In this document: positions 1-64,000 of the stretch, one piece after another
How positions within the stretch are numbered: the stretch's first letter is position 1
How the letters are laid out: each line of letters opens with the position of its first letter
Assembly: GCA_028821605.1 (NCBI GenBank)
Contig: JAPPFM010000007.1
Span: 1-64,000, forward strand
Reading direction: 5' to 3'
DNA: 64,000 bases
Source of the DNA: Candidatus Poribacteria bacterium
GTDB taxonomy: Bacteria > Poribacteria > WGA-4E > WGA-3G
Program-made: the position numbers and the translations under genes
The notes under the pieces: model-generated
What the model saw: only the letters and a program-made list of their open reading frames with translations
Database searches by the model: none
Told to the model about the DNA's origin: nothing

Positions 1-19
1 TGCTACGCTATGTCGGATT

Positions 20-51
20 ATTACCGAATTAAATTCTGAAACTTCATAAAG
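20..51. repeat. Short copy of a dispersed intergenic repeat
   Basis: An 18-base stretch at 20-37 (ATTACCGAATTAAATTCT) recurs exactly at 33942-33959, and both are followed by a similar CTTCAT(A/G)AAAG tail. A looser relative is at 55083-55114. It sits directly before the truncated gene at 55, so it may mark the point where that gene lost its N-terminal part. Confidence 0.6.
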
Positions 52-54
52 TTT

Positions 55-438
55 GTGCTACAACACACTTCTATTATCTTTTTGTATCTGTTGATCTTGC
101 ATCGCCGTCCGACAGAAGAACATGAAGAATTGCGAACACTGGTTCACCAGCACATCCAGGAAACATCCCGCAGAGAGGAGGGAGGAAAAATGGCACAGAC
201 AATGGCTGAATACCTGATCGAACAAGGTGAAAAACAAGGCGAAAAACGCGGTGAAAGACGTGGTGAAACGCGAGCAAAACGGGAGGATATTCTCAAGTTG
301 CTACGCCTTCGATTTGATTCGGTTCCCGAATCCGTTACCAGCAGGATTACCTCAATACGGAGTCTTTCGCGACTGGATACGCTTTTTGATAGAGTGGCAA
401 CCGCGAAAACACTTGATGACATCGATTGGGAAAACTAA
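55..438 (+). pseudogene. C-terminal piece of an Rpn/PD-(D/E)XK-type protein
   Basis: Readable from a GTG at 55 to a stop at 438 (127 aa). The tail has a charged run of EQGEK/QGEKRGE repeats (about residues 56-72) followed by a helical end with ILKLLRLRFDSVPE and LDTLFDRVATAKTLDDI. From memory this tail is typical of Rpn-family recombination-promoting nuclease/putative transposase proteins, whose N-terminal half carries the nuclease core. Here only the tail is present: the first 15 or so residues look unrelated and the upstream 50 bases are a dispersed repeat. I infer a 5'-truncated, probably inactive gene. It ends 8 bases before the next gene, so the two may once have been co-transcribed. The family call is tentative. 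Confidence 0.5.
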
Positions 439-446
439 GGTTTAGA

Positions 447-1813
447 ATGCTTGAACAATTCCTTCATGAACAACTTAATATTGCATTTGATTACGGGGTT
501 CCCAAGCCCGAAATGCCCAGTAGCATTACGCAGAATCTTAATCCTGTATTTGAACTTCGGGACTACCAAAAAGAAGCATTTGCCAGTTTTATCCATTACT
601 TTAACAACGACTTACCGAGTAAAGAAAAACCTGTCCATCTGTTGTTCAATATGGCAACCGGCAGCGGCAAAACCCTCATCATGGCAGGCTTGATCCTCTA
701 CCTCTATGAGAAAGGTCACCGCAACTTCCTCTTTTTCGTCAACTCTACCAATATCATCGAAAAGACAAAGGATAACTTCCTCAACCCGCGCGCCGCAAAA
801 TACCTTTTCAGCCAAGACATCCGTTTTGAAGGGAAACCGGTCAACGTGACGCAGGTAGACAATTTCGAGGGGGTCAACGAAAACGACATCAATATCTGTT
901 TTACAACCATTCAGCAGCTGCACACCGATATGACATCGGAAAAAGAGAACGCTTTAACTTATGAAAATTTCGCTGAGCAGCAAATTGTGCTGTTAGCAGA
1001 TGAAGCGCACCATATAAATGTCAGTACCAAGTCTCAACAAGGCATGGAACTGTTTGAAAGTTGGGAAAACACGGTAGAACGTATTTTTAAGTCTAATGAT
1101 GCCAACCTATTACTGGAATTCACTGCCACCCACGATTACGAAACATCTACGATGGTAGAGAAGTATCGGAATAAAGTTATCAATCGTTACGATCTGATAA
1201 ACTTTCGGAACGATAAATTTTCAAAAGAGGTTGTGCTTGTGCATTCCGATTTAGACCAGAACGCACGTATCTTGCAGGCACTCATTCTCAATCAGTACAA
1301 ACAAGAGGTCGCGGCGAAAAACGGCATTAACCTGAAACCTGTCATTCTGTTCAAGGCACAAAGGACAATCGCACAATCGCAAGAAAACAAGGAAAACTTT
1401 CACAAACTGATTGATGGATTAACCGGTAACCAAATTCAGGGTATTCGGAAATCACATCTTGAGATTGTTCAACGGGCATTTGACTTCTTTGATGAAAATG
1501 GAATCAGTTCGGATCAGTTAGCGGAACGTCTGAAATCCGAATTTCAGGAAGCATACTGCCTTTCGGTTAACGACGAAGACGAAAAGAAGAACTACCAGAT
1601 ACAAGTAAATACGCTTGAAGACAAAAATAATCCGATCCGTGCTATCTTTGCCGTGCAGAAACTTAACGAAGGATGGAATGAGGAAAATGAAAATCCATTC
1701 TGGGATGCTCTCAACGCTGCATTAACGACCAAGTAGAAATCGACCTCACCATTTTCTCCAATCTTCATATCGGACACACAGCACCCGAATTCACCCCGCT
1801 GCTTATACACTGA
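447..1813 (+). pseudogene. Truncated, frameshifted type III restriction helicase (Res subunit)
   Basis: An SF2 helicase of the type III restriction Res class: Q-like region with RDYQKEAF, Walker A MATGSGKT, Walker B DEAHH, motif III-like FTATHD, and the start of motif VI at AVQKLNEGW. Family members run to about 850-1000 aa and continue with a second RecA lobe and an endonuclease domain; this one diverges right after LNEGW and stops at 1736. Reading on in the -1 frame from 1733 gives a sensible tail (VEIDLTIFSNLHIGHTAPE) ending at 1813, so the end is both rearranged and frameshifted. I prefer the ATG at 447 because AAGG lies 6 bases upstream. No methyltransferase partner is adjacent. Probably a remnant of a restriction system. 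Confidence 0.75.
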
Positions 1814-1925
1814 GAACCCTTGTAGCATAGACTGTTAGTCTGTGCGTGTATAGAGCAGAGCGCAAACTAAAAGTGGACGCTACAAAAGAGAAAACTAAAT
1901 GGTCCTGCTCCGTAAAAACTTTTTC

Positions 1926-1954
1926 TTGACAGAATATGCAGGAAGTGATACCAT
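1926..1954 (+). promoter_or_regulatory. Sigma70-like promoter for def-larE
   Basis: TTGACA at 1926-1931, a 17-base spacer and TACCAT at 1949-1954. A start near 1961 would give a short leader to the ATG at 2008. It lies in the gap after the broken restriction gene and is the only good promoter seen here. Confidence 0.55.
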
Positions 1955-2007
1955 ATTAAGAGTTATTTTTGTCAGAGATATATCAAAGATGGAGAACTTT
2001 CTGGCAC

Positions 2008-2607
2008 ATGCCAAAACGGAAAAGAAAGCCCAAGGACACTCCCGCTTCAGATGTAAGCGGAGAAGATATTGTCGTATTGCGTGAGACTGCACCTTTGCAA
2101 CTACGCTATTACGGCGACCCGGTCCTTCGTAAAAGAGCCGAACCTGTTGCAGGGATCACGGAGGCAGAACGTCAACTCGCTGAACAGATGTTGATGACAC
2201 TGTATGCTACAGGCAATGGTATCGGGCTTGCCGCAACACAGGTCGGTGTTTTGAAGCGGCTCATCATTGTTGACATCGGCGAAGAGGACGATGAAGAATA
2301 TGAGCCTTTGGTACTATTTAACCCCGAACTACTGAGTTCTGACGGAGAAATCGTCGCCGAGGAGGGATGCCTGAGTATTCCTGATGTTACGGCTGATGTA
2401 AAACGCCCGGAGAGCATTGTTGTTGAAGGGGTTAACCTCCAGCGTGAAGCTATCTGTATTGAAGCCGATGGTTTATTGGCGCGTGTGCTGCAACATGAAA
2501 TAGATCATCTCAACGGTGTGCTCTTTATTGACCGGATTAGCGGATTGAAACGTCGCTTACTAAGCGAGGAATTGACGAAAATCCAACAAGCTGAAAAACC
2601 CTATTAA
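2008..2607 (+). CDS. def: Peptide deformylase
   Basis: Removes the N-formyl group from the initiator methionine of nascent proteins; cytoplasmic Fe2+/Zn2+ hydrolase. All three family motifs are present (numbering from the ATG at 2008): GIGLAATQVG at 71-80, EEGCLS at 118-123 with the metal-binding Cys121, and HEIDH at 163-167 supplying two His ligands and the catalytic Glu. The reading frame also opens at a TTG at 1969, but the ATG at 2008 is preferred because the TTG would leave almost no leader behind the promoter at 1926-1954. The 199-aa product has about 25 extra, basic N-terminal residues relative to a usual 165-175 aa enzyme. larE follows 43 bases downstream, likely in the same transcript. 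Confidence 0.95.
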   Translation: MPKRKRKPKDTPASDVSGEDIVVLRETAPLQLRYYGDPVLRKRAEPVAGITEAERQLAEQMLMTLYATGNGIGLAATQVGVLKRLIIVDIGEEDDEEYEPLVLFNPELLSSDGEIVAEEGCLSIPDVTADVKRPESIVVEGVNLQREAICIEADGLLARVLQHEIDHLNGVLFIDRISGLKRRLLSEELTKIQQAEKPY

Positions 2608-2650
2608 TATCGGAAATCTGTAGCCTATGCTACGGGCGAGGCAGTTGTTT

Positions 2651-3484
2651 ATGTCAAAACAAGCACTTGAACCTATCTTACAAACAAAACTAAGCCAGCT
2701 CTATGAATGCTTGCACGCTTATGAGAAAGTCATCGTCGCTTTTTCCGGTGGTGTTGATAGCACATTTCTTGCCGAGGCAGCGCAACACGCATTGGGTGAT
2801 AACGCGCTTGCTGTCACTGCCATCTCTGATTCTTATCCGATCCGGGAGATGAGAGCGGCACAGGAAATTGCTAAGCAGATCGGGATTCGCCTTGAGACTG
2901 TCAACACACAGGAATTAGACTTGGAAGGCTACGCAAGTAATCCGACCAACCGTTGCTTTTTCTGTAAGACGGAGTTGTTTGATAAGCTGCAGCCCATCGC
3001 AGAAAAATACAGTGTGGGAACTATTGTCTACGGCGCGATTCCAGATGATGTCGGTGACCATCGTCCCGGAATGGATGCCGCAAAGCAGATGGGTATCCAA
3101 GCACCTTTGATTGATGTCAACTTAACAAAGGCGGAGATTCGCGAGATTTCAAAGGCGTGGGAACTCCCAACATGGGATAAACCGGCGTTTGCCTGTCTCT
3201 CTTCGCGGTTTCCTTATGGTATGCGTATCACCCGTGAATTGCTGCGACAGGTGGATGCTGCCGAGCAATTTCTCTACGATTTAGGTATCCGTCAATTCCG
3301 CGTCCGTCATCACGGTGCGCTTGCACGAATTGAACTCGAAGCGCAAGAAATTTCGCGGATGCTTTCAAAAACCGTGCGGTGCGACATCAGTGCACACTTT
3401 AAAACACTCGGATATTCTCATATCACACTTGACTTGCAGGGGTATCGTTCCGGAAGCCTCAACGAGGGGGTTACAACTTCGTAA
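2651..3484 (+). CDS. larE: Sacrificial sulfur transferase LarE
   Basis: LarE supplies sulfur to the nickel-pincer nucleotide cofactor of lactate racemase and related enzymes. Numbered from the ATG at 2651, the protein (277 aa) has the PP-loop SGGVDS at 32-37 for ATP, NRCFFCK with Cys102 and Cys105, and FACLSSR with Cys182. In Lactiplantibacillus LarE a single Cys at the last position is consumed as sulfur donor; LarE proteins with three Cys have been reported to hold a [4Fe-4S] cluster instead, and the CxxC plus Cys182 here fits that type (inference). An earlier ATG at 2627 is possible but GAGG before 2651 fits better. No larA, larB or larC is in the window. Confidence 0.85.
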   Translation: MSKQALEPILQTKLSQLYECLHAYEKVIVAFSGGVDSTFLAEAAQHALGDNALAVTAISDSYPIREMRAAQEIAKQIGIRLETVNTQELDLEGYASNPTNRCFFCKTELFDKLQPIAEKYSVGTIVYGAIPDDVGDHRPGMDAAKQMGIQAPLIDVNLTKAEIREISKAWELPTWDKPAFACLSSRFPYGMRITRELLRQVDAAEQFLYDLGIRQFRVRHHGALARIELEAQEISRMLSKTVRCDISAHFKTLGYSHITLDLQGYRSGSLNEGVTTS

Positions 3485-3534
3485 TATCAGAAACCTGCAA
3501 GCGGTGGACTAACTAAAACATCGGAGGCACAGAA

Positions 3535-3867
3535 ATGTACGACTTAGAAGGTGTTATAGCGGTTATAGTGGCATATCCGGTCCATATAATGAGTTTTGTG
3601 GGTTCTATTTTACTTCTTGGTCTTGTTTTACCAAGACGGAAGCGGGAGCGTAAGCAACCTCTGATTTCGACTGAACCTCTCTTTGAAAAGAAGGGGTTAA
3701 CACAGAGCGAAAGAGCAATTCTAACAGGAAAAATTCGGGACAGTGGTACCGAAAGCCTGAAAAAAAGTTTTGCAGGCAAAGCAAATCCTGTTTACGTAAC
3801 GTTAGTTATGATCGGTTTGATTTTAATCTTCTTTCTTGGAGTTTTTTTGGTGCTACCCAATCTGTAA
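3535..3867 (+). CDS. Small two-TM membrane protein, paralogue of the next gene
   Basis: 110 aa with a good GGAGG ribosome site 8 bases before the ATG. A hydrophobic segment at about residues 7-32 is followed by a basic loop (RRKRERK), a soluble stretch, and a second hydrophobic segment at about 86-107. The soluble part carries EKKGLTQSERAI and the ESLKKS element, which align with EKQGLTKHEKYI and TNLKKI in the neighbouring protein at 3945. The two are therefore diverged tandem duplicates. I do not recognise the family. Expected location is the inner membrane. Confidence 0.7.
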   Translation: MYDLEGVIAVIVAYPVHIMSFVGSILLLGLVLPRRKRERKQPLISTEPLFEKKGLTQSERAILTGKIRDSGTESLKKSFAGKANPVYVTLVMIGLILIFFLGVFLVLPNL

Positions 3868-3944
3868 AGAAAACCCATCGGATATTGACGCGCGGGGAAT
3901 ACTAATGTCGAATTGCTGAACGTGCCTCACCGGAGAATAGAGAA

Positions 3945-4313
3945 ATGAACCCAGTTATTTCTAAAATCCTGGATATACTCGTTGGAGGCATTATCACCTT
4001 GGCATTCTTAGGTCTCCTTGCTGCAGGTATTGTTGGTTCTTTTTTATTATTTTTTTCCTTGTTGAAGAGACGCCCAAATCTACGTGAATTCCGTGCTACT
4101 GTGGACAGCGCAGTGCATGAAAAACAAGGATTGACAAAACACGAAAAATATATTTGGATGCAGAAGATTCAGAAATTTGGTAAAACAAATCTCAAGAAAA
4201 TTTTGGTAAGTAAAGTCACCTCTAAATCTATGATACTCCCTACTATCATCCTGATTGCGCTGACTGTTTTGTTTTGGCTTTTAGCGGCAATGATGGGGTT
4301 TCGTGCCAGATAA
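3945..4313 (+). CDS. Small two-TM membrane protein, paralogue of the previous gene
   Basis: 122 aa; GGAG precedes the ATG by a normal distance. TM segments at about residues 10-40 and 92-118 flank a basic soluble stretch with EKQGLTKHEKYIWMQKIQ and TNLKKILVSK. Order and spacing match the protein at 3535 throughout, so this is its tandem duplicate. The pair stands between larE and the GlcF-like gene with small gaps and may be co-transcribed with them. No function can be assigned. Confidence 0.7.
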   Translation: MNPVISKILDILVGGIITLAFLGLLAAGIVGSFLLFFSLLKRRPNLREFRATVDSAVHEKQGLTKHEKYIWMQKIQKFGKTNLKKILVSKVTSKSMILPTIILIALTVLFWLLAAMMGFRAR

Positions 4314-4335
4314 CCAAACCTAATAAAGATTTTAT

Positions 4336-5670
4336 ATGTCCAATCAACAAACACAACAACTTATCGGCGTAGAGACTTTCAGTTGGAAGAAATGGGATGC
4401 TTGTACACACTGCGGACTTTGTTTGCCAACCTGTCCAACCTATCGAGAATTAGGTTTAGAAACGGATTCACCAAGGGGTAGGCTCTACCTCATGGGGAGT
4501 GCTTTCAAAGATGAAGATGCCACCCCGCTCAGCGAAGAATGGTCAGAATATATCTATCGATGCTTGGACTGCCGTGCGTGTGAAACGGCTTGTCCTTCTG
4601 GTGTTCACTTTGGGGAACTCCTTGAGGAAGCGCGCGCCATCTATGAACAGAACGCACCCCGCTCAGCAGCTTACCGATTCTGGACAAACCTCGTCTTCAA
4701 ACAAATTTTACCGAATAAGGAACGGTTGGACCTAATCTTTGAGGTAATGTGGCTCTATCAACGACTTGGCATCCGATGGCTCGTTCAGAAAACGGGCATC
4801 CTGAAACTGATGGGGCAACTCGGGCAGATGGAATCATTGCTCCCGAAAATCCCACCGCCTCGACTGAAGTATACGATACGTGACATCACACCCGCGGAAG
4901 GCGAAACCCGATATCGGGTCGGATTTATTCCGGGGTGCATCATGAATCAAGTCTTCACGGAGACGAACGTCGCGACAATTCGAGTCTTAGCGCAGAACGG
5001 ATGCGAAGTTGTCACGCCACGACAGCAGACCTGTTGCGGCGCGTTACACCTTCACAACGGCGTGCGGGATGTCGCTTCATCTCTCGCCAAACAGAACATC
5101 GATGCCTTTGAAGAAGAGAATTTGGACGCTATCATCATCAATTCTGCTGGCTGTGGCGCGACGCTTAAGGAATACGAGGCACTCTTGGAAGCTGATTCGG
5201 CTTACGCAGAGAAAGCGGAAAACTTCAGCCATAAAATGCGCGACATCAGCGAGTTTTTAGCCGAAATTGAGATGATACCGCCGACAGGAGAAATCAAGAA
5301 ACGTGTTACCTATGATGAACCGTGCCACCTTCTCTATGGACAAAGCGTGCAAGTGCAACCTCGCAAGGTGCTTCAAGCGATACCGGGGTTGGAGTTGATT
5401 GAGCTAACCGAATCCGAGTGGTGCTGTGGCAGCGCGGGAATCTATAACATCACACAACCTGAACTTTCACAAGAGATTTTGGAACGAAAAATGACGTACA
5501 TCGCTGAAACCGATGCGGACATCGTCGCGACTGGAAATCCCGGTTGCTTGCTCCAGATTCAGCTCGGTATCCAGAAACATGGATTGTCTATGAAAGCGAT
5601 GCATCCTGTGAATCTTTTAGATTACGCCTATCGTGGTATCGCCCCAGAGGATTTTTTGCCTGAGCAGTAG
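4336..5670 (+). CDS. glcF: Glycolate/2-hydroxyacid oxidase iron-sulfur subunit (GlcF-like)
   Basis: Iron-sulfur subunit that accepts electrons from a GlcD-type flavoprotein during oxidation of glycolate or D-lactate. Two ferredoxin-type clusters are visible: Cys23, 26, 29, 33 (CTHCGLCLPTC) and Cys76, 79, 82, 86 (CLDCRACETAC). Two CCG domains follow, with TCCGALH and WCCGSAG, expected to bind a further cluster. At 444 aa it has the usual family length. The likely partner, a GlcD homologue, is 23 kb away at 28425-29807 on the other strand, so the complex is not encoded as one operon here. Glycolate versus D-lactate cannot be decided from sequence. Confidence 0.85.
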   Translation: MSNQQTQQLIGVETFSWKKWDACTHCGLCLPTCPTYRELGLETDSPRGRLYLMGSAFKDEDATPLSEEWSEYIYRCLDCRACETACPSGVHFGELLEEARAIYEQNAPRSAAYRFWTNLVFKQILPNKERLDLIFEVMWLYQRLGIRWLVQKTGILKLMGQLGQMESLLPKIPPPRLKYTIRDITPAEGETRYRVGFIPGCIMNQVFTETNVATIRVLAQNGCEVVTPRQQTCCGALHLHNGVRDVASSLAKQNIDAFEEENLDAIIINSAGCGATLKEYEALLEADSAYAEKAENFSHKMRDISEFLAEIEMIPPTGEIKKRVTYDEPCHLLYGQSVQVQPRKVLQAIPGLELIELTESEWCCGSAGIYNITQPELSQEILERKMTYIAETDADIVATGNPGCLLQIQLGIQKHGLSMKAMHPVNLLDYAYRGIAPEDFLPEQ

Positions 5671-5724
5671 TTCAAGAAGTGTTCTATGTAAGAGAACGTC
5701 AATATAAGTTGTTTTCAGAGGAAT

Positions 5725-5849
5725 AGTTGTCAGTTCGCCTACTGCGTAGGCTTTCAGTTTTCAGTTTTCAGTGACAAGAGATGCTGTGGCAGCCACAAAA
5801 AACTCTCTTAACTGATAACTGACAACTGATAACTGACAACTGATAAAAG
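5725..5849. repeat. Dispersed repeat R1 (copy 1), MITE-like
   Basis: Left end: a TAGTTGTCAGTTCGCC-type start with a GCCTACTGCGTAGGC palindrome, then CAGTTTTCAGTTTTCAGT. Right end: repeated AACTGATAACTGAC units. The two ends are roughly complementary, so the element can fold on itself. The left end matches 40231-40280 closely, and a third full copy is at 8506-8594. It abuts the dcd start codon. Confidence 0.7.
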
Positions 5850-5850
5850 A

Positions 5851-6435
5851 ATGTTTTTATCAGATAAAGATATTGTCCAATATATGAAGGACGGGAAAAT
5901 CACAATCTCCCCCGCACCCGATTTAAAGACACAACTTGGGAGCTGCTCTATTGATTTCAGACTGAGCAACACCTTTCGGGTGTTCGAGCATAGCAAGTAT
6001 CCATATATTGATTTGGGAGCAGAGATTGATACCGCCGACTTGATGCGGCGGGTTGATGTTCCTGATGGTGATGCCTTCACGATGCAACCTGGTGAATTTG
6101 TCTTGGCGGCAACGCAGGAGACGCTTGAATTGGCAGATGACGTGATGGCGCGTCTTGAAGGCAGGAGTAGTTTAGGGAGACTCGGCATTATAGTTCACAG
6201 TACTGCGGGACTCTTTGACCCCGGTTGGATTGGGATCCCCACGCTGGAGTTAGGGAATCTTGGTCGTATGCCTGTTAAATTGTACCCTGGCATGCGAATC
6301 TGTGCGTTTACTTTCGCACAGCTCTCTTCACCGGCACGTGTGCCGTATCAACTCAAACCGGCGAACAAATATGCTGGGCAGAACGGTCCTGAGACAAGCC
6401 GATTCGCCAAAGACGTTGAATTTTCAGAGGAGTGA
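5851..6435 (+). CDS. dcd: dCTP deaminase
   Basis: Deaminates dCTP to dUTP (some members also hydrolyse dUTP to dUMP), feeding thymidylate synthesis. 194 aa, normal length. The family core is clear: LEGRSSLGRLGI at 102-113, HSTAGLFDPGW at 116-126, then LELGNLGRMPVKLYPGM, in which Glu133 corresponds to the catalytic glutamate. Mono- versus bifunctional activity cannot be told apart by eye. The R1 repeat runs right up to the start codon, and no strong Shine-Dalgarno is visible apart from AAAAGA just before it. Confidence 0.93.
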   Translation: MFLSDKDIVQYMKDGKITISPAPDLKTQLGSCSIDFRLSNTFRVFEHSKYPYIDLGAEIDTADLMRRVDVPDGDAFTMQPGEFVLAATQETLELADDVMARLEGRSSLGRLGIIVHSTAGLFDPGWIGIPTLELGNLGRMPVKLYPGMRICAFTFAQLSSPARVPYQLKPANKYAGQNGPETSRFAKDVEFSEE

Positions 6436-6902
6436 TCTCAACGTCGCGATTTTTAATGTAGCGAGGTCACCTCGCCCGCACGGGTTGGGTGACCCAACCC
6501 CTACTATGCGCAAAAAACGTGCAATGCTATGCCTAATAATTTAGCAAGGACTTATAGTTTTTAATGTAGGGCGTGGACAAAATATCGTTGCAGCGGGTCG
6601 TTTCACGCCGGAAATCCGCTGTAACTCATGATTTTACACGAGAATTTGTCTGTTTTTCGTTAAATTAATGCCATCCTGTGTTCAATCACTGTTGATTGGC
6701 ATAACTTTTGCTTACTTATTCAGTAAGACACTCGTCAAGTGGTATGAGTTGCGCATTCAGTTGACGAATCAAGGACATTTTTCTGAATTATCGAAACGGG
6801 ATTTTAGGGAACTCTCCAGGTTTCATGCCTTAGTTTTCCTATGCCGTTTCATCGGATTGTAATCTCGGTCCTTGGATCGAGGAAGTTTTGAGTTTTGATA
6901 GC
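6436..6902. other. Gene-free region with small palindromes before glnA
   Basis: No convincing gene in about 470 bases. It holds two perfect palindromes, GCGAGGTCACCTCGC at 6461-6475 and GGGTTGGGTGACCCAACCC at 6482-6500. A 64-codon frame at 6668-6862 has no ribosome site or recognisable features. The phrase TTTTTAATGTAG occurs twice (near 6450 and 6560), consistent with small repeat insertions. Confidence 0.6.
6477..6504. repeat. Dispersed repeat R2 (copy 1)
   Basis: A 28-base element centred on the palindrome TTGGGTGACCCAA, recurring at 12160-12187 with two differences. Both copies end in CCAACCCCTAC. Similar GGGTTGGGT-type palindromes are in repeat family R6. Confidence 0.7.
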
Positions 6903-6958
6903 AAGTTTCGGCTTACAAGTTACGCCGAAAAAGTTTCGGTTTTCAAGTTGCGCCGAAA
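6903..6958 (+). promoter_or_regulatory. Two tandem 28-bp repeats just before glnA
   Basis: Two adjoining near-identical 28-base units, 6903-6930 and 6931-6958, end 15 bases before the glnA ATG. Each is itself an inverted repeat, TTTCGGC...GCCGAAA in the first and TTTCGG...CCGAAA in the second, with an 11-13 base centre containing CAAGTT. They could be a double operator or two RNA hairpins controlling ribosome access, since AGGAGG follows immediately. The regulatory role is inferred from position. Confidence 0.6.
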
Positions 6959-6973
6959 TTAGGAGGATATGTA

Positions 6974-8389
6974 ATGACACCAAGTGAGGTGGTTGCACTT
7001 GCAAAAGAACATGATGTAAAGATAGTCGACCTCAAATTCATGGATCTGCCGGGGATGTGGCAACACTTTTCCCTTATGGCAGGCGAGTTGACCGAAGACC
7101 TGTTTGAAGAGGGTTGTGGTTTTGACGGCTCAAGTATCCGTGGTTTCCAGGCAATTAACGAGAGCGACATGTTGCTCTTTCCCGATCCAACGACCGCTCT
7201 CATTGACCCGGTCTGCAAAGTGCCGACGCTAAGTATCACATGTAACATCAAAGATCCGATCACGTTGGAGAATTACACGCGTGATGTACGGCATATCGCA
7301 CAGAAAGCAGAGGCGTATCTCCAATCCACTGGTATTGCGGATACAAGTTACTGGGGACCTGAGGCAGAATTCTATCTTCTGAACGACATCCGCTACGGAC
7401 AAGATCAGCATTCTGGTTTTTATTCTGTCGATTCTGTTGAGGGAAGTTGGAATTCGGGGCGCGAAGAGAATCCGAACCTTGGTTACAAACCGCGTTACAA
7501 AGAAGGGTATTTCCCGGTACCGCCTTCCGATACACTCCAAGACCTCCGCTCCGAGATCTGTCTCAAGCTGATAGAGTCTGGTGTTGATGTAGAGGTTCAC
7601 CACCACGAAGTGGGAACCGCGGGTCAAGGCGAAATTGACATCCGCTTTGGTGAACTAACCGAGACTGGCGATAAGATTGCGCTGTATAAGTACATCATCA
7701 AAAATGTGGCGCGCGCAAATAACTTGGTTGCTACCTTCATGCCGAAACCGCTCTTCCAAGACAACGGTTCTGGGATGCATGTCCACCAAAGTCTCTGGAA
7801 AGATGGCAAGAACGTCTTCTACGATCCACAGGGATATTCGCTTTTGAGTGAGGACGCGCTCTATTACATCGGCGGCTTGCTTACGCATGCCCGTTCGCTC
7901 TGTGCAATCATTGCTCCGACAACCAACTCTTACAAGCGGTTGGTCCCTGGCTATGAAGCCCCGGTCAACATCGCCTACTCGCAGCGGAACCGTAGCGCGT
8001 GTGTCCGTATTCCAGTCTACTCGAAGAGTGAAAAGGCGAAACGGGTCGAATTCCGTACACCGGATCCGTCTTGTAATCCTTACCTTGCTTTCAGTGCCCT
8101 GCTCATGGCAGGGCTTGATGGCATACAGAACCGCATCCATCCGGGTGACCCGTTGGACAAAGACCTCTACGATCTCGAGCCGGAAGAACTTGCCGACATT
8201 GAATCTACGCCGGTATCCCTTGGCGACTCCCTCGATGCGTTAGAAGAGGACCACGAATATCTCCTCAAGGGTGATGTGTTCACCCAAGATGTCTTGGATG
8301 TCTGGATTGATTACAAACGTGAGAATGAGGTCGATGCGATCAACATGCGGCCGCATCCGTATGAATTCTTCCTCTATCACGATATTTAG
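6974..8389 (+). CDS. glnA: Glutamine synthetase, type I
   Basis: ATP-dependent ligation of ammonia to glutamate, the main entry of ammonium into metabolism; dodecameric cytoplasmic enzyme. 471 aa, typical GSI length. Visible motifs: GCGFDGSSIRGFQ near the N-terminus, EVGTAGQGEIDIRF, the ATP/metal segment GSGMHVHQSLWKDG, NRSACVRIPVYS, and the adenylylation-site segment LYDLEPEE with Tyr399 equivalent to Tyr397 of enterobacterial enzymes. This points to the GSI-beta subtype controlled by adenylylation, although no glnE is in the window. A strong AGGAGG precedes the ATG, and tandem 28-bp repeats lie just upstream. P-II follows 295 bases downstream and GlnD is at 42607, completing much of a classical nitrogen circuit. 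Confidence 0.96.
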   Translation: MTPSEVVALAKEHDVKIVDLKFMDLPGMWQHFSLMAGELTEDLFEEGCGFDGSSIRGFQAINESDMLLFPDPTTALIDPVCKVPTLSITCNIKDPITLENYTRDVRHIAQKAEAYLQSTGIADTSYWGPEAEFYLLNDIRYGQDQHSGFYSVDSVEGSWNSGREENPNLGYKPRYKEGYFPVPPSDTLQDLRSEICLKLIESGVDVEVHHHEVGTAGQGEIDIRFGELTETGDKIALYKYIIKNVARANNLVATFMPKPLFQDNGSGMHVHQSLWKDGKNVFYDPQGYSLLSEDALYYIGGLLTHARSLCAIIAPTTNSYKRLVPGYEAPVNIAYSQRNRSACVRIPVYSKSEKAKRVEFRTPDPSCNPYLAFSALLMAGLDGIQNRIHPGDPLDKDLYDLEPEELADIESTPVSLGDSLDALEEDHEYLLKGDVFTQDVLDVWIDYKRENEVDAINMRPHPYEFFLYHDI

Positions 8390-8423
8390 GTCGTGTGAAC
8401 GAGGTTTTGAAAGACGCTCTATA

Positions 8424-8445
8424 GGGCGGATCCTGGCATCCGCCC
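8424..8445 (+). terminator. Hairpin after glnA
   Basis: GGGCGGAT (8424-8431), six-base loop, ATCCGCCC (8438-8445): a perfect 8-bp stem 35 bases after the glnA stop. There is no T-run directly behind it (ACCGTATTTG), so it may act as an mRNA end stabiliser or pause rather than a strict intrinsic terminator. It belongs to the same GGGC(G/A)G hairpin style seen at 9048 and 54968. Confidence 0.45.
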
Positions 8446-8505
8446 ACCGTATTTGTACTTGTAAAGCACCTTGAGGGCGCAGATTGTAAGCCCTGATTGA
8501 GAAGT

Positions 8506-8594
8506 GGTTATCAGTTATCAGTTAAGAGACCTCTTGTGGCAGGCCAGTTAACTGTCTCCTCCACAACAACCCTCTTTAACTGACGACTGATGAC
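8506..8594. repeat. Dispersed repeat R1 (copy 2)
   Basis: Starts with GGTTATCAGTTATCAGTT, has the TGTGGCAG centre also seen in copy 1, and ends with CTCTTTAACTGACGACTGATG. It adjoins the R3 palindrome, so two element types are stacked in the glnA-glnB gap. Confidence 0.65.
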
Positions 8595-8649
8595 TTTAAC
8601 CATCAACTCGCTTTCGCTATAAATGTTAATGCACGAATTGATGGTTAAA
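8595..8649. repeat. Palindromic repeat R3 (copy 1), 55 bp
   Basis: Begins TTTAACCATCAACTCG and ends CGAATTGATGGTTAAA, which pair with a single mismatch over 16 bases; the centre contains TATAAATGTTAA. A second 55-base copy with 5-6 differences and intact ends lies at 46126-46180. Here it is 35 bases before the glnB start. The long stem suggests a MITE-like or structural RNA element. Confidence 0.8.
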
Positions 8650-8654
8650 ACTGA

Positions 8655-9023
<369 letters not shown>

Positions 9024-9047
9024 CTTTCTATTCTATTTTCTCTCTCA

Positions 9048-9075
9048 GAGGCGGGTCCTGCGCCCGCCTCTTTAT
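9048..9075 (+). terminator. Intrinsic terminator after glnB
   Basis: GAGGCGGG (9048-9055), TCCTGCG loop, CCCGCCTC (9063-9070), then TTTATT. An 8-bp GC-rich stem with a short T-rich tail, 24 bases after the glnB stop. It overlaps the end of the convergent gene at 9072. Confidence 0.75.
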
Positions 9076-10421
9076 TCCAACAGCGAAGCAACGAGTGCCT
9101 CCATCTTTGGTACTGTCCCAACATCCGGTAAGGACGACATCGCAGCCCATGTTTCGTATCCGCCCTCTTGTGTCAGTGCTTTGTCCGTACAGATATAGCC
9201 GATATATCCATTTGCTAAACTGACGAGAAACGTTGGATTCGCAGTGGACTCCGATTTGATATTCATTCCCGTCTCAACGAAAACCTCTCCGGGCAACGCC
9301 ACAATCGCCGCTTCCCCCAGACGAATCACTTGAATTGGTGCAGTCATCTGCGATGGTAACCTCGCTAAGCGTTTGCATTCACGTGCGTAGACATCAACCA
9401 AAGCTGTTGGTATCGGCTGCCCAACGACCCAACTAAACGGACCCGTTTCGTAGGCATCGTCCGTTACTTGTGGCAGGGACAGTAAATGTTCAGCAACTTC
9501 AAGGTCTTCAGCCGTAATCCGTTTGGGTTGGTACGTCAGCGTGGTAAGGTTTCCGCTGAGGTCAAGTGTGTCGTGCATCTCCATGAACTGCATCTCAGTG
9601 ATAAAATGCCCAGCAAGAACATTTGCCATTTTCACTGCTTGTCGATGTCCGCTCGCTGTCCATTTCGTTTGCCCACTGAAGTCGATATTGTTAATCTGTC
9701 CCGATGCTGCGTTCCAAAGAAGCGAGATACATGTATCACCCAAATAGTGTTGCATGAGTCGGTCAAAGTGCCCAAAATAGTCAGCGGAGAGGGCACTGCC
9801 GTTATCCGTGCCGATGTAGTGGAGCGAAAAGTTAGCAACAGCCGAAAGCGGTGTGCCATCATCAGTTTCAACGAACATCATCGCTAACTCCGGATCGATT
9901 GTGCCGGTCGGTTCCACAAGTTCTGGGTTTTCGACACCGGGATTCATGCGGACGGTGCCATCTTTCATGTGCCATCGCCGATTGAAAGTGATACGCTCTT
10001 CATTGACACTCGCAAACCCTACACGTGCTGGCTGGAGTCGCCACACCGCGAGTTCAACGGCATCGGCGATTTTCAGGGGTACCCACGCTGTATAATCGGT
10101 GTCTTCGTCAACACCGAGCAGATCCGCAATTGCAACAGCCGTATGTGTATGCGTGGCATTCACCATAACGTGTGCTGCAGGAATACCGCACCGCTCAACA
10201 ATACGTGTTTTCGCTGCGTTTGCGACCTTCTCTGGTATCGCAATAAGGTCGCAGGTGACGATTGCGATACGTGTTTCACCGTTATCGATAACGAGTGCCT
10301 TGGCAAAGAGTTCGTCGTCGATATTTTCAGCGTATCTCGGTCGGAAACCACCGGGCATTCTTGTGCCGAGTGGTGCCGTAATATTTACGCTCGCGCTTCC
10401 TGCTTTAAGAGTTGTTGCCAT
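9072..10421 (-). CDS. Neutral/alkaline ceramidase N-terminal-domain protein
   Basis: 449 aa resembling the N-terminal catalytic domain of neutral/alkaline non-lysosomal ceramidases, which split ceramide into sphingosine and fatty acid. Family marks: ITAPLGTRMPGG at the start, IVTCDLIAIP, the zinc-type NATHTHTA segment near residue 90, and SLHYIGTDN in the middle. It is shorter than true ceramidases (about 650-750 aa) and lacks an obvious signal peptide, so the substrate is uncertain; bacterial proteins of this class are common in catabolic clusters and mostly uncharacterised. The gene starts with a plain ATG after GGAGACTCG. It converges with glnB across a terminator. Confidence 0.75.
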   Translation of the reverse strand: MATTLKAGSASVNITAPLGTRMPGGFRPRYAENIDDELFAKALVIDNGETRIAIVTCDLIAIPEKVANAAKTRIVERCGIPAAHVMVNATHTHTAVAIADLLGVDEDTDYTAWVPLKIADAVELAVWRLQPARVGFASVNEERITFNRRWHMKDGTVRMNPGVENPELVEPTGTIDPELAMMFVETDDGTPLSAVANFSLHYIGTDNGSALSADYFGHFDRLMQHYLGDTCISLLWNAASGQINNIDFSGQTKWTASGHRQAVKMANVLAGHFITEMQFMEMHDTLDLSGNLTTLTYQPKRITAEDLEVAEHLLSLPQVTDDAYETGPFSWVVGQPIPTALVDVYARECKRLARLPSQMTAPIQVIRLGEAAIVALPGEVFVETGMNIKSESTANPTFLVSLANGYIGYICTDKALTQEGGYETWAAMSSLPDVGTVPKMEALVASLLE

Positions 10422-10478
10422 CGTCGAGTCTCCTTAATGGGTAATTTGTGAAGAAGTGAAGCATATCTCAGTAGGTTT

Positions 10479-10517
10479 GTAGGTTGGGTTGAACGAAGAG
10501 AAACCCAACACGCGCTT
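10479..10517. repeat. R6-type repeat end (copy 1)
   Basis: GTAGGTTGGGTTGAACGA at 10479 is the same end sequence as the large R6 element at 35395. Here a short version closes on itself as TTGGGTT...AACCCAA. It lies in the gap upstream of the ceramidase-like gene. Confidence 0.6.
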
Positions 10518-10638
10518 GAAAATAAGTGTTGACTGACTCGATTCACTATAACTTTAGACTGGGCAGCCCAGTGGTCCAGTGTTGCTATCTATTTTATGGT
10601 TTGTGGAAATTGTTAGAAAAGGTCCCGTGTTGTCGGGT

Positions 10639-10857
10639 TTAAGTAGGTGAAAGCAAAACGAAATCTGCGGCATAGGCGAAGCAAGCGCGAATATCTGTTT
10701 CGGTTAGTTCGGGGAAATCATCAAGAATTTCCGCTACTGTCATGCCGGACGCGAGATATTCAAAAATATCATAAACGGTGATCCGCATTCCCCGAATACA
10801 CGGCTGTCCGCTGTGTTTGTCCGGTTCAACTGTGATAATCTCCTTGTAGTGGTTCAT
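10639..10857 (-). CDS. DUF433 protein, orphan antitoxin-like
   Basis: 72 aa with the DUF433 signature: GQPCIRGMRITVYDIFEYLASGMTVAEILDDFPELTETDI. DUF433 proteins have a small DNA-binding-type fold and usually pair with a DUF5615 PIN-like protein, as at 52451-53289 in this window. No such partner is adjacent: the neighbours are a ceramidase-like gene and a sarcosine oxidase. I therefore call it an orphan. A GGAGGC motif precedes the ATG. Confidence 0.75.
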   Translation of the reverse strand: MNHYKEIITVEPDKHSGQPCIRGMRITVYDIFEYLASGMTVAEILDDFPELTETDIRACFAYAADFVLLSPT

Positions 10858-10970
10858 CTGCTTGCCTCCTGAGTCTCAAAGGAATCGCTACAGAATTGTA
10901 GATAGTGTTGTACCTTTCCTTAAGTATGCCTAAAATTTTTTCAAATGTCAAGAAAAAGACTGGTATTTTA

Positions 10971-12131
10971 TCATGCTTGCAACCTTGGGATACCGCTTGA
11001 GATTTTATGTTTTCGGTCCATACGAAATGGGTGGATGTCAAAATCTGTTTCACCGTTTCGGACGAGTTCGCTCATGATACGTCCGACAAGGGCGCAAAAC
11101 TTGAAACCGTGCCCTGAAAAACCTGCCGCGATCAACACATTCGAGCAGTGGGGGTGTACGTCAATAATAAAGTCTTCGTCTGGAGTTTCGGTATAGAGGC
11201 AGACTTCGGCATGCGTGGTTTTTCCAAGTTCAGGAAGGCGTTCTTGCACGTAAGCATCTATATGGGCGATGTATTCTGCATCCGGTGTACGTTCGGGTGT
11301 ATCAGGCGAGATAACTTGTCCTCTGCCGTGGCGTGCAATTTTTAGTCCGCCGCCCGTATTAAAAGAGCCAAAAGCCGGAATGCCGTAGATGAATTCCCCA
11401 TCAGGAGTCGCTTCCGTGAAGACTGGAAACCGGTCTGGCTGGAAACGTTTGCTGTCTGAGGGCTGATAGTAGCATACCTGTTGTTTTGTAACCGTGAGTG
11501 GGAGATTCAATTCTGCGAGTAGAGTGCTAGCCCATGCCCCCGCTGTCACGATAATTTTTCTTCCGTGGAACGATTCATTTTCGGAGCGGACCGTTGGGAC
11601 CTCTGCCTGCCAATCAATGTTAATGACAGGGGTTTCCTCTTGAACTGTTGCGCCGTGTTGTTCTGCCAATTGCAAGTGGGTGGAAACACACTCGGCGGCA
11701 CGGAGAAAACCGGTATCTTTCTGCCAGAGGACCTCCATATCGCTCGTTGATTGGAACTGTGGGAAACGTTCGGCTAACTGTGCCGCATCCCACCATTCGG
11801 ATTCAACGCCTGCGGCATCTAAACTTTCCCGCGCAGCGCGTCCATAAGGGTTTCCCTTTGCCCCAATACCTACACTTCCCGTGATAAACAGCAGCGATTT
11901 CCCCGATACCGATTCGAGGTCACGCCATTCGGCGTAGGCGGTTTTCATCAGTTCGGTGTAGAAGGGCTTATCGTAGAAGAAACGGATGATACGCGTTTCT
12001 CCATGTGAGCTACCGAAGGGATGCCCGCGTTGGAACTGTTCTAAAACAAGCACGTTCGCGCCGGATTTGGCGAGGTGGTATGCGGTCGCGCTGCCCATCC
12101 CACCGGCACCGATGACAATTGCATCATACAT
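10971..12131 (-). CDS. solA: Monomeric sarcosine oxidase / N-methyl-tryptophan oxidase
   Basis: FAD-dependent amine oxidase that demethylates N-methyl amino acids, releasing formaldehyde and H2O2. 386 aa, as in the family. Features: dinucleotide fold GAGGMGSATAYHL at 9-20, GSSHGETRIIR at 40-50, and CLYTETPDEDFIID starting at Cys311, matching the covalent-flavin Cys315 of monomeric sarcosine oxidase; GFSGHGFKF near the C-terminus. Creatininase and a PhyH protein are encoded just upstream on the same strand, which suggests breakdown of a methylated amino compound such as creatinine or sarcosine. Sarcosine versus N-methyltryptophan specificity is not decidable here. Confidence 0.85.
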   Translation of the reverse strand: MYDAIVIGAGGMGSATAYHLAKSGANVLVLEQFQRGHPFGSSHGETRIIRFFYDKPFYTELMKTAYAEWRDLESVSGKSLLFITGSVGIGAKGNPYGRAARESLDAAGVESEWWDAAQLAERFPQFQSTSDMEVLWQKDTGFLRAAECVSTHLQLAEQHGATVQEETPVINIDWQAEVPTVRSENESFHGRKIIVTAGAWASTLLAELNLPLTVTKQQVCYYQPSDSKRFQPDRFPVFTEATPDGEFIYGIPAFGSFNTGGGLKIARHGRGQVISPDTPERTPDAEYIAHIDAYVQERLPELGKTTHAEVCLYTETPDEDFIIDVHPHCSNVLIAAGFSGHGFKFCALVGRIMSELVRNGETDFDIHPFRMDRKHKISSGIPRLQA

Positions 12132-12187
12132 ATCAGTTACCAGTTATCAGTTACCAGTCCGCACGGATTGGGTAACCCAACCCCTAC
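12130..12187. repeat. Partial R1 plus R2 (copy 2)
   Basis: TATCAGTTACCAGTTATCAGTTACCAGT at 12131-12158 (R1-type units) runs straight into the R2 element at 12160-12187, which has the palindrome TTGGGTAACCCAA. The composite fills the gap between the sarcosine oxidase and PhyH genes. Confidence 0.65.
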
Positions 12188-12199
12188 AAGGACTTGCGA

Positions 12200-12961
12200 T
12201 TATCCGTGGAATGGGAACGGATTTGGCACAGTCGTGAAATTCTGGTACCGGTCTTCGCCGCGCAGCAGGATCGGTTTCCAAGGACGCTTCAGCGAATTCT
12301 CTTCTGCCTGTTTCACGGATGGGTCTATGTAGCGGACTGTTAAGCCACACCGCCGACGGGTGGAATGATTCGGTAGACTACCGTGGATCATCTGTCCGTG
12401 GTGAATGGACATCTCACCCGCTCTTAGCACGAGATCAACAGCAGTTTCTGCCACTGCCTCGGTGACCGGAACTTCCTGATTGATGCTCAGCAGATTCCCT
12501 TCTCGTCCTGACGTGCCGTGTTCTTGGATACCCTGTTGGTGGCTTCCGGGGATGACTCGCATACAGCCGTTGCCTGTATCGCTATCGTCTATGGCGTACC
12601 AAGCGGTAATCGCATCCGGTGGTTCAAGCCCCCAGTAGGTCACATCTTGATGCCATGCGACGAACTTCTCACGGGGTCCGTATTTGCAAAAGAAGTGTGT
12701 GGCTAACAACATCACATCGGGACCGATGAGCGTTTCGATGACATCCACAATTTTGGGGTGCGTTGCGAGTTCCCAGATGAATTGATGGTCGAAATGCCAA
12801 TCAATGAGACCGATTTCACATTTCTCTTTGCCGACTTCTGCTTCCAAGGCATTATAGGCGTGCTGATAGCGTGTCGCTTCAGCTTCACCAGCAATGGGAA
12901 TGCCGGTCAAGAATCCTTCTGTTCGGTAATTTTCAGCCAGTTGTCCGTTTTTAGTTTCCAT
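12200..12961 (-). CDS. PhyH-family 2-oxoglutarate/Fe(II) dioxygenase
   Basis: 253 aa phytanoyl-CoA-dioxygenase-like oxygenase, expected to hydroxylate a small substrate using O2 and 2-oxoglutarate. The metal triad is visible: His104-Gln-Asp106 (WHQDVTYWG) and the distal His193 in MIHGSLPNHS; the Arg cluster at 202-204 can hold the 2-oxoglutarate carboxylate. IPGSHQQG is the usual loop between them. The gene starts 13 bases after the creatininase stop, so the two are co-transcribed. Its substrate may be the N-methylated compound handled by its neighbours (inference). Confidence 0.88.
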   Translation of the reverse strand: METKNGQLAENYRTEGFLTGIPIAGEAEATRYQHAYNALEAEVGKEKCEIGLIDWHFDHQFIWELATHPKIVDVIETLIGPDVMLLATHFFCKYGPREKFVAWHQDVTYWGLEPPDAITAWYAIDDSDTGNGCMRVIPGSHQQGIQEHGTSGREGNLLSINQEVPVTEAVAETAVDLVLRAGEMSIHHGQMIHGSLPNHSTRRRCGLTVRYIDPSVKQAEENSLKRPWKPILLRGEDRYQNFTTVPNPFPFHG

Positions 12962-12974
12962 GTGATATCCTCTC

Positions 12975-13862
12975 TTAGGAAAGTTCTGGAAGTTTACACT
13001 GACGAAACCATTGTGAGCCTTCCGGTGGCGATTCTTCAGGATTTTTCATCGTCTCAAAGGTTTCCAAAGCAGGTGATACTGTTTCTGCCCATATCTGTTC
13101 GACTTCCTCAAAAGTGACAGGGTGGCGTTCGGTAATGTTTTGTTGTGTGTAAGCCTCCAATAATTCCTGCATCTTTTCTCCGAGCCACGCGACTTCGTCT
13201 TGCACCATACGTTCACCGATGCGTCGGTCGGAATCGGAAGCGTTTGATCCCATTGCGAAGTGCGGTCCTTGTGCGTCCGCTGCGGGCATCCTTGACATAT
13301 CAACACACTCTGGCTCTAACGCCCAGAGAAGCGAGGTTTCAACTCTACCAGCGTGGTCTCCACCGTTGCCTTGACCGTCGAATCCGGGTGTATTCGCCTC
13401 GAAATCGGGGAGTCCGTAGAGTCGCATGGCGAAATGTGGTTGAATTAGGGATAGGAGCGTCTTAAGGTCCTGCCAGTTCGGTCCATAGTGTCCCGTGAGG
13501 AAAATAGCGGCGTGGAATCCGAGCGCATCGGCGGCGCGGACGTGATAACACACATTTTTAAAATGCTGCCACGTCGGCATAGCAGTCAGCCAGCTGCGTA
13601 CTTCGCCGACATTTTGGTATGCCCAGTTCGCATACATGCCGTGTTCATGGATATGCCAATAATCGGGAGGCGCGACGATACCGCCATGCGTTTGTGCTGC
13701 ACGGCAAGCGATTCCGTGTGCCTTGAGTGCATCCAACCCGACTGTATTTTGCGGTCCGTGTGGTTCGCAAAGTCCATAGGTAAAATAGACCGCGGGACAT
13801 TCGTTGAATGCTGCTTCCAATTCATCGGGGAACATCCGTTCCCAGCGTACCTCTTTTCGCAT
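12975..13862 (-). CDS. Creatininase-family amidohydrolase
   Basis: 295 aa of the creatininase family (metal-dependent amidohydrolases including creatininase and mycofactocin MftE). Visible metal-site motifs: GLCEPHGPQNTVGLDAL at about 31-47 (Glu, His, Asp ligands), a TGHYGPNW loop near 125, and GGDHAGRVETS near 175 with a Glu ligand. It heads a minus-strand cluster with a PhyH oxygenase and a sarcosine-oxidase-like protein. Creatininase plus sarcosine oxidase are two steps of creatinine breakdown, but the middle enzyme (creatinase) is absent, so a different lactam or amide is equally possible. Confidence 0.8.
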   Translation of the reverse strand: MRKEVRWERMFPDELEAAFNECPAVYFTYGLCEPHGPQNTVGLDALKAHGIACRAAQTHGGIVAPPDYWHIHEHGMYANWAYQNVGEVRSWLTAMPTWQHFKNVCYHVRAADALGFHAAIFLTGHYGPNWQDLKTLLSLIQPHFAMRLYGLPDFEANTPGFDGQGNGGDHAGRVETSLLWALEPECVDMSRMPAADAQGPHFAMGSNASDSDRRIGERMVQDEVAWLGEKMQELLEAYTQQNITERHPVTFEEVEQIWAETVSPALETFETMKNPEESPPEGSQWFRQCKLPELS

Positions 13863-13916
13863 TCGTATTTTCCTCTCATAAGGATGTCGTAATTCGGAGA
13901 TTATTCCTACAGTTGT

Positions 13917-14786
13917 TTAGCCGAGAAATGAACCCATATTTAAGATTGCGCTAATTTTCTTGGCACCGGTAAGGCGAGGTTGCAGTTCAAACGCCATTTT
14001 CAGAACGGTTCGTGCTTCCCGGAACCGATCAATCTCAACGTAGAATTCGGCGATTTTTTTGTACATCCATGCGGTTTCGCGTTTCGGGAGTTTTAATTCA
14101 CGGATCTTCGCCAGTGGGATTTGACACGTTTGGTCGTACCCCTCAACGGTGAAATGGTAGAGATAGATAAATTTGAGGCGTTCTTTGACTTCCCGAATAA
14201 AATGTTTGAAACAGGGACGTTTTAATTCGGCGGACAAAAGGGATTCGTAAAGCAGCATTGCTTGTTCAATCTTTCGATGCCGATCAAGAACCGAGGACTG
14301 ATCACCATTAGAGAATCCGAGTTTCTGGTATGCTTCGGCGATGAGGAACTCGCAGTCCCGACTCTCTTCGTAGCTCAGGAAATCGTCGATACGCCACTCC
14401 TTCCCTCTTTCTTGAGAGTGGTGCTGCAGCTGCTCGTACATGGAGATACCCGTTTCGTAGTTGTGGTGGAGCAGGGCGTGCAGCAGCAATTCTAACTTGG
14501 CGTAAGTCTGGTTGAGTTTATTCAGTCTGTTGAGATAGACTTCGTGTGATTTTTGTTGTCGTTCAATCGTCTGTAACGTCCGGTCGTAGTCGGATTTTTG
14601 CTTTTTGTCGTGAAGCGTATTGTAAGCGTTACAGACTTCGCGGAACATTTTTTCTGCAAAAACGGTCCGCTCCGGGTTTTTGTCGGGATGGTAGCGTTTT
14701 GCGAGTTTCCGGAATGCAATTTTTATTTCGCGAGCGGTGGCGTTCCGCCTGATTTCTAAGATTTGATAGTAATCTGGAATTTGCAT
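13917..14786 (-). CDS. DnaJ-domain protein with helical repeat tail
   Basis: 289 aa. The first 70 residues are a J domain: YYQILEIRRNATAREIKIAFRKLAKRYHPDKNPE with the HPD motif at 33-35 that stimulates DnaK ATPase. There is no Gly/Phe region, zinc finger or DnaJ C-terminal substrate domain. The remainder is helical with TPR-like stretches near 215-280 (AWMYKKIAEFYVEIDRFREARTVL). This layout suggests a specialised J protein that brings DnaK to a particular partner. It has its own upstream promoter candidate and stands alone. Confidence 0.85.
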   Translation of the reverse strand: MQIPDYYQILEIRRNATAREIKIAFRKLAKRYHPDKNPERTVFAEKMFREVCNAYNTLHDKKQKSDYDRTLQTIERQQKSHEVYLNRLNKLNQTYAKLELLLHALLHHNYETGISMYEQLQHHSQERGKEWRIDDFLSYEESRDCEFLIAEAYQKLGFSNGDQSSVLDRHRKIEQAMLLYESLLSAELKRPCFKHFIREVKERLKFIYLYHFTVEGYDQTCQIPLAKIRELKLPKRETAWMYKKIAEFYVEIDRFREARTVLKMAFELQPRLTGAKKISAILNMGSFLG

Positions 14787-14816
14787 TATGGATACAACAT
14801 TTTTGATAGATACAGT

Positions 14817-14848
14817 GTTATAATTCCACAGATTCCAGAATTTGTCAA
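14817..14848 (-). promoter_or_regulatory. Possible promoter of the DnaJ-domain gene
   Basis: On the minus strand TTGACA (14848-14843) is followed by AATTATAAC (14825-14817). A 17-19 base spacer gives an imperfect -10 and the better TATAAC lies at 20, so the match is only moderate. The distance to the ATG at 14786 is suitable. Confidence 0.35.
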
Positions 14849-15026
14849 GTGGAAATTCGGAAGATTAAGGTTGGAAGGCTGGTGGAGAGTTGTGATAGCA
14901 GCAATTTGGCTTAGAGGTGGGATTTAGCGATCCTACTATGACATTTTATTATATTTTGGGTTTTGAGAAGCGCGATCAGTTTTTCGCTAAAGTTTTCCTT
15001 TGACCTATTTAGTCCTTCTACAAATG

Positions 15027-15452
15027 TTACCCATTAGATTTTTTAGTATCCTCGGGTGTCTTGGGTTGCGTCTCTGGTTCCTCCATAATTTGGATATGAG
15101 AAGGATCTTCAACTATTCTGTTTTTGATTGTTGATACTATTTTTGAAATTGACGTTTTGGTTCGCCACCAGATAATTATAAGGCACAGACCGAGGAGGAT
15201 ACCTACGACAATGATAAAAATAAAAATTGTTTCTACAATTTGCCATCTAAAATCAGCAGTTGCTAAAGCAGCTATACATGTGAACGCTATGGAAAACAGA
15301 AATATTGCTAAGTTCAATTGTAGCGTTCCCGCTGCTCCCTTTTCAAGAAATTCTAATTCATGTTCTTTGACTTCATATAAATTGACAAATTCAACCTTAC
15401 CTCGTCTAATGAGAGGTTTCTGATCACTATGAGGAGAGTTCGGATCAACCAT
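15027..15452 (-). CDS. Two-TM protein of an AT-rich two-gene cassette
   Basis: 141 aa. A soluble N-terminal part of about 43 residues with YEVKEHELEFLEKGAAGTL leads into two hydrophobic segments at about 46-67 and 73-96, followed by a basic and then acidic C-terminal tail. The ATG is one base beyond the stop of the Cas2/SinR-like gene, so translation is probably coupled. Family not recognised. An effector that acts on the membrane, controlled by the small cytosolic partner, is one possible role (inference only). Confidence 0.65.
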   Translation of the reverse strand: MVDPNSPHSDQKPLIRRGKVEFVNLYEVKEHELEFLEKGAAGTLQLNLAIFLFSIAFTCIAALATADFRWQIVETIFIFIIVVGILLGLCLIIIWWRTKTSISKIVSTIKNRIVEDPSHIQIMEEPETQPKTPEDTKKSNG

Positions 15453-15453
15453 T

Positions 15454-15726
15454 TTATAATCTTTCCTTTAGCCATTCACTATTTTTAGGACCATAAGCAT
15501 TTGTCCAAGCGGAGTATATCCCAGACCGGATAACAAATATTCTATCTGATTCGGACGCAGCTTGGCCCAAAAAATCTAATATTTGAGTTGGTGTTTGATC
15601 AGAAACAATTGCCCAACAATTGTCGTGAATTGGACAATAACCACTATATTGTTTCAGCTTCTCTTTAAGATGATTCTTTCTAAAATCATCATCCACTTCA
15701 AAAGTAACAATATAAGTTGTCATCAT
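15454..15726 (-). CDS. Cas2/SinR-like small ferredoxin-fold protein
   Basis: 90 aa beginning MMTTYIVTFEVDDDF, then CPIHDNCWAIVSDQTPTQILDFL and SDRIFVIRSGIYSAW. This order (YIV strand, HxxCWAI, DRIFV, AW) resembles the small proteins annotated as SinR-family or Cas2-like, with a ferredoxin fold related to Cas2/VapD. No cas1, repeat array or other cas gene is near, so this is not an adaptation module. It is the first gene of a two-gene unit with the TM protein at 15027. The DNA is clearly more AT-rich than its neighbours, suggesting acquisition by transfer. Confidence 0.6.
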   Translation of the reverse strand: MMTTYIVTFEVDDDFRKNHLKEKLKQYSGYCPIHDNCWAIVSDQTPTQILDFLGQAASESDRIFVIRSGIYSAWTNAYGPKNSEWLKERL

Positions 15727-15952
15727 GTCTTCCTAAATTCCGAATATATATCTCATAACGAGTCATATACGTCATGACCACCCATTCAAACCGTGATAAG
15801 TTTCTGAGACCTTCTTGATAAGGTGAGTGGCAAGTTCAAAGACGAACTTCTTCCCGTTAACAGCATGTATTTTAAGTTTATCATACACCATGCCAAATAT
15901 CAAGTGAGTATTTAGTTTTTAGTGGCAGGAAGTCGCGATTGGGAGATCGTTC

Positions 15953-18900
15953 CTATAGGACTTCGCGTAGGAAGCGGGCGGTGTGGGATTCTTGGACAGC
16001 GGCGACCTCTTCTGGCGTGCCCATCGCAACGACGTTTCCGCCACCTTTACTGCCTTCTGGTCCCAAGTCTATAATCCAATCTGCGGATTTGATAACGTCG
16101 ATGTTGTGTTCGACAGCAATAATCGTGTTGCCTGCATCGACGAGTCTGTTCAGCACCTTAAGGAGTTTTTGAATATCGTCAAAATGGAGTCCGGTCGTCG
16201 GTTCGTCCATAATATAGAGCGTTGAACCGGTTTGGCGACGCGCTAACTCTTTCGCGAGCTTAACACGCTGTGCCTCCCCGCCAGAGAGCGTCGGTGCTGA
16301 TTGCCCTAACTTGATATAACCGAGTCCAACGTCTGTTAGCATCTGAAGCGTCCGGCAGATACGTGGACTTTCGTCGAAAAATGTGAGTGCCTCGTCTACT
16401 GTCATCTCCAAGACTTCAGCAATATTCTTGCCCTTATAACGGATTTCGAGTGTTTCCATGCTGTAGCCGGTGCTATTGCACGTCTCACACGGCATCCATA
16501 CGTCGGGGAGAAAATGCATCTCGACACGATTGAAGCGGTGTCCTTCACAGACATGGCACTGCCCCTGCGCGAGATTGAAACTGAACCTACCCATATTATA
16601 CCCACGCGTTTTCGCGTCGTGTTGCTCAGCGAAGAGTTCACGGATTTTCGTGAAGAGGTCGGTATAGGTTGCTGGATTAGAACGCGGTGTTTCCCCAATC
16701 GATTTCTGGTCTACGTTGATGAGCCGCTTGATATAACTAACCCCCCGAATGCTTTTATACTCCGGTTGTCCGTAGTCGTTATAGATCGGCTCTCCGTGAT
16801 CATCGCTGATATAGTGGCTATAGCGATGATCTTCCGGGTCGCCGGTTTTAATAGAACTGCGACTTTCGAGGGCAGGTTTCAGCGTGCCTTCAACGAGTGA
16901 ACTCTTCCCACACCCTGAAACACCGGTTACACAGGTGAGTGTTCCGAGTGGAATCTTGACATCAATATCTTTTAGATTGTTCGTTTTCGCCCCAAATATC
17001 GCTAATGCTTTGCCGGTGCCTTTGCGCCGAGTTTTCGGAACAGAAATCTCTACTTCATTGGATAGATAGGCTTGCGTCAAGGATTTGGTGGATGAGCGTT
17101 TATCGGTAGATGACGATTCGGCGATCATTCCTTCAGGCGTGCTGCCGTTCGTGAAAGTATCCGGGGCACCGATAGCGACGATTTCGCCGCCGCCATTACC
17201 TGCCTGCGGCCCGAAGTCAATCACGTAATCGGCGGCTAAGATTGTGTCGCGGTCGTGTTCCACAACGAGGACACTGTTACCGATATCGCGGAGTTCCTTG
17301 AGAGCATCAATAAGACGCTCTTGGTCGCGCGGATGCAAGCCGATACTTGGTTCATCAAGAATGTAGGTCACGCCAGTGAGACCACTACCGAGTTGACTTG
17401 CGAGTCGGATTCTGCGCATTTCGCCCCCAGAAAGTGTTGGTGCCCCGCGATCTAAAGCGAGGTAACCGAGACCAATACCTTCCAAGAACTCCAGCCGTGT
17501 CTGGATTTGACTCAAGACTTCAGCTTCAAACTCAGGTGAAGTATGTATATGAAGTGCAGGGTGTGTCGCTCTTGAGGTTGACACACCTGTTGCGATCAGA
17601 AGATCGCTCGGATTTGTTTCCGCATCATCGGAAGCAAGCTGCGCTTCGATATCTTCGAGTCGGGCGTTAAAGAATTCGATGGTTTCTGTAATTGACAGTG
17701 CCATCAATTCAGCAATAGTTATATCTTCAAATCTGACGCAGCTTGAAAAAGGTTTCAGGCGTGTTCCAGAGCATTGGTTACAGGCCTCATAAGGTGGGAA
17801 CGTGTTCCTCCCGCGTCCATCACAGAAGTCGCAAGCCCCTATTTTGTTGTTGAAGGAGAAATGGCGTGGGGTCAATTGTCCGAAATTGCTTCCGCAAGAA
17901 GGACACATCGCGTGTTCGCTGAAGAATTTTTTAGTACTGGTGTCCTGCTGTCGGTTTTCCGCTGTTCTTCGTTTAGACCGATTGGTCTTTGTAGACGCGC
18001 GCCTCGTGGAACGCATCTCTTGAATGAGTACAAACCCACCACTTTGGAGGAGTGCCAACTCGACGGCTTCCGTAAACCGGCTCTTTTCTTCGTCAACAAG
18101 TTCAACGCGATCAACAACGATAAAAATTTCATGACGAATCCCCTTACTGAGTTGAGGAACTTCATCAAGACGGTGGATTTCATTATCAATTTGAACGCGT
18201 GCGAATCCCGCTCGTTGTAATCGACTGAATACATCCGCATAATCCTCGTTGCCCTTCAAACCGTAGGCGGATTCACTTGGATTGATATCAATAATCTTGC
18301 CTCTTGCTATACCTGTTTCAGTTTCCGAAATAATCATAAAGTTTGTGAGAGGTGCGAGCACATCTACTCTTTTCTGCTGGAGATCTTCAAAAACCTGTTC
18401 CGTTATTTCTTCCGCCGTCTGCGCCTGAACCTCCACTTCACAATCCGGACAATAGGGTTTGCCCCATCTGGCATAAAGGGTGCGGAGTCCATCGTGTATC
18501 TCGGTAATTGTGGCGACAGTGGAACGTGGGTTTTGCCCCGCGTCGGCGTGCGAAATCGCAATTGCGGGTGAGAGACCCTCAATTTTTGAGACTTTCGGCT
18601 TCCCCATTTGACCTATGAACTGACGCGCGTAGGTACTGAGCGTCTCAATGTAGCGCCGCTGTCCTTCGGCGTAAATGGTGTCGAGTGCGAGGGAGGTCTT
18701 ACCGGAACCGCTTACGCCTGTCAATGCCGTCATCTTTCGGTGTGGGATATCGATGTCTATCTCTTTGAGGTTATTTTCCGTGGCACCTCGCACAGCAATG
18801 TTTTTAATTTTCCCTTGCGGTTCGTTCAAGTAAATTGGTCGTTTCACGTTCCGTTCCGTATATCCGCCCTCCACTTCGTTGCGGGCTACGATTTCGTCGG

Positions 18901-21850
18901 GATCTGCAATTATACCTTGCGGTTCATTCGGATCGGAAGAAGAGCAGATATCGAAATCACCGCGGAGTGCCTGTCCTGTGTAAGATTCAGGCACTTCTGC
19001 AATCTGTTCAGGTGTACCGACGGCAACGATAGTTCCACCGCCGACACCGCCTTCCGGCCCTAAGTCAATGAGGTAATCAGCGGAGTTGATAACTTCAAGA
19101 TTGTGTTCAACGACGACGACCGTGTTGCCGTCTTCCACGAGTCGGTGAAGAATTGTCAAGAGTTTATTTACATCGTCGAAGTGTAAGCCTGTTGTGGGTT
19201 CGTCGAGAATGTAGAGCGTTTTGCCAGTGCCTCGCTTCGAGAGTTCCCGCGAAAGTTTGATGCGTTGGGCTTCACCCCCCGAAAGTGTGGGCGCGGGTTG
19301 TCCGAGTTTGATGTAATCCAGACCCACATCGTGAAGGAGTTGTAAGCCCCTTGCGACTCTTGGAATATCGGCGAAATGCGCAAGGGCGGTATCGATATCC
19401 ATTTCGAGGACTTCGGAGATGTTTTTTCCCTTATACTTAATGGCAAGGGTTTCGCTGTTGAAGCGTTTTCCCTCACACACTTCGCACTCCACCCAGACAT
19501 CGGAAAGCAGACCCATATCGACTTTTTTCGCACCGTTGCCGCTACACGCCTCACATCTACCCCCCGAAACGTTGAAACTAAACCTTCCCGGTTTGTAGCC
19601 CCGCAATTTTGCATCGGGTAAGCCTGCGTAGAGTGCGCGGATCCCATCAAATACCTTTGTGTAAGTTGCAGCGTTGGAACGTGGCGTTCGCCCGATAGGT
19701 GCCATGTCGATGTTGATAATTTTGTCGATAACATCGGAGATCCGGACGTTTTTTCCTTCAATGATACCTTGAATCTTGTCATAGTCTCCCGGGACGGTCT
19801 TCGCCTTCATAAGGTCGCGGGCGAGCGCGTTATAGAGAATATCGTGAATTAAGGAGCTCTTTCCAGAACCGCTCACACCGGTTACACAGCAGAGCGTCCC
19901 GACTGGTATTTTGGGATTGATGCCTTTGAGGTTGTTTTGACGGGCGTTACAGATTTGCACCCACCTGTCTCCCGTTGCACGACGCGATTCTGGTTGAATG
20001 ATTACCTTATCACCTCGGAGATATTGGGCGGTGAGTGTGTTACTCTCTTTCATGAACTCCGCGGGTGTTCCAATATCGGTGATCTTTCCGCCCTTTATAC
20101 CTGCACCAGGGCCAAAATCGACGATCAGGTCTGCCACCAACATAGTTGCCTCGTCGTGTTCAACGACAATGACAGTGTTTCCTTGATTACGTAGGTTTAG
20201 GAGGGTTATCAGTAGACCCGCATGGTCGCGTGCGTGTAAGCCGATGCTCGGTTCGTCAAGCACGTAAGTGACATCGCGTAACCCCGCACCGACTTGGCTG
20301 GCGAGACGAATCCGTTGCGCTTCACCACCGGAGAGTGTTGGAGCAGGGCGAGCGAGCGTCAAGTATCCCAATCCCACATCTATGAGAAATCCGAGCCGTC
20401 CTCGAATTTCCTTTAGGAGTTCGGTCGCGATGAAAGCCTCGCGCTCTGGAAGTTCCAACGCGTTAAAGAATTGGGATGCGTCCTGAATGGACATTTCAAG
20501 GATGTCTGTTATAGGGGTATCGCCTATCGTCACGGCTTTTACCCATGCGTTAAGCCGGGTTCCCTCACATGTTCGGCAGGACATTTTGGCAAAGTAGTCT
20601 GGAAAGTTATCTTCATCGTCGTCGTCTGCTTCAAACTGGTACTTCTGTTCTTCAGTTGGAATGATTCCGTGAAAGCGAGCACGATATTGCTGTCGTTTTT
20701 TCCCTTTTCTGGAACGGCTTGTGCTTGGGGTGGTGATCGTAAGGATATCGTCGCCGGTGCCGTAGAGAATGGCATGCTGCTGCTCGGGTGTGAGGTCCTT
20801 CCAAGGCGTATCAATATCGAATCCAAGGTGTTTTGCAAGTGCCTCGGCGATTACCTTTTCTTTTAGGGTGTCTCGTTTATTAAGAGGTCCCCATAGACTT
20901 ATGGCACCTTGCATGATAGAGAGGGTTTCGTCCGGAACAATCAACTTCGGCAGGATCCCCATTTCAACGCCTAAACCGCGACAGCTTTCGCACATGCCAT
21001 CAGGGTTGTTGAAAGAGAAATGGCGGGGTTCCGGTTTCACGAAGCTAATCTGGCAGTGCAAGCAGGTGTAATCCTCGCTGAAGAGTAGGTCGTCCTCTTC
21101 AGATATGAATGGAGATGCCTCACCTTCAGTAGGAATGACATGAACAAGAAGGTTTCCGTCTCCGCGCAAAAGAGCGGCATCCACGGCTTGGGTAACGCGA
21201 GATTCAACGCCTTCTTTGATGATAATCCGGTCAATGACAACGTCAATGTCGTGACGTTGATTCGGATTGAGGGCGAGTCCCGGTCGGAGTTCATATATTT
21301 CACCATCAATTCGCAACCTTGCGAAACCGGCGTTACGTAAGGCTTCGAGTTCTCTTTCGTGTGCCCCGCGGGAGCCTCTGATAATCGGTGCTAAAATAAT
21401 AAGCCTTGTGCGCGGGGGGTAATTAAGAAGGGTTTTGACAATATCCGCCGCAGTTTGTGAGCCGATTTCGCGCCCGCATTCGGGACAGTGGAATTGCCCT
21501 GCGCGCGCATAGAGCACACGTAGATAGTCGTAAATCTCGGTTACAGTGGCAACAGTGGAGCGGGGATTGTGTCCTGTTGAACCCTGATCGATAGCAATGG
21601 ACGGGGATAATCCGACGATCTCATCTACATCCGGTTTCCCGAGTTGTCCCAAAAATTGACGTGCATAAGCGGATAAAGATTCGATGTATCGCCGTTGCCC
21701 TTCGGCGTAAACGGTATCGATTGCCATTGAGGATTTGCCGGAACCGCTTACGCCGGTGAAGACGATGAGTTTGTCTTTTGGAAGTTGAATATCAATATTT
21801 TGCAGATTGTGTTCTCGCGCACCGTGTACGAGAATAGACTCTTCTGTCAT
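15953..21850 (-). CDS. uvrA: Tandem-fused double UvrA
   Basis: DNA-damage recognition ATPase of nucleotide excision repair. The 1965-aa product contains two complete UvrA units: about residues 1-955 and 1014-1965, joined by an acidic linker of about 60 residues. Four ABC modules are visible, each with Walker A (GVSGSGKSS, GVSGSGKSS, GVSGSGKTS, GVSGCGKSS), a signature LSGGE(A/M)(Q/R)R and DEP(S/T)(I/T)GLH. CxxC zinc-finger pairs occur in both halves, including CEAC...CEVC and CHVC...CETC. The frame opens at 22003, but MTEESILVHGAREHNL at 21850 is the family start. Usual UvrA is about 940 aa and works as a dimer, so this is a covalent dimer; a similar fusion is known in Chlamydia. UvrC is at 47608; uvrB is not in the window. 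Confidence 0.93.
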   Translation of the reverse strand: MTEESILVHGAREHNLQNIDIQLPKDKLIVFTGVSGSGKSSMAIDTVYAEGQRRYIESLSAYARQFLGQLGKPDVDEIVGLSPSIAIDQGSTGHNPRSTVATVTEIYDYLRVLYARAGQFHCPECGREIGSQTAADIVKTLLNYPPRTRLIILAPIIRGSRGAHERELEALRNAGFARLRIDGEIYELRPGLALNPNQRHDIDVVIDRIIIKEGVESRVTQAVDAALLRGDGNLLVHVIPTEGEASPFISEEDDLLFSEDYTCLHCQISFVKPEPRHFSFNNPDGMCESCRGLGVEMGILPKLIVPDETLSIMQGAISLWGPLNKRDTLKEKVIAEALAKHLGFDIDTPWKDLTPEQQHAILYGTGDDILTITTPSTSRSRKGKKRQQYRARFHGIIPTEEQKYQFEADDDDEDNFPDYFAKMSCRTCEGTRLNAWVKAVTIGDTPITDILEMSIQDASQFFNALELPEREAFIATELLKEIRGRLGFLIDVGLGYLTLARPAPTLSGGEAQRIRLASQVGAGLRDVTYVLDEPSIGLHARDHAGLLITLLNLRNQGNTVIVVEHDEATMLVADLIVDFGPGAGIKGGKITDIGTPAEFMKESNTLTAQYLRGDKVIIQPESRRATGDRWVQICNARQNNLKGINPKIPVGTLCCVTGVSGSGKSSLIHDILYNALARDLMKAKTVPGDYDKIQGIIEGKNVRISDVIDKIINIDMAPIGRTPRSNAATYTKVFDGIRALYAGLPDAKLRGYKPGRFSFNVSGGRCEACSGNGAKKVDMGLLSDVWVECEVCEGKRFNSETLAIKYKGKNISEVLEMDIDTALAHFADIPRVARGLQLLHDVGLDYIKLGQPAPTLSGGEAQRIKLSRELSKRGTGKTLYILDEPTTGLHFDDVNKLLTILHRLVEDGNTVVVVEHNLEVINSADYLIDLGPEGGVGGGTIVAVGTPEQIAEVPESYTGQALRGDFDICSSSDPNEPQGIIADPDEIVARNEVEGGYTERNVKRPIYLNEPQGKIKNIAVRGATENNLKEIDIDIPHRKMTALTGVSGSGKTSLALDTIYAEGQRRYIETLSTYARQFIGQMGKPKVSKIEGLSPAIAISHADAGQNPRSTVATITEIHDGLRTLYARWGKPYCPDCEVEVQAQTAEEITEQVFEDLQQKRVDVLAPLTNFMIISETETGIARGKIIDINPSESAYGLKGNEDYADVFSRLQRAGFARVQIDNEIHRLDEVPQLSKGIRHEIFIVVDRVELVDEEKSRFTEAVELALLQSGGFVLIQEMRSTRRASTKTNRSKRRTAENRQQDTSTKKFFSEHAMCPSCGSNFGQLTPRHFSFNNKIGACDFCDGRGRNTFPPYEACNQCSGTRLKPFSSCVRFEDITIAELMALSITETIEFFNARLEDIEAQLASDDAETNPSDLLIATGVSTSRATHPALHIHTSPEFEAEVLSQIQTRLEFLEGIGLGYLALDRGAPTLSGGEMRRIRLASQLGSGLTGVTYILDEPSIGLHPRDQERLIDALKELRDIGNSVLVVEHDRDTILAADYVIDFGPQAGNGGGEIVAIGAPDTFTNGSTPEGMIAESSSTDKRSSTKSLTQAYLSNEVEISVPKTRRKGTGKALAIFGAKTNNLKDIDVKIPLGTLTCVTGVSGCGKSSLVEGTLKPALESRSSIKTGDPEDHRYSHYISDDHGEPIYNDYGQPEYKSIRGVSYIKRLINVDQKSIGETPRSNPATYTDLFTKIRELFAEQHDAKTRGYNMGRFSFNLAQGQCHVCEGHRFNRVEMHFLPDVWMPCETCNSTGYSMETLEIRYKGKNIAEVLEMTVDEALTFFDESPRICRTLQMLTDVGLGYIKLGQSAPTLSGGEAQRVKLAKELARRQTGSTLYIMDEPTTGLHFDDIQKLLKVLNRLVDAGNTIIAVEHNIDVIKSADWIIDLGPEGSKGGGNVVAMGTPEEVAAVQESHTARFLREVL

Positions 21851-21948
21851 TGTATGATTTCCTATGGTTGTGTGAATCGCAGATTTTCGTGAATGCTGCT
21901 TGTATTTATGGAATGACCGAATTATCTTTAGGTGTGAGACGAACAAGG

Positions 21949-22866
21949 CTACATATCTGTGAAACCACCCAACTCTTTGAGTTTGCGTGCGTCTCTGCGC
22001 CAATCGGCTTTGACTGTTACGTACAGTTCTAAAAAGACGCGGGTATCCAAGAATTTTTCAATATCAATCCGTGCGAGTTCACCGACCCGTTTAATCAACT
22101 TGCCGCCTTTACCGATGATAATTTGCTTTTGCGTCTGCCGTTCTGCATAGACGATGGCTCGAATATAGATGATTTCATCTGATTTTTTTGTCTGGCGTTT
22201 TTCAAACTCTTCGACGACAACAGCGGAGGCGTAAGGGATTTCGCGTTGGGTCATGAGCATGATCTTTTCGCGGACGGTCTCGGCGATGAAAAAGCGTTCA
22301 GGAAGGTCGCTGAGTTGGTCCTCTGGAAAATAGCGCGGTCCCAACGGTAGATAGTCTTCAATCTGCTCAAGAAGAATTGGCACACCGTCCGTAGTTAATG
22401 CGGAAATAGGTATCATGTGTGCAAATTCAAATTTCTGGCTGTAATCCTCAAAAATAGGGAGTAGGGTTGGCTTTGCAACGAGATCTACCTTATTGAGAAC
22501 GAGGATAGTTGTCGATTTGGTGCGCTTGAGGCGTTTTAGAATTGTGTCTTCGATCTCTGGATCTGGACGCGCGACATCAATCACAAAAAGGACAACATCC
22601 GCATCCCCTAAAGCACCATACGCCGTCTTGACCATTTCGCTCTGTAAGCGGTACTTGGGTGTCATCAACCCGGGTGTATCCACAAAAATAATTTGATAGG
22701 TGTCGGTGGTGACAATTCCACGAATCTGGTTGCGGGTTGTCTGTGGTTTCGGGGTGACGATAGCTAATTTCTGTCCCAAGATAGTATTGAGCAGGGTGGA
22801 CTTGCCAACGTTAGGCGCGCCGATAATACTAACGTACCCGGATTTGAAACTTTGATTTTCGTCCAT
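21949..22866 (-). CDS. era: GTPase Era
   Basis: Essential GTPase that binds 16S rRNA in late 30S maturation. 305 aa, standard length. G1 GAPNVGKST at 16-24, TT of G2 in PQTTRNQIRG, G3 DTPG, G4 NKVD and G5-like SALT are all present, followed by a KH domain with IIIGKGGKLIKRVGE and the end RDARKLKELGG. It is separated from uvrA by 98 bases on the same strand; that gap includes no visible terminator. Confidence 0.96.
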   Translation of the reverse strand: MDENQSFKSGYVSIIGAPNVGKSTLLNTILGQKLAIVTPKPQTTRNQIRGIVTTDTYQIIFVDTPGLMTPKYRLQSEMVKTAYGALGDADVVLFVIDVARPDPEIEDTILKRLKRTKSTTILVLNKVDLVAKPTLLPIFEDYSQKFEFAHMIPISALTTDGVPILLEQIEDYLPLGPRYFPEDQLSDLPERFFIAETVREKIMLMTQREIPYASAVVVEEFEKRQTKKSDEIIYIRAIVYAERQTQKQIIIGKGGKLIKRVGELARIDIEKFLDTRVFLELYVTVKADWRRDARKLKELGGFTDM

Positions 22867-23020
22867 GATTTTTGAAGATAGATGTACTTGTGTGGTTGAA
22901 GATATTGATGTAGAATTCCAATTTATGTAGGTGGAAATCCGATTTTTTGTCCTGGTAGAGTTGACAATTTATTATATCGGATTAGGTTGCAGAAATCAAG
23001 GAAAAGTTTTGAGAATTTAG

Positions 23021-23635
23021 TTAGGCGTTCTGCTCTTCAATCTGATGTAGTGCCTCACTGATATAGCGGCGGATCCATTCGCTCTCGGTGGCTTCTGCCA
23101 ATTCGTTGAGTGCGGGAATGGCTTGCGGATTACCGATTCTACCCAAAGCGACAACGGCGGCGGAACAGACGGCTCTGTCAGCGTCCCAGATGCTGCTCAT
23201 GAGTGCCTCGATTACCTGGACCGGTGGTGTTGAAAACCGCTCTTCGCTGAGTCCTAATTCACCGAGGGCAACGACAGCGGCACATCGCATATCGGCTTCT
23301 TCGTCTTGTAGAAATGGGATGAGCACGTCAATGGCGCGCGGGTCGCGGATATGTCCGAGGGAGGAGATAGCGAAACGGCGCACGGTCGAGTTGTTATCGG
23401 ATAAAGCGTTGATGAGCGGTGCGACGGCATGGGCATTACCAACGCCACCGAGTCCTTCGGCAGCGTACGCCCGCATTTCAGCGGATTCCGATTGCAATTT
23501 CCGCAGCAACACATGCGTCGGGATATATCGCCAATTCCGAACGGGACCGTCTCGATGTGAGAGCCAACTAATAAACTTGCGGGCTTTTTGCTGTAGGGAC
23601 AAGTTTGGACCAGAGTCTACAGTTTCGCGCGTCAT
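23021..23635 (-). CDS. HEAT-repeat protein
   Basis: 204 aa from the ATG at 23635, chosen because GAGGTGG lies just upstream; the frame also opens at 23671. Residues from about 45 are HEAT/PBS-lyase-like repeats of about 31 residues: LQSESAEMRAYAAEGLGGVG, LSDNNSTVRRFAISSLGHIR, LQDEEADMRCAAVVALGEL and SIWDADRAVCSAAVVALGRIG. Such scaffolds bind proteins or, in PBS lyases, tetrapyrroles. No catalytic motif is seen. Function unknown; likely a cytoplasmic adaptor. Confidence 0.8.
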   Translation of the reverse strand: MTRETVDSGPNLSLQQKARKFISWLSHRDGPVRNWRYIPTHVLLRKLQSESAEMRAYAAEGLGGVGNAHAVAPLINALSDNNSTVRRFAISSLGHIRDPRAIDVLIPFLQDEEADMRCAAVVALGELGLSEERFSTPPVQVIEALMSSIWDADRAVCSAAVVALGRIGNPQAIPALNELAEATESEWIRRYISEALHQIEEQNA

Positions 23636-23812
23636 CGTGCCACCTCGCTCGCTATTTTTCAGGCTAAGCAACGAAAATTATAGCGTATATCATAGTAGGA
23701 TGCAAATTGTTTTTAGCTGTAGCGTAAGGACGGATTAGAATTCACCCTTACGAAAACATTGTTTTGCTTAATATTTGAGACCTATGGAAATGGATGATAA
23801 CAAGAACCAATT

Positions 23813-25612
23813 TTATAGACTTCTGTAGTGATCCCGTATCTTGGCAGCCATAAGTTTTCTACGTTTTTTCAAAAACTCAGTGTAGTCCTCAAAAGTTGCT
23901 GTGTCCATGCCTGAAGGGATACAGTGGGCATCAAGGTTAGTTTGCAACTCATCAAAATTATCTATTCCACTTCCAAAGGCAGGTTTTCCGTCTATAGTTC
24001 CTTCCGATAAGTCCGAAAAATAGGCGGCTGGAGGTCGATTACTGATAGCAATGTTAATCTCCTGCTGCATTAGAACTAAGTTCGCAATCTGATTGTAATC
24101 TCTAGCGGCGAAATTATGCTTTTGCAGATAGTTACGTGGGAATATGTGATGCCTATCTGCTCGACCTTCAAGCAGGGTTCGCACAGTAATATCACGCGAA
24201 AGAAAACCATTGTCGTTCGCTCTGACTTGGCTAGCTAGAAAGACATTGAAATACGGACTCTTCCCACTTGATGTTTCCATCTGTTGTGGAAGTGCTACAT
24301 CCCAGAAAGTATCTGACAGGTTTGCCTGCTCTACTATTGCGAGATACTCGCTTGCCCCCCGGGTAGTAATATTCCGAATATCCTCATCAAAAGCAGTTTC
24401 TGGTGTTCCTGTGTATCTACCTGTCAGGATTGACATCACAAACCAACGTCGTACCAACTGCTCAATCTCTTGAGGGTCTGTTCCTTCCGCATGCAGCATC
24501 AAATATAACGCATAAGCAAAATTGACGGCGTTCATTGAGTTAATCATAGAACTATCTACAAATCCTGCAGACTCCAGTATCATAACGAAGCGATTGAAGT
24601 TAGTTTCGTTGATGTAGCGAATCAGCCCATTTTTTAAGCGAGAAAAAGAATCCTCAGCAATTTCTTCCTCAAAGTTACGTGTTTCAAAATTACGACCTGA
24701 CAATAGAGCGACTAAATCTCTTAAGCGACCACGTTGAAACTCTATCATAAAACTTACTCGAAGCAAGTCAGTGTAAGAAGGAGTGTAGAGCTCGTTTTTC
24801 CAATTTCTGAGCCATCCCATTTTAGTGAAATAATCAGTTTCAACAAAGTCAGTGTCTGTAGTTAGGTTGCCAAATGCTTCCGGAGAGATTGCTAGGCGAC
24901 AGAAGTAGTCAATACACTTACGGAGCTGATGTCCGCCATACTGTTCACCGGCAGCGATCTTAGACATAACAAAGTCTGAAGCATTTAGCGTGACACCCTT
25001 GGAATTGATACGAACAAAAATCTCTGTAACCGTTTCCACATTTAGATTTGAGTCTAATTCAATAACTCCGAAGTTGTTAGTCTGGATACCCTGCAGACGA
25101 GCGAGACGACCATAGATTTCATGTTGAGTCATATTCTGGTTCTGCTTGCAGTATTCGTCTCCTAACTGATAAAAATTTGGACCGAGGCTAAAAACAGTGG
25201 AGATATCGTCAATCCATTCTGAATTTCTTCTGATAGCTGAATTTGATACTTCAAATCGTTCTTCAATCGGATGAAAGGCAATAACGATAGACGTTTGTTT
25301 GTAATTTTTGTTGACTACTTCTTGCCCTAGCAATGCTGCTTGAAGGGAAATGACGCGTTGTTGTCCATCAATCAAGATACGCTTACCTACTGATTGTGTC
25401 CCATCTTTAAGGAGAACATCGGGTGCACGCCACGTGATAAGATATCCGACGGGGTACCCATGGTAGAGTGAGTCAATGAAATCGCGCACCTTGGTTGCCT
25501 TCCAAACGAAAGGTCTCTGAATTTCAGGTATTGCAATTTCTTGGTGTTGTATCCAAGTGAGCACAGTTCCAACAGGGTAGTCGTTTACGGAATATTGCGG
25601 AGTTGTCGACAT
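23813..25612 (-). CDS. GmrSD-like DUF262/HNH protein
   Basis: 599 aa. The N-terminal DUF262 (ParB/Srx-like) domain has IPEIQRPFVWKATKVRDFIDSL and IDGQQR at 81-86, the NTP-using motif of GmrS. A long helical middle follows, then a C-terminal HNH-type segment with DRHHIFPRNYLQ near residue 490, as in DUF1524. This S-D fusion order is that of type IV restriction enzymes that cut modified (for example glucosylated hydroxymethylated) DNA. It stands alone; a 13-bp stem hairpin lies just upstream. The DNA is more AT-rich than neighbouring housekeeping genes. A phage-defence role is inferred from the family. Confidence 0.8.
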   Translation of the reverse strand: MSTTPQYSVNDYPVGTVLTWIQHQEIAIPEIQRPFVWKATKVRDFIDSLYHGYPVGYLITWRAPDVLLKDGTQSVGKRILIDGQQRVISLQAALLGQEVVNKNYKQTSIVIAFHPIEERFEVSNSAIRRNSEWIDDISTVFSLGPNFYQLGDEYCKQNQNMTQHEIYGRLARLQGIQTNNFGVIELDSNLNVETVTEIFVRINSKGVTLNASDFVMSKIAAGEQYGGHQLRKCIDYFCRLAISPEAFGNLTTDTDFVETDYFTKMGWLRNWKNELYTPSYTDLLRVSFMIEFQRGRLRDLVALLSGRNFETRNFEEEIAEDSFSRLKNGLIRYINETNFNRFVMILESAGFVDSSMINSMNAVNFAYALYLMLHAEGTDPQEIEQLVRRWFVMSILTGRYTGTPETAFDEDIRNITTRGASEYLAIVEQANLSDTFWDVALPQQMETSSGKSPYFNVFLASQVRANDNGFLSRDITVRTLLEGRADRHHIFPRNYLQKHNFAARDYNQIANLVLMQQEINIAISNRPPAAYFSDLSEGTIDGKPAFGSGIDNFDELQTNLDAHCIPSGMDTATFEDYTEFLKKRRKLMAAKIRDHYRSL

Positions 25613-25693
25613 TTTCTTTTCCTTATGTGATGAATATAGGGGCTTACTCCGTGATTCATACAGAGCAAGAAGGGGATTTTCTAACTTTTTTCT

Positions 25694-25723
25694 GATCTAT
25701 AAGACTGTAAAGTCTTATAGATC
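25694..25723. other. Perfect 13-bp stem hairpin upstream of the DUF262 gene
   Basis: GATCTATAAGACT (25694-25706), GTAA loop, AGTCTTATAGATC (25711-25723). It lies between trpB (which ends at 25771) and the GmrSD-like gene (starting at 25612), both on the minus strand. No T-run follows on the minus strand, so it does not look like a standard terminator for trpB; it could be a dyad operator or an mRNA hairpin. Confidence 0.7.
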
Positions 25724-25770
25724 ACAGATTGGATGTTAGGTTTAATAAAACAATACAAGTTATTCCTTTA

Positions 25771-26964
25771 CTACAGATTAATACCCAATTCGTTTGCGAT
25801 GGTATAGACATCTTTGTCACCACGTCCCGATAGACACACAGCGATGACTTTGTTCTTACCGAGTTTGGGTGCGAGTTCACGGAGATAGGCGATGGCGTGC
25901 GCGGATTCTAATGCCGGTATGATGCCCTCTGTCTCTGATAACAACTGGAATCCTTCTACTGCTTCTGCATCCGTAACTGGGACATATTCCGCTCTACCCG
26001 TTTCACGGTAGTAACTGTGTTCGGGTCCGACACCCGGATAATCTAACCCTGCGGAGATCGAATGTGCGGGGGTTATCTGACCGTCCTCCTCTTGCAGTAG
26101 GTAGCACTTAGCACCGTGAAAAACACCGACGCTTCCTGCAGTGAGGGGTGCAGCATGTCGTCCACTACGGATGCTTTCACCAGCTGCTTCTACGCCAATC
26201 AATCGGACGGATTCGTCCGCATAGAAGGGATAGAACATACCGAGCGAGTTGCTACCACCACCAACGCAAGCAACGACGCAGTCTGGTAAGGCACCCGCTT
26301 GCTCTAAAATCTGTGTTCTTGCCTCATCACCGATGACGGATTGGAAGTCCCGGACTATCATCGGATACGGATGCGCTCCGACAACCGAACCGAGGAGCAG
26401 GTAGGTAGTTCGGACATTTGTGACCCAATCTCGAAAACAGGCGTTGATCGCATCTTTGAGGGTGCGGGAACCGGAATTGACAGGGACCACTTTTGTTCCC
26501 ATCTGCCGCATGCGGAAGACGTTGAGTGCTTGGCGTTCTATGTCTTCCTCACCCATATAGACTTCGCATTCCATATCGAACTTCGCTGCGACGGTGGCTG
26601 TTGCGACACCGTGTTGTCCTGCACCGGTTTCAGCGATGATCCGTTTTTTGCCCATCCAGCGTGCAAGGAGGATTTGTCCGATTGCGCTGTTGATTTTATG
26701 GGCACCCGTATGGTTGAGATCTTCCCGTTTGAGATATATTTTTGCGCCGCCGAGCGTCTCTGTCAGGTGTTCGGCATAATAGAGTGGGTTTGGTCTCCCA
26801 ACGTATTCACGAAGGTAGTACTGGAATTCCTTTTGGAAGTCGGGATTATCTTTAAGCTCGATGTATGCGTCTTCGAGTTCTAAAAGTGCTGGCATAAGTG
26901 TTTCGGGGACGTATCTGCCCCCGAATTGTCCGAAATGTCCTGTTGCATCCGGGAGTTGTTGCAT
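25771..26964 (-). CDS. trpB: Tryptophan synthase beta chain
   Basis: PLP enzyme joining indole and serine to give tryptophan. 397 aa, typical. [19 protein letters not shown] at the start, the PLP lysine in HTGAHKIN (Lys90, equivalent to Lys87 in Salmonella), [12 protein letters not shown], and the phosphate-binding GGGSNS loop are all present. This is the canonical TrpB1 type. trpA is not adjacent: the next genes are a GmrSD-like nuclease and a 2-hydroxyacid dehydrogenase. GAAAGGAAAA precedes the ATG. Confidence 0.96.
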
Positions 26965-27026
26965 TTTTTTAATTTTCCTTTCGGTTCGTTTGAGTGGACC
27001 TGGGATTTCTTATTCATCTCCGTATA

Positions 27027-27082
27027 TCTGAAGAAACACCCAAGCAAAAACCCTGCGTCGTTGTTGCAGGCTACACTTTGGG
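27027..27082. repeat. Dispersed repeat R4 (copy 1)
   Basis: Starts TCTGAAGAAACACCCAAGC and ends near GGCTACACTTTGG. A second copy with the same ends and a more variable centre is at 28324-28380, so the two copies flank the gene at 27263-28261 in direct orientation. Confidence 0.65.
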
Positions 27083-27194
27083 TTTAACAGTTCATTTTCT
27101 AACGGGGTGTGCATTAGGATTTACAACATCTATAGACATCAGAAACTCAGAAAAATCAGAGATTTCTGTTGCACATTAGGTCTTGGTCTTTACC

Positions 27195-27249
27195 TCCTCA
27201 ACTCAACTTACGGATCCCCGCATTCAGGTTTTTAATTATCAGACTCACG
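27195..27249. repeat. R6-type repeat end (copy 2)
   Basis: TCAACTCAACTTACGGA followed by TTTTTAATTATCAGACTCACG parallels the right end of the large element at 35535-35585 (TCAACCCAACCTACGGA ... TTTTAATTATCAAGCTCACG). Only this end is present, immediately before the stop of the next gene. Confidence 0.6.
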
Positions 27250-27262
27250 CAGGAGTCCATCA

Positions 27263-28261
27263 TCAGAAATTTGCTCGGAGGTTTGGTTGTTCCAGAACCG
27301 ATGGGTTAACAACGGATTCTGGTAGTTGTCCGCTGAGTACTTGTGCCACACACTTAGCAGCGCTAACCTCCAGATCAAGAATTGATTCCTCTGAGATGAA
27401 AGCGGCGTGCGGTGTGACAACAACGTTTTCAAGCGTTAGAAGTTCCTCGTTTTGATTTGGTGGTTCCGTTTCCAAAACATCTAAACCCGCACCGGCGATG
27501 TCTCCATTTCGGAGTGCGATTGTGAGTGCAGCGGTGTTTACAATGCCGCCGCGCGCTGTGTTAATTAAAAATGCTGTCGGTTTCATCGCCCGAAACTCAG
27601 CATGGCTAAATAGGTGTTGTGTTTCCGAGGTCAGCGGCGCGTGAATCGTGATAAAGTCGGACGTTGCGAGTAACTCTGGGAATGAGACCTTTTGTGCACC
27701 GTACTGCTGAATTAATTCGGGAGCGGTGCGCGGGGAAGAAACGTTAATTGTAAGTCCGAATGCTTTCGCTTTTGGCACGATTGACCGCGCAATCCGTCCG
27801 AATCCAATGATACCGAGTGTCTTGCCTCGGATTCTACGCATCGCTGGTCCGACGTTCTGGTCCCAGGTGCCTTCTCTGATGGTCCGATCGAAGCGTGGAA
27901 TTTTCCGAGCACACGCAAGTAGAAGCCCCATCGCATGGTCGGAGACTTCATCGACACAGTAGGCAGGGACGTTGGTGACAATAATACCGTGTTCGGTCGC
28001 TGCTTCTACATCAATGTTGTCGAGTCCGATACCGCACCGCCCGATAACCTGACATTTTGTGGCGGCGGCAATGACAGGCTCACGGACAGGTTTCCAACAG
28101 GTGAGGATGCCATCCATTGTTGGGGCAAGGGTTAGGAGTTCTGCTTCTTCACCCGTCTCCGCTGCGATAAGTTCTGCCCCGATTTCGGCGAGCACTTGTC
28201 GTTCAGGTGCTATAGAGGGCCAAGCGTAATCGGTGATGAGGACTTTCCAGTTGTTTTGCAT
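27263..28261 (-). CDS. D-isomer-specific 2-hydroxyacid dehydrogenase
   Basis: 332 aa NAD-dependent dehydrogenase of the PGDH/CtBP type. Seen: GRCGIGLDNIDVEAA, the Rossmann LGIIGFGRIARSIVPKAKAFG, catalytic Arg in NTARGGIVN, Glu in LDVLETEPP and His in VTPHAAFIS. No ACT domain follows, so it is not a long serA. It sits beside a GlcD-type flavoprotein that also oxidises 2-hydroxyacids, so a hydroxyacid-handling pair is possible. Substrate not determined. Confidence 0.88.
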   Translation of the reverse strand: MQNNWKVLITDYAWPSIAPERQVLAEIGAELIAAETGEEAELLTLAPTMDGILTCWKPVREPVIAAATKCQVIGRCGIGLDNIDVEAATEHGIIVTNVPAYCVDEVSDHAMGLLLACARKIPRFDRTIREGTWDQNVGPAMRRIRGKTLGIIGFGRIARSIVPKAKAFGLTINVSSPRTAPELIQQYGAQKVSFPELLATSDFITIHAPLTSETQHLFSHAEFRAMKPTAFLINTARGGIVNTAALTIALRNGDIAGAGLDVLETEPPNQNEELLTLENVVVTPHAAFISEESILDLEVSAAKCVAQVLSGQLPESVVNPSVLEQPNLRANF

Positions 28262-28323
28262 ATTTTAATTTTACCTTGCGGAAAAACAACGTGGGTTTGA
28301 ACCACTGGTGTGCCTTTCTTAAA

Positions 28324-28380
28324 TCTGAAGAAATACCCAAGCAAAAACCCCTCCACTTCGTTACACGCTACAGTTTCGGA
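28324..28380. repeat. Dispersed repeat R4 (copy 2)
   Basis: TCTGAAGAAATACCCAAGC start and GCTACAGTTTCGG end match the copy at 27027. It lies between the 2-hydroxyacid dehydrogenase and glcD-like genes. Confidence 0.65.
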
Positions 28381-28424
28381 AGAAAGCATGGTTTTTCTTT
28401 CTGCTACAGGATCGAAAAACGCAT

Positions 28425-29807
28425 CTATAAGAACACTTTACCAGGATTCATTAAGTTGAGTGGATCCAAGGCGTGTTTGATCGCTCGCATTAAATCGACT
28501 GCTTCTCCGTGTTCCTTCTCTAATGCATTCCGTTTACCGACACCGACCCCATGTTCACCGGTGCAAGTGCCGTCCATCTCCAAGGCAATGTCTACAATCT
28601 GGTGGCTGAGGTACTGCGCCTCTGCCAATTCGTCCTTGTTGTCAGGTTCAAGTGGGAAGACGACGTGGAAATTGCCGTCCCCGACGTGTCCAAGGATCGA
28701 TGGAACGAGGCTTGATTTAGCGAGCAGTGTCTTCGTCTTCGCGATACAGGCAGCGAGTTGGGAGATTGGGACACACACATCAGTGACATAGCCGACGGAA
28801 CCCGGACGGCGGTTGAGTGCGGCGTAGTAGCTATCGTATCGCGCTTGCCAGAGACGTTTGCGTTCACTTTCATCTGTTGCCCATCGGAAGTCACCACTGC
28901 CGTGTGCAGCTGCGATTTTACCAGCGATCTCCGAACTCTCAGCGACGGTATACGCGGACCCGTGGAATTCAAAAAAGAGCGTCGGCGCAACTTCATAATC
29001 TAATCCTGCATATTTGTTGACCGCATCCATCTGGCGTTCATCTAACAGTTCGATGCGAGCGATGTTGGCACCTGTGTCCATCAGTTTGATAACAGTATCT
29101 ACTGCTGCATCTACGCTTGGAAAAGCACAGACAGCGGCAGCAACTGATTCCGGCAACCGTGTTAGTTTGAGCGTGATTTCGGTGATAATCCCCAATGTCC
29201 CTTCTGAACCGATGAAAAGACGGGTAAGATCGTAGCCTGCAGCGGATTTCCGCGCTCTACCCCCCGTCCGGACGATGGAACCGTCAACAGTGACAACGGT
29301 CAAGCCGAGGACGTTATCGAGCATTGTTCCGTATCGAACCGCACTTGTGCCAGATGCGCGTGTTGCTGCCATTCCTCCTAATGAAGCGTCTGCACCCGGA
29401 TCGACGGAAAAGTGAAGTCGCGTACCGAGATCAGCGAGATGTGTGTTCAGTTGTAAGCGTGTCACGCCTGCTTGAACAGTAGCATCTCTGTCGTCTGGAC
29501 TGACGCGGAGGATGCAGTTCATTTCGTTCAACGCAATGCAGAGTGTCCCTTCAAACGCAACGACAGCACCTTCAACACCGGTACCGGTGCCGTAAGGGAT
29601 TATAGGTATGTTATATTTTGCACAGATTTTGACAATTTCTGCGATTTCGGCGTTGGTTTTCGGGTAAACGACGGCATCTGGTAATGCACCGCGATGGTAG
29701 GAGGCATCGCGTGCGTGCGCGTCTCGGACAGTACTGTCTCTGCTGAAGCGTGTTCCGAGAAGGTCATAGAGTTCTTTATGCGGGTGTTTTAAGTCGTGTT
29801 GATTCAT
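28425..29807 (-). CDS. glcD: FAD-linked oxidase, GlcD-like
   Basis: 460 aa flavoprotein of the vanillyl-alcohol-oxidase fold, glycolate oxidase subunit D or D-lactate dehydrogenase type. FAD-binding stretch IIPYGTGTGVEGAVVAFEG, then PGADASLGGMAATRASGTSAVRYGTM, GSEGTLGIITEITLKL, and C-terminal HVGDGNFHVVFPL and CTGEHGVGVGK with the metal/flavin histidines. Usual length. Its expected iron-sulfur partner (GlcF-like) is at 4336-5670 on the other strand. D-lactate or another 2-hydroxyacid is possible. Confidence 0.87.
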   Translation of the reverse strand: MNQHDLKHPHKELYDLLGTRFSRDSTVRDAHARDASYHRGALPDAVVYPKTNAEIAEIVKICAKYNIPIIPYGTGTGVEGAVVAFEGTLCIALNEMNCILRVSPDDRDATVQAGVTRLQLNTHLADLGTRLHFSVDPGADASLGGMAATRASGTSAVRYGTMLDNVLGLTVVTVDGSIVRTGGRARKSAAGYDLTRLFIGSEGTLGIITEITLKLTRLPESVAAAVCAFPSVDAAVDTVIKLMDTGANIARIELLDERQMDAVNKYAGLDYEVAPTLFFEFHGSAYTVAESSEIAGKIAAAHGSGDFRWATDESERKRLWQARYDSYYAALNRRPGSVGYVTDVCVPISQLAACIAKTKTLLAKSSLVPSILGHVGDGNFHVVFPLEPDNKDELAEAQYLSHQIVDIALEMDGTCTGEHGVGVGKRNALEKEHGEAVDLMRAIKHALDPLNLMNPGKVFL

Positions 29808-30039
29808 GCTATCGGTATTTTAGCATAATTTGGGGGTGGTAGCAAGGGAAATTGAGAATGATGAGGCTGTGTTTTTTGGATGGATGATCGAATTGGGAAA
29901 CTATAACTTGTGTTTATATTTCCTCATTTTGCACAAGGTAGAGTATAATCTTGTTGTCTGAAAATGGTGGTTTTGGATTGTGTTTTAATTATACACTGAT
30001 TCTTGTAAAATGTCAAAAAATTGAATAATGTGGACGCGT

Positions 30040-30621
30040 TCAGTTTTCATTGCGAGCGTTTATTTCCATTAGTTTTTCACGTGCCAATATTTCAAAAACT
30101 GGCATCACTCTTTCGACGAGTTCGGCGTGTCGTCCAGACAAGCGATCATGTGCTGTCTGGAGTGCCTTGTGTTCTCTGGTGAGAGCATCGAGCCCGGCTC
30201 GGAGAGTCGCGTTTTCCTCTTTCAAGATTTCGTGTTCTTGCTGTAGGGCGTTATACCGCTGGTCAGCGGCACTTTGAAAGTTGCTAAACTCTTGCTGTAG
30301 GTTTTCGTGTTCTTGCTTTAGGACGTTATACCGCTGGTCAGCGGCACTTTGAAAGTTGCTAAACTCTTGCTGTAGGTTTTCGTGTTCTTGCTTTAGGACG
30401 TTATACCGCTGGTCAGCGGCACTTTGAAAGTTGCTAAACTCTTGCTGTAGGGTGTTATACCGCTGGTCAGCAGCACTTTGAAGGTCGATAAGTTCCTGTT
30501 GAAGTGCGTTGTATCGTTTGTCTTCGCGCTTTTTGACGATCCATCCAGTAGCCGCGGCAATTACGCCGAAGCTAAATATCCCTATATCTATGAGACTGAT
30601 TGTAGCCCAACTGAAATCCAT
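30040..30621 (-). CDS. Membrane-anchored coiled coil built of tandem repeats
   Basis: 193 aa. An N-terminal hydrophobic segment (about 9-28) anchors a long coiled coil. The coil is made of AADQRYN...LQQEFSNFQS units: the DNA repeats with a 75-base period at 30249, 30324 and 30399, then 54-base steps at 30453 and 30507. The 75/54 difference is exactly one 7-residue heptad (21 bases), so copy-number or heptad changes keep the coil in register. Expected to sit at the inner membrane with the coil in the cytoplasm. No known family. Confidence 0.8.
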   Translation of the reverse strand: MDFSWATISLIDIGIFSFGVIAAATGWIVKKREDKRYNALQQELIDLQSAADQRYNTLQQEFSNFQSAADQRYNVLKQEHENLQQEFSNFQSAADQRYNVLKQEHENLQQEFSNFQSAADQRYNALQQEHEILKEENATLRAGLDALTREHKALQTAHDRLSGRHAELVERVMPVFEILAREKLMEINARNEN

Positions 30622-30805
30622 TCCATTTTCCCCGTTGCTTTATCGTTCCCCTAGCTTCTGTGATTGTGCGCTGGCAATCATGGTTGTGCTAATTTGCATT
30701 AAGTCTAACATTTTCAAGCACGACTGTCAAGAAAAATTGTGGATACCCAGAATCGAGGATAGGAAACTTCACCAGCATGGAAGGGACAATCTTTAGGTAT
30801 TGGTG

Positions 30806-31396
30806 CTACTCAGGGAACCGGACGCGTTCGTATATCTCTTGTAGGGGCAGTTCACATTGAATAGAAGCGAGCGGAAGGTGTTGGTCAAGTTCTTGAAAAT
30901 CGGTGAGAATCCACTGTGCTGTGTGTCGGACGTAGTGATCAACACGCACCTTGTCTTGGGAAACGAGGATGTATTCTTGCAAGGAGTGGAGTTGTCGGTA
31001 GTGTGCAAATTTGTCGCCTCTGTCGTAAGCCTCTGTTGACGGAGAGAGTACCTCTACGACGACAATCGGGTTGAGGAGTATATCAAAAATATCGTCTTCA
31101 AAACGGGGCTCTTCGCAGACGACACCGACATCAGGATAAAAATAGGAATTTGCTGAGGGAATACTCACACGCATCTCATTAGCGAATACAAAGCATCCCC
31201 TATTTCTCAAGCGGGTGTAAAGTCCAGCGACAATGTTGCCGGTAATAAGATTGTGTGAAAGATTAGAACTGGATCTTCCAATTATTTTACCGTTCATGTA
31301 TTCACTTCTGACTGTCTCAGCGTCAGGAATTGCCTTGCGTTCTAAAGTGATGTATTCTTCCGGTGTGAAATATGCCTGGGATATCCTCATCGTCAT
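30806..31396 (-). CDS. Uma2-family (DUF820) putative endonuclease
   Basis: 196 aa from the ATG at 31396 (GAGGAA upstream; an earlier in-frame start exists at 31423). Uma2 proteins have a PD-(D/E)XK restriction-like fold. Seen: FTPEEYITLERKA, YFYPDVGVVCEEP with the metal Asp, VVVEVLSPSTEAYDRGDKF with the Glu, and LQEYILVSQDKVRVDHY. A paralogue is at 46975-47562. These proteins are numerous in Cyanobacteria and Poribacteria-like genomes; their role is unknown. Confidence 0.85.
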   Translation of the reverse strand: MTMRISQAYFTPEEYITLERKAIPDAETVRSEYMNGKIIGRSSSNLSHNLITGNIVAGLYTRLRNRGCFVFANEMRVSIPSANSYFYPDVGVVCEEPRFEDDIFDILLNPIVVVEVLSPSTEAYDRGDKFAHYRQLHSLQEYILVSQDKVRVDHYVRHTAQWILTDFQELDQHLPLASIQCELPLQEIYERVRFPE

Positions 31397-31422
31397 AATT
31401 TCCTCATTTTTGTGTAAACCCA

Positions 31423-32550
31423 CTAACTTCTAAAGAGGTTCAGATATTTCTCCAATACAAAGAGACGGTTACGGGAGTAGCCTGTAGTTTCCTTAAGTAA
31501 ACCGAGTTCTGTCAAGGACTTTAGGAGTCGGTTCGCACTTGAAAAACTTATCTCTAACGTCCTTTCAACCCATCTCGTGTTAACAATGGGTGTTGCATAC
31601 ATGCATTGGAGCAACTTTTGAGCGTTTCGTGCTCTGGAACCGAGCGTCAGGATTTTGGCATCATATTCTTGGCGAAGTGCGATAATCCCTTTGAATGTCT
31701 TGAGTCCGTGTTGCGCTGTCTCAACGATTCCAAGTAGAAAAAATACAATCCACTGTTCCAAGTCATTTGCAGTGCGAACGCGAGTGAGCGAATTGTAGTA
31801 TGAAACCTTGTTTTTCTCAAAAAAGGTGGATGCATAAAGTGCAGGTTTGTTCAGTAATTGTGCATCAATGAGTTGCAAAACAATTAAAAGTCTGCCACAC
31901 CTGCCATTTCCATCAAGAAACGGATGGATCGTTTCAAACTGATAGTGTGTGATAGCGATTTTGATAAGATAGGGCAGTTGTAGCGATGTGTTGTACCAAA
32001 ATTTTTCCAGATCGCTTAGGAGGTCTGGAAGTTCTTCTGGTGAGGGTGGGACGAAAAGGGCATCGGCAAGCGACGAACCACCGATCCAATTTTGACTTCT
32101 GCGGATTTCGCCGGGTGCTTTATGTTTTCCACGAGCACCGGACATCAATATTTTATGTACATCTTTGAGAAGTCGCATCGAAATTGGGACTCTTGGGAGT
32201 TCGGCTATCGCGAAATTCATCGCTTCAATATAATTGTGGACCTCCTGCAAATCAGCCTGTCTGATTGGTGGAATCTCTGTTTGTGGCAGAACAACCTCAT
32301 CAATCTCAGTTTTTGTGCCTTCAATCAGATTAGAGTCTATGGCTTCTTTTGCAATGCTCATTGGAATCGAAAAATCGACATCTGGTACGATTTCCGCATA
32401 AGCGTTGAGTTCTCCCAAAAGATTGGCAGCTTGTTCGACCAACTGATCTATTTGACGGTTTTTCCAAACGAAAGGACAGTTGATGAAGGAAGGGCTAAAA
32501 CTTTTATATTCTCGTTGCTGTCGGTACACGCCTGCTGTAAAATCTCTCAT
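31423..32550 (-). CDS. Fic-domain AMP transferase with N-terminal inhibitory motif
   Basis: 375 aa. Fic core HPFLDGNGRCGR at 209-220 matches HPFxx(G)NGRxxR, whose His catalyses transfer of AMP (or another NMP) to a target hydroxyl. The inhibitory helix motif SNLIEG at 73-78 fits (S/T)xxxE(G/N), placed N-terminally, so this is a class II, self-inhibited Fic. The C-terminal 75 residues look like a winged helix (WVERTLEISFSSANRLLKSLTELGLL). It is separated from the Uma2 gene by about 26 bases. Target unknown. Confidence 0.9.
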   Translation of the reverse strand: MRDFTAGVYRQQREYKSFSPSFINCPFVWKNRQIDQLVEQAANLLGELNAYAEIVPDVDFSIPMSIAKEAIDSNLIEGTKTEIDEVVLPQTEIPPIRQADLQEVHNYIEAMNFAIAELPRVPISMRLLKDVHKILMSGARGKHKAPGEIRRSQNWIGGSSLADALFVPPSPEELPDLLSDLEKFWYNTSLQLPYLIKIAITHYQFETIHPFLDGNGRCGRLLIVLQLIDAQLLNKPALYASTFFEKNKVSYYNSLTRVRTANDLEQWIVFFLLGIVETAQHGLKTFKGIIALRQEYDAKILTLGSRARNAQKLLQCMYATPIVNTRWVERTLEISFSSANRLLKSLTELGLLKETTGYSRNRLFVLEKYLNLFRS

Positions 32551-32817
32551 ATTACCGTTTTCACCCTTTTTGAAAGTAGCAAATTCGTATTGTCATTTTT
32601 TTCAATTTTTGATAATCCTATATTATAGTGTAGGTTCAAGGGGATGTCAAGAGATTAATTCTGCACAGAACTTACATAACGCGCAATAATGCACGTCGCA
32701 TTTGGGCGAGTACGCCGCAGAATTGCGCTACTACGAACCAAACTGCTTTTAAGAAACACACGTCATTTATGGGTTGTCATTTTCGGGTGTTTTTGATAAT
32801 AAAGACAGGAATAGGAG

Positions 32818-33804
32818 TTAGGGGGTCGGAATTATAGTATTTTGGACTTCGTTGACGATAGCGTCAGGTGCAATCCCTTCACCTTGTCCTTCAAAATTGA
32901 GGAGAATACGGTGGCGGAGTGCCGGAAGCAGCACGGCATCAATGTCCGAAAAAGCAACGTTGTAACGTTCATCAAGGAGGGCGTGGATTTTGGCGGTGAG
33001 GGCTATGGCTTGGACACTCCGAATACCAGCACCGAGATGGACGTATTGTTTGACAATCTCCGGTGCGTTCTCAGAATCCGGGTGTGTTGCACGGACGAGT
33101 CGGATAATATGGCGTTCAACATGTTCGGCGATGGGTACCTGTGGGACGAGTCGGCGCATCTGGTTGAGCGTCTCAGCATTCGTGACCTTGTTGATGGTGA
33201 TATCAGCACCAGATGTGGTACGGCGTAGGATTTCCACGATCTCGTCTTCACTCGGAAATTCGATAAGGAGTTTGAATAGGAACCGATCCAGTTGCGCTTC
33301 TGGAAGCGGATAAGTACCTTCCATTTCCAGCGGGTTTTGGGTCGCTAGGACGCAAAACGGTTCCTCTAACGTGTGGCTGGTGCGTCCGACGGTGACGGTG
33401 CGTTCTTGCATCGCCTCAAGGAGTGCGGATTGTGTGCGCGGTGTGGCGCGGTTAATCTCATCGGCGAGAATGAGTTGGGAAAAAATGGGTCCCTGTTGGA
33501 ATTCAAACTGCCTTCTGCCGTGTTCATCCTCAACCAGAAGTGTTGTACCTGTGATGTCGGAGGGCATCATATCCGGTGTGAATTGGATACGCTTGAAGGA
33601 GAGATCGAGTGCTTCGCTGAGGGTGTGAATCAGCTGCGTCTTGCCTAAACCGGGGATACCCTCAAGGAGTGCGTGTCCATTGGCGAGCAGACAGAAGAGG
33701 ACACCTTCGATAATCGCGTCTTGACCGACAATGCGTTTTTGGACTTCGGTTTTGACATTGTAAAAGGTTTCTCGGAACTGCTGGATTTGGGTTTCTAAGT
33801 TCAT
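32818..33804 (-). CDS. MoxR-type AAA+ ATPase
   Basis: 328 aa from the ATG at 33804 (frame opens at 33855). Walker A GIPGLGKT at 49-56, Walker B LILADEINRA, sensor region LATQNPLEMEGTYPLPEAQLDRF, sensor 2 GIRSVQA. MoxR ATPases act as chaperones that mature metal or cofactor enzymes, usually together with DUF58 and VWA-domain proteins. None of these is next to it in this window: a Fic gene is downstream and a dehydrogenase upstream, so its partners must be elsewhere. Confidence 0.93.
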   Translation of the reverse strand: MNLETQIQQFRETFYNVKTEVQKRIVGQDAIIEGVLFCLLANGHALLEGIPGLGKTQLIHTLSEALDLSFKRIQFTPDMMPSDITGTTLLVEDEHGRRQFEFQQGPIFSQLILADEINRATPRTQSALLEAMQERTVTVGRTSHTLEEPFCVLATQNPLEMEGTYPLPEAQLDRFLFKLLIEFPSEDEIVEILRRTTSGADITINKVTNAETLNQMRRLVPQVPIAEHVERHIIRLVRATHPDSENAPEIVKQYVHLGAGIRSVQAIALTAKIHALLDERYNVAFSDIDAVLLPALRHRILLNFEGQGEGIAPDAIVNEVQNTIIPTP

Positions 33805-33840
33805 GTTGTTTCGGCGCGCTTGGATGAAGTTCAAATAAAT

Positions 33841-33971
33841 ATTTCGGTAATTCAATAAAAAGCAGTTTCAATAAAAAGGAATCTCCAATCCTGAAAATCC
33901 TTGAATCTTGTAAATCCTGCTTCAGACAATTAACATCGCACATTACCGAATTAAATTCTTAATCTTCATGA
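33841..33971. repeat. Dispersed repeat R5 (copy 1, inverted relative to 55 kb)
   Basis: The stretch 33841-33930 is the reverse complement of 55004-55091 with only a few differences (shared core: GGATTTACAAGA(C/T)TCAAGGATT). The adjacent ATTACCGAATTAAATTCT at 33942-33959 also occurs at the very start of the window. It fills the gap between the MoxR and dehydrogenase genes. Confidence 0.75.
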
Positions 33972-33995
33972 AAGCGCGCCTACCGGAGTTGGATT

Positions 33996-35045
33996 CTACC
34001 AATTGTCCCTTGTGACATAGAGAGAACGGTTTTCCATGGGGAGTGAGATGTGCTTACCGCCAAGCCGATGCGATTCGATCATACCCATGAGCGTCTCTTG
34101 ACTGCGACGTGCGAGATGAACGGGTCCCTTGGTCTCGCGGTCCTCATCGAGTGCTTCGGCGATGTCGGTGATTCCCATAACGGTGCCTGTAGCGCGGGAT
34201 GTTTCTGGAAACGGCACCTCTTCAAAGAAGGTCCCATCCTTTTTTCGGAACTGGATTTCTCGGCTGTTATTCTGAATGCGGATTTTGCCGCCGGTGCCAC
34301 AGACCTCGTATTCAGGGCCTGTACCTGCGGTATTATAACCGTGGACCCCGTTGGAGTAACGGATGTAACCACAAGCAATCCCCGGATCGACATTCAGACG
34401 ATTACCGTCCCAATCTGAATCATTGCATATAATCGCACCTACCACGAAATCGACCTCTGGGTCACCCGCGAGGAACAGGAGCATATCAGCAGCGTGCGTC
34501 AAACCCCAGAGGGCAGAACCCGCACCGTATTGTGCGATGGAGCATTGGACATCACCGATTTCGCCAGCATCCACGAGTTCTCGTACTTTGCGATAAATCG
34601 GCATGTAGCGGCGCTGCGTCCCGTAGTTGAACTTGACACCGTGCTTTTGAACGATGTCTACCATGATGTCCGCCTCTTCCATAGAACAGCAGAGCGGCTT
34701 TTCGCAGTAGATACCCTTGACACCGTTTTCAGCAGCGAAGACGGTCATGTCGGCGTGGGGACCGGGACGTGTGGCGATACAGACGATGTCGGGTTTCTCC
34801 TTTTCGATCATTTCCTGGTAGTCTGTATAGGCACGCTCGGCTCCGTAACGTTGTCTGATGGTTTCGGCTTTCTCTTCGAAGACATCGGAGACAGCGACGA
34901 GGTCTGTTCGTTCGCAAGCGACAGCTGCGGCAGCGTGCGAAAAGGGCTGCCATATAAAACTATCGGGTCTGCCTGCGACTTCGTCGTCGATCGTTGCGCC
35001 CATCCGTCCGCATCCAATGAGACAGGCTTTGTATGTCTGTGGCAT
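33996..35045 (-). CDS. Gfo/Idh/MocA-family oxidoreductase
   Basis: 349 aa NAD(P)-dependent dehydrogenase of sugar or cyclitol type. N-terminal Rossmann ACLIGCGRMGATIDDE, the family YCEKPLCC motif near residue 120 whose Lys is catalytic, and a C-terminal beta-sheet domain. It is the last gene of a minus-strand cluster (34-42 kb) with two more Gfo/Idh proteins, three PhyH oxygenases and a sulfatase-fold enzyme, which suggests breakdown of a substituted sugar or osmolyte. Substrate unknown. Confidence 0.88.
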   Translation of the reverse strand: MPQTYKACLIGCGRMGATIDDEVAGRPDSFIWQPFSHAAAAVACERTDLVAVSDVFEEKAETIRQRYGAERAYTDYQEMIEKEKPDIVCIATRPGPHADMTVFAAENGVKGIYCEKPLCCSMEEADIMVDIVQKHGVKFNYGTQRRYMPIYRKVRELVDAGEIGDVQCSIAQYGAGSALWGLTHAADMLLFLAGDPEVDFVVGAIICNDSDWDGNRLNVDPGIACGYIRYSNGVHGYNTAGTGPEYEVCGTGGKIRIQNNSREIQFRKKDGTFFEEVPFPETSRATGTVMGITDIAEALDEDRETKGPVHLARRSQETLMGMIESHRLGGKHISLPMENRSLYVTRDNW

Positions 35046-35116
35046 GGTTTTCTCCTATAAACATAATGCCCCGATGGGGCTAAAGATTAAGTTCAGCATT
35101 TCGGGTGAATTGTACT

Positions 35117-35347
35117 TCAAACGTCGCGTCTAACATCATCCCAACTTTTAAGTCTACCTGCTTTCACATCGGCTTCAGCTTGTTTTAGGCTTTTGACAAT
35201 TTCGGGATCGCTTGCCAATTCGTATGTTGCTTCCCATGCCTCTTTATCGTAGAGATAGTTCATATAATCGATAGCGGCTCTGAGTTTCTCGGTCGGAAGT
35301 CGCTCGATTAACATCACTGCCTGCTGCTGGAGGTTTTGTTTTTTCAT
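35117..35347 (-). CDS. RelB/Phd-like orphan antitoxin (tentative)
   Basis: 76 aa, helical: QQAVMLIERLPTEKLRAAIDYMNYLYDKE then EIVKSLKQAEADVKAGRLKSWDDVRRDV. The tail (xxxxKAGRxxSWDDVxRD) is typical of antitoxins paired with RelE-type toxins, but no toxin gene is adjacent, and the gap to the dehydrogenase at 35045 is only 70 bases. Strong AAGGAG upstream. I call it an orphan antitoxin-like gene with moderate confidence. Confidence 0.55.
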   Translation of the reverse strand: MKKQNLQQQAVMLIERLPTEKLRAAIDYMNYLYDKEAWEATYELASDPEIVKSLKQAEADVKAGRLKSWDDVRRDV

Positions 35348-35363
35348 TTAAGGATCTCCTTAA

Positions 35364-35587
35364 AACGTGAGCTTGATAAAAGATTTTGAATCCTGTAGGT
35401 TGGGTTGAACGACAGTCTACTAAAAAGTGTATAACGAGGGTGCCTTGAAGTTCAGGAGGAAACCTGAATATACCAAAGGACGAGTGAAACCCAACGCTTT
35501 TCGCTATAAACACAGCGGTCTTGGTCTTTATCGCTCAACCCAACCTACGGAAGCCTCATTCGCGCTTTTAATTATCAAGCTCACGTT
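35364..35587. repeat. R6 element, 224 bp with nested inverted ends
   Basis: Outer ends AACGTGAGCTTGATAA (35364-35379) and its exact complement (35572-35587), inner ends GTAGGTTGGGTTGA (35395-35408) and its exact complement (35535-35548). No coding potential. Parts recur at 10479, 27195 and 42358. Its layout is that of a miniature inverted-repeat transposable element, possibly one inside another. Confidence 0.85.
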
Positions 35588-35911
35588 CATTAAAAGATTT
35601 ACCTTTCATTGGATCTGCGTTCCTTGCTATATGTTATCAAAACCGAGAACCCTTGTCAAATTCATTAAAGGGCCTTTCGGTCCGGTTCGGAAACCGCACC
35701 ATAGGTGTCAATTTAGGGATTTTTCGGTTAATTTTTCGCGGTAGATCTCTATAGATGCCGCCCCTACGGGGCTTGATTTATGGGGTTCACGCTTTTCTAC
35801 AGAGATACCGCCCCTATGGGGAAACCAAAGAGCAATTTGAGTTGTAGGGTTTCTATCTCAGGTCCGGTGCGGTTGCAAACCGCACCTACCGTGATTGGGA
35901 AAGTCTAAAAA
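35588..35911. other. Gene-free region with small direct repeats
   Basis: Holds two copies of a TCTA(T/C)AGA...CCGCCCCTA(C/T)GGGG unit (near 35746-35770 and 35798-35822) and two copies of a GGTCCGGT(T/G)CGG ... AACCGCACC unit (near 35675-35705 and 35859-35890). No gene seen. The GCCCC...GGGGC palindrome style also appears at 35068-35080. Confidence 0.6.
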
Positions 35912-37378
35912 TTACTCACCAGTATAGAGTTTTCCGAAATATGGACGGAAGCCTGCAGGTCCGGGAAAACCGTTCCAGTAGGTGGCATCGGCGGGGAAAG
36001 CATCTTCACCACCACTACGGAGCCATGCCATGAGTGCAGGATCGGTACCGCGACGTTCGATTTCATCAACGGCAGCGGCGTGCAGTTTCGCAACGACATC
36101 CGGATGTTCGTTGGCAACGTCGTCTAATTCGCCGAGTCGGACGAGTTTTGAATTTTCAGGTGTCGTACCGACCTCTAAACTCCACTCACGGTCGAAAGCG
36201 GTGAAGAGGTTGAGATTCGGATTCTGTGTGCTGTTTTCCCATCGCTCGATACTTCCGCCTGAGAGGGCAAGCTGCCTTTCACCAGTTTCTCCGCTGCGTG
36301 CAGGGGTTAAAATGTCATGTCCCTCAATGCCGTCAGGACGTTCCTCACCTAAGATGTTAAGAATCGTCGGGAAGAAGTCCTGTGGTTGGACGATGACATT
36401 GCTTCTTCCCCCACCTTCTTCGCTGTCCCCATCTGGGAGCCGAATAAAGAGCGGGACATGTGCCTCCTGCTGACGCACGGGTTGTCCTTTGCCAAACCTA
36501 CCGCGTTCACCGACATTTGTGCCGTGGTCCGCGGTAAAGATGACAGCCGTGTTCTTATCAAGCCCAGTGGACTCAAGAGCATCAAGGAACTGTCCGAAGC
36601 AGTGGTCCATCCATGTCGTTTTAGCGGCGTATTGCGCTTTGATGTGTTGTTTCGCTTCATCTGAGAGTTCCGCATTGCCCCGTGCACCGAGACTGCGTGG
36701 ATCGACACGTCCGTCATAGCCGGGACGGGTATCGTATTTCTTCATGAACTCAAGAGGTGCATCCCAAGGTTCATGTGGATCAAAGCAGTCTACCCAGAGG
36801 AAAAAGTTGTCTCGTTTGGCGTTATCTTTGAGGAATTGCGCAGCGGTGTTGAAGAGTTTTGCGCAGTTCCAGTCTTCCGGTTTCTTTCGGTTTCTATTTG
36901 CGCGTGCGTAGCTGCGGAGCATTCCCGATTCAGCGGCTTTGTCGTCAATGCAATCGAAAAGTGGTTGTCGGGTCCAGTTGTCGGGCCATGCTACAGTATC
37001 GGTGATCCAATCTCTATCGACTTCTGCGCCGCGAACGAATGTCCATGCGTGGAAGGGCCAGTCGAAGTTATGTCCACCATTGACGAGATGCGGTGTATCG
37101 TGAATGAGTTGTGTCGCGTAGCCGTTTCCTGCGAGTGTCCACGGTAAGGTTTGACGTTCGTGGCGGAGTGGTTTCCAAGGGTGGAAGGGGGCACCGTATT
37201 GTCCAGTGATGACATCCGTCCGATAGGGGATCGTTGGAAAACTGGCACAGAAAGCGTAGTCGAATGCCAAGGCTTTGGAAGCAAACCGATCGATGTTGGG
37301 TGTTTCTATCCAGTCATTTCCGTTTGCACCGATGTAGTCGTAGCGGAGTGTATCAATAACAATGTAAGCGAGATTCAT
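35912..37378 (-). CDS. Sulfatase-fold hydrolase with Thr at the formylglycine site
   Basis: 488 aa of the alkaline-phosphatase/sulfatase superfamily. Metal-binding starts with VIDTLRYD (Asp9), and FTADHGTNVGERGRFGKG near residue 295 supplies Asp-His ligands and a Lys. In sulfatases the segment before the TG turn is (C/S)-x-P-x-R, whose Cys/Ser becomes formylglycine; here it reads TIPYR (49-53) before TDVITGQ, so Thr49 occupies the nucleophile position. Thr nucleophiles are known in phosphodiesterase branches of this superfamily (for example NPPs), so a phosphodiesterase or phosphonate ester activity is possible. No signal peptide is visible, so it appears cytoplasmic. Confidence 0.8.
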   Translation of the reverse strand: MNLAYIVIDTLRYDYIGANGNDWIETPNIDRFASKALAFDYAFCASFPTIPYRTDVITGQYGAPFHPWKPLRHERQTLPWTLAGNGYATQLIHDTPHLVNGGHNFDWPFHAWTFVRGAEVDRDWITDTVAWPDNWTRQPLFDCIDDKAAESGMLRSYARANRNRKKPEDWNCAKLFNTAAQFLKDNAKRDNFFLWVDCFDPHEPWDAPLEFMKKYDTRPGYDGRVDPRSLGARGNAELSDEAKQHIKAQYAAKTTWMDHCFGQFLDALESTGLDKNTAVIFTADHGTNVGERGRFGKGQPVRQQEAHVPLFIRLPDGDSEEGGGRSNVIVQPQDFFPTILNILGEERPDGIEGHDILTPARSGETGERQLALSGGSIERWENSTQNPNLNLFTAFDREWSLEVGTTPENSKLVRLGELDDVANEHPDVVAKLHAAAVDEIERRGTDPALMAWLRSGGEDAFPADATYWNGFPGPAGFRPYFGKLYTGE

Positions 37379-37542
37379 TTGATTTCCCTTTGATTTTCTG
37401 ATGGTTTTCAGGTCGCTTCGTTTTGGACTACTGTTCTATCCATTTTTAAATTGGGAATAATCCCGGTTCGTAGTAGGGAAACCATTCATGGTCTCCCGTT
37501 CCGACCGCCGACTGCTGACCACTGACAACCAATCACTTTACT

Positions 37543-38289
37543 TTACCATTTTGGGATTGCGCCGAGCAAGAGTTGTTGTTGTGGGGTCCCCTCTTCTCGG
37601 AGTTTTGTGACGCGAGGACCGTCGAAAGGTTCTCTCGATTTCATCCACGCGTTTTGATAGCACATGAGGCAGACACGGCGACGTTGTGAGGAATTGTTAG
37701 CAGCACCGCGATGCCACGTCCATCCATCGAACATAACCGCTTGTCCAGGGGAGACGAGTACCCGTTTCTCATCGGGCAATTCGACAGGCGTGGGCGGTGG
37801 ACGGAAGGGTGCCCTATGGCTGCCGGGTTGGACAACCGTGGGACCGTTTTCGTCGCTAACTTCGTCAAGATAATAACCGCAATTAATCTGTGCTGGGAGA
37901 CTCCCGTAAGGTGTTCCGTTCGGTGCGATGGGCCAAGGACCGTCGCGATGCCAATGCTGATCTGGCGTTCCGGGTTCGGTGATACGTGCTGTCGCGCTGT
38001 GGAGTTGGACACAGGTGCCTAATATGGCTTCCATCCGTTTTAGAACGGGCGGGTTGTCTAACAGAAATGCGAACCGATCGTCCTCCTCAAGGAGCTCACC
38101 GATGAATTGACTTTTATTGTTGCGTTCGTAACTTTCATCAAGTGCCTCGCGCAACGACTCGATCTGTTCCGGTGTTGCAGCGTCGTCAACGATGAGATAC
38201 CCCCAATTGAGGAAGAAGTTAACCTCTTGTTGTAGGTGGTGATCCAGTTCGACATTGAGTGTTGATGGCACTACGCTCGGACTTGCCAT
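37543..38289 (-). CDS. PhyH-family 2-oxoglutarate/Fe(II) dioxygenase
   Basis: 248 aa. Metal triad His114-Arg-Asp116 in QHWHRDGPW and distal His193 in WTWHRGAANN; the Arg run at 203-205 can bind 2-oxoglutarate. QPGSHRAPF is the usual loop. The next upstream gene (another PhyH, 38293-39117) ends only 3 bases before this start, so both are in one transcript. They share only the fold, so they are likely to act on different steps or substrates. Confidence 0.88.
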   Translation of the reverse strand: MASPSVVPSTLNVELDHHLQQEVNFFLNWGYLIVDDAATPEQIESLREALDESYERNNKSQFIGELLEEDDRFAFLLDNPPVLKRMEAILGTCVQLHSATARITEPGTPDQHWHRDGPWPIAPNGTPYGSLPAQINCGYYLDEVSDENGPTVVQPGSHRAPFRPPPTPVELPDEKRVLVSPGQAVMFDGWTWHRGAANNSSQRRRVCLMCYQNAWMKSREPFDGPRVTKLREEGTPQQQLLLGAIPKW

Positions 38290-38292
38290 GAA

Positions 38293-39117
38293 TTATCCCT
38301 CCTTAATTGCCTCTTGGTCGGCGGTTGCCCATTCTTCCCAACGTTCTTCATCGGAGCTGAGGAAGCCGGAGTTGCATCGCGGTTGAAGTTGCTCATCTAC
38401 ACCGAGGAGCCGCATGTGTTGATGATTATTGGCGGCTTTTGCGGCTTCCAACAACTTTTGGGTATGCGGACCCGTGTGATGGTCGGTGTGTTTCAGCCAT
38501 GTCAGGTTGTAGTAAATGCTGAAGAAATAGCGTAACTTGTCCGAAGTATTCGGTGTGCCAGAATGGATGAGTCCGTTGTGTGTGATGACGACATCACCGG
38601 CTCCCATGTGGATCAGCGTCTCGTCAGGATGTGGTACCCCACGTTCCGAGTCTTCCATAGTAAGGGGTTTCCGATGCGAACCGACAATGACGCGAAGGGG
38701 TCCGAATTCATCCGTCAAGTCTTGCAGATAGGAGATAGCGTTGATGGCGTTCGGTCGGTGATACGCGTCGGTGAAGGGAACGTGTGCCCACCGGTCGCGA
38801 TGCCAGCCAGAGACCCTACCTTCCGCTTTCTCTTTTTCCATCGGTGGAAACGCTGCGAGCGTAAGATTGTCTAATTGCACGAAGGGTCCCATCACTTTTT
38901 CTAAAAACTCAAGGATTATCGGATGCGAGACGGCGGGCCACATTAATTCAGGTGCTAATTCGAGTGTGTTTCCGAACCATGTCTGCTCGTCGTTGGCTGC
39001 GGAGAGTTCCGCGTGTTTCTCGCGCCAACTTTGCATCTGCGGTTCATCAAAGACTTTTTCAAATATTGCAAAACCGTCGGTCTTATAAGCTTCAAAGCGT
39101 TCGTCTAATGTTGGCAT
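38293..39117 (-). CDS. PhyH-family 2-oxoglutarate/Fe(II) dioxygenase
   Basis: 274 aa from the ATG at 39117, which has AAAGGAAA just upstream; the TTG at 39135 would leave no ribosome site. Metal triad His106-Arg-Asp108 (GWHRDRW) and distal His185 (NGLIHSGTPNTS), with Arg196 for 2-oxoglutarate and VGSHRKP between them. It sits between a Gfo/Idh dehydrogenase and a second PhyH gene. Confidence 0.88.
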   Translation of the reverse strand: MPTLDERFEAYKTDGFAIFEKVFDEPQMQSWREKHAELSAANDEQTWFGNTLELAPELMWPAVSHPIILEFLEKVMGPFVQLDNLTLAAFPPMEKEKAEGRVSGWHRDRWAHVPFTDAYHRPNAINAISYLQDLTDEFGPLRVIVGSHRKPLTMEDSERGVPHPDETLIHMGAGDVVITHNGLIHSGTPNTSDKLRYFFSIYYNLTWLKHTDHHTGPHTQKLLEAAKAANNHQHMRLLGVDEQLQPRCNSGFLSSDEERWEEWATADQEAIKEG

Positions 39118-39272
39118 TGATTTCCTTTCAAGCAATTTTCAATCTTAGGACTTGTGCAAAATCCCATTGTTTGCTTACAGGATTGGAAGACTGGAATATT
39201 GGAAGGTGTGGTGGAGGTCCCCATCCTTCCTCGCCTTCCATCCTTCCGATCTCCCACAGAACGTGAAATTTC

Positions 39273-40214
39273 TCAACGCAGTCCATTTAGGATTGCCTCG
39301 GCGAGCTCCATGGTTTTAACAGCTTCGTCAAGGTTGGCGGCGGGAAATGAAACAGGCGTGTCAGATTTGACACAGTCTAAGAAATACCTGTTCTGCTCGA
39401 CGGTGCCGCCCGTGCCTGCTTGGGTAAGTTTGTGTTGCGTGCCATCACAGAAAACCGTTCCTTGGGAGACACCTTCGAGGTAAGCGGAGATATCTCTGCC
39501 GTGTATCTCATAGCGTTCGAGGCGTGCATCTGTCGTGTAATTAGCGATGTGTTGAGCGACACACCCGTTATCGAACAGAATGAGTGCAGCGTGGACATCT
39601 TTATAATCTGAAATCGCTCGCTGCACGACACTGTGGACTTCTTGGACATCCGCTTCGGCGACCGCCCGGATTGTATCAAGCGCGTGGATCGGTGTTTCCA
39701 GAAACATGTTGTCCATCAGGTGTTCTGGAAATCTGCCTGTCAGTCGTGTAATGCTTTTGTGGAATTCGCCGACGATTTGTGTGACGGGACCGCGTGCGGT
39801 GACCTGTCGTTTCGCTTCAACGATGATCGGATGAAAACGGCGGTTCCAGCCCACCATCCCTTTCGCACCTGTCCGTTTTGCAGCACTCTGCAAAGCGACC
39901 GTTTCTGAGACGCTCATGCCGGGTGGTTTTTCCAAAAGCGTATGGACACCACGTTCAAAACACGGAAGTGCCGCCTCGCCGTTGAGGTGTGCAGGTGTCG
40001 CGACAAAGATGGCATCTAAGGTTTCGCTGTCTAACAATGCCTCAATGCTCTCGTAGCGGTTTGGAACATTGAACATCTCTGCAGCGTTGTTTCGCGCTGC
40101 TTCAACGGGATCGCACACAGCGACGAGAGCAGTGTCGTCAAATTCTGAGAGGATTTTTAAATGACCGCGACCTCTACCGCCGCAACCAATGACAGCAACT
40201 TGTAGTTTCGACAT
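39273..40214 (-). CDS. Gfo/Idh/MocA-family oxidoreductase
   Basis: 313 aa. Rossmann start VAVIGCGGRGRGHLKIL, ATPAHLNGEAALPCFE, and LLEKPPGMS with the catalytic Lys. Shorter than its two neighbours of this family and clearly a different subgroup. Expected to oxidise a sugar or inositol-like hydroxyl using NAD(P). Member of the 34-42 kb catabolic cluster. Confidence 0.87.
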   Translation of the reverse strand: MSKLQVAVIGCGGRGRGHLKILSEFDDTALVAVCDPVEAARNNAAEMFNVPNRYESIEALLDSETLDAIFVATPAHLNGEAALPCFERGVHTLLEKPPGMSVSETVALQSAAKRTGAKGMVGWNRRFHPIIVEAKRQVTARGPVTQIVGEFHKSITRLTGRFPEHLMDNMFLETPIHALDTIRAVAEADVQEVHSVVQRAISDYKDVHAALILFDNGCVAQHIANYTTDARLERYEIHGRDISAYLEGVSQGTVFCDGTQHKLTQAGTGGTVEQNRYFLDCVKSDTPVSFPAANLDEAVKTMELAEAILNGLR

Positions 40215-40228
40215 GATTTTCTCCTTCT

Positions 40229-40352
40229 TATAGTTTTCGGTTCGCCTGCTACGCAGGCTTTCGGTTATCAGTTATCAGTTAAAGAGATACTTATGGAATT
40301 CAGGCAACACGCAACCGCCACACGCGTTAACCGAAAACCGAAGACCGAAAAC
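40229..40352. repeat. Dispersed repeat R1 (copy 3)
   Basis: TAGTTTTCGGTTCGCC, a GCCTGCTACGCAGGC palindrome, GGTTATCAGTTATCAGT, then a variable centre and a right end of AACCGAAAACCGAAGACCG units. The left 50 bases match the copy at 5725 almost base for base. It separates the Gfo/Idh and PhyH genes. Confidence 0.7.
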
Positions 40353-40360
40353 CTATCTGA

Positions 40361-41149
40361 TTAGTGCCGTATGTGGGGTGCCTCCATGACTTCTCGCTGT
40401 TCAGGAGACATGTCCTCAATGTAATCGGGATACGTAACCTGATGTGCCCCTGTGCCATAAGACTGGAATCCAGGACTGAACTTGTAGAGCAGCGCTCGCC
40501 GTTGATGGCTGCCTTTCCACGGAAGCGTGCCGTGTGTCAAGGTTTCAGTGAAAATCACTGCATCGCCAGCCTTGGCATTGACTTCAAGCACCAGATTCTG
40601 ATATTGTTCGTATCGTTTCATGCTGCTGGGACAGGGAAGGTTCGCTTTATGGCTGCCTGGGACAATAGCCAAACCTCCATCGCCGGGGCCCTCGTCAGCG
40701 AGCATGTATTCGACGACAGTCAAACCTGTGTATATGCGTCCGTATTTGAAGAAATAGGCTTCGGAGAAATTCGGACGTTCGATCCCACCACCGTGTAAAG
40801 TGCCACCTTCCGTGCCTTTTTCCATAGCGATTAAGCCCGGACCATGATCAAGTCGATATTTTTGCCCTAAAATCTCTTCCAGGCAGGGTTTAATCTTGGG
40901 ATGGATGAGCAAATTTCGGAACTGTTCACACCAAGGTTTCTCCCAAGCGAGCATGCCCCCCATGTCCATTCGGTGCGCCGTGCCAGCAAGTGCCGCTGAA
41001 CCGCCTGCCAAAGAGGTGTCGCGTTCCCTGAGTCCTTCGATGTGATGGTCAATGGCAGCGTTGCACTGGGCGACTTCGTCTGCCGTCAAAGCGTTTTCGA
41101 CGATGATGTATCCGGTCAAATCGAAGAGGTACTTTTGATCTTCGTTCAT
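40361..41149 (-). CDS. PhyH-like protein with His-Gly-Gly instead of HxD
   Basis: 262 aa of the PhyH family by overall layout (DLTGYIIVENALTADEV start, VPGSHKANLP loop, distal His206 in TLTHGTLPW, Arg217/218). Where the HxD metal motif is expected the sequence reads His119-Gly-Gly (TLHGGGIER), so the metal-binding carboxylate is missing. In Fe/2-oxoglutarate halogenases the Asp is likewise replaced by Ala or Gly to admit chloride, but other PhyH-like proteins with this change are uncharacterised. The gene follows a Gfo/Idh gene by 33 bases and precedes another. Confidence 0.8.
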   Translation of the reverse strand: MNEDQKYLFDLTGYIIVENALTADEVAQCNAAIDHHIEGLRERDTSLAGGSAALAGTAHRMDMGGMLAWEKPWCEQFRNLLIHPKIKPCLEEILGQKYRLDHGPGLIAMEKGTEGGTLHGGGIERPNFSEAYFFKYGRIYTGLTVVEYMLADEGPGDGGLAIVPGSHKANLPCPSSMKRYEQYQNLVLEVNAKAGDAVIFTETLTHGTLPWKGSHQRRALLYKFSPGFQSYGTGAHQVTYPDYIEDMSPEQREVMEAPHIRH

Positions 41150-41182
41150 CGTTGTTCTCCTGTTATGGCACGCGGTGTGTGC

Positions 41183-42244
41183 CTACGACTTTGCTTCTTC
41201 AATGCTTTGAGGTCTACCGGTTGCGTCACCTCCGAGCCATCGGTAGGGACGTGGGTAGAGTGCTAAAGATCTGTCTTCAAGTGGTAGTTTAATGGGTACG
41301 CTGTTTCGGTTTGCGGAGAGTTTCGCAGCGATAGCAACTTCCAATGCCTGTCGGAGGTCTGCGCCTGTAATCCATGGTTCTTCGTTGCCATCAACAGCCG
41401 ATAAAAAGGAGCGGATGGAACCTGTGAGATAACTGAATTCGCTCCACGAATAGGGGCTATAGTTGGGTTCAAGTCGAATACGATTGCCGTGCGGGTCGTA
41501 GTTTTTGAAAATCTCTGGAGGGTTCCAATCCCAGCGGACAAGGCATTCGTCTGTCCAAACGTCTACGCCGCGGCACGATGTTGGTGTTCCGAAGACACTA
41601 CATTCTAAACCGTTTGAAAGATAAAAGCGTCCGTTGATGATTAAGCCTTCATCGGTTTCGGCACTTAGGGCTTCAGGCGGTGTTCCCCACGCGATGACTT
41701 CCTCAACTTCGGCATTTGTGAAAAGTCTTAGTACAGAGATGTGCTGGCATCCACCACCGGAGATTTCACCACCAAACCCGTGAACACTTGCGCCTCTAAT
41801 GTTCCCAAATTCACCCTTGTGCAGGCGAGATGCGGCTTCCTGAACTTCATTCATAGCGCGTTGCAGGTTGCCTCCGGCAAATACTATATCGCGTTCAGCA
41901 CACGCTTCAACCATCGCGTCGGCATCTTGCAAGCGTGCGGCGATCGGTTTCTCCGTGGAGATGCCTTTAACACCGGCTTCCGCACATGCAATCACGACAT
42001 CTTTCATGTATTTCGTGGGCGTGACGACCACTGCGATATCCGGCACCATATCCTTCAATAAGGTTTCTACATCTGGGTAGAGGGCAGCGACACCGAAACG
42101 CGTGCCGAGGACACCCCGCCGTTGTGTATTGGCATCAACAATTGCAACAATTTCTGTGTCGGGATAGGTGGTGTATGCTTCTGCATAGTTCTGCCCCATC
42201 CGTCCACAGCCGATGATGGCTACTCGATATTTGGTGTCACTCAT
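41183..42244 (-). CDS. Gfo/Idh/MocA-family oxidoreductase
   Basis: 353 aa. VAIIGCGRMGQNYAEAY Rossmann start, VVTPTKYMKDVVIACAEAGVKGISTEKPIAA with the catalytic Lys, and a second domain with CSVFGTPTSCRGVDVW. First gene of the minus-strand cluster. It is 33 bases ahead of the PhyH-like gene with the altered metal site, so the two are likely co-translated and may act on the same compound. Confidence 0.88.
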   Translation of the reverse strand: MSDTKYRVAIIGCGRMGQNYAEAYTTYPDTEIVAIVDANTQRRGVLGTRFGVAALYPDVETLLKDMVPDIAVVVTPTKYMKDVVIACAEAGVKGISTEKPIAARLQDADAMVEACAERDIVFAGGNLQRAMNEVQEAASRLHKGEFGNIRGASVHGFGGEISGGGCQHISVLRLFTNAEVEEVIAWGTPPEALSAETDEGLIINGRFYLSNGLECSVFGTPTSCRGVDVWTDECLVRWDWNPPEIFKNYDPHGNRIRLEPNYSPYSWSEFSYLTGSIRSFLSAVDGNEEPWITGADLRQALEVAIAAKLSANRNSVPIKLPLEDRSLALYPRPYRWLGGDATGRPQSIEEAKS

Positions 42245-42357
42245 TTTTAAGTCTCCTGATTGCGTATGTTATCAAGGTTTAAAAAGTGTGTCAAGAAAAA
42301 ATGATGTGCTCAAGGAGGACAGGGTCTGCCTTTACGAAGAGACCTAAAACCACCTAA

Positions 42358-42476
42358 ATGCAAGTGAAACCCAACATTCTCGCTTTCCGTATAAATTAGA
42401 TAGGATCATTGTTTCTTACCACTCAATCCTATCTACATTTGCTTTGATTTTTAGGGTTGAACTCACGTTGAGAAGA
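42358..42476. repeat. R6-type repeat (copy 3, diverged)
   Basis: AAGTGAAACCCAAC, a CGTATAAA centre, CACTCAATCCTATCTAC and finally TTGAACTCACGTTG follow the same order as the right two thirds of the element at 35484-35587. It lies directly upstream of the glnD promoter. Confidence 0.6.
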
Positions 42477-42489
42477 TCCAAAAACGCGC

Positions 42490-42518
42490 TTGTTTTTTTT
42501 TACTATTTGATGTATAAT
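42490..42518 (+). promoter_or_regulatory. Promoter of glnD
   Basis: TTGTTT at 42490-42495, a 17-base spacer and a perfect TATAAT at 42513-42518. It overlaps the earliest in-frame ATG at 42517, which therefore cannot be the translation start; transcription should begin near 42525. Confidence 0.7.
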
Positions 42519-42606
42519 GGGTTCAAACGAGAACATTTACCCACTTCGTGATTTCAAGGGGACTATGCAACAATTGGATTGTTCTGATACATTGGGGGCG
42601 AGAAAA

Positions 42607-45324
42607 ATGGATACCAAACAGATCGAAAAACGACTCAATGACTATGTGCCAGATTTAGATGTGCCTTTTGAAGAGTTGCAGAAACAGTTGGCTGCTTTCA
42701 TCCACGCCGAACGGGAACAATTGAAAGCCCGTATCTTGGAAGGAGAAAGAGGATTTACAGCTTGCAAGATTCACACGGAGATATGGGATGTCGTTATTCA
42801 GAAGGTTTACGAGGTAGCCTCCTTTCAAATTCGGGATGAATTCCAGAAACAGATTGAGGTACTGAGCCTACTCCCAGACGTTGATACCAGCGACTTGGAA
42901 GCGGAATTGGAAGGATGGATGCCGGATGTCGCGCTCTACGGTGTCGGTAGTTACGGTAGACACGAACTCTGCTATTTTTCAGATGTAGATGTTATCTATA
43001 CCTCTTCTGTGGATTTAGAGGATATTTACGATGAGAGCACGCTTGAACTCATCCGATGGTTCTATGATTTTTTTGACAGCCTCCATTCGGTAATTCCAGG
43101 CTTTGAGTTCAGTTTCATCTATCGTCCGCTGGCGGATGTGGCGCAATGGAATTATCAAGACATGACCGCGCTCATTGATATGCGGTTTATCGCTGGCGAT
43201 TCAACGCTGACGGAGCGTTTCCGAAAGGTGGTGCATTCTGAAAAATCGGATATCTCACTCGTACTGGACCTGCTGAAGTCGAAAGCGGATTCTTTTGAAG
43301 CCTCTGAGGATACGATTTATCTCAACCAACCGAATATAAAAACAGGGCGAGGTGGATTGAGAACGCTTCAATACGCACTCTGGATATGTGGGCTTCCGGA
43401 CTTTATATCAGTTCCTGAGCTCTACGAGCAATATGATGATGCACGACTCATGCCATCCCTTGATTTCATGTTCAAGGTGCGGAATCTGCTTCATGTCCTT
43501 GCCGATGCTCCGCATGATGATCTTACCTATCATCCTGAAAAGGGGAATTTGCTTCAAGCACAGATCGCTGAGGTACTCGGATTTTCGGAGGAGAGCGATG
43601 AGGGGCGTTATAAGTTCATGGCGGAATATTATGCGATGGCGAAATATCTGCATTTCAAAGCGGAACTTCTGATCCGAAAGATGTTGGCGAACGGGATTCC
43701 TATCTCGGACGTGCTTGCGGTAAGGACAGAGGTGTTGTATTGCATTGATAACAACTTCGGTGAACTTGACGCTGACGAACTCTTTACGCTGTTTACCTAC
43801 TACCAACAATATGATTTTGAGATTGATGCGTCGCTTTCTACGTTCATCTTCCGTTATGTTGACGCATTTGATTGGGATTCTTTCCAGCATCGAATGGCGG
43901 AGTTGATAAACATGCCGGGCGATGTCGCGAAGACATTAACCCGTTTGCACAGATTGAGCATTCTGTCGCGTCTCGGAGAAGGTGGGGAACTTTTTGAAAG
44001 AGCAATGATGACCCGCAGCGAGCGGAGCTTAGACCCGTATACAGTCGGCAAACATACGCTCGTTGCGATTGGTCATCTTGATGAAATTCGTCAAGTAGAA
44101 TCCAGTAGCCCATTTGGTGGTGGTGGTCGGATGGGTTCGCCGGTGTCGCCGTCCCCAGCTTCTGAATTAGAGGAGCTCAACGCGGCATTTCGGGCACTTT
44201 CAGATCCAGCACCCCTCTATATGGCACTCTTCCTTCACGATATAGATAAACCCGATCCAAACCATCCAGCGACGGGTGCAAAAAAAGCATCGCGCATCGC
44301 GCCCGAATCTGGGTTCAACCCGCAACAGACAGATGATATCTGCTTTTTGATTCGGGAACACCTTGTCATGATAGATTTGGCGCGTTATCATCATTGGGAC
44401 GAAAGCACAATCTCTGAATTCTGTAAGAAAGTTGGTTCTCTGGAACGTTTGACGGCACTGTATCTGCTTACTTATTGCGATTCCAAAGCAAACGGTTCAC
44501 AGAACTTCAGTCATGTCGTTAAGCATAACCTGAAGAGTTTATACGAGGTCGCGCGTACCCGTTTTGTTGGGCAAGAGGAAACACAATGGGGTGCCTTCGC
44601 TCCTGTTGAAGAATTTCAGCAATTCCTCCACCACATGCCGGTCTCTTACCGTATTAGTGTTTCACCTGAAGAGATCGCCATGCATATAAAGATGGCGACG
44701 CAGGCTGAAGCCGCTTCTACAGAGACGGGGGCGACATCAAGCGCAGGGATTATCCAATTTGTTGACCGTCCTGGGTTTACTGAGCTGCACCTCTGTAGTC
44801 CGAGTCGCATTGGAAAGTTGCACACAGTAAGCGGTCTCTTTTTCGCAAATGGCATAGATGTTCGGGATGCGCGTGTCTACACGAAACAGGATACGAACAT
44901 TGAACTTGAAGTCTATCGACTTGTGCATCAACCACCGCATCATCGTGGAGAACCAATGCCGCTGGATGAGGAACTCAAACGGGACCTCGATTTTGACATC
45001 CGCAGTCTCCTTGCGGAAGAAGTAACGCTTGATCAAGTTTTTGATAAGCACTACGTGAATCTGAATGAGACATGGCAGGTTGACGATGTAACTGTTGAGA
45101 CAGCGCGGAACTATTCAGAAATTGTGGTCGTTGGTGAGGAGAAAGTTGGATTTCTTCACTATTTCAGTGGCATTTTGGCGAAACTTGGCTTGAACGTTGA
45201 AATGTGTAAGTGTTCCGGTTTGGGTGGTCAGGCGATTGATCGGTTCTATGTGCAACCGGTGGCTGACCCGAAAGCGGTGCACGCTGATATTATGGCGGCG
45301 TTGGAATCTGAGAACGGGCAATAA
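42607..45324 (+). CDS. glnD: P-II uridylyltransferase/uridylyl-removing enzyme
   Basis: Senses glutamine and adds or removes UMP on P-II Tyr51. 905 aa from the ATG at 42607 (GGGGGCGAG upstream; the earlier frame start overlaps the -10 box). Domains: nucleotidyltransferase with GVGSYGRHELCYFSDVDVIY (residues about 115-135), the GlnE-like middle with TGRGGLRTLQYALW, an HD domain with FLHDIDKPDP and the second HEHL-like REHLVM segment, and two ACT domains at the C-terminus (about 730-800 and 860-900). A Gly/Pro/Ser-rich insert (PFGGGGRMGSP) lies before the HD domain. The targets glnB and glnA are at 7-9 kb. Confidence 0.93.
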   Translation: MDTKQIEKRLNDYVPDLDVPFEELQKQLAAFIHAEREQLKARILEGERGFTACKIHTEIWDVVIQKVYEVASFQIRDEFQKQIEVLSLLPDVDTSDLEAELEGWMPDVALYGVGSYGRHELCYFSDVDVIYTSSVDLEDIYDESTLELIRWFYDFFDSLHSVIPGFEFSFIYRPLADVAQWNYQDMTALIDMRFIAGDSTLTERFRKVVHSEKSDISLVLDLLKSKADSFEASEDTIYLNQPNIKTGRGGLRTLQYALWICGLPDFISVPELYEQYDDARLMPSLDFMFKVRNLLHVLADAPHDDLTYHPEKGNLLQAQIAEVLGFSEESDEGRYKFMAEYYAMAKYLHFKAELLIRKMLANGIPISDVLAVRTEVLYCIDNNFGELDADELFTLFTYYQQYDFEIDASLSTFIFRYVDAFDWDSFQHRMAELINMPGDVAKTLTRLHRLSILSRLGEGGELFERAMMTRSERSLDPYTVGKHTLVAIGHLDEIRQVESSSPFGGGGRMGSPVSPSPASELEELNAAFRALSDPAPLYMALFLHDIDKPDPNHPATGAKKASRIAPESGFNPQQTDDICFLIREHLVMIDLARYHHWDESTISEFCKKVGSLERLTALYLLTYCDSKANGSQNFSHVVKHNLKSLYEVARTRFVGQEETQWGAFAPVEEFQQFLHHMPVSYRISVSPEEIAMHIKMATQAEAASTETGATSSAGIIQFVDRPGFTELHLCSPSRIGKLHTVSGLFFANGIDVRDARVYTKQDTNIELEVYRLVHQPPHHRGEPMPLDEELKRDLDFDIRSLLAEEVTLDQVFDKHYVNLNETWQVDDVTVETARNYSEIVVVGEEKVGFLHYFSGILAKLGLNVEMCKCSGLGGQAIDRFYVQPVADPKAVHADIMAALESENGQ

Positions 45325-45380
45325 CTTTTTAGAGTAAAATCCAAAGACTCACTTGACCGAACCACAAGGAACATTAAAAA

Positions 45381-46130
45381 ATGAAACAACGGGTACTCAT
45401 TACGGGTGCGGCTGGCACAGTCGGCAGCGCGCTCTGGCAAGCATGGGAAAAGCAGGACCTTTATACATTGACGCTGATGGATATTGAGCCGATTGTGGGA
45501 GCAGATTCGCGCGTGGTGCAAGCAGATATTCGGGACTACGCGGCGATGCAGGAACTGTGTCGCGATCAAGATGTCTTGGTGCATCTTGCTTATATACGTC
45601 AAGATTCTCTTGGAAAGGTGCCGGATGAAGTTAGCGACATCGGTGCATCCATGAATCTGTTTGAAGCGGCACGAGAGGGTGGTATTCAGAAAATTGTGTA
45701 CGCCAGCACGAATCATGTGTCAGGATGGAATGAGCGGTTGAATTCTCCACCTCGCTTTTCGACGGGGGATCAGTTTCGTCCCGATGGATGGTACGGCGCG
45801 ATGAAGGGGATGGCAGAAATCGCGGGGCGATATCTCGTTGATGCACACGATATGCGGTTCATCAGCATCCGTATCGGGAGTTTCAACGGCACGTATGAAC
45901 CGAGCGGGATTCGTCATTGTAGCACACTCCTGACACCGCGGGATTGCGTGCAACTCTTCGGATTGGCTGTGGATTACGACGGACCGGTCAAGTATCTAAT
46001 CACTTATGGACGTTCTGCAAATTCTGATGGGTATCAACAGAGCTATCTTGATATAAGTGGTGCCGTTGAGGTGTTGGGATATCAACCGCAGGACAATTTG
46101 GTTAAGACACATCTTCATAAATTTCTTTAA
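45381..46130 (+). CDS. NAD-dependent epimerase/dehydratase (SDR)
   Basis: 249 aa extended-type short-chain dehydrogenase. GAAGTVGSALW nucleotide motif at 9-19, VQADIRDYAAMQ, ASTNHVSGW, catalytic YGAMK (Tyr-x-x-x-Lys) near 140, then IRIGSFNG. Length and the SxxHVxGWNER pattern resemble uronate dehydrogenase-like enzymes. It begins 56 bases after glnD, and its stop codon lies inside the R3 repeat. Substrate uncertain. Confidence 0.82.
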   Translation: MKQRVLITGAAGTVGSALWQAWEKQDLYTLTLMDIEPIVGADSRVVQADIRDYAAMQELCRDQDVLVHLAYIRQDSLGKVPDEVSDIGASMNLFEAAREGGIQKIVYASTNHVSGWNERLNSPPRFSTGDQFRPDGWYGAMKGMAEIAGRYLVDAHDMRFISIRIGSFNGTYEPSGIRHCSTLLTPRDCVQLFGLAVDYDGPVKYLITYGRSANSDGYQQSYLDISGAVEVLGYQPQDNLVKTHLHKFL

Positions 46131-46180
46131 CCATCAACTCGCATCCGTTATAAATGTTAAAGCACGAGCTGATGGTTAAA
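46126..46180. repeat. Palindromic repeat R3 (copy 2), 55 bp
   Basis: TTTAACCATCAACTCG at the left and CGAGCTGATGGTTAAA at the right, with the TATAAATGTTAA centre. Same length and ends as 8595-8649. The stop codon TAA of the epimerase gene is the second to fourth-last base of its first TTTAA, so the element ends or caps that gene; as RNA it would form a long hairpin. Confidence 0.8.
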
Positions 46181-46246
46181 GAATCTTAATGAGCCATTCG
46201 CGTTTCCAAAGATGCCCTAAACGAATCGCAAGGTAAGTTATAAAGA

Positions 46247-46951
46247 ATGCGTGAGAACCCAGATTATAACGACCTCTACTATCAGAATACGACTGTCCAC
46301 TCCCAGATAATTGACATTGTAACAAAACGTGCTGTATCATTAAGTGAATTCTCGCTGCCGATTGATTGGGAAGCGTGCTTTGGAAACTCGCATCCTGTAG
46401 AAATAGAGATTGGATTCGGAAAAGGGCGTTTTCTGCTCGAAGCGTCGAAAAGGCATCCGAAGGTTAACTATATCGGCGTGGAGCGGGCACAAAAGTACGT
46501 CGAATTGACACGGGAACGGTTTGAGAAGTACATGCGACATTTCGGCGTGGACAGAGCGTCAGGGACATTCTCAAATGTTCGTCTCGCGTGGACGGATGCG
46601 AACTACTTTTTGACCCGGTATGTGCCTGCGGAATCTGTCCAAGCGTATCATATCTATTTCCCGGATCCGTGGCCCAAAAAACGGCAGCGGAAACGCCGAA
46701 TTTTTCGGAATCAGGACTTTTTAGCTGCATTGACGCAAACACTAAAGCCGGATAGCGGTAGGCTTTATATTGTGACGGATTATGAGGAATATTTCCAAGA
46801 GATTCAAGAACGTCTTGCAGGTTTACCAGCGTTGCGTCCCGCTGCAGCGGATCTCAGTCCAGATCAGGATATCGCGACGAATTTTGAAATGAAGTATGTC
46901 TTGGAAGGTAGGGCAATCTATCGGGCGGTTTATGAGAAAGTTTCGTCTTAG
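46247..46951 (+). CDS. trmB: tRNA (guanine-N7)-methyltransferase
   Basis: SAM-dependent enzyme that makes m7G46 in tRNA. 234 aa. SAM motif VEIEIGFGKGRFL near residue 50, YIGVERAQKYVELT, HIYFPDPWPKKRQRKRR with the catalytic Asp region near 140, and the C-terminal TNFEMKYVLEGR signature. AAGG precedes the ATG by a normal distance. It is followed by a Uma2 gene 23 bases downstream. Confidence 0.95.
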   Translation: MRENPDYNDLYYQNTTVHSQIIDIVTKRAVSLSEFSLPIDWEACFGNSHPVEIEIGFGKGRFLLEASKRHPKVNYIGVERAQKYVELTRERFEKYMRHFGVDRASGTFSNVRLAWTDANYFLTRYVPAESVQAYHIYFPDPWPKKRQRKRRIFRNQDFLAALTQTLKPDSGRLYIVTDYEEYFQEIQERLAGLPALRPAAADLSPDQDIATNFEMKYVLEGRAIYRAVYEKVSS

Positions 46952-46974
46952 CATAAAATAAAAACGGAGAAATT

Positions 46975-47562
46975 ATGGATACCATGGAAACTACCGCAGC
47001 ACAAGCCTTTTTAAGTCCAGAAGAGTATCTCGCGAGAGAACGGAAAGCACTGACGAAAAGCGAATACCGTAGTGGACAAGTGTATGCCTTGCCGGGGGCA
47101 AGCCGCAAACATAATATCATCGCAGTTCATGTTTCTGGCGAACTTTACATACAATTAAAGGAGCGGTCGTGTGAAATTTACACCAATGATATGCGTGTGA
47201 AGGTTAGCTCTGCCGGATTATATACCTATCCAGATGTTGTGGTCGTTTGCGAAGAACCCCAGTTTGAGGATACACACTTTGATACGCTCCTGAATCCGAC
47301 TGTTTTAATAGAGGTGCTTTCGCCGTCAACTGCAGCCTATGACCGGGGCGAAAAATTCGCATCCTATCAGAAACTTGATTCCTTGTGTGAATATGTCCTC
47401 ATTTCACAAGACAGAGTTCGGGTTGAACACTATTTGCGGCAGGAACAAGCGTGGGATTTAACAGAATTTCATTCCTTGTCAAATGTATTTCGGCTCGTTT
47501 CGATAGCGTGTGAATTATCCTTGCAGGCAATCTATGCGAAGGTTCAATTCTCTGGATCGTAA
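46975..47562 (+). CDS. Uma2-family (DUF820) putative endonuclease
   Basis: 195 aa with the same order of motifs as the Uma2 at 30806: FLSPEEYLARERKA, YTYPDVVVVCEEP, VLIEVLSPSTAAYDRGEKF, LCEYVLISQDRVRVEHY. Metal ligands Asp and Glu of the PD-(D/E)XK-like core are kept. The two copies differ mainly in the N-terminal 50 residues. It sits between trmB and uvrC in the same direction with small gaps, so it is probably transcribed with them. Confidence 0.87.
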   Translation: MDTMETTAAQAFLSPEEYLARERKALTKSEYRSGQVYALPGASRKHNIIAVHVSGELYIQLKERSCEIYTNDMRVKVSSAGLYTYPDVVVVCEEPQFEDTHFDTLLNPTVLIEVLSPSTAAYDRGEKFASYQKLDSLCEYVLISQDRVRVEHYLRQEQAWDLTEFHSLSNVFRLVSIACELSLQAIYAKVQFSGS

Positions 47563-47607
47563 AGGTAATCGCCCGAATATGCCGCAAACCGAAAAGGGGC
47601 ATAAAAG

Positions 47608-49461
47608 ATGAAGGTAGAACAACCTGATAGTGTTGAAAATCCCCAAGCAACACCTGAATTATGGCAATCCCTTCCGAACGTGCCAGGGGTCTATCTGATG
47701 AAAGCCTCCGATGGCACTGTCATTTATGTCGGAAAAGCAATCCGTTTGCGAACCCGGGTGCGCTCCTATTTTCGTGAGAAATCTACATCTGGATTGACAT
47801 CGCAGATGATGCGGTATGTCACAGAGATTGATTATATCGTCACAGAGACGGAAGTAGAAGCGTTGATTTTAGAAAATAACCTGATTAAAGCACATCAGCC
47901 CCGCTATAACGTGAAACTGAAAGATGATAAACGCTACCCGTATCTACGCGTAACCACGAATGAACCTTTTCCCCGCATCCATATTACCCGTAAAGCTGAG
48001 AACGACGGAACACAATATTTCGGTCCATTTGTTCACGTTCGCTCAACACGCCAAGTGCTCAAACAACTAACGAAATTATTTCCTATTCGCACCTGCACGC
48101 TACCCCTTACGGAAACAGAGAACAGATACCGGGTCTGTTTAGATTATCACATTGGTCGGTGTCCGGGGCCCTGTGCAAATAAGATAGACGTACCGAACTA
48201 CGACAAGATCGTTCAGAAGGTGTGTCAGTTCTTAAGCGGAAATACGGACGCTGTTGTTAAAGAGTTGACAGAACAGATGCAAGCGGCGGCAGAGGCACTT
48301 GATTTCGAGACAGCCGCAAAATATCGAGATACGCTTAAGGACGTTCAACAGGCGATTACGACACAAAACATGGATAGTGTTTCCGCTGCGGACGAGGACA
48401 TCATCGGCATTGCTGCACGAACTGATATCGCCTGTGTTCAACTTTTGCGGGTCCGGGATGGTAAGCTGCTTGAGCGTGAGCATTATTATCTCAACGATGC
48501 AGATCCGGAATCGCTTGCCACTGGGTTAAGTGCTTTCATTTCGCAATATTATCAGAATGCTGTCTTTGTTCCGAAAACGGTTGTCTTACCCATGCCAATT
48601 GAGTCGATGGAACTCATTGAAGATTGGCTCAGCGAAAAACGAGGGAGCCGTGTCGGGTTGCACGTGCCAAGGGCAGGTAGACTCAGAAAATTGCAGACTT
48701 TGGCATCGAAAAATGCTGAGATTCTCCTGACGCAACGTGAGCAGAACGTCGTTTATAGCAGTGATGTGGAGCCAGCACTCGTTGAGTTACAAGAACTGCT
48801 TGAGTTAAAACATCCACTCAGGCGCATTGAAGCCTATGATATTTCCAACCTCGGCGATAGATTTGCGGTGGGATCAATGGTCGTCTTGGAGGATGGGAAA
48901 CCTGCTTCAGGAGAATACCGGCGGTTCAAGATTCGCTCGGTTGAAGGGCAGAACGATTTCGCGATGATGCAAGAGGTTATCACTCGTCGTTTCCGCCGTG
49001 CCCTCGCCGATGATGAAAAATTTAATAAATTGCCTGATCTGATGTTAATTGACGGTGGGAAAGGTCAACTGAGCGCTGCACAGGCAGCCATGAAAACGTT
49101 CGAGTCGTCACAGCTTCCCGATATTCCAATGATTGCTCTTGCGAAAAGGATTGAGGAGATTTTTGTTCCGGGGAAGCCGGATGCAATTGTACTGCGCGAA
49201 GATAACCCGACGCTACATACGATCCAGCGGCTGCGGGATGAGGCACATCGGTTTGCGGTCACGTATCATCGGCGGCTCCGTCAGAAGTCGCTGAGTGAGT
49301 CGGTGCTTGACGAGATTCCGAACCTCGGTCCGAAGCGAAAACAGGCACTGCTTCGGCATTTTGGTTCAATTGAAGCGATTCGAGAAGCGAGCTTGGATGG
49401 GTTGCTCTCTGTGAAAGGAATTCCACGCAGTGTCGCGGAAAATATTCGGAAGCACCTTTGA
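47608..49461 (+). CDS. uvrC: Excinuclease subunit UvrC
   Basis: Makes both incisions in nucleotide excision repair. 617 aa, standard. GIY-YIG domain at the N-terminus (GVYLMKASDGTVIYVGKA), a Cys-rich patch with CRVCLD-like YRVCLDYHIGRCPGPC, UVR motif EQMQAAAEALDFETAAKYRD, RNase H-like endonuclease with DISNLGDRFAVGSMVV and LMLIDGGKGQLSAA, and a C-terminal HhH pair (LGPKRKQALLRHFGSIEAI). Works with the fused UvrA encoded at 15953-21850. Confidence 0.96.
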   Translation: MKVEQPDSVENPQATPELWQSLPNVPGVYLMKASDGTVIYVGKAIRLRTRVRSYFREKSTSGLTSQMMRYVTEIDYIVTETEVEALILENNLIKAHQPRYNVKLKDDKRYPYLRVTTNEPFPRIHITRKAENDGTQYFGPFVHVRSTRQVLKQLTKLFPIRTCTLPLTETENRYRVCLDYHIGRCPGPCANKIDVPNYDKIVQKVCQFLSGNTDAVVKELTEQMQAAAEALDFETAAKYRDTLKDVQQAITTQNMDSVSAADEDIIGIAARTDIACVQLLRVRDGKLLEREHYYLNDADPESLATGLSAFISQYYQNAVFVPKTVVLPMPIESMELIEDWLSEKRGSRVGLHVPRAGRLRKLQTLASKNAEILLTQREQNVVYSSDVEPALVELQELLELKHPLRRIEAYDISNLGDRFAVGSMVVLEDGKPASGEYRRFKIRSVEGQNDFAMMQEVITRRFRRALADDEKFNKLPDLMLIDGGKGQLSAAQAAMKTFESSQLPDIPMIALAKRIEEIFVPGKPDAIVLREDNPTLHTIQRLRDEAHRFAVTYHRRLRQKSLSESVLDEIPNLGPKRKQALLRHFGSIEAIREASLDGLLSVKGIPRSVAENIRKHL

Positions 49462-49771
49462 ACGTTTTGCTTTGCCCCAATTTGTGCTTTTTGCTAAAAT
49501 TCTGCCCCTTATCGTGCAGCAAATTTTCAGTTTCTTTCGTTGAAAAGAGAAACACGCCGCTATCCTCGGTAGATTATGCCGAATAGAGAACAGCAAAGCC
49601 GAATACAAAGTTTCCATTAAGTCGGAGTGTTGGATTTCACTCATGTTCAATCCAACCCATTGAAAATTATCTGATTGGCATATTATTTGCTAAAGAAAGA
49701 TTGAATGATACCTTTGCTTGATTCACAAATTTTTGCACTTTTGAGAATACAAGAACAACTGAAAACAAAAT
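49462..49771. other. Gene-free gap between uvrC and yibE/F
   Basis: About 310 AT-rich bases with no convincing frame, long palindrome or repeat match to the rest of the window. It must hold the promoter of the next gene, but I cannot point to clear boxes. Confidence 0.5.
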
Positions 49772-52399
49772 ATGCGCGAAAGAAACATCAAAATCATCAC
49801 GATACTGCTCATTCTACTAAGTGTTGCAGCGTTGCACATAAAACTCTATCGGTTCGCCGAGGTGACACATGACGGTGCGCTACAAGTATTGGTCTGCTTG
49901 GGGCGCGTTGTTGATATAGACACAAACGACGAGGCGGATCAAGTTCTGTCCTTCCGTATCCTTTCTGGTCAGTTTCGAGGCGAGACTGTTCAGGTGAACA
50001 ACGTCTGGACCGGACGTGCCTTCGGGGATCGGGTGTTAAGCAAGGGAAATGTGCTATTCCTCGATATTCCGCTCCGAGACCCGTCAAATCCGAGAATTGA
50101 CACCGTCTCAATGCGTGAATATTTCCGTACACCGTTTCTGCTCTATCTGGCGGGCGCGTTGGGTGTCCTTATGATACTTGTCGCCGGTATGAAGGGTGTC
50201 CGAGCGATTCTGACGTTATTTGTTACTGCACTCACCGTGCTTTATGTCCTGGTGCCGCTGACGATCAGTGGTTACAACCCTATTGCGGTTGCACTCCTGA
50301 TTGCTGCCTTTCTCACATTCGCAACCTTCCTCCTCATTACAGGGTTTAGTTTCAAGGTAATCTCCGGTGTAATTGGAACGCTCGGCGGATTAGCCGCTGT
50401 TGGGATTTTGTCTGTCATTAGCCAGCATGCAATGGCACTGACTGGATTGGCGCAGGAGTTCGGTTTCTTGGAGCTTGGGATTGCGCTGTGGCGGACGCCT
50501 GCCTCGCATCATTGGAATTTCACAGGTATCTTATCTGCTGGCATCATCTTAGGTGCTGTCGGAGCAATGATGGATGTGAGCATGTCTATCTCTTCAAGCG
50601 TCCATGAGGTCAAGCAGGTGAATCCGAACATTACCGTCCGACAAGCGATCCGTGCTGGTTTGAATGTGGGTAGAGACATTATGGGAACGATGGCGGATAC
50701 GCTCATCTTTGCCTACCTCGGTGCACACATGATGACGATGTTGCTGCCGCGCATCGATTTCCCCGAAGTCGGTGTTCTCTATCCTTTTCTCCGCCTTGTC
50801 AACGATGAAGCGACGGCAGTTGCGATTATTCAAGCGGTGGTAGGCACGATCGGATTGGTGCTCACGGTTCCAATTGCGGCATCGGTTGCCGGATTCCTCA
50901 CACAGTACGCGAAGGTAGACAGATCTGAGATTCACGAAGACCTCCCTTCGGAAGAGGAATTAGAAGAGTTATTCCGTGCGGATCCACCGCGTAGCAAAGC
51001 CCGAATCTCTGTTCCAATCGCCATGGCGATTGTTCTCATCGGGACGATCTTTGTTTACTACCGTACGCATGACCTCTCCGCAACGGTTTTGGAGCAACGG
51101 GATGCAGAGGGCAATCCTATTAACAGGTCGGAATACGCAAAAGGCAAAGTCCTCCGTTTGCTTGAATCCAGTGGAAATTTCCTGTTTCACATTGACGGGA
51201 GTGCTGCGAATGATCTGGACAATCGTATTGTTCCTACGGCTTTACGTGAGGCATTCAGTAACCAAAATATCCCGTTTTCGGATGAAGTCATCGTCTCAGT
51301 TAAACCGTGGAAGGATAGTCGTTGGCTCCTTTCGGATACGACATACGAGCAGACTTATAGTATTCGTGCCATGAACGACCCTGTAGGGGACGTACCCTCC
51401 GAATTGCGACTCAATGTTTATGAGTCGAAAAGTGAGCATCATATCCTTGAGGTGGAGATGCTGAGCGGGATGTATAAAGGTAGACGCTTAGTGTTGCGGA
51501 ACATTGTGAATCACAATATGCCGTTGTTGAGCATTCCTGCGGAACCGGGAGATGTTATCCTTTGTCGTGTCGCAGGAGATCCTGAGCAGATTAGCCTCGT
51601 TAATATCGTCCAAGATTACGGTAGGGATCGGTTTCTGATTTGGATGGTAGGTGGGATGTTGCTGCTTATTATCCTCGTGGGTAGACTTGAGGGTATCCGT
51701 ACGGCGTGTGCGATGCTAATGTCTGCTGGTGTTATCTATTTCTTCATGCTGCCTTTGATTTCGCAGGGTGCGAATGCGGTATTCATCGTGACGCTGACTT
51801 CGGGAGTCGTAGCGTTTGTGTCTCTGGTATTCGTGATCGGTCCAAGTCGGAAAACATTCTCAGCTGTGCTGGGAACGATGGGCGGAATCTTGGTTGCGGG
51901 TCTGATTGTCCTGTTTGCGCAGCAGCATCTTCATTTTTCGGGGTTAGAGAATGCAATCTCAGCGGATATTATAGAAGCGACGCGTACACCGCCGTTTGAT
52001 TTCGTGCAGATCCTCTTGGCGGGTATGCTGATGGGGGTGTTGGGTGTCGCTGTTGACGGCGCGATTGAGGTGGCATCAAGTATGGAGGAAATTCGCAGGG
52101 CAAATCCGAACATGCCGACATGGAGGCTTATTGCCTCCGGTTTGAATGTCGGTACGGACATCCTTGGCACGATGGTGAATACATTGGTTTTCGCCTATCT
52201 TGGCGTGGAGTTATTACTCGTTGTCACGGTTACAGCACCGAATCTGGACTTTTTCAAATCGCCACCGGCGCAGCTGTTGAGTATCGGTGTCGTCTCCGCA
52301 GAGATTGTGCGGTTGCTCGCTGGTACGCTCGGTTTAGTTCTGGCGATCCCAATCACGGCGATAATTTGCGCGTTCTGGAACCCGAAACAGAAGGCGTAG
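49772..52399 (+). CDS. Double-length YibE/F-family membrane protein
   Basis: 875 aa, about twice the usual YibE/F length, made of two homologous halves (about 1-400 and 410-875). Each half has a periplasmic-type beta segment after its first TM and then about 7-8 TM helices. Paired motifs: GVIGTLGGLAAVGIL and AVLGTMGGILVAGLI; MDVSMSISSSVHEV and VDGAIEVASSMEEI; AGLNVGRDIMGTMADTLIFAYLG and SGLNVGTDILGTMVNTLVFAYLG. The function of YibE/F is unknown; a transport role is often suggested. A fused pair suggests the normal protein acts as a dimer. Confidence 0.85.
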   Translation: MRERNIKIITILLILLSVAALHIKLYRFAEVTHDGALQVLVCLGRVVDIDTNDEADQVLSFRILSGQFRGETVQVNNVWTGRAFGDRVLSKGNVLFLDIPLRDPSNPRIDTVSMREYFRTPFLLYLAGALGVLMILVAGMKGVRAILTLFVTALTVLYVLVPLTISGYNPIAVALLIAAFLTFATFLLITGFSFKVISGVIGTLGGLAAVGILSVISQHAMALTGLAQEFGFLELGIALWRTPASHHWNFTGILSAGIILGAVGAMMDVSMSISSSVHEVKQVNPNITVRQAIRAGLNVGRDIMGTMADTLIFAYLGAHMMTMLLPRIDFPEVGVLYPFLRLVNDEATAVAIIQAVVGTIGLVLTVPIAASVAGFLTQYAKVDRSEIHEDLPSEEELEELFRADPPRSKARISVPIAMAIVLIGTIFVYYRTHDLSATVLEQRDAEGNPINRSEYAKGKVLRLLESSGNFLFHIDGSAANDLDNRIVPTALREAFSNQNIPFSDEVIVSVKPWKDSRWLLSDTTYEQTYSIRAMNDPVGDVPSELRLNVYESKSEHHILEVEMLSGMYKGRRLVLRNIVNHNMPLLSIPAEPGDVILCRVAGDPEQISLVNIVQDYGRDRFLIWMVGGMLLLIILVGRLEGIRTACAMLMSAGVIYFFMLPLISQGANAVFIVTLTSGVVAFVSLVFVIGPSRKTFSAVLGTMGGILVAGLIVLFAQQHLHFSGLENAISADIIEATRTPPFDFVQILLAGMLMGVLGVAVDGAIEVASSMEEIRRANPNMPTWRLIASGLNVGTDILGTMVNTLVFAYLGVELLLVVTVTAPNLDFFKSPPAQLLSIGVVSAEIVRLLAGTLGLVLAIPITAIICAFWNPKQKA

Positions 52400-52450
52400 C
52401 TTGCGGTAAGGCAATCCTCTGTTTTAGATTTTATATTAACTTAGGAATTG

Positions 52451-52807
52451 TCAAGAGGGATCAGAACGGATAAGGTCAGGGATTTCTACCAATGATTTAC
52501 CTTCTTGTAGACGTGAAAGAGTAATTTGGAAGTCTTGTCGCAAAACATCACGCATTTGAGCATTTGATATGTTGCCACAAGTCACCCAAATAACTTTAGG
52601 TGGAGGACCAAGCCTCTCTAATAATTGCACAAAGTCTCGGTCTTTGGTTATCACAATCGCTTTTTCCGTGCGGGCTGCAAAGAAAATCCTTTCATCACTT
52701 GCATCTTGAAGCCCGAGCCGTCGGACAGAGAATGCTTCAACTGCAAAGGTATTACTAAGCCAGGGTGCCAAGGCAGGAGAAAGTTGCGCATCGATCCAAA
52801 TCTTCAT
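52451..52807 (-). CDS. DUF5615 PIN-like toxin candidate
   Basis: 118 aa, start MKIWIDAQLSPALAPWL with Asp6 of the PIN-like core, then VRRLGLQDASDERIF and IVITKDRDFVQLL with the acidic pair. DUF5615 proteins are PIN-like RNase-type partners of DUF433 proteins. The start codon overlaps the stop of the upstream TPR-DUF433 gene by 4 bases (ATGA), so the two are translated together. Activity is inferred from the family, not shown. Confidence 0.85.
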   Translation of the reverse strand: MKIWIDAQLSPALAPWLSNTFAVEAFSVRRLGLQDASDERIFFAARTEKAIVITKDRDFVQLLERLGPPPKVIWVTCGNISNAQMRDVLRQDFQITLSRLQEGKSLVEIPDLIRSDPS

Positions 52808-53289
52808 GTGGCAATTATAGGAGCGTCCATTTTATGCGCAGCGAACTGGAGGCAAGCAAGAATATCTTCGGCTTCCAAATCAGGCATTTCTTCAAGAATC
52901 TCTTTAACAGAAAGTCCATTGGCAAGCAGCCCCAAAACATCCGTAACGCGAATACGCATACCCCGAATACAAGGACGCCCACCACACTTGTCTGGATTAG
53001 AAGTAATCCGACTTAATCGAAGTTTCTGTTCAATGGCGACTTTGAGACTTGCATCACCGACTTGTTCTGCAAGTTTTCCTGCTATTTGGAAATCGGACTT
53101 TGCCTCGGGCAACTGCCCGAGCTTGCCTTTAACCTCTCCTCTATTATAGTAGGCGCGGGCAAAATCTGGTTTTAGTTGGATCGCTACGTTATAGTCGGCT
53201 ATAGCACCTTTATAGTTCCCTGACTTGTTTTTCTCATTACCCCACGTAAAGTAAGTCTCGGCGGATAGTGATTTGTGATCTGTTTTCAT
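52804..53289 (-). CDS. TPR-DUF433 fusion, antitoxin candidate
   Basis: 161 aa. Residues about 10-75 are two tetratricopeptide units (TWGNEKNKSGNYKGAIADYNVAI and AYYNRGEVKGKLGQLPEAKSDF). Residues about 92-155 are a DUF433 domain: PDKCGGRPCIRGMRIRVTDVLGLLANGLSVKEILEEMPDLEAEDI. DUF433 is normally a stand-alone protein of about 75 aa, as at 10639 here. The overlap with the DUF5615 gene marks it as the antitoxin side of a toxin-antitoxin-like module. The TPR half may recruit another protein. Confidence 0.82.
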   Translation of the reverse strand: MKTDHKSLSAETYFTWGNEKNKSGNYKGAIADYNVAIQLKPDFARAYYNRGEVKGKLGQLPEAKSDFQIAGKLAEQVGDASLKVAIEQKLRLSRITSNPDKCGGRPCIRGMRIRVTDVLGLLANGLSVKEILEEMPDLEAEDILACLQFAAHKMDAPIIAT

Positions 53290-53353
53290 TGGAGTGTTCT
53301 CCTTTCATTCCAGTATGCCCTATCCAAACCCTAAATTGCAAGAATGTTTGGTA

Positions 53354-54067
53354 TTATTGCGGGCACCACGCCATCACTGTGCCAAAACTCGCAAACATGC
53401 TATTTTCACCGCTTGTTAGGATTCGCGAGCCTTGGACGACAACCCGCGCGTCACGACTCGTGATTTTGTAACTGACCGGGGCATCTTTGGCAATAAGCGG
53501 TTCACCGTTTTCGTCCTTCAGTTTATCGAGCCGATAATGTACCGAGCGATGTGCTGGCACATCAAATTCGCAGGAGACGTTTTGCATCGCTGGATCCTCA
53601 TACAGCACCTCTAAGAGGCAAAGCGTATCGCTGTCGGCAGTGTTGGAAATGCATATAGACTCGTGAGAGAAATAGCCACCCCCATGCGTTTCCCATTCCT
53701 GTTCCGCTGGCGTTAGTGCCGCCATGTAGCCATCCGGAATGACCCAAACATAAGCCCCATCACCGTCTGACGTATAGGATTTGAGTGCCTCCGCTATTAC
53801 CTCTGCATTTTTTTCTTTCACTTCATCTCTATCAACTACGAAAAACCGGTCATGTAATTCAATTCCCGGGACGGTATGTGTCTGTTTTAATTCGCCTTGC
53901 ACAGTAAACCACAAATATTTAGGTGTCAGCAGATCAACACGGCTTACACCTTGTGAAGCGAGCCAATCTCCAAATGTACTGTTCAGAAGTGCGGTCACCG
54001 TACCCAAGTGGACAAGACCCGCCCTCCCATAATTATTAATTGTCTTCATTAAGGTTTCAAACGTCAT
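53354..54067 (-). CDS. Protein with C-terminal ASRT-like domain
   Basis: 237 aa. From about residue 100 the sequence follows the sensory-rhodopsin-transducer (ASRT, PF07100) pattern: YVWVIPDGYM, a SHESICISNTADSD strand, LEVLYEDP, VPAHRSVHYRLDKLKD, and VSYKITSRDARVVVQGSRI. The first 100 residues (TFETLMKTINNYGRAGLVHLG...) are a separate domain that I do not recognise. No rhodopsin gene is in the window. ASRT homologues lacking a rhodopsin are common, so a ligand-binding or protein-contact role independent of light is likely. Call based on recalled pattern, not a search. Confidence 0.6.
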   Translation of the reverse strand: MTFETLMKTINNYGRAGLVHLGTVTALLNSTFGDWLASQGVSRVDLLTPKYLWFTVQGELKQTHTVPGIELHDRFFVVDRDEVKEKNAEVIAEALKSYTSDGDGAYVWVIPDGYMAALTPAEQEWETHGGGYFSHESICISNTADSDTLCLLEVLYEDPAMQNVSCEFDVPAHRSVHYRLDKLKDENGEPLIAKDAPVSYKITSRDARVVVQGSRILTSGENSMFASFGTVMAWCPQ

Positions 54068-54113
54068 TGTGTTGTCCTCTCTTTTGTCGTTGTCTCAGAC
54101 TTTGCCATACGAA

Positions 54114-54458
54114 TTATACCATCCAGCGTCCCTCAATACCGAGCAGTGCCATCAACACCTCCAAGAGGACGCTTTCGGCATCGGTTCCAACGAACTGTCG
54201 ATGCGTATCAATATAAGTGCCGTAATCGGCAGCCCACTCCCGAAAGTAAGTTTGGTATTCCCAACCGTCTGTGGTGCGTTGAAAAACCGACCGATCTGGA
54301 TAGGGGAGTCGCTGCGTTAAGAGGTCATGCAGTTGTTCCGAGGTCGGTATCCACAAGCCTTCTGAGTTTTCCTTGTCGGGTCGAAGTGCCTGAATTTTAG
54401 GATGTAAGCATCTTTCTAAATATGTTTGTGAATGTATCTGCTTTTCAGATGGATTCAT
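54114..54458 (-). CDS. Conserved-looking unknown protein
   Basis: 114 aa from the ATG at 54458 (frame opens further upstream inside a repeat, which I discount). Soluble, aromatic-rich: TYLERCLHPKIQALRP, GLWIPTSEQLHDLLTQRL, GWEYQTYFREWAADYGTY, then AESVLLEVLMALLGIEG. No family recognised. It lies 47 bases before the ASRT-like gene on the same strand and may share its transcript. Confidence 0.55.
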   Translation of the reverse strand: MNPSEKQIHSQTYLERCLHPKIQALRPDKENSEGLWIPTSEQLHDLLTQRLPYPDRSVFQRTTDGWEYQTYFREWAADYGTYIDTHRQFVGTDAESVLLEVLMALLGIEGRWMV

Positions 54459-54515
54459 GAATTTGTGGTAAAACCTAAAATATGTAGACAGGCGTTCCGT
54501 GAACAAGCCCCACCC

Positions 54516-54595
54516 CCGCTGGCGAGGTTTGAAACCTCGCCCTTGCATTAGTGAGCGATCCCCCCACCGCTGGCGAGGTTTGAAACCTCGCCCTT
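54516..54595. repeat. Repeat R7: two copies of a 19-bp palindrome unit
   Basis: Units 54516-54544 and 54567-54595 are identical over 29 bases, each centred on the perfect palindrome GCGAGGTTTGAAACCTCGC. Similar GCGAGG...CCTCGC palindromes occur at 6461. Typical of small intergenic repeats rather than an operator pair, but either is possible. Confidence 0.75.
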
Positions 54596-54599
54596 CCGT

Positions 54600-54967
54600 T
54601 GATGTATAGGCAATTACGGATTTTACTATAATGGATATTATACGGGGTCAACGTCTCAGTGTCAATACTTCTGTCGCAAATTTTTGTCACCTTTTCACAG
54701 CGATTACGTAATTACACGGTAAGTTATCATATTTTGTAGAAATATTAAAAAATCTTGAGGAATCGGGAAAGGAAGATATCAATGAATTTCCTAATAGTAC
54801 TCTCCGTTTTTTGGGTTAGCGTGCTTGTTAAATTCTCCAGATACAACTAAATCTGGACAGCATTCCGAAGCGTGTATCGTTCAGCGATCCGCTTTCGGAC
54901 GATAGAGCCGCAATCTGGTTCGTCTGGTGTCATAACGTTCGCTACGCCACCCTACTTAAACGTGTTT
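54600..54967. other. Gene-free AT-rich region, possible small RNA
   Basis: No gene seen. Because the hairpin-plus-T-run at 54968-54995 has no plus-strand gene before it, this stretch could encode a small RNA ending there. That is a guess from the lone terminator; no promoter boxes were convincing. Confidence 0.35.
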
Positions 54968-54995
54968 GGGCAGGTTCCGCGCCTGCCCAGTTTTT
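54968..54995 (+). terminator. Intrinsic terminator-like hairpin
   Basis: GGGCAGG (54968-54974), TTCCGCG loop, CCTGCCC (54982-54988), AG, then TTTTT to 54995. Good form, but no plus-strand gene precedes it. Same hairpin style as 8424 and 9048, so it may belong to a dispersed family. Confidence 0.5.
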
Positions 54996-55003
54996 ATGTG
55001 TTC

Positions 55004-55114
55004 ATTGTCTGAAGCAGGATTTACAAGACTCAAGGATTTTCAGGATTGGAGATTCCTTTTTACTGAAACTGCTTTTTATGGAATTACCGAAGTATTTACT
55101 TGAATTTCATAAAG
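55004..55114. repeat. Dispersed repeat R5 (copy 2)
   Basis: 55004-55091 is the reverse complement of 33841-33930, and the extension ATTACCGA...TTCATAAAG resembles 20-51. It ends about 90 bases before the restriction-modification gene. Confidence 0.75.
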
Positions 55115-55205
55115 TCGCTTCTACCGAAATTTTCCTTGCAATTCTACCGGAATCCGTATACAATTTGGCAGTGCTTCGTCCACCGACAACATATAGGGAA
55201 AATAG

Positions 55206-58200
55206 ATGCCAGATTTCAATATCAAACCGACACACAAGCCCATCAAAAACTACTATACTGAACTCGAAAAGTATGCGCAACACGGTGCCGAAAATGAAGG
55301 CACCGTCCGTGCTGCATTCCAGAACCTCCTTCAGCACTACTGTCACCAATCCAACCTTACGCTCCTCTGCGAAAAAAGTCTCTACACGCCGGAGAAAAGA
55401 CGGATAACCCCCGACGGTGAAGTCGTCGACGCCTTCGGCTTACCACACGGCTATTGGGAGGCGAAAGACACCCAGGACGATCTAAACGTTGAAGCGGACA
55501 AGAAATTCGCCGCAGGCTATCCCTCGAAAAATATCGTCATCCAGTCTCCCACCCACGCGCTTCTCTATCAGCACGGACGACTGCAGCTGGACCTTGACAT
55601 CAGCGAACCGAGAAACCTCATTCAAGTGCTCCAGACCTTCTTCACCTATCAGGAAGAGAATATCTCCGCATGGCATACCGCGGTCTCTGAATTCAAAGAC
55701 ACGGTGCCGGAACTCGGTGACAAATTGGCAGCGTTAATCGAAACGGAACGCCAAAACAATCCACATTTTCAGGAAGCATTCGTCAGTTTTCATCAACAGT
55801 GTCAAACCTCTATCAATCCGAACCTCTCTGTCGCCGCTGTAGAGGAGATGCTCATCCAGCATCTGTTGACAGAACGTATCTTCCGCACCGTCTTTGATAA
55901 TCCCGACTTTACACGCCGAAATATTATCGCCCGTGAAATTGAAAATGTTATTGACGTGCTAACCGAGCGGACACTCAACCGCTCTGAATTCCTCCGCCCT
56001 TTGGAGCCGTTCTACGCTGCAATTGAGAAAACCGCAGCGACTATCACTGATTTCTCACAGAAACAGGGTTTTCTCAACACCGTCTACGAGCAATTCTTTC
56101 AAGGTTTCTCCGTCAAGGTAGCGGATACGCACGGCATCGTCTACACACCGCAGCCAATTGTTGATTTTATGGTGAAAAGTGTAGAAAACATCTTACAGAC
56201 CGAGTTTGATCGTTCACTTTCGGATAGTGGTGTGCATATTATCGACCCATTCGTCGGCACCGGTAACTTCATCGTCCGCATTATGCAGGAGCTTGATCCC
56301 ATCTCACTGGAGCGAAAATACACCGCCGATCCGCCGGAACTCCAATGCAACGAAGTAATGCTCCTACCTTACTATATCGCCAATCTCAATATTGAGCAGC
56401 AGTTTTACACCGCGACGAACCGCTATGCCCCTTATGAAGGTATCTGTCTGGTAGACACGTTTGAGATTGCAGAGGAACGGCAGCTGCAGCTATTCACCCC
56501 TGCCAATACAGAGCGAGTTGAAAAACAGAAGGGGACTCCGATGTTCGTCGTCATCGGCAATCCACCTTACAATGCCGGGCAGGTCAACGAAAACGACAAT
56601 AACAAAAATCGGAAGTATGAGACGATGGACCAGCGGATTGCGGACACCTATGCAAAAGATTCTAAGGCAACGCTCAGAAATGCGCTTTACGATCCATACA
56701 TAAAAGCAATTCGGTGGGCGTTGGATAGGATTGGCGAGGAAGGCGTTGTTGCCTTCGTAACGAACAATAACTTTTTCAGTGGTACGGCATTTGATGGCAT
56801 GCGGAAACACCTCGCCGAAGACTGCGACACAATCTATATCCTCGACTTGGGCGGAAATGCACGAAAAGGGTTAAAAGTCTCCGATGCCAACGTATTCGGG
56901 ATTCGCGTCGGCGTGAGTGTCAACCTATTTGTGAAGAAAAAGGGAAAACCATCGGAATTGCCGCGTATCTTCTACTATCGTACTGACGATTTGTGGGCTA
57001 AAAAACAAAAGTTTGATTTTCTCAATGAAAATAAACACACAGGCGGTATTACGTGGGAATCCATTCAACCCGATGCACGATATACATGGTTCACCAAAGG
57101 ACTCCGCTCTGGTTTTAATGCCTTTATTCCGATGGGAACCAAGGAAGCAAAAGCCCACAAAGGTGAAGCAGTAGATGTACTTTTCAAAACATATAGCAAC
57201 GGTGTGAAAACCAATCGTGATGCTTGGGTTTATAACTTCAACCGCAACACACTTGCCGAAAATATGAGTAGAATGATTGGCAATTACAACACAGGGGTTG
57301 CTCAGTGGGGACAACGGACAGATCGAGAGGCTAACCTTGATGATTTTGTAGTTTCTGATGAAACAAAAATCAAGTGGAGTTCAACTTTAAAACAGAAGTT
57401 GCAGAGCGGTCAAACAGCCGCGTTTACAGAGGCAAAAATCCGACGATCCGTTTATCGACCTTTTGCGAAATATAATCTCTACTTTGATCGAATGATGACT
57501 GACCGAGTTCTTGTATTTCCTTCTATTTTCCCTACACCCCAAACTGAAGAGGAAAATCGAGTGATCTGTGTCAATGTGACACCGGAAAGACCTTTTACTT
57601 GTCTGTTAGTTGATTGCATTCCTAATCTTGTAGTGACAGGCGGTTTTGGATCTCCGACCCAATGCTTCCCCTTCTACACCTACGATGAGGACGGTACAAA
57701 CCGACGCGAAAACATCACCGATTGGGCATTGGCAGAGTTTCGAGCGCATTATAACGACGACACAATCACCAAGTGGGACATCTTCCACTATACCTACGGA
57801 CTCTTACATCATCCCGACTACCGCGAAACATATCAGGCGAACCTCAAACGCGATCTGCCACATATCCCGTTCGCCAAAGATTTCTGGGGATTTGCGGAGG
57901 CAGGCGCGCAGTTAGCGGACCTCCACATCAACTACGAATCCCAACCCGAATACGATAAACTGAAGTTCATCCAAACCCCAGATGTGCCGCTTAATTGGCG
58001 TGTTGAGAAGATGAAACTCTCCAAAGACAAAACCTCGCTCATCTACAACGACTTCCTGACGCTTGGGAATATTCCCACAAAGGCGTTTGACTATCGGCTC
58101 GGTACCCGCTCCGCGTTAGAATGGGTGGTAGATCAGTATCGCGTCAAGACCGACAAACGGAGTGGCATCGTCAACGACCCGAACCGTGCAGACGACCCGC

Positions 58201-58286
58201 AGTACATCGTCAAGTTGATTGGGAAGGTGATTACGGTGAGCTTGGAGATGGTAGATATTGTTAACGAACTACCTGCCTTAAAGTAG
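55206..58286 (+). CDS. Single-chain restriction-modification enzyme (type ISP-like, no helicase)
   Basis: 1026 aa. N-terminal nuclease-type site: Asp75 in EVVDAFGLP and Glu85-x-Lys87 in YWEAKD, a PD-(D/E)XK pattern. A helical connector follows (about 150-320), then an adenine-N6 methyltransferase with motif I DPFVGTGNF (about 347-355) and catalytic NPPY near 452. The C-terminal 400 residues should be the target-recognition domain. Type ISP enzymes such as LlaBIII are about 1500 aa with an SF2 helicase between nuclease and methylase; no helicase motif is seen here. It is therefore closer to a type IIG-like layout. It should methylate host DNA and cut unmodified DNA. Confidence 0.83.
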   Translation: MPDFNIKPTHKPIKNYYTELEKYAQHGAENEGTVRAAFQNLLQHYCHQSNLTLLCEKSLYTPEKRRITPDGEVVDAFGLPHGYWEAKDTQDDLNVEADKKFAAGYPSKNIVIQSPTHALLYQHGRLQLDLDISEPRNLIQVLQTFFTYQEENISAWHTAVSEFKDTVPELGDKLAALIETERQNNPHFQEAFVSFHQQCQTSINPNLSVAAVEEMLIQHLLTERIFRTVFDNPDFTRRNIIAREIENVIDVLTERTLNRSEFLRPLEPFYAAIEKTAATITDFSQKQGFLNTVYEQFFQGFSVKVADTHGIVYTPQPIVDFMVKSVENILQTEFDRSLSDSGVHIIDPFVGTGNFIVRIMQELDPISLERKYTADPPELQCNEVMLLPYYIANLNIEQQFYTATNRYAPYEGICLVDTFEIAEERQLQLFTPANTERVEKQKGTPMFVVIGNPPYNAGQVNENDNNKNRKYETMDQRIADTYAKDSKATLRNALYDPYIKAIRWALDRIGEEGVVAFVTNNNFFSGTAFDGMRKHLAEDCDTIYILDLGGNARKGLKVSDANVFGIRVGVSVNLFVKKKGKPSELPRIFYYRTDDLWAKKQKFDFLNENKHTGGITWESIQPDARYTWFTKGLRSGFNAFIPMGTKEAKAHKGEAVDVLFKTYSNGVKTNRDAWVYNFNRNTLAENMSRMIGNYNTGVAQWGQRTDREANLDDFVVSDETKIKWSSTLKQKLQSGQTAAFTEAKIRRSVYRPFAKYNLYFDRMMTDRVLVFPSIFPTPQTEEENRVICVNVTPERPFTCLLVDCIPNLVVTGGFGSPTQCFPFYTYDEDGTNRRENITDWALAEFRAHYNDDTITKWDIFHYTYGLLHHPDYRETYQANLKRDLPHIPFAKDFWGFAEAGAQLADLHINYESQPEYDKLKFIQTPDVPLNWRVEKMKLSKDKTSLIYNDFLTLGNIPTKAFDYRLGTRSALEWVVDQYRVKTDKRSGIVNDPNRADDPQYIVKLIGKVITVSLEMVDIVNELPALK

Positions 58287-58314
58287 TATGCACATGCCGT
58301 GTGCTGTATCCACC

Positions 58315-58830
58315 TTACCTTCCTCGGAGCAACACATCGCCCGCGGGCAGCGTCAAGACTTGCTCTTTTCCGTCCGTTTCTAACAAGACTGAATGTCTGT
58401 CTATACCCAGAACCTTCGTCTCGGCATCAAGGGAATCACCGATCTTAACAACACGTACCTCACCTCGTACAGTTATGATCGCTTTCGACACCCACACGCC
58501 ATCGGTCGCACCCGATACCAACGTGCCAACCAACCGATACGGCGAAACCGGACGCGGAGGTGTCCAACCGAGGGGACGGAATAGGTTGTTGTCTATAATT
58601 GTGCGGTAAAAATCGGTGTCTTCAAACCGCACGGCCTCCGTCTTTCGGTGTTGCTGTGTCCTGTCCAAAGGAAACCCTCTGCTTTTTGAGTGAGCAGGTC
58701 TCTGCGGACGCGTCTGTGGGGGTGATGGCGGTGTGTGAAAACTCACGATAAGAAACACCGCCAGACCACAGACGACAAGAACAAGTAAAAGCAGTTTTCG
58801 AGCTGAGAACAAACGGTCGGTTTCCTTCAC
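58315..58830 (-). CDS. Membrane-anchored GspC/PilP-like protein
   Basis: 171 aa. One TM at about 12-31 after a short basic N-terminus, a Pro/Arg-rich linker, then a small domain with DTDFYRTIIDNNLFRPLGW, YRLVGTLVS, VKIGDSLDAETKVLGIDRHSVLLETDGKEQVL. The FYRTIxxxNLFRPLG / GDxL / VLxI pattern resembles the periplasmic homology region of type II secretion GspC and pilus PilP proteins. It is the last gene of the exported-protein operon. No other secretion gene is nearby. Confidence 0.6.
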   Translation of the reverse strand: MKETDRLFSARKLLLLVLVVCGLAVFLIVSFHTPPSPPQTRPQRPAHSKSRGFPLDRTQQHRKTEAVRFEDTDFYRTIIDNNLFRPLGWTPPRPVSPYRLVGTLVSGATDGVWVSKAIITVRGEVRVVKIGDSLDAETKVLGIDRHSVLLETDGKEQVLTLPAGDVLLRGR

Positions 58831-58887
58831 AGATGAAAAAGGGGTGAGGGGCCCTGGGCATCCCCCTCACCAAAGGTTTCGGGACAC

Positions 58888-61065
58888 TTATTCTGCCCAG
58901 TGAGACGCATGCGTGCCCCAATCGCTGGTGCAAGCACCATTGCTACATCTGTAGAAGGACACACCGCACCCGGGACGCTGACACGTTGCTGCATCGGTAT
59001 GCCGAGATGCCCAAGACCCACACGTCCAATAATCATTACCACACCCGTTGGTGCAAGACACACGATGGGCTGACTTTGAACTCAGGCGTGCCGTGCACCC
59101 CGTCCAACTCTTGCCACCGCAGGCAACCAATGCCTGATCGGTATGCCAGTGGTTGCTTTGACACGCTGATGCGGAGTTGCCACAGTTCTGATACGTCTGT
59201 GAACACCGCGTGCAGGTGCGGTCTTGATGCCACGCCTGCGATGCACAGGTGTAATAACTATGCCCGCCGGAACAGGTAGAGGCATGTGAGGTTGTGCCAC
59301 CGCAGCTCGTCCACGAATCGGCAGGACAGACGACGGTCGGTGTCGGTGTCGGCGTTGGTGCGGGATATGTATGTGAACTGTGCTGACACTGATAGAAACT
59401 CGTCGCAATACAGGTGGCATCGGTAGAGCAACTTGCTTGGAGACTGTGATCGCCCGACACCGTGGTGAGGTGTTGTCCACACGGATGATACGAAACCGTG
59501 GGCGCAGGCGGTGCCGCTGGCACCTCCTCTTCTGCCTCTCCCTCCTCTTCCTCCTCGTTGTCATTGTTATTGGGATTGGAATTCTCAGGCGGAGAAGGAG
59601 TCGGCGTTGGTGCCGGCGTTGATGCCGGATAGGTGTGTGTATGCGATTGACACGCATAGTAGGAACCCCCCGTGCACGTATCACCCGCCGAGTTCTCGAC
59701 GCTGCACGTCACCAAGGCGTGTTGTGCCCGCGCATTAATACGGTAGGTATGACCACACGCACCATCCATGCGGGCTGCCGCTTTCTGAGTATGCTTGCGT
59801 CTGTTCTGACACGCTGTCGCTGTGTTGGTACAGTTCTGATACGTCTGTCCACAGCGCAGGCACATCCGATCTTTATGCAGTCTCTGGAAGTAGGGGATAA
59901 GTGGCACGTAAGTGTGCCCACTCCCACAGACTTTCGTCGGGAGTATCCCGGGCGGGTAGGTATGCGTGTGCGACTGACACGCATAGAAATTAGTAACGGT
60001 ACAACGCTGCCCCCTGTTATTGGTCACCGAGCAACTCGCTTGTAAGGTATGGTCCCCACTCGCAGAGAGAAGATGACCGCAATCAAGCGTCACCGTATTC
60101 GGATCCACCGTATTGCCATTAGAATCGACATACTTCTCTTCAAGATGACTCTCCGAATCAGGAACATGAGCCGCAACATGCTGACAAATATTGTAGGTCT
60201 TATAATCCTTCGGATCGTCATCACACGTCCACCAGACACCATCACACTTCTCCTTGACTTTCTTCGTCTTGAATCCAAACTGCTCTTTGAGACGGTCAGA
60301 GAAGGTTTGACTGTCAACCCACCGGTCCTTATCACACTCAACACGATGCGAGTACAACGCCGTCGCCGTCCCCGGTTTCAGACACGCCGAACCCCGCTTA
60401 CACTTCTGCCCAGCGATCACCTCCATGCCGTCATCAAGGCTGTCCGCACACGCCTTATTCTCCTTCGATCTAAATGACAACGGAAGAACCGATTGGCTGC
60501 CCACAAAATTCATCAGTGTCCCTGAAAAATCCCCATGAAATTCAGGGGACGCACACAAACCTGTGGGAGAAGAATAGGAACGTTTGCTGTAGGACTCTGA
60601 TAACGAGCCGGATAATGTTCTTTGAACCTGGCTGTCCCCGAAATTTATCTCATCCGGTGCCATGCTTCCGACAGGGTGGCTTCTGTATAAAATCGAGGCA
60701 TCCCCCCTCGTAACGATCTTCTGCTTCGCGCCGCTTCCATCACTTTCTGCCTCGGAAGCAATATTCCCCTTGTCCGGAAACGCACTCGAATCAAGATCGC
60801 CGGTCGCCATTAACCATAGCTCGCAATCATAGACGCGGTCTTGTCCGAGTTCAGTTGCTGTGCCAGAGATGCTTGCACTCCCCGTCGCCTCCCAGTATTC
60901 CGCCTGCCCCGTCATGCCCGGCAGATGGCTGCTCGTTGAGGTCGTCGAACCGTCAAAACTGAACGTGCCATTCGATTTTTGGCCCACATGCTTTTTAGAA
61001 AGCACAGGCGGCACCCAAAGCAGCACACACAGAAATACCAGTACAAAAGAAACTCTTGTTTTCAT
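58888..61065 (-). CDS. Secreted Cys/His-rich repeat protein
   Basis: 725 aa with a clear signal peptide (about 1-23, cleaved after PPVLS). The first 200 residues are Ser/Thr/Gly-rich. After this, Cys-rich modules repeat: variants of CGH..., YACQSHTHTYP, and CxRCxQTYQNC appear three or more times, separated by Pro/Thr linkers (PTPTPSPP) and one acidic stretch (NEEEEEGEAEEE). The end contains CGNDYWTCGSWASRHTDAATCQRPGC. Cys pairs plus His suggest disulfide-knit or metal-binding domains outside the cell. No known family. It overlaps the lipoprotein gene by 4 bases, so the two are translationally coupled. Confidence 0.8.
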   Translation of the reverse strand: MKTRVSFVLVFLCVLLWVPPVLSKKHVGQKSNGTFSFDGSTTSTSSHLPGMTGQAEYWEATGSASISGTATELGQDRVYDCELWLMATGDLDSSAFPDKGNIASEAESDGSGAKQKIVTRGDASILYRSHPVGSMAPDEINFGDSQVQRTLSGSLSESYSKRSYSSPTGLCASPEFHGDFSGTLMNFVGSQSVLPLSFRSKENKACADSLDDGMEVIAGQKCKRGSACLKPGTATALYSHRVECDKDRWVDSQTFSDRLKEQFGFKTKKVKEKCDGVWWTCDDDPKDYKTYNICQHVAAHVPDSESHLEEKYVDSNGNTVDPNTVTLDCGHLLSASGDHTLQASCSVTNNRGQRCTVTNFYACQSHTHTYPPGILPTKVCGSGHTYVPLIPYFQRLHKDRMCLRCGQTYQNCTNTATACQNRRKHTQKAAARMDGACGHTYRINARAQHALVTCSVENSAGDTCTGGSYYACQSHTHTYPASTPAPTPTPSPPENSNPNNNDNEEEEEGEAEEEVPAAPPAPTVSYHPCGQHLTTVSGDHSLQASCSTDATCIATSFYQCQHSSHTYPAPTPTPTPTVVCPADSWTSCGGTTSHASTCSGGHSYYTCASQAWHQDRTCTRCSQTYQNCGNSASACQSNHWHTDQALVACGGKSWTGCTARLSSKSAHRVSCTNGCGNDYWTCGSWASRHTDAATCQRPGCGVSFYRCSNGACTSDWGTHASHWAE

Positions 61066-62078
61066 CGCTTATCTCCTAACTTGTATAAACCCGTTGTATA
61101 CGGGTTGATGTTAAAGTTCCAGCCACCCAACCGCTCTAACTCTTCATCGCTGATGGTGTCAAGGTTGATCTCAATGACTTCGGGGTTCGGGGTCGCCTGC
61201 ATGGGTTCCGAGGTGTACGTCGCCGGCCCCCATGTGGTGACGCTCGTCCCATCTTCCGATGTCTCCGTGCGACCACCCCACGTAAAGATATATTTCTTAT
61301 CAACGTCTTGGCGGAAGACACGACCACTACCATCGGGCAATGTAAACGCATTCCAGTCGGGATCAAACATACCGATCTCAACCCGGAGCATGTCAGATGC
61401 ACGCGGTTTGTCTTCATTGAGAAGAACCGTGATTTCAGGATAATCCAGCCAGTGTTGGACGATCCAATCCGTCCGTCCTGCTGCCCCAATGAATTCTGCT
61501 TTTTGGGGATCGGCATTCTCCCGATACCATCTCTCTGCGTCTATAAACACGGGCCACATATCAGCTATCGGACGATTGGGATTCCATTTTTCCTGTGTCT
61601 CATAATAAATGGGCATGAGTCTTTGGATAATGTTCTCCTTATCCTCATTCCGATAAACCCCAATGAATTCGGGAGGGCATTGCAAATGTTCGGGAACACC
61701 ATCGGCAAACAGCGGATTTGAGGATTTGCTCGTGGGATTGACGAAATCCGCGGGAAGTTGAGGCTTTGGCAGAATAGGTGTGCTTTTCGCGGGAGTTGGC
61801 GGTGCTTCCCCCGCGGAGACCTCTGGCGGTTGTGAAACTTCCCCAGGCGCGTGTGCGGAATGCGGTTCAGCGTGCCACACGTCACCATGCCAGTGTCCAC
61901 TTTCGGCAGTCTCCCCGGGTGGGGGCGGCTTCGGTGGTGCAGGTTTCTCAACCTCAACAGGTTTATAGACTTTCACAGGTTCTTGCTTGGCAGCCTTGCG
62001 TCCATAAAATAGACCACATCCCATCAAAGCAATCAAGACAAACACCGTGAGGGGTAGCCAATATTTTCGTAAAAACAT
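61062..62078 (-). CDS. Putative lipoprotein with His-rich linker
   Basis: 338 aa. The N-terminus (FLRKYWLPLTVFVLIALMGC) has a lipobox-like LMGC at about 17-20 after a hydrophobic stretch. A Pro/Lys/Glu linker and a GHWHGDVWHAEPHS segment follow, then a domain of about 220 residues with PPEFIGVYRNEDKENIIQ, PVFIDAERWYREN and FTWGGRTETSEDG. No family recognised. It is 9 bases downstream of the WD40 gene and overlaps the secreted Cys-rich gene, so it belongs to one operon of envelope proteins. Confidence 0.72.
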   Translation of the reverse strand: MFLRKYWLPLTVFVLIALMGCGLFYGRKAAKQEPVKVYKPVEVEKPAPPKPPPPGETAESGHWHGDVWHAEPHSAHAPGEVSQPPEVSAGEAPPTPAKSTPILPKPQLPADFVNPTSKSSNPLFADGVPEHLQCPPEFIGVYRNEDKENIIQRLMPIYYETQEKWNPNRPIADMWPVFIDAERWYRENADPQKAEFIGAAGRTDWIVQHWLDYPEITVLLNEDKPRASDMLRVEIGMFDPDWNAFTLPDGSGRVFRQDVDKKYIFTWGGRTETSEDGTSVTTWGPATYTSEPMQATPNPEVIEINLDTISDEELERLGGWNFNINPYTTGLYKLGDKR

Positions 62079-62087
62079 GTTGTTCTC

Positions 62088-63374
62088 CTATTTTTCGATA
62101 TACGTCTGTTTGATTTTTGCGTCTCCGGTTATATCCCATAGATGGATCCTGCCGCCGGTGTGTCCACTGGCGAGTGTTCTATTATCCGGGGCGAACCTCA
62201 AAGCGCGTATTGCACCCTCACCAACCTCACCTGCCTGAATAACAGACAGCGGTCTGGGATTTTCGACATCCCAGATATATATTTTATTTGGGTACTTATG
62301 ACAGCCGCGGTAGTCCCAACCACAAGCACTGGCGAGCGTTTTGCTATCGGGTGAAAACGCGAGTCGTTCAATCCGTCCCCCAGGGCTTTTGAGTTTTTGA
62401 AGTGGCAGTCCTGTCTGAATATCCCACAATTGAATCTCCGCATCGGCGACGGTGATGGAACGTCGTACCCGATCGCGCCCACCACTGGCGAAGATGTTGC
62501 CATCGGGTGAAAACGCAAATGCTCTGACCTTATAGGTATTCCACATCACATTCTCTACCAGTGCGGAGGTTCGGTGTTGCAAATGTTCTCCTGTTGTTGC
62601 GTCATTTATATGCCTCCCGCCATTGAAGCTGGGTATAGAGAGTTGCAAATGTTCTCCTGTTGTTGCGTCATACACCTCTATAACACACGAATACGTCGTC
62701 AGGAGAAGTTTCGTAGCATCGGGTGAGAATTCCAGGACCTTGGGCACTACTGTAGCCAGAGGGAAGGATACTCGTTTTTTGCCCGTTTGGATGTCCCACA
62801 TTTCAAGGGTATAATCAATAAAAAGTGAGCGGTGAAGTGTCGACAAGCGTTCCGATTTACGTTTACGGGAAGAAAGAAATAAAATATGTTCCAATTCCAA
62901 AAGATCAATCCTTGATGAGTGGTACCGACTCGAAACGCTTGCGACCGTTTTTCCGTCAGGCGAGAACGCAACCACCGCGCACCATCTCGGATCGGTTTTC
63001 AGAGCCGAGAGATGTTCACCCGTCTTGATGTCCCAGACATGAATACTTTTCCCCGCAACAGCGGCGAGGGTCTTATTATCGGGTGAAAACGCAATCGAAA
63101 TTATTACGTCTTCGTGATGTCTCAGATCTGTTGGTGTGCGGAGCGTTTTCAGGTGCGTGTATTCTTGGGCATATTTTTCGGGTAAATACGGAGCGTCACA
63201 TAACAGCATATAGAAGGCATCCCTGCAGAACCAGAGGAGAAGCCAATCAAAGCCAACACAAATCAAGATGATGGACGCAAAGATGTATTTTTTGCGTTTC
63301 AACATCTGTCCGGGCAACCGATCTTGGGATCGATGCCTGAGACACTTGGGGAATTGCACGCTCGGTTTTTGCAT
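62088..63374 (-). CDS. Membrane-anchored WD40-repeat protein
   Basis: 428 aa from the ATG at 63374 (AAGGAG upstream; frame opens at 63404). A TM at about 30-52 is followed by a beta-propeller of WD40-type units: SIAFSPDNKTLAAVAGKSIHVWD, VVAFSPDGKTVAS, AFAFSPDGNIFASGG, RLAFSPDSKTLAS, ALRFAPDNRTLASGHTGGRIHLWD. One blade carries an internal 66-base duplication (28-base identical ends at 62577-62604 and 62643-62670), which repeats DATTGEHLQ. Such propellers act as scaffolds. It is the second gene of the operon. Confidence 0.85.
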   Translation of the reverse strand: MQKPSVQFPKCLRHRSQDRLPGQMLKRKKYIFASIILICVGFDWLLLWFCRDAFYMLLCDAPYLPEKYAQEYTHLKTLRTPTDLRHHEDVIISIAFSPDNKTLAAVAGKSIHVWDIKTGEHLSALKTDPRWCAVVAFSPDGKTVASVSSRYHSSRIDLLELEHILFLSSRKRKSERLSTLHRSLFIDYTLEMWDIQTGKKRVSFPLATVVPKVLEFSPDATKLLLTTYSCVIEVYDATTGEHLQLSIPSFNGGRHINDATTGEHLQHRTSALVENVMWNTYKVRAFAFSPDGNIFASGGRDRVRRSITVADAEIQLWDIQTGLPLQKLKSPGGRIERLAFSPDSKTLASACGWDYRGCHKYPNKIYIWDVENPRPLSVIQAGEVGEGAIRALRFAPDNRTLASGHTGGRIHLWDITGDAKIKQTYIEK

Positions 63375-63446
63375 GGTTGTTCTCCTTTGAGTTGTCGGAT
63401 ACACCCCGACACACGTTGTGACGGGTACTCTCTGATCCGCGCGTGT

Positions 63447-63632
63447 TTATCTCCTGTCCGCATCGGGACAAGTGACCGGTTGACACGGCGGCGGTTGTAT
63501 TTGAGGGTGACAAATTTCGGGGGTCTGACGACAGGATTCATGCGCAGCAAGTGTAAGGTGCAGCGCGACGCTGAGTGTCGCCACGAGGAAGAAAAGCGCG
63601 ATGGGGACCCACCGCAAGAGGCGTGTTTTCAT
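63447..63632 (-). CDS. Small exported Cys/Pro-rich protein
   Basis: 61 aa, first gene of the minus-strand operon, with AAGGAG at a good distance before the ATG. A hydrophobic N-terminal stretch (about 7-30, ending LTLAA) acts as a signal or anchor, and the rest is short and rich in Cys and Pro (CRQTPEICHPQIQPPPCQPVTC). The Cys content matches the style of the large secreted protein downstream. Too small for a family call, but strand, ribosome site and position support it as real. Confidence 0.65.
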   Translation of the reverse strand: MKTRLLRWVPIALFFLVATLSVALHLTLAAHESCRQTPEICHPQIQPPPCQPVTCPDADRR

Positions 63633-63719
63633 GTTAGGGACTCCTTTTTAAGGGGACTGGCCCCTATAAATAACACGCAACGAAAATCGTTAGCTGCTAC
63701 AATAGAAACCAGCACTGTC

Positions 63720-63839
63720 AAAAATATGCCTTTTGGCAGTGTTACGCGTGGCAGGTGGTAGGACACCTGCTGCGCACCCCGAAAACGGGGAGGCTGCCCT
63801 GACGCGATCCACGCGGTGTCAGCGAATATGCTTCAGCAT
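63720..63839 (-). ncRNA. Structured RNA leader, riboswitch/attenuator candidate
   Basis: Read on the minus strand from a start near 63852: hairpin GCAT/ATGC (63839-63828); stem CTGAC/GTCAG with inner GCG/CGC (63822-63799); then a junction closed by GGCAG (minus strand of 63798-63794) and CTGCC (63739-63735) holding hairpins CGGGG/CCCCG (63790-63777) and a 7-bp GCAGGTG/CACCTGC (63770-63751). The CTGCC strand can instead pair as TGCC-AAAA-GGCA (63738-63727), followed by TATTTTT, a terminator-like fold. The two pairings exclude each other. No known riboswitch class matches that I can recall. Plus-strand transcription cannot be excluded: TGCTACAAT at 63695-63703 is an extended -10. Confidence 0.55.
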
Positions 63840-63858
63840 GAAATCCACGTCAACATAA

Positions 63859-63887
63859 AGTGTACCGTAAAATACAAAAATTGTCAA
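63859..63887 (-). promoter_or_regulatory. Promoter of the exported-protein operon
   Basis: On the minus strand TTGACA (63887-63882), a 17-base spacer and TACACT (63864-63859). Start near 63852 gives a 220-base leader ahead of the first gene at 63632, covering the structured region. Confidence 0.65.
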
Positions 63888-64000
63888 ATTTTAAATGGGA
63901 AAATATAACTTTTACCGCGCGGCTGGCGAAACACTTTCCAAATCCTGCCGAATTTTACCATTTTTTCAGGGGTCCCTAATGAAGTTTGCGAAAGTAAATC

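Follow-up and report, generated by a model that had tools for sequence, protein, structure and literature searches.

A sulfatase-like protein with threonine at the formylglycine position in Candidatus Poribacteria

INTRODUCTION

What does a protein with the fold of a sulfatase do when the Cys or Ser of the (C/S)xPxR motif, the precursor of formylglycine (fGly), is replaced by Thr? The question is raised by a gene in a 64 000-nt stretch of Candidatus Poribacteria DNA (GCA_028821605.1, contig JAPPFM010000007.1, positions 1 to 64 000; hereafter the window). A preliminary description of the gene, made from the sequence, had pointed out the Thr and suggested a phosphodiesterase that resembles a sulfatase.

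Sulfatase numbers serve to infer a diet of sulfated polysaccharides in uncultured marine lineages, and counting by pfam 00884 has been carried out for another candidate phylum (PMC4454575). A 2016 report states that PF00884 holds Thr proteins that are not to be taken for sulfatases, amounting to 30 of the 59 seed sequences and exemplified by the TXNXE group (PMC5066984). A sulfatase count with purpose-built HMMs is reported to contain five with Ser among 2040 (PMC6388578). A search of the open-licence literature by titles and abstract openings found no description of sulfatase-like enzymes with TxPxR or of the family described here. The superfamily is a common subject in studies of how phosphate and sulfate transfer evolved.

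RESULTS AND DISCUSSION

Protein and predicted fold

The gene (Table 1) encodes a protein of 488 aa that scores 143.7 bits against PF00884 (Sulfatase), for which the curated cut-off is 25. Four NCBIfam models matched the protein, all below their cut-offs; the best was PRK13759 (136.2 versus 481 bits), and the phosphonate monoester hydrolase model PehA gave 99.2 bits against a cut-off of 900. The nearest named relatives of the gene are Candidatus Poribacteria records. In an AlphaFold model of the protein (pLDDT 89.7, pTM 0.92) the N-terminus is the first core strand (residues 2-8), with no N-terminal transmembrane helix and, by eye, no signal-peptide-like stretch.

Table 1. Positions in the window of the gene, its predicted active-site codons and the neighbouring genes
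Feature	Position	Strand	Basis
Thr-nucleophile sulfatase-like hydrolase (predicted)	35912..37378	minus	488 aa, ATG start, ORF exactly these bounds; PF00884
Codon of Asp9, predicted metal ligand	37352..37354	minus	D in 39/39 Thr rows, 19/19 family Cys rows, 9/9 ordinary sulfatases
Codon of Thr49 (ACG), predicted nucleophile	37232..37234	minus	Alignments, conservation, AlphaFold model
Codon of Arg53, Arg of (C/S)xPxR	37220..37222	minus	R in 39/39 Thr, 19/19 Cys, 9/9 ordinary rows
Codon of Asp94, column of sulfate-binding Lys	37097..37099	minus	Family rows and ungapped IDS alignment
Codon of His97, aligned with His three residues past IDS Lys (taken as H138)	37088..37090	minus	H in 28/39 Thr, 19/19 Cys rows
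Codon of His202 (FDPHEPW), general-acid His of sulfatases	36773..36775	minus	H in 39/39, 19/19, 9/9 rows
Codons of Asp284-His285, predicted metal ligands	36524..36529	minus	Same residues in each of the 67 rows
Codon of Lys297, partner of general-acid His	36488..36490	minus	K in 37/39 Thr, 19/19 Cys, 9/9 ordinary rows
Gfo/Idh/MocA oxidoreductase, next downstream, 866 bases off	33996..35045	minus	PF01408
PhyH family dioxygenase, directly upstream	37543..38289	minus	PF05721
PhyH family dioxygenase	38293..39135	minus	Pfam
Gfo/Idh/MocA oxidoreductase	39273..40214	minus	Pfam
PhyH family dioxygenase	40361..41149	minus	Pfam
Gfo/Idh/MocA oxidoreductase	41183..42244	minus	Pfam

The predicted fold is that of the sulfatases. 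With the model as query, the top structural matches were sulfatases and phosphonate monoester hydrolases, which ranged in VIA Z from 34.9 to 29.2 among the matches listed. They included family S1 fGly-sulfatases (ulvan sulfatase 6hhm, Z 34.9; iduronate-2-sulfatase 5fql, Z 34.3; choline sulfatase 6fny, Z 31.6) and phosphonate monoester hydrolases/phosphodiesterases of S1_0 (4uph, Z 33.7; 2w8s, Z 33.3; 2vqr, Z 29.3). The best Foldseek match among those listed was EfAS, a manganese-dependent arylsulfatase of Enterococcus faecium (9koq, 4.2e-24). The proposed phosphodiesterase identity was not upheld by this ranking; no entry described as an NPP was among the best 50 matches listed in each of two fold searches, an absence that carries no weight by itself. 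The only apparent tie to known phosphodiesterases is one local Pfam match to PF01663 (31.9 bits, residues 249-287 only).

The phosphonate monoester hydrolases of S1_0 resemble the protein in having no second N-terminal Asp, and their residue at the position of Asp94 (see below) is presumably Tyr. They provide a phosphoesterase precedent on the shared fold. They are reported to use fGly made from Cys (PMC5066984), where the protein has Thr49.

Thr49 in the nucleophile position

The motif reads P48-T49-I50-P51-Y52-R53, with T49 as the first residue of helix 49-58 in the AlphaFold model. A PF00884 search of the gene's own genome gave 49 matches, some of which are pieces of one gene, and 47 ORFs were aligned. 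After removal of one truncated fragment and two duplicates 44 distinct genes were counted, excluding three weak matches (L148, L149 and L150) that show no match to the query gene. T49 aligned with the Cys column of these proteins, in which 36 genes have Cys and eight have Thr. That other genes of the genome might share the Thr had been anticipated in the preliminary description, and it proved correct: five of the eight belong to the gene's own family, and three more (L009, L025 and L145) lie outside it and have TTSAY, THPAH and TRPSH in place of TxPxR. A PF00884 count would give this genome 44 sulfatases, but at most 36 of them can be fGly enzymes, the other eight being without the fGly precursor.

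The same column was examined in 117 distinct rows comprising relatives and some neighbouring sulfatases, and contained Thr in 102, Cys in 13 and a gap in two. Among the 79 orthologue-like rows it was filled in 78, every one with Thr, encoded by ACC (28), ACG (21), ACA (16) or ACT (13). The occurrence of Thr in all 78 rows with all four codons shows that the residue is constrained and is not a base error; the reading frame at TIPYR, for which a check had been advised, is thus genuine, and an error of sequencing or frame there is ruled out. Cys44 and Ser46, named earlier as possible true nucleophiles, were also considered and rejected. Neither aligns with the nucleophile Cys column of sulfatases. 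In the orthologue-like rows position 44 is variable (C 61, A 11, S 4, L 2), and Ser46, present in 78 of 78 such rows, is Ser in 26 of the 39 Thr rows of the wider family, the rest being mostly G, A or C. This conservation of Ser46 among the orthologue-like rows is all that favors an ordinary sulfatase whose motif is in error or whose nucleophile is Cys44 or Ser46, and against the evidence above we regard such an explanation as negligible.

The claim that Thr stands in for the fGly Cys or Ser is therefore borne out by both alignments, and classical sulfatase action is impossible for a protein with Thr in place of the fGly precursor. An aligned and conserved Thr would instead suit the nucleophile slot of NPP phosphodiesterases, members of the alkaline phosphatase superfamily in which a Thr nucleophile is followed by x-Pro. 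The NPP motif is TxPxH versus TxPxR in our protein, and the second metal site of NPP consists of Asp-x3-His plus a later His. Unlike NPP, the protein keeps the sulfatase-type Lys297.

The remaining active-site residues

Residues were compared in three classes: Thr members of the family (39 rows), its Cys members (19 rows) and nine ordinary Cys sulfatases (Table 1). The active site of IDS is reported to contain D45, D46, C84, R88, K135, H138, H229, D334, H335 and K347 (PMC5472762). We took D45, R88, H138, H229, D334, H335 and K347 to match Asp9, Arg53, His97, His202, Asp284, His285 and Lys297, respectively, the N-terminal part of the pairing coming from direct alignment and the rest from family columns. 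The protein differs from IDS in having Thr49 for C84, Thr10 for D46 and Asp94 for K135, and consequently has neither a residue that could become fGly nor the sulfate-binding Lys.

Asp94 pairs with IDS K135 in an ungapped stretch of the phmmer alignment, while a profile alignment with 7oz8 instead gave a gap at this position. The position is also taken to match K110 of EfAS. By column, D20, R65, H220, D311, H312 and K324 of EfAS have counterparts in the protein, while C61 and K110 are opposite Thr49 and Asp94 (PMC12421950). K135 of IDS is described as orienting the metal ligand D45 and binding sulfate (PMC5472762), and mutant K110A of EfAS is reported to have lost all activity (PMC12421950). 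Column 94 is Asp in 241 of 243 family rows (Ser in two) and Lys in 52 of 61 lower-scoring rows. In a 68-row alignment it is Asp in 37 of the 39 Thr rows and all 19 Cys rows, and Lys in all nine ordinary sulfatases. Since Asp94 is common to Thr and Cys members, it is by itself no mark of phosphate chemistry.

The N-terminal motif reads D9-T10-L-R-Y-D14, with Thr10 in place of the second Asp of classical sulfatases. The single N-terminal Asp noted in the preliminary description is real, but it is of no use as a clue, because the second position in the nine ordinary Cys sulfatases varies as well (Q in five, E in two, D in two).

Loss of the fGly precursor is a usual mark of a pseudoenzyme, and the protein could have the fold of a sulfatase but serve in binding or regulation without catalysis. 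We consider this quite improbable: the Thr, metal ligands, Arg and His are conserved and the Lys nearly so, and a neighbouring gene is retained in 44 of 54 orthologue loci. With Thr49, D9, R53, H202, D284 and H285 fixed and K297 nearly so, an active enzyme seems likelier than a relic.

LtaS and EptA are Thr transferases, and the single-metal set of Asp, Thr, Asp and His that we infer for the protein resembles theirs. A structure described as an E. coli domain, which we take to be YejM (5i5h), was among the listed fold matches at Z 30.1. Both points would suit a phosphoryl transferase or mutase, in which a donor phosphorylates Thr49 and the group is passed to a sugar or alcohol and not to water. 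Enzymes of the LtaS and EptA types and the TXNXE group share PF00884 and Thr in the nucleophile slot with our protein. They differ from it, however, in that the protein has TxPxR, keeps the sulfatase Arg and Lys and has a sugar-catabolic context; LtaS and EptA are membrane proteins, while the protein starts at the core strand without a membrane segment, and its neighbour genes suggest catabolism. A transferase thus appears improbable.

A family with three nucleophiles

On sequence grounds the 488-aa protein is a member of a distinct sulfatase-like family, which we name the Asp94 family. It is defined by Asp in the Lys column, at least 250 bits to a profile (A1; 46 rows, built from Thr rows) and membership in one clade, all of which hold for the protein. 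From 342 loci 308 distinct rows were collected. The 243 rows at or above 250 bits have Thr in 200, Cys in 40, Ser in one and a gap in two, a ratio of Thr to Cys that is biased by the origin of the profile in Thr rows; of the 61 rows scoring between 100 and 250 bits, 58 have Cys, two have Thr and one has a gap. In a 68-row tree computed without the active-site columns the family forms one clade (support 100/100). Within it lies a 23-row subclade (support 100/99) of 19 Cys rows and four Thr rows (L223, L225, L292 and L321).

L223 and L225 share 68% identity with a Cys row, and the single Ser row (L305) shares 61% with a Thr row. When the Thr rows were forced into one clade the tree was rejected (AU p 5.3e-6). 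This rejection seems to rest on the four Thr rows inside the Cys subclade: a single Thr clade was not rejected (AU p 0.5) once these four, L288 and L305 were removed. In a quick 126-row tree, from which an identity filter had beforehand removed L223, L225 and L292, the long-branched Thr row L288 fell outside the family with ordinary sulfatases (support 85). Because members with different nucleophiles are so close and one subclade is mixed, the tree indicates that the nucleophile has changed more than once within the family; the AU tests fit either order, Thr first or Cys first.

The Asp94 family thus shows that a change of nucleophile is possible without rebuilding the active site. The Thr/Cys (68%) and Thr/Ser (61%) pairs are matched natural pairs for the effect of such a change on substrate choice.

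Gene context

The Thr gene and the PhyH gene directly upstream of it probably form one operon. Among 54 orthologue loci (at least 70% identity), a gene like this PhyH gene lies directly upstream in 44 and a Gfo/Idh/MocA gene is next downstream in 31. Distant relatives adjoin genes for alginate lyase, SMP-30, enolase-superfamily, Ldh_2 and Gfo/Idh/MocA proteins, and the combined context suggests sugar catabolism. Because PhyH and Gfo/Idh/MocA are very broad families, the context indicates carbon catabolism and not one substrate. At one locus (L113, 5770-8001) a single open frame of 744 aa combines alginate lyase and PhyH domains.

In the gene's own genome, a Thr paralogue with TLQIR (L346, 5384-7556, contig C36) lies directly downstream of a gene of the HUMPS/OMPdecase family, with the two frames overlapping by 8 bases and a Lyase_1 gene further upstream. 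The HUMPS/OMPdecase family acts on sugar phosphates. Across the other Thr paralogues of the genome there was no common neighbour theme, sugar-phosphate context included.

Two other features of the window were also noted. The gap downstream of the Thr gene contains, at 35746-35821, two 26-nt repeats that are 50 nt apart and 81% alike, with the core CCGCCCCTAYGGGG. In a minus-strand ORF at 30040-30621 a coiled-coil-like unit (QQEFSNFQSAADQRYN...) recurs in several near-identical copies.

Cys members and fGly-maturase-type genes

Four planctomycete genomes (G121, G175, G141 and G236; loci L371, L377, L378 and L400) carry two Asp94-family members side by side on the same strand, a Cys gene and a Thr gene. 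In three of the four pair loci the Thr partner was absent from the ORF list, overlapping frames having been filtered out. In the three genomes measured, the paired genes are 30 to 32% identical to each other and 65 to 82% identical to their counterparts in other genomes.

Sugar ABC or PTS gene sets surround ten of the 18 plasmid Cys loci (L356, L357, L359, L360, L362, L363, L364, L367, L368 and L370). We also looked for fGly-maturase-type genes, where 'FGE' denotes similarity to PF03781-type proteins and the maturase role is putative. Such genes were found near 7 of 38 Cys loci (6 of 18 on plasmids and 1 of 20 in genomes), near none of 24 Thr loci (19 genome, 4 paralogue and 1 plasmid) and not near the single Ser locus, a contrast that is confounded by unequal flank lengths and by plasmid loci from other phyla. 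For genome loci alone there was no difference (Cys 1/20 versus Thr 0/19). One of 74 loci in the series L061-L134 has a maturase-type gene, with an ordinary Cys sulfatase beside it. In three of the six maturase-bearing plasmid Cys loci another sulfatase is near too; since L356, L357, L361 and L386 have a second sulfatase nearby, only L355, L360 and L370 clearly implicate the Asp94-family member.

In the last of these, on a Serratia entomophila plasmid (L370, 1720-10642), the Cys member lies downstream of a PTS EIIBC gene and has as neighbours a radical-SAM sulfatase maturase, DUF202 genes and a TauE-family gene. The cluster looks like one for cytosolic sulfo-sugar catabolism. Maturase-type neighbours, and the TauE-family gene in Serratia, suggest that sulfate esters are the substrates of some Cys members at least. 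An argument that the substrate must be a phosphate ester because one family contains both Cys and Thr was dropped, as Cys members occur near maturase-type genes. The view that Thr marks a non-sulfatase holds as far as the fGly precursor is replaced, but the family unexpectedly has Cys members, some of them near maturase-type genes, and Thr therefore marks only part of it.

A proposed mechanism

We believe that the protein is a cytosolic, single-metal phosphoryl hydrolase with a Thr nucleophile that acts on a sugar-derived compound, and give this reading a probability of roughly 55%. What the analysis establishes directly is the sequence and its conservation, the fold as predicted, the place of Thr49, the make-up of the family and the gene context; the metal, the nucleophilic attack, the phosphoryl and sugar nature of the substrate and the cytosolic site are inferred. 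The enzyme would be soluble and probably cytosolic. One divalent metal would be held by Asp9, Asp284, His285 and Thr49, with Arg53 orienting the active site, and the unmodified Thr49 alkoxide would serve as nucleophile in place of formylglycine. It would attack a sugar-derived metabolite at the phosphorus of its phosphate (or phosphonate) ester, while the His202-Lys297 pair would protonate the leaving group, a role that has been proposed for the His-Lys pair of choline sulfatase (PMC5870055). The phospho-threonine intermediate would then be hydrolysed by water, and the PhyH and Gfo/Idh/MocA enzymes encoded nearby might oxidize the released alcohol.

The main reason for preferring a phosphoryl substrate is that plain Thr lacks the hemiacetal step: in sulfatases the covalent sulfo-enzyme has been proposed to break down through cleavage of the fGly hemiacetal (PMC5870055), and Thr, if oxidized, is reported to give a ketone and not fGly (PMC5066984). 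The proposed reading as a whole is also favored by Asp94 at the place of the sulfate-binding Lys, the sugar-catabolic context and the HUMPS/OMPdecase neighbour of a Thr paralogue. Retention of most of the sulfatase kit counts against a phosphoryl hydrolase, as may the Cys relatives, which are possibly sulfatases.

These same observations lend something to a sulfatase or sulfotransferase with plain Thr, in which sulfate is transferred to Thr and then passed on or slowly hydrolysed. The sulfatase Arg53 and His202 are kept, as mostly is Lys297; some Cys members are near maturase-type genes; and in the four genomes with adjacent Cys and Thr genes both enzymes may act on one sulfated compound. The fGly route of sulfate release is closed to Thr, however, and with the sulfate-binding Lys absent as well we consider sulfate chemistry unlikely.

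More tentatively, the Asp94 family could be one scaffold that has switched more than once among encoded Thr, fGly-type Cys and Ser with the rest of the site fixed. Thr and Cys members might divide phosphate-type and sulfate removal between them in one sugar pathway, as with the adjacent genes, and Asp94 beside Asp9 might shift the Thr enzymes toward the two-metal chemistry of alkaline phosphatase.

Distribution of the family

Matches at E 1e-82 or better, with Thr and Cys members pooled and only the best candidates per genome scored, were present in 82 of 84 genomes of the gene's own phylum, 54 of 101 of Armatimonadota (the phylum of L124, by its record), 22 of 199 of Planctomycetota (that of L127) and 3 of 96 of Kiritimatiellota (that of L131). 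In the phylum of L112, 53 of 64 genomes had matches at E 1e-74. In the same genus as the window, one relative of the gene (G002:C77:18177-19373) is broken by two in-frame stops.

Nineteen plasmid loci were examined, of which 18 have a Cys member and one, in Martelella mediterranea, has a Thr member. The existing annotation of the 19 genes is 'sulfatase' in 18 and 'sulfatase-like hydrolase/transferase' in one. The Thr member (WP_236953515.1) belongs to a cultured strain, DSM 17316, so that the question of its function is open to direct test. The plasmid Cys members include those of Rhizobium, Paenibacillus, Streptomyces, Enterobacter, Serratia, haloarchaea and an E. coli record. This last record (CP088669.1, L359), a 730-kb 'plasmid', has the Cys family member and PTS genes amid potFGHI and artPQMJ, which we take to be normally chromosomal in E. 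coli, and it may be a mislabelled piece of chromosome.

Follow-up and report, generated by a model that had tools for sequence, protein, structure and literature searches.

The window analysed here, a 64,000-nt stretch of a Candidatus Poribacteria contig, carries on its minus strand, between 63632 and 58315, an operon-like series of genes for exported proteins: a 61-aa peptide, a WD40 protein, a 338-aa lipoprotein-like protein with a His-rich GHWHGDVWH motif, and a 725-aa Cys/His-rich protein. The last listed protein of the run weakly resembles protein C of the type II secretion system (24.2 bits, below the cut-off). Convergent with this operon, positions 55206-58286 of the plus strand encode a large enzyme whose PADLOC match is to type IIG/ISP restriction-methyltransferases. 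The features between the promoter of the exported-protein genes and the WD40 gene are collected in Table 1; the ATG that follows the leader lies at 63632 on the minus strand.

Table 1. Features of the leader locus in the window, with the strand on which each is read and the basis for its assignment.
Feature	Positions	Strand	Basis
Sense (mRNA) promoter	63859..63887	-	TTGACA 63887-63882, 17 bp spacer, TACACT 63864-63859; consensus scan
Structured mRNA leader (sense RNA)	63633..63852	-	z = -5.8; covariance-model match 63654-63800, 123 bits
P0, 5' hairpin TGACGTGGAT..ATCGCGTCA	63800..63853	-	paired in diverse sequences
Strand 1 (GGCAG), pairs as P1 with CTGCC 63735-63739, rival of P4	63794..63798	-	pairing
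P2 hairpin CCCCG-TTTT-CGGGG	63777..63790	-	both-sided changes; G-U:A-C 37:4
P3, antisense-read hairpin, GCAGGTG stem, hypervariable loop	63746..63775	+	G-U:A-C 12:126 on the sense strand
P4, antisense-read hairpin, hypervariable loop 63724-63730	63713..63741	+	G-U:A-C 2:171
P5, long leader hairpin	63657..63712	-	G-U:A-C 114:12
Putative extended -10 promoter TGCTACAAT for the antisense RNA, within P5	63695..63703	+	conserved motif
Predicted antisense RNA, start near 63710	63710..63800	+	unbroken 13-bp and 12-bp hairpins, z = -5.3
Shine-Dalgarno AAAGGAG	63641..63647	-	spacing identical in window-type copies
Secreted-peptide ORF, 61 aa, signal peptide and Cys-rich tail	63447..63632	-	ORF list; kept in 9 window-type copies
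Next gene, WD40 protein with N-terminal hydrophobic segment	62088..63404	-	Pfam WD40

A sequence-only reading of this DNA had proposed a minus-strand -35/-10 pair followed by a structured leader. The promoter was confirmed, and the mRNA is predicted to start near 63852. Many homologous copies carry a promoter of the same, sigma-70-like type just 5' of the RNA, separated by a few bases from GGCAG or from P0. In a subset of them (L038, L083, L100, L103, L111) the -10 is bracketed by a palindrome, CTATTTTCGTC ... GACGAAATAG, which is operator-like and could serve a shared transcription factor. Further 5' of the sense promoter, positions 63939-64000 (to 64054 in copy L001) form the best-conserved part of the window-type copies, with 93% identity to contig C25; this segment holds a possible 23-codon plus-strand ORF after AGGGGTCCCTA, and a 42-nt piece of it was found alone on contig C55.

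The hairpins that had been listed are all present, namely CCCCG-AAAA-CGGGG at 63777-63790, the GCAGGTG stem within 63746-63775 and the GGCAG/CTGCC stem (63794-63798 with 63735-63739). The leader is thus real, but the extent first given to it was too short, the conserved part running on through the hairpin at 63657-63712 to the Shine-Dalgarno sequence and the ATG. Its fold goes beyond chance, with z-scores of -5.8 for 63633-63853 and -3.8 for 63710-63853 on the minus strand, and of -5.3 for 63710-63800 on the plus strand.

That the leader belongs to no known class also held: the whole window had no match in Rfam 15 at the gathering cut-off, and a permissive Rfam 15 search with the window region and 20 homologous loci returned only chance-level matches, none above cut-off. 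Within its own genome the element has a copy of ~610 bp, 89% identical and with different flanks (contig C25), and, on contig C2, a core copy of 75% identity that precedes an exported Ig-like protein. Of 60 relatives searched at the DNA level, 31 have the core. We aligned 32 copies with MAFFT (alignment A2), using no structure model, and then built the covariance model R1. Matches to R1 occur in 38/38 genomes of the genus and 57/59 of one Poribacteria family, as many as 19 in a single genome; 26 genomes of the phylum outside that family gave none. A search of 84,980 species genomes for the exact P4 pattern retrieved 73 stretches, every one titled Poribacteria. The pattern had no match among viral contigs, and a viral origin was rejected on this last result. 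A literature search on riboswitches and on noncoding or regulatory RNA of Poribacteria found nothing. The leader is a member of an undescribed RNA family.

A second, related RNA family occurs in the same genome in five copies (L219-L223, on contigs C8, C10, C44, C49 and C58) and in 38 of 85 genomes of the phylum. It carries TTGGCATCC... and keeps the P3/P4/P5 layout together with TGATATAAT/TGATATACT on the opposite strand; its 3' domain is longer, and the arms of this domain interleave in a pseudoknot-like manner (GGAGACGG..CCGTCTCC with ATTGCCAG..CTGGCAAT).

Covariation in homologues, the check that the sequence-only reading had named for its stems, was found in both alignments. In the MAFFT alignment 97.2% of cells are paired and 10 pairs are changed on both sides, against 4.1 +/- 1.3 in shuffles, none of 500 shuffles reaching the covariation score. 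Among 98 model-aligned matches, an alignment that leans towards structure, both-sided change was seen in 26 of 34 pairs and 94.9% of cells are paired, compared with at most 46% in slid controls. P0 covaries between classes (11 representatives, -10.5 kcal/mol with their own arms and -6.6 with swapped ones), and P5 occurs in two unrelated sequence forms, CTGGTTTCTAT/ATrGrrACCAG and CTAACCTAA/TTAGGTTAG, both of which are paired. Many long-leader copies carry an extra 3' domain, whose helix P6 shows covariation from class to class as well; in the divergent class it folds at -11.7 kcal/mol with its own arms and at -1.7 to -8.1 kcal/mol with swapped ones. P1, with 93.4% of cells paired and hardly any compensatory change, varies too little to be proven.

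The arms of P4 have alternative partners. The P4 5' arm finds its complement in GGCAG, close to the 5' end, and the 3' arm in an invariant CTGTC (strand 4), which lies 0-2 nt after P6 in all 30 copies aligned for it; the strands can therefore pair either 1:2 and 3:4 or 2:3. Over 88 copies, the median energy difference between the competing pairings GGCAG/CTGCC (P1) and CTGCC..GACAG (P4) is 1.7 kcal/mol; in the window copy, which is without strand 4, P4 is favoured by ~3 kcal/mol.

Of the mutually exclusive folds proposed at the outset, this competition is conserved, but the terminator and a riboswitch-like read-out are unsupported. The supposed TGCC-AAAA-GGCA hairpin followed by TATTTTT can be read in the letters of the window (63720-63738) and is absent from the closest copies (CTGCCAAAAGGAATGG in L002, CTGCCAAAAGATGTAG in L010); the AAAA and TTTT within it belong to opposite arms of the conserved helix P4. 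No strict intrinsic terminator was found between the RNA and the start codon in any of 52 copies. A loose scan gave 9/52, with 1.1 expected, mostly hairpins of the 3' domain, and this excess vanished under strict criteria. Exposure of the Shine-Dalgarno sequence is equal in the P1 and P4 states of the window-type copies. Masking of the ribosome-binding site by a freed strand 1 (GGGC with UCCC after the Shine-Dalgarno), seen in one minimum-free-energy fold, was discarded, the ensemble holding almost none of it in L001. Neither a conserved terminator nor Shine-Dalgarno masking, as expected of a riboswitch or attenuator, was therefore found tied to the alternative fold.

A side remark of the sequence-only reading, that the RNA could also be read in the other direction, proved the most informative of its claims. 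The changes in a hairpin selected as RNA pass through G-U pairs, which are A-C mismatches on the complementary strand. We counted both kinds per helix over 97 copies, mismatch columns included, the key mismatch columns having been left unpaired in the covariance model and hence not fitted to it. The polarity of P2 and P5 points to the minus (mRNA) strand and that of P3 and P4 to the plus strand (counts in Table 1), P3 and P4 jointly showing 297 A-C against 14 G-U on the sense strand. Columns 84/123 hold C-A 60, U-A 16, C-G 14 and U-G 0 times, and columns 139/180 hold C-A 80, C-G 10, U-A 2 and U-G 0 times; on the plus strand both become an ordinary series of A-U, G-U and G-C. The A-C excess thus marks P3 and P4 as G-U-containing hairpins of the opposite strand. 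An early overall count of G-U against A-C (162:63) had favoured the mRNA strand alone, and was reversed for P3 and P4 once it was split by helix and the mismatch columns were included. Fold energies were compared as well: P4 is stabler as plus-strand RNA in 95/97 copies, P3 in 81/97 and both together in 91/97, and P5 is stabler as minus-strand RNA in 91/97, P2 being undecided. Judged by this A-C excess and these energies, an opposite-strand RNA is under structural selection of its own. Counting G-U against A-C helix by helix is a cheap test of which strand owns each hairpin in a bidirectional locus.

The invariant nucleotides of the P5 internal loop, which might otherwise pass for a ligand pocket, spell TGnTAyAAT on the plus strand, the extended -10 that had been glimpsed in the window and that is present in all copies. 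At least 96 of 97 copies retain TG and TA; the third position of the -10 is C or T in most of them and is usually followed by AAT. All 97 copies agree with TGNTATAAT in 6-8 of its 8 positions, and no -35 element could be recognised by eye. The motif is a putative promoter inside the target transcript, where a cis-encoded antisense RNA would have it. From the motif at 63695-63703, transcription would begin near 63710 and run at once into P4 and then P3. An intrinsic terminator that could give this RNA a defined 3' end occurs within ~180 nt in 2 of 97 copies.

The loops of P3 and P4 are the fastest-changing part of the element. Among nine window-type copies, pairwise differences per site amount to 0.48 in the P3 loop and 0.67 in the P4 loop, the latter near random, against 0-24% in the stems, 17% in the apical part of P5, 7-15% in the flanks and 24% at the ORF start; in the methylase class described below the loops differ by 43% (P3) and 49% (P4), compared with 0-28% elsewhere. 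Loop variability was gauged here against neighbouring sites, the copies not being independent. As many as 95 of 97 P3/P4 loop pairs are distinct. Most antisense P3 loops are 7 nt long, start with Y-U and have a purine as their sixth base. The loops carry the YUNR U-turn motif of cis-encoded antisense RNAs, about half of them being without it: it occurs in 56% of antisense P3 loops versus 32% after shuffling (0/500), with no enrichment in sense P3 loops, and in 45% of antisense P4 loops versus 33% (1/500), sense P4 loops being also somewhat enriched (29% versus 19%). The enrichment may stem in part from base composition at the loop ends. A YUNR U-turn is known to speed up the pairing of sense and antisense RNAs (PMC6562991).

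The next same-strand gene with a Shine-Dalgarno sequence starts ~15 to several hundred nt after P5. Outside a class of copies that precedes DNA methylases, 44 of 50 downstream proteins have a strongly hydrophobic N-terminus, which upholds the placement ahead of exported-protein genes first seen in the window. For proteins of at least 150 aa the figure is 28/32 versus 56/103 control ORFs (Fisher p = 7e-4), the controls being crude, with operon partners and possibly spurious ORFs included. Domains of the downstream proteins include WD40, LRR, cadherin/Ig, laminin-G and TonB. Poribacteria, which are uncultured and dominant among sponge symbionts, are known for their many exported eukaryote-like repeat proteins (PMC3909097). 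The second class of copies precedes an N6_N4 DNA methylase, and further copies precede defence genes, namely type I and III methylase, HmaC-like and UvrD/PD-(D/E)XK genes. In the methylase class (L012-L037 and others) the N6_N4 methylase and its leader are near genus-wide, usually with one copy per genome; in some copies (e.g. L025, L035) the gene seems to be disrupted or to have given way to other ORFs.

Taken together, family membership, structure, promoter motifs, strand-specific hairpin selection, loop divergence and gene context, all supported by the sequences, lead us to consider it probable that every leader is under the control of a cis-encoded antisense RNA of its own, which variable loops insulate from the others. 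The minus strand would produce an mRNA leader (P0, P2, P5, then Shine-Dalgarno and ATG) for an exported-protein gene, and the plus strand a small antisense RNA from the extended -10 inside the P5 loop, beginning with the two long hairpins P4 and P3. The loops of these hairpins, complementary to the same loops in the leader, would start sense-antisense pairing, and this would reduce expression of the gene downstream; given the fast divergence of the loops, each copy would be mainly under its own antisense RNA. The P4 strands of the leader could also pair with the flanks, forming P1 and, in copies that keep the 3' domain, P8; such pairing would keep them accessible to the antisense RNA. We infer that the locus makes both RNAs, which then pair by way of their loops, and that pairing represses rather than activates. 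Since no terminator on either strand and no Shine-Dalgarno-masking switch was found, the repressing step is left to candidates: RNase III cleavage of the duplex would come first, followed by refolding of the leader and promoter interference.

A leader acting on the mRNA strand only, riboswitch-, protein-binding- or attenuator-like, in which a ligand or protein would choose P1 (with P8) or P4 and so set expression, could also account for the strong covariation, the near-isoenergetic P1 and P4, the CTGTC kept in 30/30 copies with the 3' domain and the Shine-Dalgarno and ATG downstream. We hold this to be unlikely, given that the polarity of P3 and P4 is that of the other strand, that the sole conserved pocket, the P5 internal loop, reads as a promoter, and that strict terminators (0/52) and Shine-Dalgarno masking were not found. 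The promoter motif, the stable hairpins and the variable loops of the plus-strand RNA would equally suit a family of trans-acting small RNAs that target other mRNAs through these loops, overlap with the leader being secondary; yet the minus strand is under structural selection of its own (P2, P5) and then leads into Shine-Dalgarno, ATG and exported genes, making this account quite improbable. Both polarities, together with the hidden promoter and the hypervariable loops, are most simply explained by a cis-encoded antisense RNA opposite a structured leader.

The opposite-strand features would be left unexplained by a put- or EAR/LoaP-like signal for processive antitermination in accessory operons, which could be suspected from the position of the element at the 5' end of the transcript, the variable distance to the gene and the surface and defence targets; moreover, each of 13/13 genomes has a single NusG-domain match, with no RfaH/LoaP-like paralogue by NusG family, and we regard such a signal as very improbable. 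Scarcely credible in our view is a mobile repeat or duplicated promoter cassette devoid of RNA function, even with the 610-bp, 89% identical copy between different flanks and an upstream limit largely common to window-type copies, because covariation was reached by none of 500 shuffles, wobble is strand-specific, the Shine-Dalgarno and ATG are conserved, viral contigs gave no match, and the common segment is a promoter-leader-ORF unit, as for a duplicated gene. An integron attC site or transposon end seems unlikely, the strand-specific G-U tolerance arguing for RNA.

Control by a private antisense RNA, our preferred reading, can be extended to a wider proposal, which we put forward tentatively and at slightly less than even confidence: phylum-restricted, multicopy sense/antisense modules in which two fast-diverging loops give each secreted-protein or defence gene its private switch, built on a bistable leader (1:2 and 3:4 versus 2:3). 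If true, one RNA module would control host-facing and defence genes copy by copy, and its fast loop divergence would be a natural experiment in RNA-RNA specificity.

Among known systems, the E. coli type I toxin-antitoxin loci Ibs-Sib and Zor-Orz are likewise multicopy chromosomal sense/antisense pairs, with specificity from short variable recognition regions that tell near-identical antisense RNAs apart (PMC4147584, PMC3919570). In Poribacteria, another phylum, the antisense RNA would lie opposite the 5' leader and not the toxin ORF, and the targets, instead of being one small hydrophobic, toxic membrane protein as in type I systems, are diverse, ~60 to >1000 aa long, and exported or DNA-modifying (DNA methylases). 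Among plasmid copy-control antisense RNAs, ColE1 RNAI and R1 CopA have the antisense promoter inside the target leader and stem-loops with short loops, changes in which create new specificity. The recognition loops of plasmid copy-control RNAs (pIP501 RNAIII) and of hok/Sok share the YUNR U-turn (PMC6562991). Unlike those systems, the Poribacteria element is chromosomal and dispersed, with up to 19 copies per genome and a leader without an attenuator terminator, and selection for pairing in P3 and P4 favours the antisense strand. Orphan riboswitch candidates (PMC7266159) resemble it as structured, covarying 5' leaders with competing helices and functionally linked genes; here, however, no terminator or Shine-Dalgarno-masking platform was found, and the only conserved unpaired pocket is the promoter site of the opposite strand. 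The new point of the Poribacteria element is its sense/antisense polarity.
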